IMG/VR virus record: IMGVR_UViG_3300034198_012353 | Span: 1-36,843 of that record | Length of the DNA: 36,843 bases | Source: a virus | Strand: one strand, 5' to 3' | Shown here: one piece after another, positions 1-36,843 of the stretch | Numbering within the stretch: position 1 is the stretch's first letter | Layout of the letters: the number at the start of each line of letters is the position of its first letter | Translations under genes and position numbers: made by a program | The notes under the pieces: generated by a model | The model's input: only the letters and a program-made list of their open reading frames with translations | The model's database searches: none | What the model was told of the DNA's origin: nothing

Positions 1-6
1 CGTTTG

Positions 7-81
7 TAGGGTAAAGAGGACTCGAACCTCCATGATGCCTTGCTCCCAAAGCAAGTGACTTAGCCATTAGTCCATTACCCT
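7..81 (-). tRNA. tRNA-Pro (anticodon UGG)
   Basis: The reverse strand folds into a cloverleaf. The acceptor stem AGGGTAA pairs perfectly with TTACCCT, the D stem is GACT/AGTC, the anticodon stem is CTTGC/GCAAG around loop TTTGGGA (anticodon TGG), and the T arm is GGAGG-TTCGAGT-CCTCT with one G-T wobble. The variable loop has 7 nt and the discriminator base is A. CCA is not encoded (the next bases are CAA), so a host CCA-adding enzyme would be required. UGG reads CCA/CCG proline codons by wobble and may supplement the host pool in an AT-rich phage. The gene lies just past a terminator on the same strand and may belong to a tRNA cluster left of the window. Confidence 0.93.
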
Positions 82-89
82 ATATGTGT

Positions 90-128
90 AAAACAAAAAA
101 CCCCGAGATTTTTAAGTCCCGAGGTTTT
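90..128 (-). terminator. intrinsic terminator between sORF/PhyH unit and tRNA
   Basis: Read on the minus strand, the arms at 128-117 and 108-97 form a 12-bp RNA stem (two G-U pairs) with an 8-nt loop, followed by a T-rich tract. The wobble pairs work only on the minus strand, so it should end transcripts coming from the PhyH-like gene. Confidence 0.8.
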
Positions 129-151
129 CTAATATTTTAAGTTAAATTAAA

Positions 152-247
152 TTAACCGACATCAGTATCATCGAGACATATGGACATAGGATGCTCATTC
201 CAATTTTGTTGGTCCATCGGCGACATCGTATGTGTTAATTGTCTCAT
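152..247 (-). CDS. possible small protein, 31 aa
   Basis: A short reading frame begins MRQLTHTMSPMDQQNW and ends with DDTDVG and a TAA stop. It fills the otherwise empty 70-236 bp downstream of the PhyH-like gene, with a TATCTTTG box about 25 bp upstream and an intrinsic terminator about 25 bp downstream. The product is hydrophilic, rich in Met and Asp, with no signal peptide or membrane segment. No family is recognised. Support comes only from the flanking signals, and a chance ORF or an untranslated RNA remains quite possible. Confidence 0.35.
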   Translation of the reverse strand: MRQLTHTMSPMDQQNWNEHPMSICLDDTDVG

Positions 248-272
248 TGAATTTTGTTTTAATCTTCTTTTG

Positions 273-280
273 CAAAGATA
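273..280 (-). promoter_or_regulatory. Bacteroidota-type -7 box TATCTTTG
   Basis: This matches TAnnTTTG, the -7 element of the primary Bacteroidota sigma factor, about 25 bp upstream of the 31-aa frame. A clear -33 TTTG is not seen; only T-rich sequence occupies that position. Confidence 0.35.
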
Positions 281-317
281 ATAATAAATACTGATAAAAA
301 GAATAAAAACTAATAAT

Positions 318-1100
318 TTATTCACCCCAATGTTTTTTTCTTAAATCATCCATATCAATTGGTTCGCGCTTCATGTGTCCACCCTTAGAAAAATTTGCAC
401 CTTTTTTCAAATATCCACCTAAGAAATTCCTTCTCATTCTGTTTGAATTATTTGCTTCAGATCCATGAACACAATGAGAGTGTAAGAGTACTACTTGGCC
501 TTTTCTAAGATAACCTTCTACTTTTCTAAAATCATGACCTTCTGGCATAACACATGGTTTACCTCTTTCGTTACTCCAAAATGCTGGGTTGGTTTTAATT
601 CTCTCCTCATCAACTTCAATTGGTAGTACAGGTAAACGATGAGACCCCTCATAATTCCAAACAGCACCGTTTTCTGGATCATGATTATCTAATGCTAATG
701 CGGTATTAATTATCTCATTATGACCACATTGAGTATAAAAAGCGTTTTGGTGTTGATCTCTACCTAATTGTCCCGGAGGTTTAAAATAGCACCAACTTTG
801 CATCCCTTGTATTTCACCTCCCATTAAAAATTCAACGGCTTCTAAAATTTTTGGGTGTGCGAATAGTTTTTCCAGTTTATCTGAAAGTTTATGTGGGTAC
901 GCAAATGGGTCCCACTCACCCCATATTTTACCATCTGGGGCTTCTGTTCCGGTTCTTTCATTTCTTAATCTATCTAATTCGTCGTTTATTTCATTACATT
1001 CCTCTTCTGTTAATAGTTCCAGAACCGTGAATCCTCTGTATCTCCAATCAAAGGTTATTTGTTGAACTTCTAAGTCGGTAAGATGTTTAAAATTACTCAT
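318..1100 (-). CDS. phytanoyl-CoA dioxygenase (PhyH)-like Fe(II)/2-oxoglutarate oxygenase
   Basis: The 260-aa length and motif order fit the PhyH family of non-heme Fe(II)/2-oxoglutarate hydroxylases. HQNAFY at 117-122 occupies the place of the usual HQD(N)FY metal motif. An ENGAVWNYEGSHR block at about 143-155 corresponds to the family's NG...PGSH segment. The distal ligand is H212 in CVHGSEANNS, followed by R221/R223/R224 for 2-oxoglutarate. The expected carboxylate after the first His is Asn119 rather than Asp, so iron binding may be altered or the product may be inactive. There is no signal peptide, so it should act in the cytoplasm. The substrate is unknown; in phages such enzymes are thought to modify small molecules, sugars or peptides. 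It is divergent from the next gene with a 56-bp gap. Confidence 0.82.
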   Translation of the reverse strand: MSNFKHLTDLEVQQITFDWRYRGFTVLELLTEEECNEINDELDRLRNERTGTEAPDGKIWGEWDPFAYPHKLSDKLEKLFAHPKILEAVEFLMGGEIQGMQSWCYFKPPGQLGRDQHQNAFYTQCGHNEIINTALALDNHDPENGAVWNYEGSHRLPVLPIEVDEERIKTNPAFWSNERGKPCVMPEGHDFRKVEGYLRKGQVVLLHSHCVHGSEANNSNRMRRNFLGGYLKKGANFSKGGHMKREPIDMDDLRKKHWGE

Positions 1101-1156
1101 ATATATATGCTTTAATACCCTAAATTAAATAAAAAAATACTTATTGTAAAGAAGAT

Positions 1157-1522
1157 ATGGGTATAATTCCGATTACCTGGTATATTGAAACGCCAATAGA
1201 TTTTGAACATAAACAATATACGTTATTATCCTACCTACAGCGTGTAGACGCTAGTTTTATTGAAAAGCAACTATCTCCACACCTTTTACATATGGAAAAC
1301 ATGCTTAAAGAGTTATATGTGTTTGACGAAAAATTTCTATCAATATTAAAGGATTTTGACAGGAATAGATATAAATTCTTTAATAACCCAAAATTAGAAG
1401 GTGAAGATAATGAATTAGTTTACGAGGTAAAGGATATCGTAGATTTCTCAATCCCCCAAGTAAAAACTAGGTTAAATCTAGGTTATAAAATACTAGAAAG
1501 ACATTCTCAGATTTTGTTCTAA
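1157..1522 (+). CDS. hypothetical protein, 121 aa
   Basis: A soluble, mainly helical, charged protein with no signal peptide, membrane segment or recognised motif. It starts MGIIPITWYIETPIDFEHK and ends LNLGYKILERHSQILF. The first in-frame ATG follows an A-rich leader. It is the first gene of the rightward strand, divergent from the PhyH-like gene, and is followed by 138 bp of intergenic sequence holding a short repeat. The function is unknown. Confidence 0.7.
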   Translation: MGIIPITWYIETPIDFEHKQYTLLSYLQRVDASFIEKQLSPHLLHMENMLKELYVFDEKFLSILKDFDRNRYKFFNNPKLEGEDNELVYEVKDIVDFSIPQVKTRLNLGYKILERHSQILF

Positions 1523-1576
1523 TAATTTTTCCGGCAATATATACGCTCTATTTGCCTTGCCCGATATTTATTTTAT

Positions 1577-1613
1577 GGCAAGAAGAAACTAAATGTATCT
1601 CTATCATTAAAAT
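1577..1613. repeat. short intergenic repeat, copy 1
   Basis: GGCAAGAAGAAACTAAATGT followed by ATCTCTATCATTAAA matches the intergenic sequence at 18918-18948, apart from a 3-bp GAA insertion and one inserted T. It contains inverted-repeat cores (ATCATT/AATGAT at 1603-1616), and CTTGCC at 1556-1561 can pair with GGCAAG at 1577-1582. Both copies are noncoding, so a regulatory or RNA role is possible. The 1523-1660 gap holds nothing else recognisable apart from a TATTTATT stretch at about 1565. Confidence 0.55.
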
Positions 1614-1660
1614 GATGGGGCATAGGTTAGGTAAAACTTCTATATCTAAAACTTAATTTT

Positions 1661-2305
1661 ATGCAGAAAATCAAAGCAATTTCAAGGAATATCGGTGATT
1701 ACATCGTTTACGCCTTCCTATCATTAGCAATACTATTTGTTGTATGTGCACTTATCGCCCAAATCTTTTTTATCTTTTTAGAGTTTAGCGGTAGAAGTGA
1801 AACTGCGGCACAAATAGCAAGAGAGTTTAACTGGAAATTTGACGGAACCTTTAAAAATGATCCAAATAACATATTCTATAATGCTGACGAACATGTGTAT
1901 GTTGAGAGTGTTGTTAATAATGTTAAGATAGGCAAATTGGCCGGAAATAGAAATTTAGAGTTTGGGGTAAAAAACATATTAGAGGAGTTTTTACAAGACA
2001 AAGGGTATGACTTAACACCAAACGCTCCAAATAAATTAAAGGTAGAAATTATATACCTAGACGTCTTAACTACAAAAAAGAACGTGTCAGTATTTCATAA
2101 AAACGAAGAAGAAGTAGTCATAAGAATGAAAGGTATTTTATATAAGGACGGAAAAAAAGAAAAGGAAATCGTTGTTGAAGAAGGTTCCTCAGAAATCTCA
2201 ATGTCAAGTTTAATTGTTGATGAAGGAGGTCAGTTTAATCAAACATCTCTAAGTAATGCAATAAAGAAAACTTGCGATAAATTGATTCAAAAATTATTTA
2301 GTTAA
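1661..2305 (+). CDS. membrane-anchored protein, 214 aa, unknown function
   Basis: One strong hydrophobic segment at about residues 11-42 (IGDYIVYAFLSLAILFVVCA onward) precedes a roughly 170-residue polar domain. That domain contains alternating beta-type stretches (VKVEIIYLDVLTTKKN, VVIRMKGILYKDGKKEKEIV) and a helical end. The topology suggests an inner-membrane anchor with the domain exposed in the periplasm, although an uncleaved signal is possible. The C-terminal part is loosely reminiscent of lipoproteins that bind envelope components, but no family is recognised. It opens the exported-protein block; the next gene starts 2 bp after its stop. Confidence 0.7.
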   Translation: MQKIKAISRNIGDYIVYAFLSLAILFVVCALIAQIFFIFLEFSGRSETAAQIAREFNWKFDGTFKNDPNNIFYNADEHVYVESVVNNVKIGKLAGNRNLEFGVKNILEEFLQDKGYDLTPNAPNKLKVEIIYLDVLTTKKNVSVFHKNEEEVVIRMKGILYKDGKKEKEIVVEEGSSEISMSSLIVDEGGQFNQTSLSNAIKKTCDKLIQKLFS

Positions 2306-2307
2306 AA

Positions 2308-3966
2308 ATGAAAAAATTATTACTGTTATGCGGTTTATTTTTATTGTGGGTATCGGGCTACTCGCAATTAAGTGTTAATCAAAGTATTGTTCAACAACCA
2401 CCATATAAAGTGGGTGACACAATATCTGTAAACTACACTTTAAGTAGAGGTACAACAAATCCAAAACCTCGTTATTTTTGGTTAAGATATCAATATAACA
2501 ACAAAGCGTTGGAATATGTGTCAACCACATGGTCTCAAGGATCACAAACTCAGGTGTATTACACAAACTGGAGCAATTATGTTTTTAATGCTAATGCCGG
2601 TGTTGCTGCAACTGATTTGTATGGTCAATATATGTTAACCCCTTGGGCTTATGTTACAAACGTAGATTGGAGTGTTGGTCAATTATCAATACAAAGAGTT
2701 GATAAATCTATGGACGGTTTATTTGCAACACAAAAGTACATAATTAAAGACAAGAGTGGTTATGATAATATTCATAAATTAGATTTATCATATGCTTTAG
2801 ATAGTACTGCTGGTGCAAATATTTCACCACTAACAACAACTGGTGGATCTGTAGGATTAACCCAGGTTGTAGGTAACACATCACAATTTAAGGTTAGAGT
2901 GTTATATCCAACAAACTACACTAACATTGCTGACCATAGCGTTCAATTAATGCCATTAAAAACCGATGGTAGTGGTGATATTGATTGGACAAAACAACCT
3001 ATTGCAACAAAAGCATTAGACGCCACTGGTGAAGCAACATTTATTAGCGGGATTAAAGTTGGTGATAGTTTAGGTATATTCATTGCACCTGCAATGCAGA
3101 AGTCATTCATGAATAACATTGTTACAGTTTCAGATGCATATAAAGCATTTTTAGGTGTTTCTCAAACAGACATTAATGGTAATGCAAATTATTTTACATA
3201 TCCTAATTTAGAAAAACATGTGGGTAATGTGACTTTAGGCGATACAACATTTAATGAAAATGACGCTTATTTCTTGTTCTCATATGTTATGGGTATTAAT
3301 GTATCTTCAAATACAGGTATACCAACATCGTCAGCACAAAGCATAAAATGGCAATCTGGTTTATTAAATCAAAGTTGGTTAGATGGTAAACCAAAATATA
3401 GGACATATATAACATCTTCAAATCAAGCAGTAGATGCTGTTTATGCTTGGGGTGGTGATATGGATTGGTCGCATTCAACTAGTCCTTCACAAATTGCTTC
3501 AAAAATTGCTAGTGGAAATTATAATAATTCTGTGAATCCAGGTTCTAGTGATATTAAGATTGGAACAATGTCTTCATTGGGTTATCAAGCAGCAGCATTA
3601 GAAACTGTTAATTTAAATGTCACATCAACATTGCAAAATGGTAAAGTGGTTCTAACAACAACCTTATCAAAAGAAGGACTGGCTGGTTTACAAGTTATAA
3701 TGAATTATGACACAAATAAATTGTCTTTAGATAATGTAATATTTGATGCTGGGAGTACAATTACAAACTTCTCAACACATGATAACGGTAGATTAACATT
3801 CGGATCAATAGATCAATTAAAAGTTGCTAGAATTAAAACTGGTACACCTTATAAATTAATATTTACACCAAAAGTACCATTAACAAATACTTCGGGTTTA
3901 TTCTTCTTTGTATTAGCAGATGCTGTTGATGCTGGGGGTAATAAAGTCAACCTAGTTGTTGAATAA
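2308..3966 (+). CDS. secreted cohesin/dockerin-like protein, 552 aa
   Basis: A classical signal peptide (KK, then a Leu-rich core) ends in GYS with Gln20 at +1, typical of Bacteroidota signal peptidase I substrates. The mature protein is beta-rich. The N-terminal sandwich (about 25-150) and the C-terminal one (about 432-552, with YDTNKLSLDNV) resemble cohesin-like folds. A middle segment (about 271-331, VTVSDAYKAF...NENDAYFLF) looks like a degenerate dockerin pair. The last 120 residues are paralogous to the end of the next gene's product. Stop and start are fused as TAATG with the next gene, implying coordinated translation. It probably acts at the cell surface or periplasm. The fold assignment is from pattern only, and a virion role cannot be excluded. 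Confidence 0.75.
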   Translation: MKKLLLLCGLFLLWVSGYSQLSVNQSIVQQPPYKVGDTISVNYTLSRGTTNPKPRYFWLRYQYNNKALEYVSTTWSQGSQTQVYYTNWSNYVFNANAGVAATDLYGQYMLTPWAYVTNVDWSVGQLSIQRVDKSMDGLFATQKYIIKDKSGYDNIHKLDLSYALDSTAGANISPLTTTGGSVGLTQVVGNTSQFKVRVLYPTNYTNIADHSVQLMPLKTDGSGDIDWTKQPIATKALDATGEATFISGIKVGDSLGIFIAPAMQKSFMNNIVTVSDAYKAFLGVSQTDINGNANYFTYPNLEKHVGNVTLGDTTFNENDAYFLFSYVMGINVSSNTGIPTSSAQSIKWQSGLLNQSWLDGKPKYRTYITSSNQAVDAVYAWGGDMDWSHSTSPSQIASKIASGNYNNSVNPGSSDIKIGTMSSLGYQAAALETVNLNVTSTLQNGKVVLTTTLSKEGLAGLQVIMNYDTNKLSLDNVIFDAGSTITNFSTHDNGRLTFGSIDQLKVARIKTGTPYKLIFTPKVPLTNTSGLFFFVLADAVDAGGNKVNLVVE

Positions 3967-6566
3967 TGAGAAAAATTTTATTAATATTTTTACTGGTTTG
4001 CTCGTTCATATCGAACGGGCAAACTGTTTATTCACCTGACCCTAAATCGTTTATAATAAACACTACTAGTCAAGATGCTAGTGGTTTTGAATTAACTGGA
4101 TTTAGTGCAACATCGACTTTACTTACTTCAATAAGTTTAGTTAATCCTCCATCTGGTACAACATTTTATCTTAACGATACAAGGGGGTTAATTGCAGCAA
4201 GTGGATTTACTTTAAGTGGTAATAAAACTCGTTTGGTGGTGACTGGTACAATGGCTAGCATTAATACTGCATTAGCGTCTTTAAAAATAAACACGGGTTC
4301 GGTAAAGGGTGATGTTAATATTTCTGTGGCCGCTACTGTTAATCAAGCAGGGTATTATTACAATGGTGTGAATGGGCATTTTTATAAACCAGTTGCAACA
4401 GGTGTATATTATACTGCAGCGAGGGCTGCGGCATTAGCAACAACATTCAAGGGACAGCAAGGGTATTTGGTGACTATTACTTCTGCGGATGAAGATGCGT
4501 TTATTTATAATAATGTTCCACAAAGTAATATTTGGTTCGCGTTGACCGATGAGGTAACAGAAGCACAATGGAAAATTGACGCTGGTCCTGAAAAGGGGAC
4601 TTTAATTAAAACATCAAACGGACAAACCGCAGGAAACATACAAGGACAGTATAATAACTGGGCGGGTGGTGAGCCAAACAATAGTGGTAATGAAGATTAT
4701 GCTGTAACTAAATGGGGTGGTGGTACTCAATGGAACGATCTACCAAACACTTTTAATTGTGCGTATGTAATTGAATACGGAACTTGGTCTAATCCTGATG
4801 ACGCAACATTTACTGAATTTTATACTAATAGCGTGACCCATTCAAATGGGGAAACCATAAAAGCACTATTTGGGTTTAAGTTCAATAATTCAATAGATAA
4901 AACCAAATTTACCGCACAAGTATTCAAAAGAAATGATTCATATTCAACTTGGGCTGCTGCGGATGGTTACAAATCATTAAGTGGGTTAGGTAAGGTATAT
5001 CTTTCAAATCAAATAGACACCGCAAAAATATTCTCAACAGGTATCCCTTTAAGTGGTGTAAGCGATATGACTCAATTTTCTAACGCTGATATTGGTAAGG
5101 TTTATAGAATGACCATAACAGGGACACAAGGTGGCGGATGGGGAACTGATATCTACACAAATGATTCTTATATTCCAGCAATGGCGGTACATGCTGGTAT
5201 TGTGACAATTGGTCAAACAAAAGAAGTTTATATTAAAATAGTTGAAGGGCAAAATAGTTATCCAGGATCTACTCGTAACGGTATAACAACTTCTGAATGG
5301 GGTGGCTGGGGATTAAGTTATCAATTTGTTTCGGCGCCAACGTCATATAAAGCAACAATTTCACCCGGAGGGGCTGAATGGGCGTACGTAAACCCAAACG
5401 CAAGTTGGTTGAGTGGTAATAGTAGATTGTTAATTGACATGAGACAAGTAGGATCGTTAGACCCAACAAAAATATCAAATGTAAAAATATTAGATGCTTA
5501 TGATGGCCCTGTTACATTTATTTCAAACGATGGAACTTGGGCACAATATAATGTTCCGTCACCATTAACAAAAGTAACCGACGGGACTTCAGCATATAAC
5601 CAATATATTAGAAATGTAAATGGTTGGAATACTGATTATGCATTTCAATGCGGTGTTGGGTTTACTCAGCAAGGAGCATTCAAACAACATAGAATGGAAT
5701 TACAAGAATATAACTCAACTGAGTTAAAAACATTATATAACAGTATTGTAACAGTAACAGATGTTTATTTAGCGTTTAAAGAACTTGTAAACGGAGGTTT
5801 ATTTGGAAACCAAACTGGTAATGAATTTACGTATGGTATTCAATATAAAAATGCGGATGTTGACGATAACGGAGTATTTAATGAGGCCGATTGTTTTGCA
5901 TTATTACAAAACTTAACTGGTGTAAAAGATTTAGTACCATTATATACTTTAGATAATACGATTCGTTTAATTCCTGATTCAATTTATAATTCGATCGGCA
6001 AATCAAATTGGAACACTTTTCAAACTTTTGCCGGAAAATCATACGGATTTAGTTTATTAGACAACGTTATAAGTTATAACTACGATTTGGCAGTTAGTTG
6101 GAAAGGTGACGTAAATCTATCACATTCAGCAATACCACCTTCAAATGGTATTACAACAATGTCTACCATTTCATCTAGAACAATGAGTATTAGTAATGAA
6201 ATTAATTCATCTATTTTGACCGAGATAGTTGATGGGGCGGTATATGCTTACATTACATTAGATCCTTTACAACAAAATGTTGTTGGTACGCAATTTAAAT
6301 TGGACTATGATAATTCGGTTTTAAAATTTGAAAAAGTAGAATTTAAAACAAAAGGCAACCCTATGAACTACGGTTCTAATAATGGTTCATATATTAATAT
6401 TGGATCTTTAGTGACTGATGGTAGTACTACTTTAGATAACACCACAACATATAAAATTACATTTACACCAATAAAAAAGATTGACAATGTTTTGGGTTTA
6501 ATTTCAATATCTAATACTGACGCAGTAAATAAAAATGGGACTCAATTAACTATTAAAATATTATAA
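3966..6566 (+). CDS. secreted protein with C-type-lectin-like domain, 866 aa
   Basis: The signal peptide ends SNG with Gln19 at +1. The domains are: a beta sandwich at about 25-127; a C-type-lectin-like domain at about 137-271 (YLVTITSADEDAFI, NNWAGGEPNNSGNEDYA, then W-G-G-G-T-Q-W-N-D and CAYVIEY); a long beta-rich middle; an EF-hand/dockerin-like segment at about 631-655 (DVDDNGVFNEAD); and a cohesin-like end at about 752-866 resembling the end of the preceding protein. The WND motif of Ca-dependent lectins is intact, so carbohydrate or protein binding is plausible. Signal peptides are unusual for virion fibres, which makes a secreted or surface role likelier. TAATG coupling links it to both neighbours. 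Confidence 0.8.
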   Translation: MRKILLIFLLVCSFISNGQTVYSPDPKSFIINTTSQDASGFELTGFSATSTLLTSISLVNPPSGTTFYLNDTRGLIAASGFTLSGNKTRLVVTGTMASINTALASLKINTGSVKGDVNISVAATVNQAGYYYNGVNGHFYKPVATGVYYTAARAAALATTFKGQQGYLVTITSADEDAFIYNNVPQSNIWFALTDEVTEAQWKIDAGPEKGTLIKTSNGQTAGNIQGQYNNWAGGEPNNSGNEDYAVTKWGGGTQWNDLPNTFNCAYVIEYGTWSNPDDATFTEFYTNSVTHSNGETIKALFGFKFNNSIDKTKFTAQVFKRNDSYSTWAAADGYKSLSGLGKVYLSNQIDTAKIFSTGIPLSGVSDMTQFSNADIGKVYRMTITGTQGGGWGTDIYTNDSYIPAMAVHAGIVTIGQTKEVYIKIVEGQNSYPGSTRNGITTSEWGGWGLSYQFVSAPTSYKATISPGGAEWAYVNPNASWLSGNSRLLIDMRQVGSLDPTKISNVKILDAYDGPVTFISNDGTWAQYNVPSPLTKVTDGTSAYNQYIRNVNGWNTDYAFQCGVGFTQQGAFKQHRMELQEYNSTELKTLYNSIVTVTDVYLAFKELVNGGLFGNQTGNEFTYGIQYKNADVDDNGVFNEADCFALLQNLTGVKDLVPLYTLDNTIRLIPDSIYNSIGKSNWNTFQTFAGKSYGFSLLDNVISYNYDLAVSWKGDVNLSHSAIPPSNGITTMSTISSRTMSISNEINSSILTEIVDGAVYAYITLDPLQQNVVGTQFKLDYDNSVLKFEKVEFKTKGNPMNYGSNNGSYINIGSLVTDGSTTLDNTTTYKITFTPIKKIDNVLGLISISNTDAVNKNGTQLTIKIL

Positions 6567-6913
6567 TGAAAAAGATTATTGTTTTGTTACTTATACTTTT
6601 TGTGTCTTGTAAAAAGACGGCAGTTTATCCAATAGAAGAACCACAAAACATAGTTAACTTTTTTGATAACGAACAAAACACTGTAACTGATGGTTCACAA
6701 GTCACGTTTGACCTAAAAAACGCCGGTACTTACACCATGACTATGTTGGATTCCACTAGGAACCAGGTAGTTACTAGAGAAAAAATATCCGGCAAAATTG
6801 GGGCAAATGCCTTGAAGATTTACACCAAATCCTTGAATTCAAAGTATTTATATTTATTACTGAAGGATAGTGTTGGTAACCAAATAGGTAAAACGCTATT
6901 AATTATAAAATAA
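6566..6913 (+). CDS. small lipoprotein, 115 aa (paralogue of next gene)
   Basis: A short hydrophobic signal ends LFVSC, a lipobox with lipidated Cys at about residue 15, followed by KK. The mature part carries one small beta-sandwich module (about 45-115) ending GKTLLIIK. Its pattern (a central sugar-binding-like beta hairpin, DSVGNQIGKTLLIIK end) recalls the type IX secretion C-terminal domain, but a lipoprotein should not need that route, so this is only a fold-level resemblance. The start overlaps the preceding stop (TAATG). It shares its architecture with the next gene. No specific function is known. Confidence 0.72.
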   Translation: MKKIIVLLLILFVSCKKTAVYPIEEPQNIVNFFDNEQNTVTDGSQVTFDLKNAGTYTMTMLDSTRNQVVTREKISGKIGANALKIYTKSLNSKYLYLLLKDSVGNQIGKTLLIIK

Positions 6914-6920
6914 AAGAAAA

Positions 6921-7292
6921 ATGAAAAAAGTATTTTTAACATTATTTGGCACAATTGCCCTGTTTAGTTGTACTAAGCATGATTTATCACCAATTCCTCC
7001 AGTTGCGGTTAATAGTGACTTGGTGATAGCAAAATCCGTAGGTATCAAATTGGAGACGCCATTTGTTACCTCTGAAGTTTCTATGAACGTAAAAACAGAA
7101 ACATCACAAACGGTGACAATAAAAATAATTGACATTAGTAATAGAGTAGTGTCAAAAGAAACAGTATATGTTAATTCTGGTGATAATATACTTAAGGTAT
7201 ATACAACAGCATTACCATCTTCAGCATATAGAATTGCATTATTTGATTCTGCAGGAAATATGTTGGGGATCACAGATTTTAATAAAATATAA
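6921..7292 (+). CDS. small lipoprotein, 123 aa (paralogue of preceding gene)
   Basis: The signal ends IALFSC, a good lipobox with Cys at about 17, then TKHDLSPIPP. The mature domain (about 50-123) contains TVTIKIIDISNRVVSKETVY...NILKVYTTALPSSAYRI and aligns by pattern with the preceding protein's VTREKISG...ALKIYTKSLNSKYL, suggesting tandem duplication. The end (FDSAGNMLGITDFNKI) corresponds to KDSVGNQIGKTLLIIK. It probably sits in the envelope as a lipid-anchored protein. There is a gap of only 7 bp after the preceding gene. Confidence 0.72.
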   Translation: MKKVFLTLFGTIALFSCTKHDLSPIPPVAVNSDLVIAKSVGIKLETPFVTSEVSMNVKTETSQTVTIKIIDISNRVVSKETVYVNSGDNILKVYTTALPSSAYRIALFDSAGNMLGITDFNKI

Positions 7293-7312
7293 AAAAACAT
7301 AAAACAAAAACT

Positions 7313-7624
7313 ATGTCAGAAGAAGAACAAAACGACGGAACCTGGTCAGGTTTAAAAAAGACCATTGTTGGTGTAATTGGTACAGTAGTAACTGCTGGTG
7401 GAGTATTTTTAACTACTCTTTTTGGTGGCGGAGATAAAGAAGCAACCCCAGCGGCTGCAGCCCCAGTAATCAATATTACAAACTCAAACGCACAACAACA
7501 AGCGGCAGGAGGTAATAAAACTATAATCATCAATAAAGGCGGTGACGGTAAACCTGCAGAGCAACCAAAACCAAAACCTAAGAAAGAAGGTGATGAATTT
7601 AAAGAAGAAGCCCCAAAATGGTAA
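7313..7624 (+). CDS. small single-pass membrane protein, 103 aa
   Basis: An acidic N-terminus (MSEEEQNDGTW) is followed by one hydrophobic segment at about 15-37 (LKKTIVGVIGTVVTAGGVFL), then an Ala/Gln/Asn-rich stretch and a Pro/Lys-rich tail (about 80-103). The tail resembles the flexible periplasm-spanning part of spanin-like or other small phage envelope proteins, but no family is recognised. It is first in a run of four small membrane proteins ending at a terminator, which suggests a lysis or envelope role by position only. Confidence 0.65.
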   Translation: MSEEEQNDGTWSGLKKTIVGVIGTVVTAGGVFLTTLFGGGDKEATPAAAAPVINITNSNAQQQAAGGNKTIIINKGGDGKPAEQPKPKPKKEGDEFKEEAPKW

Positions 7625-7627
7625 AAA

Positions 7628-7729
7628 ATGGATTGGTATAAAATAGGTGTAACATCTTTCTTTATACTTTTCTTTATATGGGCAATTAAACACGCGGAAA
7701 AACAAAGTAAACAAAATGGCAGAAAGTAA
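7628..7729 (+). CDS. 33-aa single-pass membrane peptide
   Basis: The frame MDWYKIGVTSFFILFFIWAI then KHAEKQSKQNGRK fits between neighbours: it starts 3 bp after the preceding stop and overlaps the next start by 14 bp. It has one hydrophobic helix (about 5-20) and a basic tail. Its size and topology match small phage membrane peptides such as accessory lysis proteins, but no family is recognised. The tight spacing and clear hydrophobic/basic design argue that it is real. Confidence 0.55.
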   Translation: MDWYKIGVTSFFILFFIWAIKHAEKQSKQNGRK

Positions 7730-8306
7730 TCAAGCACCAGATGGTTTTAAACAACTCTTAAACTCAATGATGAAACGCAGATGGTTAATATCTGCAATGG
7801 TATTAGGTGGGTTTATGATGATAATTGCGGGAATGTTCACAGCAATTGGGTTAAAAACACCAATGGCGGCAGAATGGAAAGAATTGTTATTATTGTTATT
7901 AGGTGCATTTATTGGTAGTTATGGTAAAATCATAGATTACTGGTTTAGTGACACAGATAAGGATAAGATGTTGGTTCAAAAGATGGATGAGGAAGATGGT
8001 GTATCATTGGGCAGTGTAAATGACATAAAAGAAAGTAACAAACCGTTTACTCCAATTATTCCAGATGCGTTTGTTCAAGGTGCACAAGCCGCTAGAGAAT
8101 TGGCTGTTACTGAAAATAAACAAAATTTTGAACTGGAGAAGGATGAACAAGAGCATCGCCAAGAAATGGAAAAATTAGAGTTTTTACATCACGAACATAG
8201 ACAATGTGAACACGTGTGGGGAGATTCTGATAACGATGGTGAAGAAGAATGTCAAAAATGTGGTAAGATAAAGGATTCACATCCTGATGACCATATTGAA
8301 GGATAA
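7716..8306 (+). CDS. two-helix holin-like membrane protein with C-terminal zinc-ribbon-like motif, 196 aa
   Basis: Two hydrophobic helices (about 23-46, and about 57-72 with LLLLLLGAFIGSYGK) are followed by DYWFSD and a long charged, helical tail. The tail ends with C-x2-H...C-x2-C (CEHVWGDSDNDGEEECQKCG at about 168-187), a probable metal-binding knuckle. Hairpin topology plus the G..GK..DYWF ending of helix 2 resembles phage holin-like proteins, and the next gene repeats the pattern (GAFGIASVDKW). The tail and zinc motif are unusual for a simple holin, so a membrane scaffold is an alternative. Confidence 0.65.
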   Translation: MAESNQAPDGFKQLLNSMMKRRWLISAMVLGGFMMIIAGMFTAIGLKTPMAAEWKELLLLLLGAFIGSYGKIIDYWFSDTDKDKMLVQKMDEEDGVSLGSVNDIKESNKPFTPIIPDAFVQGAQAARELAVTENKQNFELEKDEQEHRQEMEKLEFLHHEHRQCEHVWGDSDNDGEEECQKCGKIKDSHPDDHIEG

Positions 8307-8336
8307 AAAACAATAAACTAAACTAAAACGAAAAAC

Positions 8337-8597
8337 ATGGGATTTATTAAAGATTTATTTAACGACAATAACACAATTAACGAAAAATCGGTAGTTGGGT
8401 TCCTATCATTTGGAATGATGGTTATAGCCCTATTTGTTGACCTTATCACTGGTTGGATGGGTAAACCTCTAATCATTAATGAGTTCATTTTTGATGGGTT
8501 TCTGGTTATCACACTAGGTGCTTTTGGTATCGCATCGGTAGATAAGTGGATAAATAATAAGGGGAAGAAAACGGAGGAAGAAACAACTGAAGGATAA
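8337..8597 (+). CDS. small two-helix holin-like protein, 86 aa
   Basis: A short amphipathic start (MGFIKDLFNDNNTINEKS) is followed by two membrane helices (about 20-39 and about 50-66), ending ASVDKWINNKGKKTEE. Size, hairpin topology and charged tail fit class II-like holins. It shares the helix-2 pattern with the 196-aa protein upstream. It is the last gene before a strong terminator at 8601-8627. No endolysin is visible nearby, so the lysis role is inference. Confidence 0.65.
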   Translation: MGFIKDLFNDNNTINEKSVVGFLSFGMMVIALFVDLITGWMGKPLIINEFIFDGFLVITLGAFGIASVDKWINNKGKKTEEETTEG

Positions 8598-8600
8598 TTA

Positions 8601-8627
8601 AAAAGGGAGTTTAACTCCCTTTTTTTA
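8601..8627 (+). terminator. strong intrinsic terminator
   Basis: AAAGGGAGTT (8602-8611) pairs with AACTCCCTTT (8613-8622) and is followed by a T run. It closes the 1.6-8.6 kb exported/membrane-protein unit. A TATTTATA box follows at once. Confidence 0.9.
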
Positions 8628-8635
8628 TATTTATA
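8628..8635 (+). promoter_or_regulatory. TATTTATA box upstream of CsgG-like gene
   Basis: A candidate phage late promoter core, directly after the terminator and 18 bp before the ATG at 8654. The same octamer precedes several head genes. Confidence 0.4.
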
Positions 8636-8653
8636 TAATATCAATAGAATTAT

Positions 8654-9376
8654 ATGAAAAAAACATTAACATTACTAACTACTTGTTTACTAACTAGCAT
8701 TATTGTTAGTTCTCAAACAATCGGATCAACAAAAACCGAACAATATAAGGCATCATTTGAAACAGCAATAGACATATCACAATTTATGGACTATGATGGA
8801 CCACAAATACCTATACAAATATTGAAATGTGGTATTTCAGACGAGATGTACGAAATGTATCCAGAATTAAAAGAAAAAAGAGTCGGTCTAGGGGTTGCAA
8901 ATATTTCTATGGAATATCTTGAAAATCTTAACCGTTTTAAATTTACGGAAGATAAAACCGAAATTAAAAATAGAATGGTTAAACAATTCCAGGCATCTCA
9001 GGCGGGTATTTCAGAAAATAAATTAGATGGTAGGGGTAAAATTAATTTAGCAAAATATTTCGTAACAATAGAATGTTACGATTATTCTGTATCTGAAGAT
9101 GAAACAGTAAACCTAAAAGATGGGGTTAAAAATTTAATGGTAACTAGAATAGGTTTGCAGGTTAGATTTACTGATGCGGAAACCGGAGTAGTATTCGGGG
9201 CATCAGGTTTAGGTGAAGCAAAAACAGTTAGAGAGTTAACATTACTTTCTGATGCTACGGTTGATCCTGTTAAATTTAATCAATCAACAATATCTATAGC
9301 AACTAAAAAAGCGTTAGATATTGCATGTGCAAGAATACTTGATAGGATGATTAAAAAAGGGATCTATACAAAATAA
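8654..9376 (+). CDS. CsgG-like exported protein, 240 aa
   Basis: The signal peptide ends VSS with Gln21 at +1; there is no proper lipobox, unlike canonical CsgG lipoproteins. The mature part fits the CsgG/HfaB pattern: RVGLGVANIS, an ENLNRFKFTED segment, YFVTIECYDYSV (the usual Y-x-V-x-G-x-I strand), then LQVRFTDAETGVVFGASGLG and a C-terminal helix of KALDIACARILDRM type. CsgG forms the outer-membrane curli export pore in bacteria, and homologues have been reported in marine phages. The next two genes encode exported proteins with probable barrels, so a joint outer-membrane assembly is suggested. The family call is by motif pattern; pore formation is not demonstrated. Confidence 0.75.
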   Translation: MKKTLTLLTTCLLTSIIVSSQTIGSTKTEQYKASFETAIDISQFMDYDGPQIPIQILKCGISDEMYEMYPELKEKRVGLGVANISMEYLENLNRFKFTEDKTEIKNRMVKQFQASQAGISENKLDGRGKINLAKYFVTIECYDYSVSEDETVNLKDGVKNLMVTRIGLQVRFTDAETGVVFGASGLGEAKTVRELTLLSDATVDPVKFNQSTISIATKKALDIACARILDRMIKKGIYTK

Positions 9377-9386
9377 CCGGTTATTT
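9371..9386. repeat. perfect 16-bp palindrome at gene end
   Basis: AAATAACCGGTTATTT is fully self-complementary and covers the stop codon of the CsgG-like gene. TATTTATT follows. It could be an operator or part of a weak terminator/promoter junction before the 9414 gene. Confidence 0.5.
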
Positions 9387-9413
9387 ATTAACCACAATTT
9401 TAATTAAAACAAC

Positions 9414-10259
9414 ATGAAAAAATTTTTATTAGTTACAGGTTTAATATTAATATTAATATTATTCTGTACTATAATGTTAAACGCTCAAGTGTCATCTTGG
9501 AGAAATAATCCTCCACAACAAAGAACTGAAACCCCAAGAGTTCAACCATCTGCACCACAACAACAAAACAATGTGAGTCAATGGAGAACACAAACTGCAC
9601 CAATTAGACCCGGCGATAAATATGAATTACCGCAGCCAACTAGAAGAGTACGTGTACAAAATTGGAACAGACAAAACCCATATGGTTATTATTTTGGTAC
9701 ATATGGGTGGTATCAACCTTTTCCATATATTTGGTATGATGATCTTGGGTGGAGACAAAGAAGTGTAATTCATGTATATGAAAATGGTAAAAGAGATACT
9801 GTTAGAAAAGAATCGATTTACACATCTTTCGGTTTAGGGTATACTAATAACAAGCAAGTGTCTTTCTCTGGCGTATTGGGTGGAAAGAAAGGGTATTTTA
9901 TTTTAGATTACACAATGTCTTATGATATTGATCAGAATCAATTTTACCCATATGGTAGAATTAACGAGGTGGATTTTCCATTAAGTAAAAATGATTTTAT
10001 TAAACAGGGAACAATATATCTCGGCGGAGGTAAAAGGATTGGTAAGTTGGGTGTACATGGAATGGTTGGTTTTGGTAATGAAAATATTAGATACCAAGGT
10101 AAAGATGCTCTTGGCGGTATTTCATTTCCTAAATCAAACGCTAATTTTATAACATTTAAAATAGGATTAATAAAAGATTTTAAAATTTTTACTTTAAAAC
10201 TAGATAGTGATCCGATAAGAAGATATACACAAATTGGAATTGGTTTGAACAATAAATAA
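9414..10259 (+). CDS. exported protein with probable beta-barrel domain, 281 aa
   Basis: The signal peptide ends LNA with Gln25 at +1. Residues about 26-75 are Pro/Gln/Arg-rich and disordered (RTETPRVQPSAPQQQNN). Then comes an aromatic-rich stretch (NPYGYYFGTYGWYQPFPYIW at about 88-107) followed by repeated amphipathic strands (SIYTSFGLGYTNNKQVSF, GTIYLGGGKRIGKLGVHGMV), as in small outer-membrane barrels. The stop overlaps the next start (TAATG). It probably works with the following barrel protein and the CsgG-like protein. No specific family is recognised. Confidence 0.68.
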   Translation: MKKFLLVTGLILILILFCTIMLNAQVSSWRNNPPQQRTETPRVQPSAPQQQNNVSQWRTQTAPIRPGDKYELPQPTRRVRVQNWNRQNPYGYYFGTYGWYQPFPYIWYDDLGWRQRSVIHVYENGKRDTVRKESIYTSFGLGYTNNKQVSFSGVLGGKKGYFILDYTMSYDIDQNQFYPYGRINEVDFPLSKNDFIKQGTIYLGGGKRIGKLGVHGMVGFGNENIRYQGKDALGGISFPKSNANFITFKIGLIKDFKIFTLKLDSDPIRRYTQIGIGLNNK

Positions 10260-11647
10260 TGAAAAAATATATTATATCTTTATTAATATTATGTTTCATT
10301 GGTTTTAAATCATACGGTCAAATATATACGCAAACATTTATTGATAAATGTACTGGTGAAACAAAAATTGCAACAACAACATACGTTAATGGTAATGCTG
10401 TTGTTTCTTTTTATAATCAAGTAAAAACATTTTCACCAACTCAAGTACAAAGTGGAGAATTACAAACTTGGTTGCAAACAATATATAACGATTACAGTAC
10501 TAGGGCATGCCCAACTAGCCAGGTTGTACAACAGACAGTGACCGCCGCGGTATCACAAGCGGCATCACAAGCAGCGTCAGCAGCAGCAAGTTCAGCAGCA
10601 TCGGCTGCCGCAAGTAGTGCGGCGAGTTCTTCGGCTAGTTCAGCCGCTAGTTCATCAGCAAGTAGTGCCGCTAGTTCATCATCATCTACCGCAGCATCTT
10701 CAGCGGGCTCATCAACTTCTAGTTCGTCGTCAAGCCAAAGTAGTTCGTCTAGTTCGTCTAGTTCATCATCTGAAAGTAAATCAGAAGGTAGTTCATCTAA
10801 TTCCTCAGAATCAAAATCAGAATCAAAATCAGAATCAAAATCAGAAAATAAAAGCGAAGAGAAGAAAGAAGAATCTAAATCTGAAGAGAAAAAGGAAGAA
10901 AAGAAAGAAGAAAGTAAGGACGAGAAAAAGGAAGAAAAAAAAGATGAGAAAAAGGAAGAAAAGAAAAAAGAAGAAAAGAAGAAACAACTTTCAGCAAACC
11001 CGATGTTATTCGCATCAGATTTAACCGGAGCACAAGGTAGTGATAAAAAATATAATATTGTTCTTTCTTTAGGTATTAGTAAATCATCGATGGCTGGTGA
11101 TGAAAGTTTTAGTGGAACAGCGTTAATTTGGAGTAATTTAAGACAGTTTGCGTTTAGTGGCGGATATACTAAAATGAAATTTAAAAACGGCTCTTTAAAT
11201 AGTATACATTCCTACTCAGCAACAGCGGCATATCTTGATGGTAATTTTATGGGACTGCTTGGTTATACCTGTATTAAACCAAACCCAAAATTCGGTACAT
11301 ACGGATATAATGTGGGTATGGTAAACTTAATGACTAAAAGTGTTATTCAAAAATATGATTACAGTTTAATTACTTCGGCTGTTGTATTTTGGACGAAACC
11401 ATATCAATATTCAAAAAAATTAACATTTTCGCCGCAAGTATTCATTATGACTTCCCCATTGTCATATAACACTTTTACTGGTAATACAATGATTAATAGA
11501 CATGCTGGGTTTTTACTAGGTACATCTATTGATTATAAAATAAGTAAAAGATTCGGTTTTAGTTTTAACTATAAGTTTAGCGGGTCGACAGCGAAAGAAA
11601 CACCAATTTTACACAACTTTTTAATTGGATCTAGGTTGATTTTGTAA
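10259..11647 (+). CDS. exported low-complexity protein with C-terminal beta-barrel, 462 aa
   Basis: The signal peptide ends SYG with Gln21 at +1. Residues about 25-85 form a small N-terminal domain containing two Cys (DKCTGET and TRACPTSQ). About 90-170 is almost pure Ala/Ser, and about 170-245 is Ser then Lys/Glu repeats (SESKSESK, EEKKEEKK). About 255-462 has many amphipathic strands ending FLIGSRLIL, with a terminal hydrophobic residue as in outer-membrane barrels. The architecture suggests a surface or periplasm-spanning stalk joined to a barrel anchor. The simple-sequence DNA beneath is repetitive and may vary in length. No family is recognised. Confidence 0.72.
   Translation: MKKYIISLLILCFIGFKSYGQIYTQTFIDKCTGETKIATTTYVNGNAVVSFYNQVKTFSPTQVQSGELQTWLQTIYNDYSTRACPTSQVVQQTVTAAVSQAASQAASAAASSAASAAASSAASSSASSAASSSASSAASSSSSTAASSAGSSTSSSSSSQSSSSSSSSSSSESKSEGSSSNSSESKSESKSESKSENKSEEKKEESKSEEKKEEKKEESKDEKKEEKKDEKKEEKKKEEKKKQLSANPMLFASDLTGAQGSDKKYNIVLSLGISKSSMAGDESFSGTALIWSNLRQFAFSGGYTKMKFKNGSLNSIHSYSATAAYLDGNFMGLLGYTCIKPNPKFGTYGYNVGMVNLMTKSVIQKYDYSLITSAVVFWTKPYQYSKKLTFSPQVFIMTSPLSYNTFTGNTMINRHAGFLLGTSIDYKISKRFGFSFNYKFSGSTAKETPILHNFLIGSRLIL
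10805..10846 (+). repeat. 12-bp tandem repeat, about 3.5 copies, inside the low-complexity gene
   Basis: TCAGAATCAAAA is repeated three times plus TCAGAA, encoding the Ser-Glu-Ser-Lys units. It is followed to about 10985 by an almost all-purine strand encoding Lys/Glu. Each unit is a multiple of three bases, so slippage would change length without breaking the frame. Confidence 0.85.
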
Positions 11648-11670
11648 TAAAATTATGGTATATTAATACC

Positions 11671-12408
11671 ATGAATATTTTAGTAATCGGTGATACGTGT
11701 ACTGATGTTTTTATTTATGGTGCATGTGACAGAATTTGTCCAGAAGGTCCAGTACCTATTTTTAAACCCATTAAAAGGGTTGAAAATAAAGGTATGGCAG
11801 GAAATGTTTATCAGAATTTATTATCATTAAACATTGATAATGTTGATATTATTACAAATCATGAAACAATAGTTAAAACAAGATACGTCGAAGAGAAGTC
11901 AAATCATTTAATTGTTAGAGTTGATGAAAACGACACTGTTGATAATAGTTTCAATATAAACGATATTGATTTTGAAAAATATGACGCTGTAGTTGTTGCA
12001 GATTACGATAAGGGATTTTTAACAATTAACGATCTCATTGCGATATCTAAATCACATGAATTAACTTTTTTAGATACAAAAAAAATTTTAGGTAAGTGGG
12101 CAGATAATTTCACATTTATTAAGATAAATGAATTAGAATGGAGTAATTGTGAAAAAGCGGGACTTGACTATAATTACTGGAAAGAAAAATTGATTATTAC
12201 TAAATCTAGTAAAGGTTGTTTATACAATAATTTTATTTACCCTGTTGAAAGCAATTTAGATGTTAGGGATATAAGTGGTGCTGGTGATACATTTATGGCA
12301 GCATTTTCGTGCTCATATGTTAAAACATTAGATATGGTTGTTTCATTAAAATTTGCCAATAAATGTGCTAGCACAGTCATACAAAAAAGAGGGGTTAGTA
12401 CTCTATGA
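11671..12408 (+). CDS. PfkB-family sugar kinase, HldE/RfaE kinase-domain-like, 245 aa
   Basis: The order of motifs matches the D-glycero-beta-D-manno-heptose-7-phosphate kinase half of HldE: GDTCTDVFIYG near the N-terminus, KGMAGNVYQNL at 40-50 (the GGAANVA motif), KTRYVEEKSNHLIVRVD at 69-85, VADYDKG at 109-115, and the catalytic DISGAGDTF at 200-208 with D206. At 245 aa it is shorter than the roughly 315-aa bacterial domain. It overlaps by 4 bp with a cytidylyltransferase-fold partner, giving a split HldE. The two would phosphorylate and then nucleotidylate a sugar phosphate for surface glycan or for a phage glycosyltransferase. The exact sugar is not determined. Confidence 0.82.
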   Translation: MNILVIGDTCTDVFIYGACDRICPEGPVPIFKPIKRVENKGMAGNVYQNLLSLNIDNVDIITNHETIVKTRYVEEKSNHLIVRVDENDTVDNSFNINDIDFEKYDAVVVADYDKGFLTINDLIAISKSHELTFLDTKKILGKWADNFTFIKINELEWSNCEKAGLDYNYWKEKLIITKSSKGCLYNNFIYPVESNLDVRDISGAGDTFMAAFSCSYVKTLDMVVSLKFANKCASTVIQKRGVSTL

Positions 12409-12821
12409 AAAAAGTTTGGATAAATGGATCTTTTGATATTTTACATATCGGTCATATCCGTCTTATCAATTTTGCTAAATCCTTTGGTTCTGTAATGGTG
12501 GGTCTAGACACCGATCAACGGATCTCTGAAAAAAAAGGACCATCTAGACCATTAAACACACTATCTGATAGGGTGGAATTTATATCTAATATCAATGGGG
12601 TTAACTCTGTTGTGTCTTTTAGTTCAGATTTGGAACTTTCTAATTTAATTAAAGAATATAATCCGGATTATTTTGTCATTGGGGACGATTATTTGGGTAA
12701 ACAAATAATAGGTTCAGAATATGCTAAAGAAATTGTATATTTCAATAAAATAAATGGTTATTCTACTACCGAGTTAATTCATAAATGTAAAAACGATGTT
12801 ACAAAAACCAGTCATTACTGA
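12405..12821 (+). CDS. cytidylyltransferase-fold nucleotidyltransferase, HldE C-domain-like, 138 aa
   Basis: The N-terminus GSFDILHIGHI (8-18) holds the H-x-G-H signature of this superfamily, with H14 and H17. GLDTDQRISEKKG and the late STTELI motif are typical of the RfaE/HldE adenylyltransferase domain, which makes ADP-heptose from heptose 1-phosphate. The full domain is present at normal length. It overlaps the kinase gene upstream (ATGA) and the cupin gene downstream by 26 bp, so the three are one translational unit. Other members of the superfamily use CTP and glycerol phosphate, so the substrate needs testing. Confidence 0.82.
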   Translation: MKKVWINGSFDILHIGHIRLINFAKSFGSVMVGLDTDQRISEKKGPSRPLNTLSDRVEFISNINGVNSVVSFSSDLELSNLIKEYNPDYFVIGDDYLGKQIIGSEYAKEIVYFNKINGYSTTELIHKCKNDVTKTSHY

Positions 12822-13167
12822 ATGTTGCAAAATCCCAAAAGGGTGGGGTCACGAGTTAATTATTGAAAATAATGAAATGTATTGTGGTAAGGTTTTAGTT
12901 TTTAAATCAGGTTGTAAATTTTCAATGCATTATCATTTATTAAAAGATGAGACATGGTATGTTAATAAGGGTGAATTTACATATAGATTTATTGATACAT
13001 CAGTTGGTATTACACATGAAACACATTTAAAAGAAGGTGATGTTGTTAGGCAAAGGCCAGGTCAACCACATCAATTAATCGCACTAACTGATGGTGAAAT
13101 TTTTGAAGTGTCTACAACGCATTTTGATGAGGATAGTTATAGAATATATAAAGGAGACATAATATGA
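12796..13167 (+). CDS. cupin-domain protein, mannose-6-phosphate isomerase type II-like, 123 aa
   Basis: Both cupin motifs are intact. Motif 1 runs G-x5-H45-x-H47-x4-E52-x6-G (HYHLLKDETWYVNKG), and motif 2 is GDVVRQRPGQPHQL with H92. The order and the W-G-H-E start (PKGWGHELIIEN) resemble small sugar-phosphate isomerase-like cupins found in surface-polysaccharide clusters. It probably isomerises or binds a sugar phosphate linked to the HldE-like pair with which it is translationally coupled. The metal-binding residues are present. The specific reaction is unknown. Confidence 0.75.
   Translation: MLQKPVITECCKIPKGWGHELIIENNEMYCGKVLVFKSGCKFSMHYHLLKDETWYVNKGEFTYRFIDTSVGITHETHLKEGDVVRQRPGQPHQLIALTDGEIFEVSTTHFDEDSYRIYKGDII
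13151..13156 (+). promoter_or_regulatory. Shine-Dalgarno-like AAGGAG
   Basis: It lies 7 nt before the ATG at 13164 and inside the last codons of the cupin gene (Lys-Gly-Asp). It is one of few SD-like sequences in the window and could be coincidental to the coding sequence. Confidence 0.3.
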
Positions 13168-13568
13168 AAGAAAGAAGATTTTTACCAACATTATCAGAGT
13201 TAATAGATAGGTTATCTATTGTACAATTAAAAGAAGTTAAAATTCCAGAACACAAAACAGAGTATGCTCAGGAAATTTCTGATATTGTTCATGACATTCA
13301 ATTAATAATGAATGAAAAAGATGTTGTTATAACAGCAGAATTATTAAGGGCGGTAATTGTTTGTGCTCAAATGAATGCACATATTTGGTATAATGAGACC
13401 AACGTTAGAAGTGGTGTTTCTGGTCCAAGTATGTTAGCATTAACCCATGGAATAAATGGAATTAGAAATACTGCAAAAAATAAAATACAAGAGGTTGTTG
13501 GGGGTAGGAAAGATTATAAAATTGATTGTATTGCTGCGGACTTCAAAGATTGGGAAGTTAGTTGGTAA
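13164..13568 (+). CDS. hypothetical protein in sugar-activation operon, 134 aa
   Basis: A helical soluble protein. It begins with LPTLSELIDRLSIVQLKEVK and has a central AQMNAHIWYNETNVRSG segment. The L-x-E-L-I-D-R-L-S-I-V start and the N-x3-W-x-x-E segment vaguely recall small proteins (DUF4254 type) encoded in polysaccharide clusters, but this is a weak memory-based resemblance. Its start overlaps the cupin stop by 4 bp, and its end overlaps the convergent SGNH-like gene by 11 bp. It is probably co-expressed with the kinase, nucleotidyltransferase and cupin. Confidence 0.7.
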   Translation: MKERRFLPTLSELIDRLSIVQLKEVKIPEHKTEYAQEISDIVHDIQLIMNEKDVVITAELLRAVIVCAQMNAHIWYNETNVRSGVSGPSMLALTHGINGIRNTAKNKIQEVVGGRKDYKIDCIAADFKDWEVSW

Positions 13569-14340
13569 TTTTATTTTTTAAATTGTCTATTATTGTTTCT
13601 GCAATAACTTTATGGCAATTTAAAGACATATGGTGATCAGGTGGTGGATCTGAACCTAAATTTTTATAATCTGATTTTATAAAAAACTCCTGATTCATAT
13701 CCATTAATGATTGAATACAACTGTATGTAAAGTTTTTATAATTTATTTTTAATAAATTATCAAGCAATATCGGTTCGTTTCTAAAATTTTGAATATAGTC
13801 ATTTGTCCATGACAGTATTATAAATTTTATATTTTTGGATTCTAAAAATATTGACAAATCTTTTATTTTATTTATAATTTGTTTTTTTAAATCCATATAC
13901 CAATCATCTACATCTATATTATTTTCAATAAGATACTCTCTAAATATTTTACTTTCATTATTATCATCTAAGTGTAATGCTGATCCGCATATATACCTTT
14001 CTTCGTTTTTATAAAAATAATTATAAACAGATCTTGCTGGTTGAGTTGTTTGTAAAATGACAACTTTTACATCATCATTAATGTTTTTATAAATAAATTT
14101 AATTGATTCGTCATCAGATCCGCCATTGTCTGGTTTTACTATTTCAGCGCAATTAAAATATGTTGACACTAATTTAGCGTATCTATTTTCTTTTATATAA
14201 GAAATATGTTGTTCTGTTAAATATGAACGAATATATTGGTTACCTGGCATTATTTTAATATCTGAAAATCCGCCGTAATATTGTAATCCTTGCCCCCAAG
14301 TAAAAGAATCTCCGCTAAAAATTATTTTATTATTTTGCAA
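13558..14340 (-). CDS. SGNH/GDSL-like hydrolase, 260 aa
   Basis: Block I is IIFSGDSFTWGQGL with the catalytic-type Ser12 in GDS. A DNGGSDDES segment at 71-79 may serve as an oxyanion block, and the C-terminal block PDHHMSLNCHKVIAE places D235 and H237 for the catalytic triad. SGNH enzymes are esterases that often remove or transfer acetyl groups on glycans. There is no signal peptide, so action in the cytoplasm or on virion glycans is likelier. It is the last gene of a six-gene minus-strand operon and overlaps its upstream neighbour by 11 bp. Of the three SGNH-like genes here it keeps the most canonical motifs. Confidence 0.78.
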   Translation of the reverse strand: MQNNKIIFSGDSFTWGQGLQYYGGFSDIKIMPGNQYIRSYLTEQHISYIKENRYAKLVSTYFNCAEIVKPDNGGSDDESIKFIYKNINDDVKVVILQTTQPARSVYNYFYKNEERYICGSALHLDDNNESKIFREYLIENNIDVDDWYMDLKKQIINKIKDLSIFLESKNIKFIILSWTNDYIQNFRNEPILLDNLLKINYKNFTYSCIQSLMDMNQEFFIKSDYKNLGSDPPPDHHMSLNCHKVIAETIIDNLKNKITN

Positions 14341-15070
14341 ATTGATATAGTTTTTCAGATATAAAAATCATTCCGTTTTCAGATAAATGCATATCATGGT
14401 TATTTATTAATTTATTTTTAACTGTATAATCTAACATGGAATAATTTCCATCTATATTAAAGAAAGAACGTTTTTTTAATTCATTAATTTGATCTTTATT
14501 TTTTAATTCTGGCCAAAACAAAAATACTATCTTACAATTTTTTTGTTTTACATATTCTGTTATTAAATCCACTTTATACATTAGATCATTAAACGTTTCT
14601 TTTTGGTTAAACACATATTTTAAATATGTTTCATACGCTACTTTAATTTCTTTACGTATTTCATCATCAGGAAATATAGCATTTATTCCGTTATCTTGAG
14701 ATAAAATTTTATTATATGTTATTTCGTATTCTATGTTTAATTCTCCTGTACTTTCATTAATTGTTGGTATTGGATTACTAAAATATGGTTGGTGATCAAC
14801 CCAACAATTAGTTATATCATGATAACACCCAATTCTATGTAAATGTGTTAATTGACAAAAAATAATTGAGTTGTTGAAATTTTCTAAATTAATTGCATCA
14901 TATATTTTTTTTAAAATAGAGGCATTGCTATGTCCGGGCATAGCAAATGATTTTGCTATTGTTTCCGAATCGACTTCTTTGAATAAGTCACTAACTAGTT
15001 TTGTAATACTAGGGTGACCACATGAGTACGAACAACCTGAAAATAATATTTTATTTTGCAATGAATTCAA
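14330..15070 (-). CDS. SGNH-like protein with GCS in place of GDS, 246 aa
   Basis: The start ILFSGCSYSCGH mirrors the SGNH block I but has Cys13 where Asp is usual; the nucleophile-position Ser14 is kept. The C-terminal block HDMHLSENGMIFISEKL supplies D226 and H228. The middle is divergent and helical. Paralogy with the 13558 and 16319 genes is visible in the N-terminal strand and in the terminal D-x-H-L region. It may be a catalytically altered esterase or a glycan-binding relative. It overlaps both flanking genes (11 and 20 bp), consistent with one operon. Confidence 0.7.
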   Translation of the reverse strand: MNSLQNKILFSGCSYSCGHPSITKLVSDLFKEVDSETIAKSFAMPGHSNASILKKIYDAINLENFNNSIIFCQLTHLHRIGCYHDITNCWVDHQPYFSNPIPTINESTGELNIEYEITYNKILSQDNGINAIFPDDEIRKEIKVAYETYLKYVFNQKETFNDLMYKVDLITEYVKQKNCKIVFLFWPELKNKDQINELKKRSFFNIDGNYSMLDYTVKNKLINNHDMHLSENGMIFISEKLYQFAK

Positions 15071-16334
15071 AAGGTTTTAATGTTAAATTTGGAACAAAAC
15101 TATAATGATAATTTTCTGTGTTACTTATTATTTCTTTTATTGATGAAAAATACATACCATGAATATCTTCATCACTTAGGTCACATAATTTTTTAATATG
15201 ATTCATTAACGAATATAATACAAATTCTTTCTCAACGTATGGGTCAACGCGACCTGTAATCTCCTCGTATTTGTCACAATATAATTCTGAATTAAAAGAA
15301 AATCCTTGGGTTTTTAAAAATGAATAATAATCGGGACCATTAATACCACAAAACGGTGTAAAGGTTGCCAATGGTTTCCACGTTTTTTCGCTTATCCATG
15401 TTCTATCTGGCGTACCAAAAAATGTTTCAATAAAAATTTCAAAATAAGATGAAATTTGTAACACAAGATTAGAAGTATGAAATCCAACTTGTCTTAATGT
15501 ATAAATTTGATTTTTTTGCGATCTTTCAAACATCATAGCCATAAAATCAGTGTCCGCTCTTTCAACAACATCATCGGCCATTGAATCGATTAATAATGGG
15601 AAATTTTTTGAGAACGGGTGGTTATACATATATTCAACTTCATAATCAGAATTATACATTTTTGCTGTTTCATTTATTGGAAAAATATTTAAATCAGGGA
15701 AAGATATTTTACCCAATTTATCATATCCATTTTCAAATAAAAATTTAACCAGTCGCCATCTTGTTAATTTTGGGTGGTGGTTCAAAAAGAAAAATCTATT
15801 TTGTTTTTTAAATTGTGAAGTTGATATTAGTGATCTTAAAAAATTAATATTTTCTGGCGGTAAACAATATGAATGCGGTTTATCATCCCAAAAAAATACA
15901 TTGTAAGGGTCTATATTAATTATTTGAGCATTACATGTAAATAATATCCATCTAATATTTGGGTACTTAGCCATTATATTTTTCATTATATTATGGTATT
16001 TCTCGTTATAATACTCAATATATGAAAATTCAAAAATGATTTTATTTGTGTCTGGATTATCTTTTAACATCTTATCAATCCACACTTCCATGTTTGTAGA
16101 TCTTTCCGGAGGTGTAAAATCATTATCGGTAAACATTGTTGCAATCATTAAATTATATATGATTACATTATCGTTGCTTGAATCTAGATATGATGAGATA
16201 CTTTTTTTAACTAACCCAAGTTCAACCATTCTATTAAATTTTGAAAAAAATTTGTGGTGTGATACTGGCTCTTGCGATTCTTTAATTGTTCTTTCGTGCG
16301 CTTCAGTAATGTAAAACTTTATTTTTGCTGACAT
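15051..16334 (-). CDS. glycosyltransferase-like protein, 427 aa
   Basis: Two blocks match a widespread phage/host family of glycosyltransferase-like proteins. One is FFFLNHHPKLTRWRLVKFLF at about 181-200 (the usual FLCLNRxPRxHR-LL). The other is the region from W313 to F345, whose core is ISEKTWKPLATFTPFCGING followed by L-K-T-Q-G-F. In that family the SEK-KP-P-F-G motif lies in the donor-site half. The N-terminal 120 residues are divergent. It probably transfers the sugar made or activated by the neighbouring epimerases onto phage or host structures. It overlaps both neighbouring SGNH-like genes (20 and 16 bp). Neither acceptor nor donor is known. Confidence 0.7.
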   Translation of the reverse strand: MSAKIKFYITEAHERTIKESQEPVSHHKFFSKFNRMVELGLVKKSISSYLDSSNDNVIIYNLMIATMFTDNDFTPPERSTNMEVWIDKMLKDNPDTNKIIFEFSYIEYYNEKYHNIMKNIMAKYPNIRWILFTCNAQIINIDPYNVFFWDDKPHSYCLPPENINFLRSLISTSQFKKQNRFFFLNHHPKLTRWRLVKFLFENGYDKLGKISFPDLNIFPINETAKMYNSDYEVEYMYNHPFSKNFPLLIDSMADDVVERADTDFMAMMFERSQKNQIYTLRQVGFHTSNLVLQISSYFEIFIETFFGTPDRTWISEKTWKPLATFTPFCGINGPDYYSFLKTQGFSFNSELYCDKYEEITGRVDPYVEKEFVLYSLMNHIKKLCDLSDEDIHGMYFSSIKEIISNTENYHYSFVPNLTLKPFEFIAK

Positions 16335-17338
16335 AATTTTTCGTATTTTTCTTTTTCTATGTTTTTAAATTCACTAACATTTATTGTTTTATCGTTAATG
16401 AATTCATTATTTACTTTTTCAAATAATCCTGAGTCGATTATATATCTAAAATCACCATATTGATTTAAATGGTCACCGAAAGACACTGGTTTTACGTTAT
16501 AACTAAGATAACCAATTGTACCTATATTTTCTAACGCAAATTCATCGATTCCACCATATTCTATTCTATCGTTATTGTAAAGAATAAAATTATCCCAATC
16601 TATTAAATTTTTAAAACTGGCCCATTTATTTTTATTGTAAATTATGGATTCTCTCCAAATTTTTGGTAAAATAAATCTTTCATTTTTATCTTCAATTATC
16701 TTTTCAACTCCTTTTATTTTTTCAACATCAACCATATCTAAGCCATTCAAAAAACTATCCGATCTGTCAAAATTAAATCCAGTTAATGCAGAATTAAAAA
16801 ATAAAAAAGAATATTTTATTTTTTTAACTTTAAGATAATTTTGTAAATTAATAATATCAAAATGATATTGAGCCGCTCTTTCACTAGGCGAACTATGTGA
16901 TAAATTATCTAATAAAAAATTTCTTAGATTTTTATTTGAAATACTTTGTATTGTATTATATTGATTAGCAATATTAACAAAACCAAATTTATCGAACCCG
17001 ACAGAATATAAAGTATCATTACTTTTTGTTCTCCAGGTATTCATGTCAAAATTCATGGTAACAAAACTAAAGTTTTCAAAAAAATCAATATCGTACATTG
17101 TTGTTACCCTAAACATACTCGACCATTGACAAACAACATATATATCATCAGTAGATACTCCTTTATTAATTAGTTTTTCAACTGCGCTTATTGCTGACAT
17201 TAATTGGTATTTACTACCAAGGGAACTACCTTGTAGGTTGTAAAACTTGGTATTTTTACAATATCCAAGATTTTGTAAATCATGGAATGCTCTTGCTTGT
17301 TGACCATATGAACAACCTGTAAAAACAATATATTTCAT
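16319..17338 (-). CDS. divergent SGNH-like protein, 339 aa
   Basis: The N-terminus YIVFTGCSYGQQARAF resembles block I with Cys9-Ser10 instead of Asp-Ser. The C-terminal FGDHLNQYGDFRYI (D289-H290) resembles the terminal D-x-H block with one residue missing. The central part is longer than in the two paralogues and holds a Trp/Asn-rich region. It is probably a related fold with changed or lost chemistry. It lies between an RmlC-like gene (4-bp overlap) and the glycosyltransferase-like gene (16-bp overlap), so it should be co-expressed with sugar enzymes. Confidence 0.65.
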   Translation of the reverse strand: MKYIVFTGCSYGQQARAFHDLQNLGYCKNTKFYNLQGSSLGSKYQLMSAISAVEKLINKGVSTDDIYVVCQWSSMFRVTTMYDIDFFENFSFVTMNFDMNTWRTKSNDTLYSVGFDKFGFVNIANQYNTIQSISNKNLRNFLLDNLSHSSPSERAAQYHFDIINLQNYLKVKKIKYSFLFFNSALTGFNFDRSDSFLNGLDMVDVEKIKGVEKIIEDKNERFILPKIWRESIIYNKNKWASFKNLIDWDNFILYNNDRIEYGGIDEFALENIGTIGYLSYNVKPVSFGDHLNQYGDFRYIIDSGLFEKVNNEFINDKTINVSEFKNIEKEKYEKLCQQK

Positions 17339-17880
17339 CGGTCTCTTTTTTGTAATGTTGGTTTATCTGTTGGCCATTCCATTTGATACTCTGGATCGTT
17401 CCATTTAACAACGCCTTGCTCATTTGCGTCCACATAACCATCTTTGTAAAATAGATTATAATGAAACATACAATCTGTTAACGCATAATGTCCGTTTGCA
17501 AATCCAGGAGGAACTAATACTTGATTTCTATCCTTTTCAGTTATCATAAAAGATTCCCATTCACCATAAGTTTCTGATTGGGTTCTCATATCTAAAACAA
17601 TTAAGTATATATCCCCTACCGCTGCTTGAACTAATTTCCAGGTCTTATTGTCATAATGTAGTCCTCTTAATACCCCTTTGTATGATTTTGAAAATCTACC
17701 GTGGATACTAATTTCACTTTTTTCATAATGAATGTGCCTCATTACTGGATGTTCTTCGCTATGGAAAGTGGTGAATATTTCACCTCTGTATTCGCGATAA
17801 ATTGAAGGTGTAAAAATCGGTACTTGAAAACCAAATTTTTTTGATGGAGTTTCAATAAACTCATCCCATTTATTACTCAT
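17335..17880 (-). CDS. rfbC: dTDP-4-dehydrorhamnose 3,5-epimerase (RmlC)-like, 181 aa
   Basis: The normal RmlC length and motifs are present: GVLRGLHYDNKTWKLVQ (H75 in the catalytic RGLHY motif), GDIYLIVLDMR, VLVPPGFANGHYALTD, and the end WNDPEYQMEWP...P-T-L-Q-K-R-D, where the usual motif ends LSxRD. The enzyme epimerises C3/C5 of a 4-keto-6-deoxy sugar nucleotide on the way to dTDP-rhamnose or a relative. The next gene upstream is an SDR epimerase/dehydratase, but RmlA and RmlD are not in the window, so the pathway must borrow host steps or end at another sugar. It acts in the cytoplasm. Confidence 0.9.
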   Translation of the reverse strand: MSNKWDEFIETPSKKFGFQVPIFTPSIYREYRGEIFTTFHSEEHPVMRHIHYEKSEISIHGRFSKSYKGVLRGLHYDNKTWKLVQAAVGDIYLIVLDMRTQSETYGEWESFMITEKDRNQVLVPPGFANGHYALTDCMFHYNLFYKDGYVDANEQGVVKWNDPEYQMEWPTDKPTLQKRDR

Positions 17881-17881
17881 A

Positions 17882-18850
17882 TTAAAAATTTTGTGCGTAA
17901 CCTAAAGGAAAACCATTTCTAAATTCAGATGTCATTCTAGGGATCAATACTTGATAGGTCTTCATTAATTCTTTTATACCGTCATCTAATGTCCATTTTG
18001 GTTTCCATCCAGTTTTTTCAATTTTTTCGTTCGACACAATGTAATCTCTTTTGTCTGGATCTTCATAAAAGTCAGAATATGTTATTGCAAAATCAGGTAT
18101 AAATTCTTTTATTTTTTCTAACAGTTCTTGCTTCGATAGGTTGGCATCACTTAATCCAACATTATATACATTACTATTCATTGTTGAATAATTTTCTAAG
18201 GAAAATGCAAATACATTTGCAACATCTTGAATATGTATAAAATTTCTTTTAAAATTTTTCTCAAATACGGTTATGTATTTATCGGTCATTGCTTTGTATA
18301 CAAACTCATTTACCAATAAATCCGTCCTCATTCTAGGTGACGATCCAAATACTGTGGCTAATCTAAAACATATCGCATTAGTATATTGTAATAAGATTCT
18401 TTCCGACTCACATTTACTTTCACCATAAACAGATATTGGATTTAATGGAGAATCTTCAGTGCAAAATTTATCGTCTTTCCCAATACCATATCCGCTATTA
18501 GTATTTGGGTACAGTATCATTTGTTCTTTAGAAATAAAATTAAGCAAGTTTTTAATTTGTGTATGGTTAACCTCCCAGGATAACTTTGGATCTGCTTTAC
18601 ATGCTGGAAATCCAACAATTGCCGCCAACGGGATTATAACATCGTGTAACTCAACTTGTTGTTTTAATAAATTTTCATTTCTAATATCTCCATAAATAAA
18701 ATTATATTTTGGGTTATAAGTGAATTGAAGTGGTGATAATTGTTTAAATAACAAACTATCAATAACGGTTACACTATGACCAAGGTCTAAAAATTTTTTA
18801 GTGATTACGGAACCTAGGTATCCGGCACCGCCGGTAATAAGAATTTTCAT
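17882..18850 (-). CDS. NAD-dependent nucleotide-sugar epimerase/dehydratase (extended SDR), 322 aa
   Basis: MKILITGGAGYLGS at 1-14 is the Rossmann dinucleotide motif. N115-Y121 (NTNSGYG) carries the Ser/Thr region, and YGESK at 142-146 has the catalytic Tyr and Lys. The normal length fits the UDP-glucose 4-epimerase or dTDP-glucose 4,6-dehydratase group; which reaction cannot be told from sequence alone. I chose the internal Met at 18850 because the 24-residue upstream extension runs through a terminator hairpin and lacks a family match. It starts the glycan operon and is followed 1 bp later by the RmlC-like gene, with which it likely forms a pathway. Confidence 0.88.
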   Translation of the reverse strand: MKILITGGAGYLGSVITKKFLDLGHSVTVIDSLLFKQLSPLQFTYNPKYNFIYGDIRNENLLKQQVELHDVIIPLAAIVGFPACKADPKLSWEVNHTQIKNLLNFISKEQMILYPNTNSGYGIGKDDKFCTEDSPLNPISVYGESKCESERILLQYTNAICFRLATVFGSSPRMRTDLLVNEFVYKAMTDKYITVFEKNFKRNFIHIQDVANVFAFSLENYSTMNSNVYNVGLSDANLSKQELLEKIKEFIPDFAITYSDFYEDPDKRDYIVSNEKIEKTGWKPKWTLDDGIKELMKTYQVLIPRMTSEFRNGFPLGYAQNF

Positions 18851-18882
18851 AGTATTAATATAAGGAAAATTATGGAAAAAAC

Positions 18883-18911
18883 AAACCCCCGAGATAGAAA
18901 TCAGGGGGTTT
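18883..18911 (-). terminator. intrinsic terminator (possibly both strands)
   Basis: AAACCCCC (18883-18890) pairs with GGGGGTTT (18904-18911) around a 13-nt loop. On the minus strand it is followed by TTTGTTTTTT, so it should end transcripts from the RNA-repair block before the glycan operon starts. The plus strand also has a T run. Confidence 0.75.
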
Positions 18912-18917
18912 TTCTTT

Positions 18918-18948
18918 GGCAAGAAACTAAATGTATCTCTACATTAAA
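18918..18948. repeat. short intergenic repeat, copy 2
   Basis: GGCAAGAAACTAAATGTATC followed by TCTACATTAAA is nearly identical to 1577-1613. The core AATGTA-TCTC-TACATT is a 6-bp hairpin. It lies in the 114-bp gap between two minus-strand genes, directly beside the terminator. Confidence 0.55.
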
Positions 18949-18964
18949 CTAATATAGATAAAAA

Positions 18965-19303
18965 TTATTTATTTTCAAAGGCCTCGTATAAACTTTTTAT
19001 TTCAGCACATCTTTCATATTCTTCTAATTCTTCATAATATGGTATTAGTTGATCTATTAGGATATCATATTCGTCTTTTTTAAATATAAATTCGGTGTCC
19101 CATGAAAGTGGACCAATATCAGTAGAAACTAACAAAGTTAAACTACGTTTCCTGCTAATTTTTAATTCATTATAGATCTGTAAAACACCTTCATAAATTT
19201 GACCTTTGTTTGTGTCATAAAGTTGTTTAAAATCTCGATATTTTTTTTTTTCGATTTGCACCGTTATAAATGGTGTTTTTCTACTATTTGGTGTCTTTTT
19301 CAT
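18965..19303 (-). CDS. hypothetical protein, 112 aa
   Basis: A soluble charged protein with a Lys-rich start and an acidic helical end (YYEELEEYERCAEIKSLYEAF). No motif is recognised. Its start overlaps the end of the RNA ligase gene by 20 bp, so it is probably co-translated with the RNA-repair genes. The terminal helix resembles short alpha-helical repeats that scaffold other proteins, but that is only a pattern. Confidence 0.7.
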   Translation of the reverse strand: MKKTPNSRKTPFITVQIEKKKYRDFKQLYDTNKGQIYEGVLQIYNELKISRKRSLTLLVSTDIGPLSWDTEFIFKKDEYDILIDQLIPYYEELEEYERCAEIKSLYEAFENK

Positions 19304-20327
19304 TTTTAAATGGCTTTGAGTATGATGGGTATATTAGTTTCCAAATTATGTGGTGTGTTTGTTTTCCATTATACATTGCGAATAGTAATGATGAATGTGG
19401 ATATTGTTTTGCTTTTTCAGCAAACTCTTTTTTAGTTTCGATCAATGAAAATATTGAATTGAATATGTCATTATAATCATTATCAATGTTTTCAAACCTT
19501 ACTGTTAAATCACGGGCCGTTTCTTTAACCCAGTTATAAAATTCATCTGGAACTTTGTTAAGGATCTCATCAAATGACTTACCGTCTTTTAAAATTTCCC
19601 AAATATCTCTATTTGATATGTTTGTTAAAATTTTATGTAATCGTTTATACTCGTCTCCTTTGATTTTCATACGAAAACCATTCTTGAAACGAATAACGTA
19701 TCCTTCTCTATCTTTGCTAATTTCTTCTTGCAATAGATCGTATCCTTCGCCCCAAGTTTTATATGTTGTGACAACTTCAAATCCAGCGTCTTGCATCCAA
19801 AATAAACTACTGTCTGGTATTTCGTCACCAGTTTCAGTATGAATACCACCAATAACAACTAATTTTTCTTCGCTCCCATAATCAACAACAATTCTATTTT
19901 CCGGATAGATAATTTCAAACAAATATGTGTTATCTTTTCTTAAAGCACTAATATCATGTTTATCAAGAATTTCTTTTCCTTTAATTGCTTGTGGTGATGT
20001 AAATGATCCACGCGTTGCTAATATCCATTCATTTTCATAATTAAAAAGAATACCTAAAGATCCATCCATCTTTTCATAGACAACATAATCTTCATTTGGG
20101 ATATCTTCAGGTTTATGTTCTTCGTAGTTAAAAAATTTCTTAAATGGTCTTGCAACAATATCACCTTTTGAGTTGGTCACCAATCCACGACACATAATAG
20201 TTACATCGTCCCACAATCTATCGTATTGAACTTTTGGTGTATAGTTCCAAATAGTTAAGTCGAATGTAGGGTGGGCTTGTTTATGTAACAAACCGTCTTG
20301 ATAGTATTTTTCTAAAATTTCTAACAT
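19284..20327 (-). CDS. T4 Rnl1-like RNA ligase, 347 aa
   Basis: Nucleotidyltransferase motifs are in order: the nucleophile motif I at K86-M-D-G (YEKMDGSLG); motif III at about 135-147 (YLFEIIYPENRIV); motif IV at 208-214 (EGYVIRF); motif V at 219-227 (RMKIKGDEY). An upstream CRGLV (46-50) matches the ARG-box of Rnl1-type ligases. The length is close to T4 Rnl1 (374 aa). I used the internal ATG at 20327 because it follows the stop of the upstream 75-aa frame and gives a normal N-terminus. The kinase-like gene nearby makes a classical kinase-ligase RNA-repair pair, which in T4 repairs host-cleaved tRNA. Confidence 0.9.
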   Translation of the reverse strand: MLEILEKYYQDGLLHKQAHPTFDLTIWNYTPKVQYDRLWDDVTIMCRGLVTNSKGDIVARPFKKFFNYEEHKPEDIPNEDYVVYEKMDGSLGILFNYENEWILATRGSFTSPQAIKGKEILDKHDISALRKDNTYLFEIIYPENRIVVDYGSEEKLVVIGGIHTETGDEIPDSSLFWMQDAGFEVVTTYKTWGEGYDLLQEEISKDREGYVIRFKNGFRMKIKGDEYKRLHKILTNISNRDIWEILKDGKSFDEILNKVPDEFYNWVKETARDLTVRFENIDNDYNDIFNSIFSLIETKKEFAEKAKQYPHSSLLFAMYNGKQTHHIIWKLIYPSYSKPFKNEKDTK

Positions 20328-20329
20328 TA

Positions 20330-20557
20330 TTATATGCGTCGGTATATGCCAGTAACAACTGACCATTTAAACCAAGTGAGAGACAAATATAAACCAACAA
20401 ACCCATCCGCAAAAGATTTTGGTGAATGAGTTTCTAAATAAATGTCAATTGTGGGTAAAATGTGAAAAGACCATTGGTGAGTAAATGTGTTAAAGTGTGT
20501 CCTCATATAAGGTTTTGGTTTTATTGTTTCAGTAAATGAATTAATAAATTTACTCAT
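20330..20557 (-). CDS. small hypothetical protein between kinase and ligase, 75 aa
   Basis: It exactly fills the space between the kinase-like gene (ends 20558) and the ligase start (20327), which supports its being real. It is aromatic-rich (WSFHILPTIDIYL, GLYLSLTWFKWSVV) with one moderately hydrophobic segment near the C-terminus and a basic YRRI tail. No family is recognised. Position alone links it to RNA repair. Confidence 0.6.
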   Translation of the reverse strand: MSKFINSFTETIKPKPYMRTHFNTFTHQWSFHILPTIDIYLETHSPKSFADGFVGLYLSLTWFKWSVVTGIYRRI

Positions 20558-20980
20558 CTATAGTTTAACTTCAAACCTGTTTTTCATTTGTATTATTTTG
20601 TCTTCTGGAACCCCGTGGATATTTGATCCATTATGTTTATTTTCAACTATAACACTATGAACCCTATATCCATATCTTTCAGCCATTTCGTAATATGGTA
20701 TCATTTCCCAATCTTGGGTAAACGTATTAGCGACAACGATCTTAAATGTCTCCAACTTCATTTTTTCAGCACATCTAACTTGACAAGAATTATGTGCTTC
20801 TTTTAATTTACTACCGTCAAAATGATATTCACCCCTTTCATTTACAAAAAAATCATCTGCAGATAAAACGTCTACCGACCCTCCTGGGGTTGATAATATT
20901 ACAGATGCCAAAGTGGTTTTTCCTGAACCAGGTAACCCCCTAAGTAATATTAATTCTCCTTTATATGTAACATCATCCAT
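20558..20980 (-). CDS. P-loop polynucleotide/RNA 5'-kinase-like protein, 140 aa
   Basis: Walker A GLPGSGKT occupies 15-22. A following LSADDFF (39-45) supplies the Asp pair for the phosphate acceptor, as in T4 Pnkp and N4BP2-like kinases. The family segment NTFTQDWEMIPYYEMAERYG lies at 85-104. There is no phosphatase domain, unlike T4 Pnkp, so it would cover only 5'-phosphorylation. It is coupled to the RNA ligase through the 75-aa gene. A nucleoside-kinase role is an alternative but less likely given the neighbours. Confidence 0.85.
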   Translation of the reverse strand: MDDVTYKGELILLRGLPGSGKTTLASVILSTPGGSVDVLSADDFFVNERGEYHFDGSKLKEAHNSCQVRCAEKMKLETFKIVVANTFTQDWEMIPYYEMAERYGYRVHSVIVENKHNGSNIHGVPEDKIIQMKNRFEVKL

Positions 20981-20984
20981 AACA

Positions 20985-20992
20985 GATAAATA
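20985..20992 (-). promoter_or_regulatory. TATTTATC box 12 bp before kinase start
   Basis: A one-base variant of the TATTTATA octamer, placed so close to the ATG that a transcript started at the usual distance would be nearly leaderless. Confidence 0.25.
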
Positions 20993-21012
20993 TATTGGTC
21001 AAAAAATTGAAA

Positions 21013-21252
21013 TTATTTATTAGTGTAATGATCCCAGTAAAATCTTCTAACAACAGATCCTAATTCGGCGTCGTTAGGGTACATATTAACATATTTTCTT
21101 GGAATAGTGATATGGGTGTTATCGGACATGTTTTCGTAACAATTTTTACATAATTGTCCAGCACCTTCGATGTAGCCAGTTCTTGTATCTACATGATCTT
21201 CAATATCATGTGGTGTTTCTTTACCACACATGATACATGTGTCTTTTGCCAT
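21013..21252 (-). CDS. small zinc-ribbon-like protein, 79 aa
   Basis: C-x2-C near the N-terminus (CIMCGKE) and C-x2-C at about 35-38 (LCKNCYENM) form a likely four-Cys zinc site, with a His/Asp-rich linker (DIEDHVDTRTG). The remainder is short and basic/aromatic. Such small ribbons are common in phages as transcription- or nuclease-associated factors, but nothing here tells which. It lies 32 bp upstream of the kinase gene on the same strand. Confidence 0.72.
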   Translation of the reverse strand: MAKDTCIMCGKETPHDIEDHVDTRTGYIEGAGQLCKNCYENMSDNTHITIPRKYVNMYPNDAELGSVVRRFYWDHYTNK

Positions 21253-21302
21253 AATTTAAAATTTACAAAATAAGAAAGGTTGGGCCATTACAGCCCAACA
21301 CT

Positions 21303-21485
21303 TTATTTTACTGTTGTAGAATCAGTTGGAATTTTTGCTACAGTAGTATCATTACCACTAACAGCACCCGTATCAACCGCTACAGCAGTAGTTGAATCTG
21401 TTTGTTCAGTTGTGGCAGATCCTGAGCCACAAGATACGATTGTCATTGTGATAATCGCAACTAGAAAATATGTAATTTTTCTCAT
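21303..21485 (-). CDS. small lipoprotein, 60 aa
   Basis: MRKITYFLVAIITMTIVSCG is a textbook lipoprotein signal with lipobox IVSC (Cys19), followed by a Thr/Asp/Val-rich disordered tail (STTAVAVDTGAVSGNDTTVA). I took the internal Met at 21485 because the 30-residue upstream extension crosses a terminator hairpin and breaks the signal peptide. It is probably attached to a host membrane facing the periplasm. Phage lipoproteins of this size often act in superinfection exclusion, but no evidence here decides it. Confidence 0.75.
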   Translation of the reverse strand: MRKITYFLVAIITMTIVSCGSGSATTEQTDSTTAVAVDTGAVSGNDTTVAKIPTDSTTVK

Positions 21486-21516
21486 AATAATTAAATATAA
21501 GAAAAAAAATTGAAAA

Positions 21517-21548
21517 AACAAAAAAACCCCAACGAGATGTCGGGGTTT
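21517..21548 (-). terminator. strong minus-strand intrinsic terminator
   Basis: On the minus strand AAACCCC (21548-21542) pairs with GGGGTTT (21530-21524), followed by a T tract. No gene lies directly upstream on this strand, only the 21549-21709 gap, which implies an untranslated transcript. Confidence 0.8.
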
Positions 21549-21618
21549 AAGGTCTTTCGGTGGGTTCAACCCCACTTATTTAAAAAACGAAAAGGTAATC
21601 GGCAAAGAGAACCTCTGA
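21517..21618 (-). ncRNA. candidate small RNA, about 100 nt
   Basis: The interval between a TATTTATA box (21629-21622, minus strand) and the strong terminator at 21517-21548 has no credible ORF but holds clear structure. A GTGGG/CCCAC hairpin at about 21560-21576 lies just before the terminator stem. An AGAGGTTC / ACCTTT pairing is possible further 5'. It would lie in the leader region of the 60-aa lipoprotein, so an attenuator or riboswitch-like element is an alternative. No RNA family is recognised. Confidence 0.35.
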
Positions 21619-21621
21619 GAG

Positions 21622-21629
21622 TATAAATA
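21622..21629 (-). promoter_or_regulatory. TATTTATA box (minus) / TATAAATA (plus)
   Basis: On the minus strand it fits the octamer seen before head genes and could drive the candidate small RNA. On the plus strand it reads TATAAATA, the T4 late-promoter core, 80 bp before the peptidase gene. The orientation is undecided. Confidence 0.3.
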
Positions 21630-21682
21630 TATAAATTTTGATAAAAAGTTTAGTTTTTTTTATTAATTTCAAGAAAATATTC

Positions 21683-21690
21683 TATATTTG
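21683..21690 (+). promoter_or_regulatory. Bacteroidota-type -7 box TATATTTG
   Basis: A perfect TAnnTTTG match ending 19 bp before the peptidase ATG at 21710. No clear TTTG is seen at the -33 position. It is probably read by host sigma, suggesting early expression. Confidence 0.5.
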
Positions 21691-21709
21691 CATTCTAAAA
21701 TAATATAAA

Positions 21710-22507
21710 ATGGAAAATTTTGTGAATATGGGGCTTCTAACTGATTTATTATCAGTGCCTTCTGAGACATTTGACGAATGGGACATGGTTTTTTTTCTAT
21801 CCAAGTATTTGGATAAAATGGATTATGAGTACGATGTGGATGAATACGGTAATATTTTTGTGACAAAAGGTGATGGTGCAAATAAGCCATTAGTATGTGC
21901 ACATATTGATACTGTACATAAAAAAACCACAATCAACATTCGTGAAGTATGGCTACCTAGAACTAGTTGTTATGGTCAAAAATATGACCAAAACGAGACA
22001 TTGTTATGTTTAAAGGGTTATACTAATGATGGTAATGAAACCGGATGTGGTGGTGATGATAAATGCGGAATTTACGTATGCTTAGAACTTTTAAAACGAG
22101 TTGATAACATTAAAGTGGCGTTCTTTGTATCTGAAGAAATTGGTTGTGTTGGTTCAAGTAAGTGTGACGCTGATTTTTTCAATGATGTAGAGTACGTCGT
22201 ATCATATGATGGTCCTGGAAATAGATTAGTTACTGAAATATGTAACGGAGTTAGAGTATTTGATAGAGATAGTAAGTTTTTTGAAATTGTATCAAAAACA
22301 TTTGACGAGATTAATTACGAGCCAGTGTACGGTAATCATCCATACACTGACATATACATGATTAAAAAGAGATTTAATATTGATGGAGTTAATTTATCTT
22401 GTGGGTATTATAACATGCACAGTCCGTCGGAATATGTTTGTGTCGACGACTTAAATAAAGCCATCGACACTGGTTTAAATTTAATCAGAAATCTTAGTAA
22501 TAACTAA
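21710..22507 (+). CDS. M20-like metallopeptidase, minimal catalytic domain, 265 aa
   Basis: Metal-site motifs are in order: AHIDTVH (H65, D67), GGDDKCG (D116/D117), SEEIGCVGS (E142/E143), SYDGPG (D167) and a terminal NMHSPSEYV (H237). These match the dinuclear zinc site of M20/M28/M42 amino- and carboxypeptidases, closest in feel to peptidase T. At 265 aa it appears to lack the lid/dimerisation domain of M20 enzymes. There is no signal peptide, so it would hydrolyse small peptides or amides in the cytoplasm. It has its own host-type promoter and ends overlapping the Clp gene tail-to-tail by 27 bp. Confidence 0.85.
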   Translation: MENFVNMGLLTDLLSVPSETFDEWDMVFFLSKYLDKMDYEYDVDEYGNIFVTKGDGANKPLVCAHIDTVHKKTTINIREVWLPRTSCYGQKYDQNETLLCLKGYTNDGNETGCGGDDKCGIYVCLELLKRVDNIKVAFFVSEEIGCVGSSKCDADFFNDVEYVVSYDGPGNRLVTEICNGVRVFDRDSKFFEIVSKTFDEINYEPVYGNHPYTDIYMIKKRFNIDGVNLSCGYYNMHSPSEYVCVDDLNKAIDTGLNLIRNLSNN

Positions 22508-24499
22508 AGCATTCTTTCTATAAACTAATTTATAGTTTTTGTTTTCTTTAATTGTTCCTCTTAGAATTTCATCACTTAAATAATCTTCACATAAAGATTG
22601 AATAATTCTTTTTACAGGTCTGGCGCCATATTCTTCTTGTTTGTTTCTATTTAATATCTCATCAATAACAGAGTTATCAAACTTGATATTATAATTTTTC
22701 TCACTTAATCTTTTCGCTAGTTTTGTTACTTCTAAACCAATAATAGATTTTAAAGAGCCCTCGTCTAACTTATTGAATAGAATAATATCATCAACCCTGT
22801 TTAAAAATTCAGGATTGAATTGTTGTTTAAGTGCTTTTTGGATCATTGTTTTTCTAACTTCATACTTTTGTTCTTCACTAGAATTTGTTGAAAAACCAAC
22901 ACCGTTACCAAATTCAGAAACTCTTTTTGCACCGACGTTTGATGTCATTACAATCAATGTATTTGTAAAATTAACTTTTCTACCGAAAGAGTCAGTCACA
23001 TGACCTTCATCTAATATTTGTAATAAAATATTGAAGACGTCTTTATGTGCTTTCTCAATCTCATCAAATAAAATAACTGAAAATGGATTGTTCTTAACCT
23101 TTTCTGTTAATTGACCGCCTTCGTCATATCCAACATAACCTGGAGGAGCGCCAACTAATCTTGAAACGGCGTGTTTTTCCATAAACTCACTCATATCAAT
23201 TCTTATAACTTTATCTGCTGAACCAAAAATTAATTCTGCTAATATTTTTGCGAGATATGTTTTACCAACACCCGTTGATCCCATGAATATAAATGAACCA
23301 ATTGGTTTTTGTCCGTCTTTAATACCAACTCTATTTCTTCTTATTGCTTTAGATATTGTAGCAATAGCATCTTCTTGCCCAATAACTCTATCAGCCAATC
23401 TTTTCTCTAAACTTAATAAATTTTGAGTTTCTTTATCATCTAATTTAGAAATAGGTACACCGGTCATAAAAGTAACCATTTCATAAACATCATCAACGTT
23501 AACTGGTATTTTATTATCTCTTTGGCTTTCTGCCCAATTTTCTTTTTCAGTATCTAACTTCTTCATCACCTTTCTTTCTTCGTCCCTTAGTTTCGCCGCT
23601 TGTTCATAATTTTGAGTTTTAACGACCTCTAATTTTTTATCACGGATAACATCAACTTCTTGTTTTAATTTTTCAATAGATTCTGGTACTTTAGTTATAA
23701 CTCTTTTTTCTGAACCTAATTCGTCTAATATGTCTATCGCTTTGTCTGGAAACTGTCTGTCTGTAATATATCTACTTGCCAATTTAACAATTGTTTCCAT
23801 AACATTGTCTTCATATGTTACTCTATGATATTGCTCGTACGATGATTTTAAATTTTTTAATATTTCAATAGTTTCATTTTCAGTTGGTTCTTTTAAAATA
23901 ATTTTTTGAAACCTTCTAACTAAGGCACTATCTTTTTCAATATGTTTTTTAAATTCATCAAACGTTGTTGCGCCGATACATTGGATTTCACCCCTTGCTA
24001 ATGCTGGCTTTAAAATATTTGCAGCGTCCATTGATCCTGAGGCGTTTCCGGCACCAACCATTGTATGTAATTCATCAATAAAAAGTATTACTTGTGGGTT
24101 TTCAGATAATTCATGTAGTATCGCTTTTATCCTTTCTTCAAATTGTCCTCTATAATTTTTACCAGCAACTAAAGAAGTTAAATCTAAAGATACCAATCTT
24201 TTATCTAAAAGATTTGTTGGACAGTTACCTTTGATGATCATCAATGCTAATTTCTCAACAAGCGCAGATTTACCGACACCGGCATCACCAACAATAACCG
24301 CGTTATTTTTTTTCTTTCTAGAAAGAATTTGTGCTATTCTTTTAACTTCAACATCTCTACCTACTATCGGATCAATTTTACCCTCCTCCGCTAACTTATT
24401 CAAATCCCTTGAAAAATTATCAAGAATTGGTGTTGTTGAATTGTTCTTTTTGTTCTTAGGATTTGTCTTAGGACCATCTTCAAAAAAATCTACTGACAT
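22481..24499 (-). CDS. ClpC/ClpA-like AAA+ unfoldase lacking N-domain, 672 aa
   Basis: Two AAA+ modules are complete. The first has Walker A GDAGVGKS (71-78) and Walker B ILFIDE (138-143). The second has Walker A GSTGVGKT (407-414), Walker B VILFDE (475-480) and the sensor-2 GAR at 625-627. A UVR-like middle segment (297-311, NYEQAAKLRDEERKV) marks ClpC affinity. VGF at 534-536 matches the ClpP-docking loop. The usual N-terminal substrate/adaptor domain (about 145 aa) is missing and replaced by a 25-residue polar leader. I chose Met at 24499 because the longer start runs over a -7-like box. No ClpP is encoded here, so host ClpP would be the partner. Confidence 0.92.
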   Translation of the reverse strand: MSVDFFEDGPKTNPKNKKNNSTTPILDNFSRDLNKLAEEGKIDPIVGRDVEVKRIAQILSRKKKNNAVIVGDAGVGKSALVEKLALMIIKGNCPTNLLDKRLVSLDLTSLVAGKNYRGQFEERIKAILHELSENPQVILFIDELHTMVGAGNASGSMDAANILKPALARGEIQCIGATTFDEFKKHIEKDSALVRRFQKIILKEPTENETIEILKNLKSSYEQYHRVTYEDNVMETIVKLASRYITDRQFPDKAIDILDELGSEKRVITKVPESIEKLKQEVDVIRDKKLEVVKTQNYEQAAKLRDEERKVMKKLDTEKENWAESQRDNKIPVNVDDVYEMVTFMTGVPISKLDDKETQNLLSLEKRLADRVIGQEDAIATISKAIRRNRVGIKDGQKPIGSFIFMGSTGVGKTYLAKILAELIFGSADKVIRIDMSEFMEKHAVSRLVGAPPGYVGYDEGGQLTEKVKNNPFSVILFDEIEKAHKDVFNILLQILDEGHVTDSFGRKVNFTNTLIVMTSNVGAKRVSEFGNGVGFSTNSSEEQKYEVRKTMIQKALKQQFNPEFLNRVDDIILFNKLDEGSLKSIIGLEVTKLAKRLSEKNYNIKFDNSVIDEILNRNKQEEYGARPVKRIIQSLCEDYLSDEILRGTIKENKNYKLVYRKNALVITKISD

Positions 24500-24514
24500 A
24501 CTATAATATTTTAA

Positions 24515-24522
24515 CAAAAATA
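24515..24522 (-). promoter_or_regulatory. Bacteroidota-type -7 box TATTTTTG
   Basis: TAnnTTTG match about 15 bp upstream of the chosen Clp start on the minus strand, supporting the shorter N-terminus. The -33 box is not clear. Confidence 0.4.
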
Positions 24523-24627
24523 ACAAAAAAAATTCGTAAAAAAAAATATATGCAGATTGGTTAAAGAATGTGTTTAATTTCCTTTTTTAAAGTTTTTTAT
24601 GTATATTACTGTCAATAAACTATTTTT

Positions 24628-24873
24628 ATGGCTATAGTATCAGAAAGTATTGAAGGGAAAGTAATTAATGTGTCTATTAGTTCAACTAACCTTAAATCTG
24701 CGTCTTACAATACAGAGACCTCGGTTTTAACAGTAAATTTTAATAATGGAGGTATTTATGAATACCAAAACGTACCTTGGGAACTTTTTACGAAATTTCG
24801 TATGAGTGATTCTCAAGGTAAGTTTCTTAATCAAAAGATTAAGGGTGCATACCAACATACAAAAATTAAATGA
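24628..24873 (+). CDS. KTSC-domain protein, 81 aa
   Basis: It fits the small KTSC domain: VSISSTNLKSASYNTETSVL (SS..L...Y...), LTVNFNNGGIYEYQNVPWEL, then S-D-S-Q-G-K-F-L-N and IKGAYQHTKI. These domains occur alone in phages and bacteria and are sometimes fused to nucleic-acid enzymes; their biochemical role is unclear. It is full length. The stop overlaps the next start by 4 bp, so the two are likely co-expressed. Confidence 0.85.
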   Translation: MAIVSESIEGKVINVSISSTNLKSASYNTETSVLTVNFNNGGIYEYQNVPWELFTKFRMSDSQGKFLNQKIKGAYQHTKIK

Positions 24874-25673
24874 TTAAAAAGACATTAATAGAAGAGTTAA
24901 TAGAAAAATCAAATCCTGAAACAGATGATAAGATCGTCAAATCATTTAAGATGAGGGACGAATTGGCTTCTGATATTTTTGAAAGATCTGGGAATTCTTA
25001 TAAAATGAATAAAGGTGTTAGGAATAAACTAATGGATGTCTCTAACGCCTTTTTAGATTTTATTGATATTGATTTCTTTGTACATGATGTGGTATTAACC
25101 GGATCTTTAGCAAATTTCAACTGGTCCGAGTTTTCGGACGTTGATTTACACATATTAATCGATTTAGACGAAGTTGATGGTGATAAACAATCAGATTCCC
25201 CAAGATTACACACAATAGTTAAAGAATTTTTTGACTTAAAGAGACAAGCATGGAATGGTTCTCATGATATCAAAATCAAAGGATATGAAGTAGAAGTTTA
25301 TGTTCAGGATGTTGATGAGAAGCATTTATCATCGGGTGTTTATTCAATTTTAAACAATAAATGGGTTGTTGAACCCAAAAAAATCGATTCGGCTTCGGAT
25401 ATCGATGAAAGAAAAATCAAAGAAAAAGCAGAAGATTTTATCGATTTAATTGATCAATACGAGGATAGACATGAAAATGGTGAGGACATAACTGTTGAAA
25501 TTGACAACCTAAAGAAAAAACTTAAGAAGTTTAGACAAAGTGGTTTAGATGAAGGTGGGGAGTACTCATACGAGAACCTAGTTTTCAAATTATTGAGAAG
25601 AAACGGGTATATCGGGAAGATGCTAGAACTCAAAAACTATTCAATCGACAAGAAATTATCCGTAGAGCAATAG
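24870..25673 (+). CDS. nucleotidyltransferase-fold protein (Pol beta superfamily), 267 aa
   Basis: LTGSLANFNWSEFSDVDLHI at 76-95 is the hG[GS]...DxD signature (G78-S79, D90, D92). A third acidic residue E142 lies in KGYEVEVYVQD, completing the metal site. The C-terminal half is charged and helical (about 180-250). The family adds nucleotides to RNA, proteins or small molecules; the substrate here is unknown. It is coupled to the KTSC gene and sits just upstream of the presumed virion-gene block, so either a late modifying enzyme or a packaged protein is possible. Confidence 0.8.
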   Translation: MIKKTLIEELIEKSNPETDDKIVKSFKMRDELASDIFERSGNSYKMNKGVRNKLMDVSNAFLDFIDIDFFVHDVVLTGSLANFNWSEFSDVDLHILIDLDEVDGDKQSDSPRLHTIVKEFFDLKRQAWNGSHDIKIKGYEVEVYVQDVDEKHLSSGVYSILNNKWVVEPKKIDSASDIDERKIKEKAEDFIDLIDQYEDRHENGEDITVEIDNLKKKLKKFRQSGLDEGGEYSYENLVFKLLRRNGYIGKMLELKNYSIDKKLSVEQ

Positions 25674-25690
25674 TTAACGCTATTTTTTTG
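25666..25690 (+). terminator. weak terminator candidate
   Basis: AATAG (25669-25673) pairs with CTATT (25680-25684) before a T run, overlapping the stop of the nucleotidyltransferase gene. The stem is only 5 bp. Confidence 0.35.
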
Positions 25691-25701
25691 CTTTTCTTTT
25701 G

Positions 25702-25709
25702 TATTTATA
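25702..25709 (+). promoter_or_regulatory. TATTTATA box before acidic structural-type gene
   Basis: The octamer ends 34 bp before the ATG at 25744 and follows a weak terminator. It is a candidate late promoter for the 25.7-29.5 kb block. Confidence 0.45.
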
Positions 25710-25743
25710 GGATAAGAATAACCTTATATATAATTTTAAAAAA

Positions 25744-27042
25744 ATGGGAGATTTAAAACCTCTAGGTAGTGAAAAACTTCAAGGAGACAACAAATTAAAA
25801 AGAATACTTGAACTTACGTACTATAACGACAGTAAGAATAATGCCACAACATCAAACAAACCTGAATTAGTTAAGGAGGGTAAGAATGGCGTATATGCTA
25901 TAGTTAAAGAGAAAGACGGTTACCATGTAAAGAAAGGTTTAACCGAATCTACTCTTGATTATATCGGTGGTATGTTCATGAAAAATAAGAATAAATTTAA
26001 TTCATATGCTGAAGCATTAAAGAGATTAGAACTTATCAAATCTCAAGAATTGCAAGAGGCAACAAATTATGTTTTAAAAACAAATAAACCTAAAACCGAA
26101 GCCCCAATGCCAGCGCCTTCTTTTGATAGCGCACCGGCGCCATCAGCGGGTGAACCTGCTCCTGCTCCAGCGCCAGCACCTGATGCTGCACCAGCACGAG
26201 AAGAAGAACCGGCTTTGCCACCTTCAGATTCTGAAGAAACTAGTGACGAAGCACCAGAAGGTGATATGGGTGGAGAAGGTGGTCCTGAACACATGAAAGA
26301 GGTTCAAAGATTAAGCGGTAAACTTGGTCAAGCAATTAGAGAAGTACAAGATGATATGGAAAGCGATGACGTAAAATACGTTATTAACATGTTATTATCT
26401 GCTGTTGATTTGGATAAATTATCTGAAGAAGACAAAGAAGAAATTGTTGATAAGTTTGAACCTGAAGAGGGCCAACCTGGTGACGAAACATCTTACGGAG
26501 ACGAAGATGAGGTTAAACCAGAAGAAGAACCCGCTCCAACACCTGAAGAGGATATGGACGAAACAATGAGTAGTTTAGAAGAATTAATTAATACCGATTT
26601 TGACCTAAGTGGTGATAAATCTGATATGGACGAATATTTTTACTTCGATCCAGAAAATGAAACTGAAACTGGTGATGAACCTGTTACACGTATTCGCAAT
26701 GTTAACAATTTAAATGGAAATGATAACCCAAATTCAGACGAAAAACCAAGTAGAGTTGGTAAAAGTTCTAGAGGCGAAAGTTGGTTAGACGACAAATATC
26801 ACACTTATAATGATACTGATTTAGGTTCTGAAGATTATGATGAAGAAGAGTTTGATAATCATGATGATTTTATGGCGAAACATTCTGACACAAATTGGGA
26901 TGTTAGAGACAAAAAATATTTTGATATGCACAAACCAATGAAGATTAAAACATTAAAGAAAAAGGACGATCTTGACATTACTCCAGAATTAACTGAAATT
27001 AATGAAGCGATCAAAACAACATTAAGCAAATACTTTGAATAA
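25744..27042 (+). CDS. acidic protein with Pro/Ala-rich linker, 432 aa, probable virion-related
   Basis: Residues about 40-115 form a compact domain (GVYAIVKEKDGYHVKKGL, then ALKRLELIKSQELQEATNYV). About 118-160 is a Pro/Ala linker (EPAPAPAPAPDAAPA). The middle (about 180-255) holds a helical segment and very acidic stretches, and the end is a helix ITPELTEINEAIKTTLSKYF. There is no signal peptide. This composition is like phage scaffold, core or portal-associated proteins and resembles the tail of the portal protein and the scaffold in this window. The function is inferred from position upstream of the terminase only. Confidence 0.7.
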   Translation: MGDLKPLGSEKLQGDNKLKRILELTYYNDSKNNATTSNKPELVKEGKNGVYAIVKEKDGYHVKKGLTESTLDYIGGMFMKNKNKFNSYAEALKRLELIKSQELQEATNYVLKTNKPKTEAPMPAPSFDSAPAPSAGEPAPAPAPAPDAAPAREEEPALPPSDSEETSDEAPEGDMGGEGGPEHMKEVQRLSGKLGQAIREVQDDMESDDVKYVINMLLSAVDLDKLSEEDKEEIVDKFEPEEGQPGDETSYGDEDEVKPEEEPAPTPEEDMDETMSSLEELINTDFDLSGDKSDMDEYFYFDPENETETGDEPVTRIRNVNNLNGNDNPNSDEKPSRVGKSSRGESWLDDKYHTYNDTDLGSEDYDEEEFDNHDDFMAKHSDTNWDVRDKKYFDMHKPMKIKTLKKKDDLDITPELTEINEAIKTTLSKYFE

Positions 27043-27044
27043 TA

Positions 27045-27446
27045 ATGTATCTACTTTACATCAATGAACTAGGAGAAGATTATAAAGGCCAGAGACAATA
27101 TGAGTTTATTTTTGGCGAAGATCCTAGTGTTTTGATGGAAGAGTGGTTTCATATCCCATCATCAGGAAGGGCGATACCACCGGAATTAGAATTTATAGAT
27201 TTAGTTGGTTTATTAAAAAATTCCGATTTAAAACTAGATTTAGTTCAAAATTCTGACTATTTTGGTGTAATCGATGCTGTTGATGGGATTGTTGCGTTAG
27301 GTTGGGAATCGTTTGATCTAAACGCTGAAGAGAGACCTATACGGGTCTGTTTTCATTTTGGCGAGGAGTTAGATAGTATTACTCAAAAATTAGCATCAAA
27401 AGGGTTAAGATTAATAAATGAAGATATCAAATACAAATTAAAATAA
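27045..27446 (+). CDS. hypothetical protein, 133 aa
   Basis: A soluble mixed alpha/beta protein (MYLLYINELGEDYKGQRQYE, then DYFGVIDAVDGIVALGWESF) with a start 2 bp after the previous stop. No motif is recognised. It is not low-complexity, in contrast to its neighbours. It is probably translated with the flanking presumed virion genes. Confidence 0.72.
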   Translation: MYLLYINELGEDYKGQRQYEFIFGEDPSVLMEEWFHIPSSGRAIPPELEFIDLVGLLKNSDLKLDLVQNSDYFGVIDAVDGIVALGWESFDLNAEERPIRVCFHFGEELDSITQKLASKGLRLINEDIKYKLK

Positions 27447-27447
27447 A

Positions 27448-28182
27448 ATGAAAAGAATCGATTTAGTTAAACAATTAGTTAAGGAAGGTATGTCTGAAAA
27501 AACATTAGTTAATTTCAGCGATAAGCAATTAAGAATGCTTTCTGAAAGATTGCAAGTAAAAGCAAGTAATTTAAAAACAAAACCAGAATTACAAGCAATG
27601 GCTAAAGACCCTGCGGTTGATATGGAGGTGATGGAAAAGAAAGATGAGTTAAAAGGAAATCAAAAGAAGTTAGATAAAAATCATAATGGAAAAATTGATG
27701 GTCAAGATTTTAAAATATTAAACGGAAAAAAGAAAACTAAAGTTCCTGCAACAAAGAAAAAAGGTAAGGTCGGTCAAAAAGCAAAAACGGATTTGAATTT
27801 AAAAAATTTGAATGAATGGGTTGATACATTAGTTGAAAAGTCGTATCATCCTTTAACAACTAAAGGCGATATGATGGAAGCGATTAGCAAAAAAATTAAA
27901 ACAGCAGCAATTGCAATGCCCGCTTCTAAGCCAAAAAGAGGACATAATGGTGTCGCTGAGTTTATGGAATATAATAATCCAGAACCAGAAAAACAAGAAC
28001 CAGATATTGAAACAATGCCTGCGGAGCCAGATACTAAACCTAGAGAAAGGCCAAAACACCCAGGACAAAGACCAAACGATAACCCTGATCCGGCGCCAAA
28101 AGCAAAGGCGAAACAAAAGATTTCACCTAAAGAAGCAAAATCTAAAGTTATAGGGTCAATACATAAATTACTTTCTAAATAA
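27448..28182 (+). CDS. basic, Pro-rich protein with EF-hand-like loop, 244 aa
   Basis: The N-terminal helical motif (LVKEGMSEKTLVNFSDKQLR) resembles a small SAP/HeH-like helical pair. At 76-87 a canonical EF-hand-type loop (DKNHNGKIDGQD) has acidic or Asn/Asp residues at all coordinating positions. Then come a Lys-rich segment (about 92-112), a helix, and a Pro/Glu/Lys-rich disordered end with KVIGSIHKLLSK as last helix. Single calcium loops of this kind are known in structural proteins of T4-like marine phages, as far as I recall. It is probably virion- or core-related by position. It starts 1 bp after the preceding stop. Confidence 0.7.
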   Translation: MKRIDLVKQLVKEGMSEKTLVNFSDKQLRMLSERLQVKASNLKTKPELQAMAKDPAVDMEVMEKKDELKGNQKKLDKNHNGKIDGQDFKILNGKKKTKVPATKKKGKVGQKAKTDLNLKNLNEWVDTLVEKSYHPLTTKGDMMEAISKKIKTAAIAMPASKPKRGHNGVAEFMEYNNPEPEKQEPDIETMPAEPDTKPRERPKHPGQRPNDNPDPAPKAKAKQKISPKEAKSKVIGSIHKLLSK

Positions 28183-29523
28183 ATGAAGAAAAAGAAATTA
28201 AGGGAGGATATCGATTACGGTAACTACCCAGAAAGAATGGGTAGGTCTACCGAAAGAGCGGCCGCTGATCCAAATAGTTTATACGCCACAAATCCAGCAA
28301 TGAAAAGAGGTGCTGCTGATGTTGAAAAACTTATCGGGAATAGATTTAAGAAAGTGGTTGATTATCTAAGACAAGTTACAAATATTCAAGATTTAAGTTC
28401 TAGACAAGTTCAAGGACTGTTATTTAATGAAATGATGTCGAATCTTGTTCCTAGAGTAATTCAAATCGAAGATGGTCACAAAGAAGAGATTCAACAATTG
28501 GCTATCGAAGCATCATTAGATGAAACTGAGGTTCCTGCTGATTGGTATGAAATTGAGGCACAATTAATCAGAGCCCCGATTGATCCTAATGAGTTTAGAT
28601 TGCAACCAGACGATGATGAGGAAGATCAAGATCAAGAAGAGGATCAAGAAGATGATGAAGATAATGAACAACCAGAAATACCTTCTTTTGATATTGAAGA
28701 TCTAACGCCTGATGAACAATTAGAGTTAGAAAAACACAAAAGAAATATCATAAATGCATTAATACAAGGCGCAGCAAAAAAAGGGCATCACATTTATGAT
28801 AAACCATGGGTTAAAGAAAGATTAGACCAAATAGATCCAAATTTACATGCAATGTATAAGAAGATCATGGCTATAACTGATTTTAACTATTTTACTATGG
28901 ATGAAGCCATTGACGCTATGAGTGAATCTGGGTCAGGTATTGCTGGTATGAATAAATTAAGCAATCCAGATGAGGATGGCGGTGACGAAGGTGGTGGTGG
29001 TGATGAAGGTGGTGGCGGAGAACCAAAACCAGATACTAAAATAACTGCTTTAGGTTTATTTTTCCCAATACTTTGTCACGAAATTGTTAAAGGAATTAAA
29101 GAAGCATCAGGAAGACATGGTTTACCAAATGATCCCGAAATGTCACAAAAGATCAGAGGAAAAACAGATGTTTTAAGTAATGAACCAATGCAATTGAGAG
29201 TTGGTCCTGAGTTATTTGAAAAATTAAGATTTTTATTACCAGACGAAATGTTTGACGAATCAAATAAAGGTTTAACACCATGGTTTGAAATGGTTTTATA
29301 TCAAATACCTGCTCAAGAATTTTTAACAATTATTGGTAACATAGTTACAGATGATGAAAGAAAAAACAATTTAGTTAAAACTAAATTCCGTGAGATAATG
29401 AGAGAAGCGACTAATCTTAAGTCGGAATATGATGATTACAAAGAAGATAACGATATCCCCCCAAACAATGATGATACATTAGGTGACTGGCTTAATAGTA
29501 TGGGTATCGATTTACCTAGTTAA
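28183..29523 (+). CDS. acidic protein, 446 aa, probable virion- or packaging-related
   Basis: The helical N-terminal part (about 45-135) is followed by a highly acidic run (DDDEEDQDQEEDQEDDEDNE at about 145-165), a second helical domain, a Gly-rich hinge (about 266-282) and a C-terminal helical domain (about 288-430). The C-terminal domain (GLFFPILCHEIVKGIKEASG, then LFEKLRFLLPDEMF) is well ordered and not low-complexity. No family is recognised. It is the last gene before a terminator and the terminase gene. A head- or neck-associated role is inferred from context. Confidence 0.7.
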   Translation: MKKKKLREDIDYGNYPERMGRSTERAAADPNSLYATNPAMKRGAADVEKLIGNRFKKVVDYLRQVTNIQDLSSRQVQGLLFNEMMSNLVPRVIQIEDGHKEEIQQLAIEASLDETEVPADWYEIEAQLIRAPIDPNEFRLQPDDDEEDQDQEEDQEDDEDNEQPEIPSFDIEDLTPDEQLELEKHKRNIINALIQGAAKKGHHIYDKPWVKERLDQIDPNLHAMYKKIMAITDFNYFTMDEAIDAMSESGSGIAGMNKLSNPDEDGGDEGGGGDEGGGGEPKPDTKITALGLFFPILCHEIVKGIKEASGRHGLPNDPEMSQKIRGKTDVLSNEPMQLRVGPELFEKLRFLLPDEMFDESNKGLTPWFEMVLYQIPAQEFLTIIGNIVTDDERKNNLVKTKFREIMREATNLKSEYDDYKEDNDIPPNNDDTLGDWLNSMGIDLPS

Positions 29524-29530
29524 AATAACA

Positions 29531-29557
29531 AAAGTGGTCAATTTAGACCACTTTTTT
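29531..29557 (+). terminator. strong intrinsic terminator before terminase
   Basis: AAAGTGGTC (29531-29539) pairs with GACCACTTT (29546-29554), with a 6-nt loop and a T run. It separates the acidic-gene block from the head module. Confidence 0.9.
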
Positions 29558-29559
29558 CA

Positions 29560-29567
29560 TATTTATA
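29560..29567 (+). promoter_or_regulatory. TATTTATA box 3 bp before terminase ATG
   Basis: If transcription begins at T4-late spacing, the transcript would start at or inside the ATG at 29571. It is therefore either a leaderless promoter or a chance match. Confidence 0.35.
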
Positions 29568-29570
29568 TAT

Positions 29571-31346
29571 ATGAGTCAAAAAATAGAACAATTAAAAGAG
29601 TATGCTCGTATTATAAAAGATACCCCATACGCACTTAGAACATACCTACAAACGTTTGATAATACTCAAAAGAAATTTGTACCATTAGAATTGTTTCCTG
29701 ATCAAATACAATTATTAAAAGATTATGAAACATATAATGAAAATATTACTAGAAAATATAGACAAGCGGGTGTTACTACGGTAACTGCAGCATGGTTATC
29801 AAAAAAATTACAACTAGCAAAACCAGATAATCCTGAAAGAGTTCTAATTATTGCAAACAAACGCGATACAGCAATTGAGATGGCTAATAAAGTTAGACAT
29901 TTCTTAGACCAGTGGCCAGAATGGATTAATGTTGGTTTTTCTCCGGATAAAAACTCGGAAAGTAGATTTAGATTAAACAATGGTTCTGAAGTAAAAGCGG
30001 TAGCAACTTCTGCGGATGCGCTTCGTGGTTTTACCCCTACAGTACTTGTATTTGATGAGGCCGCGTATATTGAAGCGGGTGAAGATTTCTGGGCTGCATC
30101 AATGGCGTCATTGTCAACGGGTGGTAAGATTATATTAATCTCAACACCAAATGGCTACGATCCAATTTATTGGGGTGTTTATGATCAAGCAATAAGAGGT
30201 ATTAATGATTTCCATATTACCGATTTAAGATGGTTTAAAGATCCACGTTACACGAAAGATTTAGCATGGATAAAAGTTCCAGATATTGTTCATTACATGT
30301 TGAATAGAGAACAATATAATGATGATGAAGTGATACTAAAAGAATTTGATCTTTCAAAATATGAAGAATTGATGGACCAAGGTTATCAACCATATTCAAG
30401 TTGGTTTGAATCTATGTCTAAAAAATTCAAATATGATAAAAGAAAGATTGCACAGGAATTGGAATGTGATTTCTTAGGTTCTGGAGATAGTGTTATTCCT
30501 TCTGAAACAATGGAAAGAATTGCTAAAACTATGATTAAACAACCTAAAGAAAAGTACATGCAAGGTACTTTATGGTTGTGGAAAGAACCAGAACAAGGTC
30601 ATAGATACATTATGGGGGTAGACGTTAGTAGAGGAGATAGTGAGGATTTCTCATCAATAAACATTATTGATTTTGACGCTAGAGAACAGGTAATGGAATA
30701 CATTGGTAAAATACCACCAGATGATTTAGCGGCTATTGCTTATAAATGGGGAATACTATATGATGCATTTATTGTTGTGGATATAACCGGAGGTATGGGT
30801 GTTGCGACTTCTAGAAAACTACAAGAAATGAATTATAAAAATTTATTCATTGACGGTATTAACACAAAAAACATATGGGAATATAATGCCAAAGCAATGG
30901 AAAAAATCCCAGGAATAAATTTTAATAACAAAAGAACACAAATAGTCGCATGTTTTGAGGAACAATTAAGACATGATTTTATAGTTAGATCAAATAGATT
31001 ATTGAATGAATTAAACACATTTGTTTATCTAAATGGTAAACCAAACCACATGAAGGGATCACATGATGATGCTATCATGAGTATGGCTATCGCTTTATAT
31101 GCTGGGGATATTTCGTTTACCCAACTAACAAGGAACGAAAATCAAGCAAAAGCAATGGTTGATTCCTGGATGTTAGCGGAAAGGACATATGATTCTGGTA
31201 AAGGGTTTTATTCATATGGAACATCTTTTGATGGTGTGGGATCAATGCAAATGGATCAATCTCAGTATGGTAATCAGCAAACTCAACCAGCAAAACAACT
31301 TTATCAAGAATATGGTTGGCTATTTGGAGGTAAAAAGGGTTCATAA
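29571..31346 (+). CDS. gp17: large terminase subunit (T4 gp17-like), 591 aa
   Basis: The ATPase half has a P-loop-like RKYRQAGVTT (61-70), Walker B VLVFDE (158-163) and coupling motif ISTPNG (190-195). The RNase-H-like nuclease half has D351 (GVDVSRGDSEDF), D404 (VVDITGG) and D499/D500 (SHDDAIMSM). The length matches gp17 (610 aa). The P-loop lacks the usual GK[ST] Lys: Val68 is in its place, while K62 lies upstream, a deviant form known in some terminases. It cuts concatemers and pumps DNA into the prohead. It is followed 48 bp later by the portal gene. Confidence 0.96.
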   Translation: MSQKIEQLKEYARIIKDTPYALRTYLQTFDNTQKKFVPLELFPDQIQLLKDYETYNENITRKYRQAGVTTVTAAWLSKKLQLAKPDNPERVLIIANKRDTAIEMANKVRHFLDQWPEWINVGFSPDKNSESRFRLNNGSEVKAVATSADALRGFTPTVLVFDEAAYIEAGEDFWAASMASLSTGGKIILISTPNGYDPIYWGVYDQAIRGINDFHITDLRWFKDPRYTKDLAWIKVPDIVHYMLNREQYNDDEVILKEFDLSKYEELMDQGYQPYSSWFESMSKKFKYDKRKIAQELECDFLGSGDSVIPSETMERIAKTMIKQPKEKYMQGTLWLWKEPEQGHRYIMGVDVSRGDSEDFSSINIIDFDAREQVMEYIGKIPPDDLAAIAYKWGILYDAFIVVDITGGMGVATSRKLQEMNYKNLFIDGINTKNIWEYNAKAMEKIPGINFNNKRTQIVACFEEQLRHDFIVRSNRLLNELNTFVYLNGKPNHMKGSHDDAIMSMAIALYAGDISFTQLTRNENQAKAMVDSWMLAERTYDSGKGFYSYGTSFDGVGSMQMDQSQYGNQQTQPAKQLYQEYGWLFGGKKGS

Positions 31347-31381
31347 TCTACTAAAATTTGTTTACATTAACAAAGGAAAAG

Positions 31382-31389
31382 TATTTATA
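31382..31389 (+). promoter_or_regulatory. TATTTATA box 5 bp before portal ATG
   Basis: The octamer begins 13 bp upstream of the portal ATG at 31395, so a T4-late-like start would fall on the start codon itself. Confidence 0.35.
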
Positions 31390-31394
31390 TTAAT

Positions 31395-33227
31395 ATGGCA
31401 GATCAAAATTTAACAATATTTCAAAGGTTAACGAAGATATTCGGGTTCCAAGGTCAAGTACCTCAGCCACCATCCTTTAATTTTTCAAAAGAAGAACTTC
31501 TTAGGACCGACGATCCTGCTGTTTTTGAAAAAGAAAAACTACAGCATCAACAAAGTCAATATCTTTTTGATAAATGGACTAAACTAGATAATTCATTATA
31601 TAACCAATCAGTTTATTATGAACCAAATAGAATTGCTGCGTATTATGATTTTGAATCAATGGAGTTCACTCCAGAGGTTTCGGCGGCATTAGACATTTAT
31701 GCAGAAGAGTCAACAACAGTTTCAGAAAAGGGACATATTTTAGAAATCTATTCAGAATCTAAAAGAGTAAAAAACATATTAATCGATTTATTTGAAAATA
31801 GATTAGACATCAATACAAACTTACAAATGTGGGCAAGAAACATGTGTAAGTATGGTGATAACTTCTTGTACTTAAAAGTTAATCCAGAAGATGGGAAAGG
31901 TGTAGTCGGTTGCCAACAATTACCAAATATTGAAATTGAAAGATTAGAAGGCGCATTGAATGCTAGTCCACAACAAAGGGATGCAAAATTACCTGCTAAA
32001 GAACTTAGATTTAGATGGAAGAATAAAGACCTAGAATTCCAAGCATGGGAGATTGCTCACTTTAGAATTATGGGTGATGATAGAAAGTTACCTTACGGTA
32101 CTTCTATGTTAGATAAAATTAGAAGAATTTGGAAACAACTTTTACTTGCTGAAGATGCTATGTTAATCTATAGAACTTCAAGAGCACCGGAAAGACGTGT
32201 TTTTAAAGTATTCGTTGGTAATATGGACGATAAAGATATTGAACCATATGTACAACGTGTTGCAAACAAATTTAAACGCGACCAAACAGTTGATTCTAGA
32301 AATGGTCAAGTGGATATGCGTTACAACCAAATGGCGGTTGATCAGGATTATTTTATTCCTGTTCGTGATCCAGCAACGCCAAACCCAATTGAAACATTGG
32401 CTGGTGCTCAAAACTTAGGTGAGATTGCTGATATTGAATATATTCAGAAAAAATTATTAGCAGCCCTTCGTATACCTAAGGCATTCTTAGGTTTTGAAGA
32501 AGTTGTTGGTGATGGTAAGAATTTAGCATTAATGGATATTCGTTTTGCTAGAACAATTAATAGAATTCAAAAATCATTAATACAAGAACTTAACAAGATT
32601 GCATTAATTCATCTTTACATGTTGGACTTGGAAGATGAATTAGATAATTTCTCATTAGGTTTAAGTAATCCTTCCGCGCAATCAGATTTATTAAGAATTG
32701 AAAGTTGGAAAGAAAAAGTTACATTATATAAAGACGCAACGTCTGACCAATCACAAGTTGGTATTTTACCAGTATCGCACACTTGGGCTAAGAAAAATAT
32801 TCTTGGATTTAGTGATAACGAAGTGTTACTTGATTTACAACAACAACGCCTTGAGAGAGCGATGGGATTTGAATTGACAAATACTCAAAACGTAATTAAA
32901 CGCTCTGGAATATTCGATGAAGTAGATTCTAAGTACGGTATTCCTGAAGAAGAGAGAGCAAAAGCCCAGGAAGCCGCAGACGCTGGAGAAGGCGGAGGAG
33001 ATATGGGTGGCGGAATGCCTCCTTTAGGAGGCGGCGGTGGATCAGCACCAGCACCAGCACCAGACGCTGGCGGAAGCGAGCCATTAAGTGAGGGTAAAAA
33101 AGACAAAAAGAAAAAATTACTTTCATTATTAGAAAGCGAAACCGATCATGATTTATTCAATATGGAAAAGGCGCAGAAGAATATTTATGAAATAGAAAAT
33201 AAACTAAACAATTTACTAAACGATTAA
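31395..33227 (+). CDS. gp20: portal protein (T4 gp20-like), 610 aa
   Basis: It carries the gp20 hallmarks: an AAYYDFESMEFTPEVSAALD opening, EIAHFRI, LPYGTSMLDKIRRIWKQL, then RAPERRVFKVFVGN and the IPKAFLGFEE-to-ALMDIRFARTI block. The C-terminus carries a Gly/Pro/Ala linker (about 530-560) and a charged helix (EKAQKNIYEIENKLNNL), longer than needed and similar in style to neighbouring acidic proteins. The portal nucleates head assembly and is the DNA channel that docks the terminase. The gene order terminase-portal-core-protease-scaffold-capsid matches T4, without the tail genes 18 and 19 that sit between 17 and 20 there. Confidence 0.96.
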   Translation: MADQNLTIFQRLTKIFGFQGQVPQPPSFNFSKEELLRTDDPAVFEKEKLQHQQSQYLFDKWTKLDNSLYNQSVYYEPNRIAAYYDFESMEFTPEVSAALDIYAEESTTVSEKGHILEIYSESKRVKNILIDLFENRLDINTNLQMWARNMCKYGDNFLYLKVNPEDGKGVVGCQQLPNIEIERLEGALNASPQQRDAKLPAKELRFRWKNKDLEFQAWEIAHFRIMGDDRKLPYGTSMLDKIRRIWKQLLLAEDAMLIYRTSRAPERRVFKVFVGNMDDKDIEPYVQRVANKFKRDQTVDSRNGQVDMRYNQMAVDQDYFIPVRDPATPNPIETLAGAQNLGEIADIEYIQKKLLAALRIPKAFLGFEEVVGDGKNLALMDIRFARTINRIQKSLIQELNKIALIHLYMLDLEDELDNFSLGLSNPSAQSDLLRIESWKEKVTLYKDATSDQSQVGILPVSHTWAKKNILGFSDNEVLLDLQQQRLERAMGFELTNTQNVIKRSGIFDEVDSKYGIPEEERAKAQEAADAGEGGGDMGGGMPPLGGGGGSAPAPAPDAGGSEPLSEGKKDKKKKLLSLLESETDHDLFNMEKAQKNIYEIENKLNNLLND

Positions 33228-33229
33228 AA

Positions 33230-33985
33230 ATGAACAATAAAGTTGGGATTTTAAAAACCAAAATATTAAAAAAACTTACAGAATCTTACACTTCTGATAA
33301 TAAATCAGAAATGAAAAATATTCTTAAACTTATAAAAGAAAACAAAGATTTTAAAGAAATGTATTTGTTTTATGAAGAAATTGAGAACAAATATATCTCA
33401 GACAAAGAGACAGCAAAACTATATGTGGAGGGATTAAGCACAATGTTAAATAACCCAACATTAAAGGGAAATAAGAATAACTTAGAAATGTTTTGTAAAT
33501 CGTTAGATAAAACAATAGGTGATGTTTCAATTAACGAAAATGAATTATATTCAGCATTAGATATATTGAGTGAAAAGGACGCATTGTCAAACATAGAAAA
33601 GAAGGTAATTTCAAAAAAGAAATTAGTTGAACATTTAACAACTAAAAAAGAAATTAACGAATCTAAAGAATCAACATTAGTACCTAACGAAAATTTATTA
33701 AACGCAATATTAACAAGTAATTTTAACGCATTATATTCAAAAACACTTTCTGAATCTGAAAAAGAAGAATTGAAAAATATTTTATCTATTCCTCATAATG
33801 AGATTGAAAGTAAAACAGTTGAATTAAAAGAATCAATTATTAATCAAGTATCAACACTGATAAATGAAGCAAACGATAATGATTTATTAGACAAATTAAA
33901 GACGGTAAAGGACGAGGTCGTTCAAATGCAACCGTCGAGGTATAACTACTTCAGATTAAACGAATTAAAAAATGGACTTAATTAA
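33230..33985 (+). CDS. probable prohead core protein, 251 aa
   Basis: An almost wholly helical, Lys/Glu/Asn-rich protein (KKLTESYTSDNKSEMKNILK, then NILSIPHNEIESKTVELKES). No motif is recognised. It occupies the place of T4 core genes 67/68, between portal and protease, which suggests a prohead core or portal-scaffold role. It starts 2 bp after the portal stop. Its last codons (N-G-L-N-stop) lie in a palindrome shared with the convergent bS21 gene, with an 8-bp overlap of the two coding ends. Confidence 0.7.
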   Translation: MNNKVGILKTKILKKLTESYTSDNKSEMKNILKLIKENKDFKEMYLFYEEIENKYISDKETAKLYVEGLSTMLNNPTLKGNKNNLEMFCKSLDKTIGDVSINENELYSALDILSEKDALSNIEKKVISKKKLVEHLTTKKEINESKESTLVPNENLLNAILTSNFNALYSKTLSESEKEELKNILSIPHNEIESKTVELKESIINQVSTLINEANDNDLLDKLKTVKDEVVQMQPSRYNYFRLNELKNGLN

Positions 33986-33993
33986 GTCCATTT
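33970..33993. terminator. bidirectional palindromic terminator encoding both gene ends
   Basis: A perfect 24-bp palindrome (half-site AAATGGACTTAA), with T tracts on both strands, lies between two convergent genes. Read on either strand it encodes Asn-Gly-Leu-Asn-stop, the last residues of both proteins. Confidence 0.85.
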
Positions 33994-34169
33994 CTTTTTT
34001 GTTCAATATAGATCGCTTTTAATTTCTCATCTCTCTTCTTTACTGAAGGTTTAACATAAACCTGTCTATCCCTCAATTGTTGGATTTGTTTAGTTTTTTG
34101 AACTTTGTTTTTATAAGTTCTTAATGCGGTTTCTATACTTTTTTCTTTCGATAAATCAATAATAATCAT
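33978..34169 (-). CDS. rpsU: ribosomal protein bS21 homologue, 63 aa
   Basis: The full-length bS21 pattern is present: I-I-I-D-L, then SIETALRTYKNKVQKTKQIQ (11-30), LRDRQVYVKPSVKKRDEKLK (32-51), with the KPSV hallmark at 40-43. The end LKAIYIEQKRN, with Tyr54, is of the Bacteroidota type as I remember it. bS21 sits on the 30S platform near the anti-Shine-Dalgarno. In Flavobacterium it helps hide that sequence, so a phage copy could alter which messages are translated. Phage bS21 genes have been reported before (for example in pelagiphages). It is the only minus-strand gene in the head module, and an SD-like GAGG precedes its start. Confidence 0.92.
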   Translation of the reverse strand: MIIIDLSKEKSIETALRTYKNKVQKTKQIQQLRDRQVYVKPSVKKRDEKLKAIYIEQKRNGLN

Positions 34170-34176
34170 AAAGGAT

Positions 34177-34184
34177 TCCTCTTT
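34177..34184 (-). promoter_or_regulatory. Shine-Dalgarno-like AAAGAGGA before bS21 start
   Basis: The GAGG core (34178-34181) is 8 nt from the ATG. Most genes in the window have A-rich leaders with no SD; another SD-like site is at 13151. A TATTTAAA stretch lies about 15 bp further upstream and could be the promoter. Confidence 0.5.
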
Positions 34185-34275
34185 ATTTTAAATATATACA
34201 AATTTTTGGAATTTTAAAAAAATTTCTTTATTTTTATACTTAACACCATTAAAATATAATAATATGAAGAAATAA

Positions 34276-34704
34276 ATGAAATTTGGTAAATTTATTCACC
34301 TTGGTGAATATGAAGAAATTAAAATTGGTTACGGTACCGTAGATTTTAGAAACTTAAAAACCGTTTATGTTAAATTAAACTCCTGGGTAATGCCAACAGA
34401 TGAAATGGCTGATTTTGATAAAACAATTTTAAGGAGTAGAAAGAGAATTAAAGACACAATAAGGGAACATAATCTAAATAATTTATTTAAAAAAGAAAGT
34501 ATTGTCGATCTAGATATTAGAACTAAAGGTATAAAACTAGATAAAAAATCTTTTATGAATCTTGAGGTTACATTATTTGCTGAGAATCAATTCGATATAA
34601 AGAGTAAAGAAATTAAAAATACGCTTAAAAATTTGATTGAAAGTATAGTAGATAACTGTTTAATTGATAGATCCTTGTTTAATTTCAGTAAAACCAAGTT
34701 TTAA
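34276..34704 (+). CDS. hypothetical head-module protein, 142 aa
   Basis: A soluble alpha/beta protein (KFIHLGEYEEIKIGYGTVDF, then SRKRIKDTIREHNLNNLF) ending SLFNFSKTKF. No family is recognised. It lies between bS21 (divergent, 106-bp gap) and the prohead protease. A three-codon frame ATG-AAG-AAA-TAA (34264-34275) abuts its ATG, giving TAAATG. The gap has no other structure apart from AT-rich sequence that may hold promoters in both directions. The function is probably in head assembly, by position. Confidence 0.72.
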   Translation: MKFGKFIHLGEYEEIKIGYGTVDFRNLKTVYVKLNSWVMPTDEMADFDKTILRSRKRIKDTIREHNLNNLFKKESIVDLDIRTKGIKLDKKSFMNLEVTLFAENQFDIKSKEIKNTLKNLIESIVDNCLIDRSLFNFSKTKF

Positions 34705-34718
34705 ACGTTAATACGCAA

Positions 34719-34726
34719 TATTTATA
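34719..34726 (+). promoter_or_regulatory. TATTTATA box before prohead protease
   Basis: The octamer starts 23 bp upstream of the ATG at 34742, leaving a leader of about 10 nt at T4-late spacing. Confidence 0.45.
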
Positions 34727-34741
34727 ATGTAAAAACTATAA

Positions 34742-35428
34742 ATGCGCATATTAGGACCAAAAGAAATTGGAAAGGGGATTTTAATAGAATACGACGCAGG
34801 ACATATATCACCTAGCGAAAACAAACATATTTTAAAAGAGATGGAGAATAAAGATACCGATCAGGACTTTATTCTCTTTGCTGTTTTACAGAAATTCGAT
34901 ACACCAAACAAAAACGGTAGAATATACCCAGAAAGAATTCTCAAGAGAGAAAATGACAAGTATCAACAAGTCATGAAAAATGGTTCAGCATTAAATGAAC
35001 TAAATCATCCATCATCATCACTTATCGATTTAGATAGAGTTTCCCATTCAATTCTTGAAACATGGTGGGAAGGTAGAATGTTAATGGGTAAAATCAAATT
35101 ATTTACATCTCCTGGTTGGAGAAAAATGGGTATAGTTTCCACAAAAGGAGATCAAGCCGCTATGCTTCTTTTAAATGGAGCAACCCTAGGTATTTCATCT
35201 AGAGGTGTCGGATCATTAAAAACAGAGAAAGGACAGAATGTTGTTCAAGACGACTTTGAATTAGTTTGTTTTGACTTAGTGTCATCTCCATCTACTCCGG
35301 GTGCATATATCTTCCAAGATATTGCTGATAGAGACAAATTTCAGGAGTCAGTTCAAGAGGAAAAACCAATTGAAAATAATAGAGTTTTAAAATTAATGGG
35401 AAAACTTGATTCTTTCCTTAGCAAATAA
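34742..35428 (+). CDS. gp21: prohead maturation protease (T4 gp21-like), 228 aa
   Basis: Family motifs are in order: DTPNKNGRIYPERIL (53-67), the His motif LNELNHPSS with H89, LGISSRGVGS with Ser152/153 as nucleophile, and FDLVSSPSTPGAY (177-189) as the third conserved block. It is the serine-type assembly protease that degrades the scaffold and trims the capsid protein during maturation. The length is close to gp21 (212 aa). A terminator follows at 35438. The charged C-terminal helix (NNRVLKLMGKLDSFL) may be removed on activation. Confidence 0.95.
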   Translation: MRILGPKEIGKGILIEYDAGHISPSENKHILKEMENKDTDQDFILFAVLQKFDTPNKNGRIYPERILKRENDKYQQVMKNGSALNELNHPSSSLIDLDRVSHSILETWWEGRMLMGKIKLFTSPGWRKMGIVSTKGDQAAMLLLNGATLGISSRGVGSLKTEKGQNVVQDDFELVCFDLVSSPSTPGAYIFQDIADRDKFQESVQEEKPIENNRVLKLMGKLDSFLSK

Positions 35429-35437
35429 TGAGTTTAT

Positions 35438-35470
35438 TTAGGTTTTCAATACAAAAACCTAACTTTTTTT
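35438..35470 (+). terminator. strong intrinsic terminator between protease and scaffold
   Basis: TTAGGTTTT (35438-35446) pairs with AAAACCTAA (35454-35462), a 7-nt loop lies between, and a T run follows. It isolates the scaffold-capsid unit. Confidence 0.88.
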
Positions 35471-35481
35471 AAAAATCACAG

Positions 35482-35489
35482 TATTTATA
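35482..35489 (+). promoter_or_regulatory. TATTTATA box before scaffold
   Basis: The octamer starts 28 bp upstream of the scaffold ATG at 35510 and follows the terminator. This is probably the main promoter for scaffold plus capsid protein, the most abundant late products. Confidence 0.5.
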
Positions 35490-35509
35490 TATTAAATCGA
35501 TCATAACAA

Positions 35510-36733
35510 ATGACAGAAAAATCCATTTTAGAACAAGCGTTACTTCAAATTAATACACTTGAAGAAGCAGTAAAGCAAAATGCAAAAGGTATCCTTGGAT
35601 CAGTAATGAAACAAGAACTAAACGATTTGCTTAAAGAATCTATGGAAGAAGAGGACGAAGTTCCAGCAGACGGAACTGAACCTGAAGAAAAAGAAGAGGA
35701 TATGCCAAATCCAGATGTACAAACAGAACAACCAGAAGACGAAGTTGGTGATGAAACCGACGACGATTCTGAAGATGTTGCTGATGATGACTCTGAAGAA
35801 GGAAATGAAGAAGGCGATGACTTACCATCATTAGAGGACGAACCAAACAAAGAAATCGATTCAGACGATTCATCAGAAGATGAGTTTAACTCATTTGGAG
35901 GTGATACTGAAGAAGAAGGTATGGGCGGGGAAGACGAAGATGTTTTAGATATGACTGGCGCTCCACACGATGAAGTTGTTAAGGTATTTAAAGCAATGAA
36001 AGACGAAGACGGTATCATAGTTAAAAAAGACGGTGATAATGTTGAGTTTAAAGATGGTGAAGACGAATACATCATTAAATTAAACGAGGAAGAGGAGTTT
36101 ACTCCTGACTCAGAAGAAGAATCAGATGATATGTCTCAAGAAGATATGTCTGAAGATTGGAACGAAGAAGAGGAAACCGTTTATGAAATTGAGTTAGGTC
36201 AAGATGATGAAGACGAGCCAGTTAAAAAAGTTGAAGCAACAGAAGCAGCAAGAACTAAATCTAATCCACACGGTAATAAAAACGGTATGAATAGATCTGG
36301 TTTGCCTAGTAAGAAAAAATACAAAGCAGGTTCTACTGTAGTTGGTATCAACGAAGAAGTTGAAACTTTGAAAAAACAAAATGCTGAATATAAAAAGGCG
36401 TTAGTAATGTTCAAAGATAAACTTAACGAGGTTGCGGTATTCAACGCAAATCTTGCATATGCTACAAGATTATTTACAGAACATTCAACTACAAAAACTG
36501 AAAAAATGGGAATTTTAAAAAGATTTGACACCATTTCTTCAATAACTGAATCAAAAAATCTTTACACTGCAATTAAAACTGAATTAGGTTCTAAAAAATC
36601 AGTAACTGAATCAGTTGCAGAAAAAATCACATCATCTCCTTCAACATCTTCTAGCGAAGTGCTTGCTGAATCAAAAGTTTACGAAGCGCCTCAGTTTGCA
36701 AGAATGAAAGATTTAATGAGAAAAATAAAATAA
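35510..36733 (+). CDS. gp22: prohead core scaffold (T4 gp22-like), 407 aa
   Basis: A helical start (LEQALLQINTLEEAVKQNAK) is followed by a very acidic region (about 44-235, Asp/Glu/Ser-rich), a basic patch (KSNPHGNKNGMNRSGLPSKK at about 250-269), and a C-terminal coiled coil (about 280-365) with gp22-like features (EEVETLKKQNAEYKKALVMF). The end is a short basic helix RMKDLMRKIK. The position between protease and capsid gene is exactly that of T4 gene 22. The scaffold organises the prohead and is digested by the protease. The acidic insert makes it longer than gp22 (269 aa). Confidence 0.9.
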   Translation: MTEKSILEQALLQINTLEEAVKQNAKGILGSVMKQELNDLLKESMEEEDEVPADGTEPEEKEEDMPNPDVQTEQPEDEVGDETDDDSEDVADDDSEEGNEEGDDLPSLEDEPNKEIDSDDSSEDEFNSFGGDTEEEGMGGEDEDVLDMTGAPHDEVVKVFKAMKDEDGIIVKKDGDNVEFKDGEDEYIIKLNEEEEFTPDSEEESDDMSQEDMSEDWNEEEETVYEIELGQDDEDEPVKKVEATEAARTKSNPHGNKNGMNRSGLPSKKKYKAGSTVVGINEEVETLKKQNAEYKKALVMFKDKLNEVAVFNANLAYATRLFTEHSTTKTEKMGILKRFDTISSITESKNLYTAIKTELGSKKSVTESVAEKITSSPSTSSSEVLAESKVYEAPQFARMKDLMRKIK

Positions 36734-36759
36734 AAAATTAAAAAACAAATATTTTAAAA

Positions 36760-36843
36760 ATGGGAGCATTATTAGAATCAGGTATGGTAGGAAACATTGG
36801 TCTTAAACACTTACGTGTGATCAAAGAAGATACCATCAAAAAA
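36760..36843 (+). CDS. gp23: major capsid protein (T4 gp23-like), N-terminal fragment
   Basis: The first 28 codons (MGALLESGMVGNIGLKHLRV and on) run off the window. The call rests on position directly after the scaffold gene and on the style of the N-terminus, which in T4 gp23 is a removable propeptide. An LLE-S site at residues 4-7 would suit the prohead protease preference for hydrophobic-x-Glu. The leader is A/T-rich with no SD. The rest of the gene lies beyond the window. Confidence 0.75.
   Translation, partial: MGALLESGMVGNIGLKHLRVIKEDTIKK

Follow-up and report, generated by a model that had tools for sequence, protein, structure and literature searches.

In Flavobacterium johnsoniae, the ribosomal protein bS21 helps conceal the anti-Shine-Dalgarno (anti-SD) sequence, and ribosomes lacking bS21 translate the rpsU message via its SD; complete ribosomes translate SD-less messages better (PMC9976891). 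This autoregulation of rpsU depends on a pairing stronger than about -13 kcal/mol (McNutt et al. 2023, PMC9976891). A bS21 gene placed near the terminase, portal and prohead protease genes has been described in five clades of freshwater Bacteroidota phages, for which Flavobacteriia-like hosts are predicted, in the portions of Chen et al. (2022, PMC9723584) considered here. Here, we describe a bS21 gene in the IMG/VR virus record IMGVR_UViG_3300034198_012353, the whole of which (36,843 bases, G+C 31.8%) was analysed and is referred to as the window. The window gene is a new addition to the known bS21 group of T4-like Bacteroidota phages.

The phage bS21 gene and its product

The gene belongs to the following block, in which it is read from the reverse strand.

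29571-31346, plus strand: terminase large subunit (phrog_2, E 3.6e-37)
31395-33227, plus strand: portal protein (phrog_213, E 3.9e-61)
33230-33985, plus strand: convergent hypothetical gene, 251 aa, ending in ...LKNGLN and stop, with an 8-bp overlap with rpsU; no Pfam match
33978-34169, minus strand: phage bS21 (rpsU homologue), 63 aa, with Tyr54; PF01165, phrog_21469, aligned with PDB 7jil chain z
34276-34704, plus strand: hypothetical gene divergent from rpsU, 142 aa; no Pfam match
34742-35428, plus strand: prohead core protein serine protease (PF03420, 76.1 bits)

The translation of 33978-34169 on the minus strand is MIIIDLSKEKSIETALRTYKNKVQKTKQIQQLRDRQVYVKPSVKKRDEKLKAIYIEQKRNGLN. It matches PF01165 with 47.7 bits (cut-off 27), residues 6-54 falling on profile positions 4-52, and its PHROG match is phrog_21469 'ribosomal protein S21'. 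The protein aligns end to end from Met1 with F. johnsoniae bS21 (PDB 7jil chain z), with Tyr54 in register. These matches bear out the initial annotation in describing a complete 63-aa bS21 with Tyr54. The same annotation assigned the protein to the Bacteroidota type and suggested that it could replace host bS21; both ideas are supported and, as the portions of Chen et al. (2022, PMC9723584) considered here show, already published. Position 54 is aromatic in every one of the 61 distinct phage proteins, with Y in 58, H in 2 and F in 1. A tree of 107 bS21 proteins, whose 64 columns give little resolution, groups the window protein with those of two other loci (L005 and L006), among the phage sequences and apart from Flavobacterium. 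A contig scan recovered relatives with F. johnsoniae bS21 as the query and none with the phage bS21 as the query.

The phage protein shares only about 42% identity with bS21 of F. johnsoniae and carries phage-specific changes around residues 21-28, which would suit a protein that acts mainly off the ribosome or as a decoy without replacing host bS21. Such a role is quite improbable, however, because the core residues and Tyr54 are retained in the alignment, and because the bS21 of a Pelagibacter phage is taken up into E. coli ribosomes, at least according to the report as cited in PMC9976891.

Genomic neighbourhood

The order terL-portal-hypothetical gene-bS21 (reverse)-hypothetical gene-protease is identical in a close relative (L004). 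A bS21 gene is visible in 47 of the 80 loci retrieved with the terminase, and the terL loci without it all stop at most about 2.7 kb past terL, short of the place where bS21 is expected. Comparisons of rpsU between the window and two relatives gave dS of 0.28 with dN of 0.007 (L002) and dS of 0.65 with dN of 0.066 (L008). With dS far above dN, the phage bS21 is under purifying selection. The shared block, the survey of terL loci and the excess of dS over dN together indicate that the bS21 gene is a conserved, selected component of this phage group. As for the presumed Bacteroidota host, the nearest named terminases include those of Flavobacterium phages at 29% identity, and the bS21 protein is closest to Bacteroidota.

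Two other regions of the window may be mentioned. McNutt et al. (2023, PMC9976891) have put forward, as a speculation, that host bS21 might be the target of a protease made by bS21 phages; the window encodes a 681-aa ClpA/B-type ATPase at 22481-24526 (phrog_4871, ATP-dependent protease). A T4 RNA ligase 1 family protein and an AAA_33 (kinase-like P-loop) protein are encoded close to each other at 19284-20366 and 20558-20980, a possible RNA repair pair.

The SD-like stretch upstream of the window gene

34177-34184, minus strand: SD-like AAAGAGGA, 7 nt before ATG; -6.3 kcal/mol, weak and not conserved

The initial annotation pointed to an SD-like stretch before the bS21 start, and AAAGAGGA is indeed present at this place. 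Pairing was calculated with the 16S tail AUCACCUCCUUUCU, which we take to be that of Flavobacterium. The best pairing of AAAGAGGA with this Flavobacterium tail is 6 bp long, AGAGGA with UCCUUU including one G.U pair, and amounts to -6.3 kcal/mol. Because 7.8% of random 19-mers from the window attain this value, AAAGAGGA is not clearly above chance. The four nearest phages, whose protein is 98% identical, have AAAGAGAA instead, with a G-to-A change within the motif that brings the pairing down to -2.9. Among the 44 window genes scored, AAAGAGGA ranks third, behind the genes at 13164 (-9.1) and 12405 (-8.7). SDs are scarce throughout the window, and most of its other genes are SD-poor, as the initial annotation says, but these two have SDs stronger than that of rpsU.

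The two genes with the strongest SDs in the window, a cytidylyltransferase-like gene and a nearby unassigned gene (12405-12821, -8.7, and 13164-13568, -9.1), lie in a block that also holds a PfkB-type kinase and a cupin; the two were possibly acquired from an SD-using source.

Comparison of phage and host rpsU leaders

The main scan of the SD region covered 61 distinct leaders out of 128 phage loci and 75 distinct leaders out of 80 Flavobacterium-type bacterial loci. A wider scan extended to 40 nt upstream and, with further Bacteroidota-type phage loci added, included 68 distinct phage leaders. Loci L265-L276 were omitted from the counts as members of a different phage bS21 family, and the counts are not independent since the sequences are related.

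In the 40-nt scan, a pairing of -13 kcal/mol or stronger was found in 0 of the 68 distinct phage leaders versus 75 of the 75 host leaders, which pair between -18 and -23. The strongest displaced SD within 40 nt upstream of the phage genes reaches only -6.5 (L180). The leaders of related phage rpsU genes are AT-rich and without an SD, and in the main scan -6 or below is reached by only 1 of the 61, the window's own. Being the strongest of the 61, the window leader may have a modest, lineage-specific effect; at -6.3 it falls short of the roughly -13 kcal/mol, or stronger, that autoregulation requires according to published work. Judged from these leaders, phage rpsU is without the regulatory SD of the host. 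The useful result is that the exceptional SD of Flavobacterium rpsU is missing from the copies in this phage group. A strong rpsU SD is not universal among bacteria of the phylum, as 7 of 30 rpsU loci in a class-wide Bacteroidota sample are at -13 or below; an rpsU SD has been reported in about 80% of Flavobacteriales (PMC9976891).

The initial annotation proposed that the phage gene might keep an autoregulatory SD, so that bS21-free ribosomes would translate phage rpsU preferentially. The position of AAAGAGGA at a plausible spacing, its third rank among the 44 window genes and the SD-dependent regulation of host rpsU (PMC9976891) would fit such a mechanism. However, -6.3 is far weaker than both the -13 threshold and the host values, the four closest relatives have lost the motif and the other phage leaders do not have it, and in F. 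johnsoniae a weak SD (AGGA) has virtually no effect in vivo (PMC9976891). A functional SD in the phage gene is therefore highly improbable. The comparison of leaders shows homologous phage rpsU genes without SD conservation, which that annotation itself had named as grounds for giving up its proposal. The SD coupling proposed for phage rpsU is thus not supported, and the contrast with the host runs the opposite way.

Two sequences stand apart. In a distant, 735-kb uncultured huge phage (LR756501, locus L277), AAAGGAGG precedes the bS21 gene at 1001-1177 with a pairing of -12.1 kcal/mol, and only 4 of the 47 ORFs around this gene reach -8 (L315); this phage is a possible exception in which a strong SD was kept or regained. 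A viral contig (L242) whose bS21 is 76% host-like and lacks an SD was excluded, since the surroundings of the gene look bacterial; by eye, tRNA-like genes, a tyrosine-recombinase-like gene and a hibernation-factor-like gene surround it.

Promoter box and leader length

34189-34196, minus strand: TATATTTA, matching the Bacteroidota sigma-A -7 box TAnnTTTG except at one base; position conserved among phage rpsU genes
34170-34184, minus strand: predicted 5' leader AAAGAGGAATCCTTT, about 15 nt, its start inferred from the box spacing

In Flavobacterium psychrophilum, the sigma-A box covers positions -12 to -5 relative to the transcription start (PMC9723704). In all 75 host leaders, TAnnTTTG ends 28-31 nt before ATG, and in 65 of them the distance is 29 nt. 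This spacing, combined with a box at -12 to -5, therefore predicts a leader of 25 nt, which equals the published length of the native F. johnsoniae rpsU leader (PMC9976891). Of the 61 phage leaders, 41 show a corresponding distance of 16-20 nt (35 of them 17-18 nt) and 20 lack the strict box; in the window and its nearest relatives, TATATTTA ends 19 nt before ATG. From the 17-18-nt spacing, the phage rpsU leader is predicted to be 13-14 nt long and AT-rich. Such a short spacing is nearly confined to rpsU leaders: among 405 leaders of other phage genes, just 6 have a box 16-20 nt before ATG. Phage rpsU thus seems to be served by a host-type promoter of its own, located so near the start codon that there is little room for the 11-bp SD of the host. 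Elsewhere in the window, a TATATTTG box at 21683-21690 lies 19 nt before an M42/M20-type peptidase gene (21710), a host-type promoter as in the phage rpsU leaders.

Phage rpsU may also be SD-less simply because these phages and their hosts are SD-less everywhere, with no selection for escape from autoregulation. Among 711 ORFs of related phages, few have an SD-like site of -6 or below (1.3% versus 3.1% at a mock position), and the window shares this overall poverty. However, the phage gene is a member of the Bacteroidota bS21 family, within which many Flavobacteriales have kept an exceptional SD in rpsU alone, and the fixed short distance from box to ATG is specific to rpsU leaders. General SD-lessness predicts the same molecular behaviour as escape. 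The two readings are equally economical, and we give general SD-lessness somewhat less than an even chance.

The palindromic gene end and the C-terminal tail

33970-33993, no strand assigned: palindromic putative bidirectional terminator that overlaps the stop codons of the two convergent genes; an NGLN-stop tail is encoded on both strands

The last codons of phage bS21 contain the palindrome AATGGACTTAATTAAGTCCATT, which is followed by T on either strand. bS21 and the product of the convergent gene, two unrelated proteins, both end in KNGLN or RNGLN. The third base of the Gly codon covaries as A-T or T-A and that of the Asn codon as T-A or C-G; in both cases, pairing is kept and the changes are synonymous. 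All 15 positions tested are paired in 78 of the 90 loci having the 8-bp overlap, and host genes as well as phage bS21 genes outside this arrangement (L243-L264) have different ends. Because the palindrome covaries and the ends differ outside this arrangement, the KNGL[N/S/D] tail of phage bS21 is probably, at least in part, a by-product of the putative bidirectional terminator. Chen et al. (PMC9723584), in the portions considered here, suggest that conservation of the phage C-terminus may reflect its importance for substitution in ribosomes. The terminator offers an alternative explanation for the conservation of the last five bS21 residues, and caution is needed before the conserved tail is called a ribosome-binding adaptation.

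A model for escape from host autoregulation

Phages often carry bS21, and the contrast between leaders provides a concrete, testable account of how host bS21 could be displaced. We propose, with a probability of roughly 0.7, that the phage bS21 message, SD-less and short-leadered, stands outside host autoregulation and that its product enters the 30S subunit and keeps the anti-SD sequestered. The phage rpsU message would start about 13-15 nt before AUG. Ordinary ribosomes, replete with bS21, would translate it as they do other messages without an SD, and so it would not be held down by autoregulation. Phage bS21 would then insert into host 30S subunits, where Tyr54 would keep the anti-SD sequestered, thereby favouring SD-less phage messages. 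The SD-dependent host rpsU would stay repressed, and the host brake would not act on the synthesis of phage bS21. The absence of an SD from the leaders is the reason to propose that phage bS21 is free of this brake, and the continued repression of host rpsU is what we infer from the host system. One can speak of escape only for a host whose rpsU is of the SD type.

This model can be carried further to a one-sided takeover of the loop, in which host autoregulation silences host bS21 and the phage Tyr54 bS21 progressively replaces it. We regard this extension as rather unlikely. If it is true, ribosomes carrying phage bS21 would still hide the anti-SD, so that host rpsU would remain off.

Comparison with known systems

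Like the virus-encoded ribosomal proteins of Mizuno et al. (2019, PMC6375957), the window gene is a viral ribosomal-protein gene under purifying selection; that work, in the portions considered here, is a general survey without an analysis of Bacteroidota phage rpsU leaders. With the phages of Chen et al. (2022, PMC9723584), as far as the portions of that paper considered here extend, the window shares a reverse-strand bS21 that has a hypothetical gene on either side and the terminase, portal and prohead protease genes beyond, as well as an aromatic residue 54 and a diverged N-terminal helix, and no essential difference was found in the gene itself. Those portions deal with neither the phage rpsU leaders nor the palindromic gene end, both of which are treated here. 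With F. johnsoniae rpsU (PMC9976891), the phage gene has in common the protein family, Tyr54 and SD-poor translation. However, the F. johnsoniae message carries an SD of 9-13 bp in a leader of 25 nt, whereas the phage message, without such an SD, has a predicted leader of about 15 nt.
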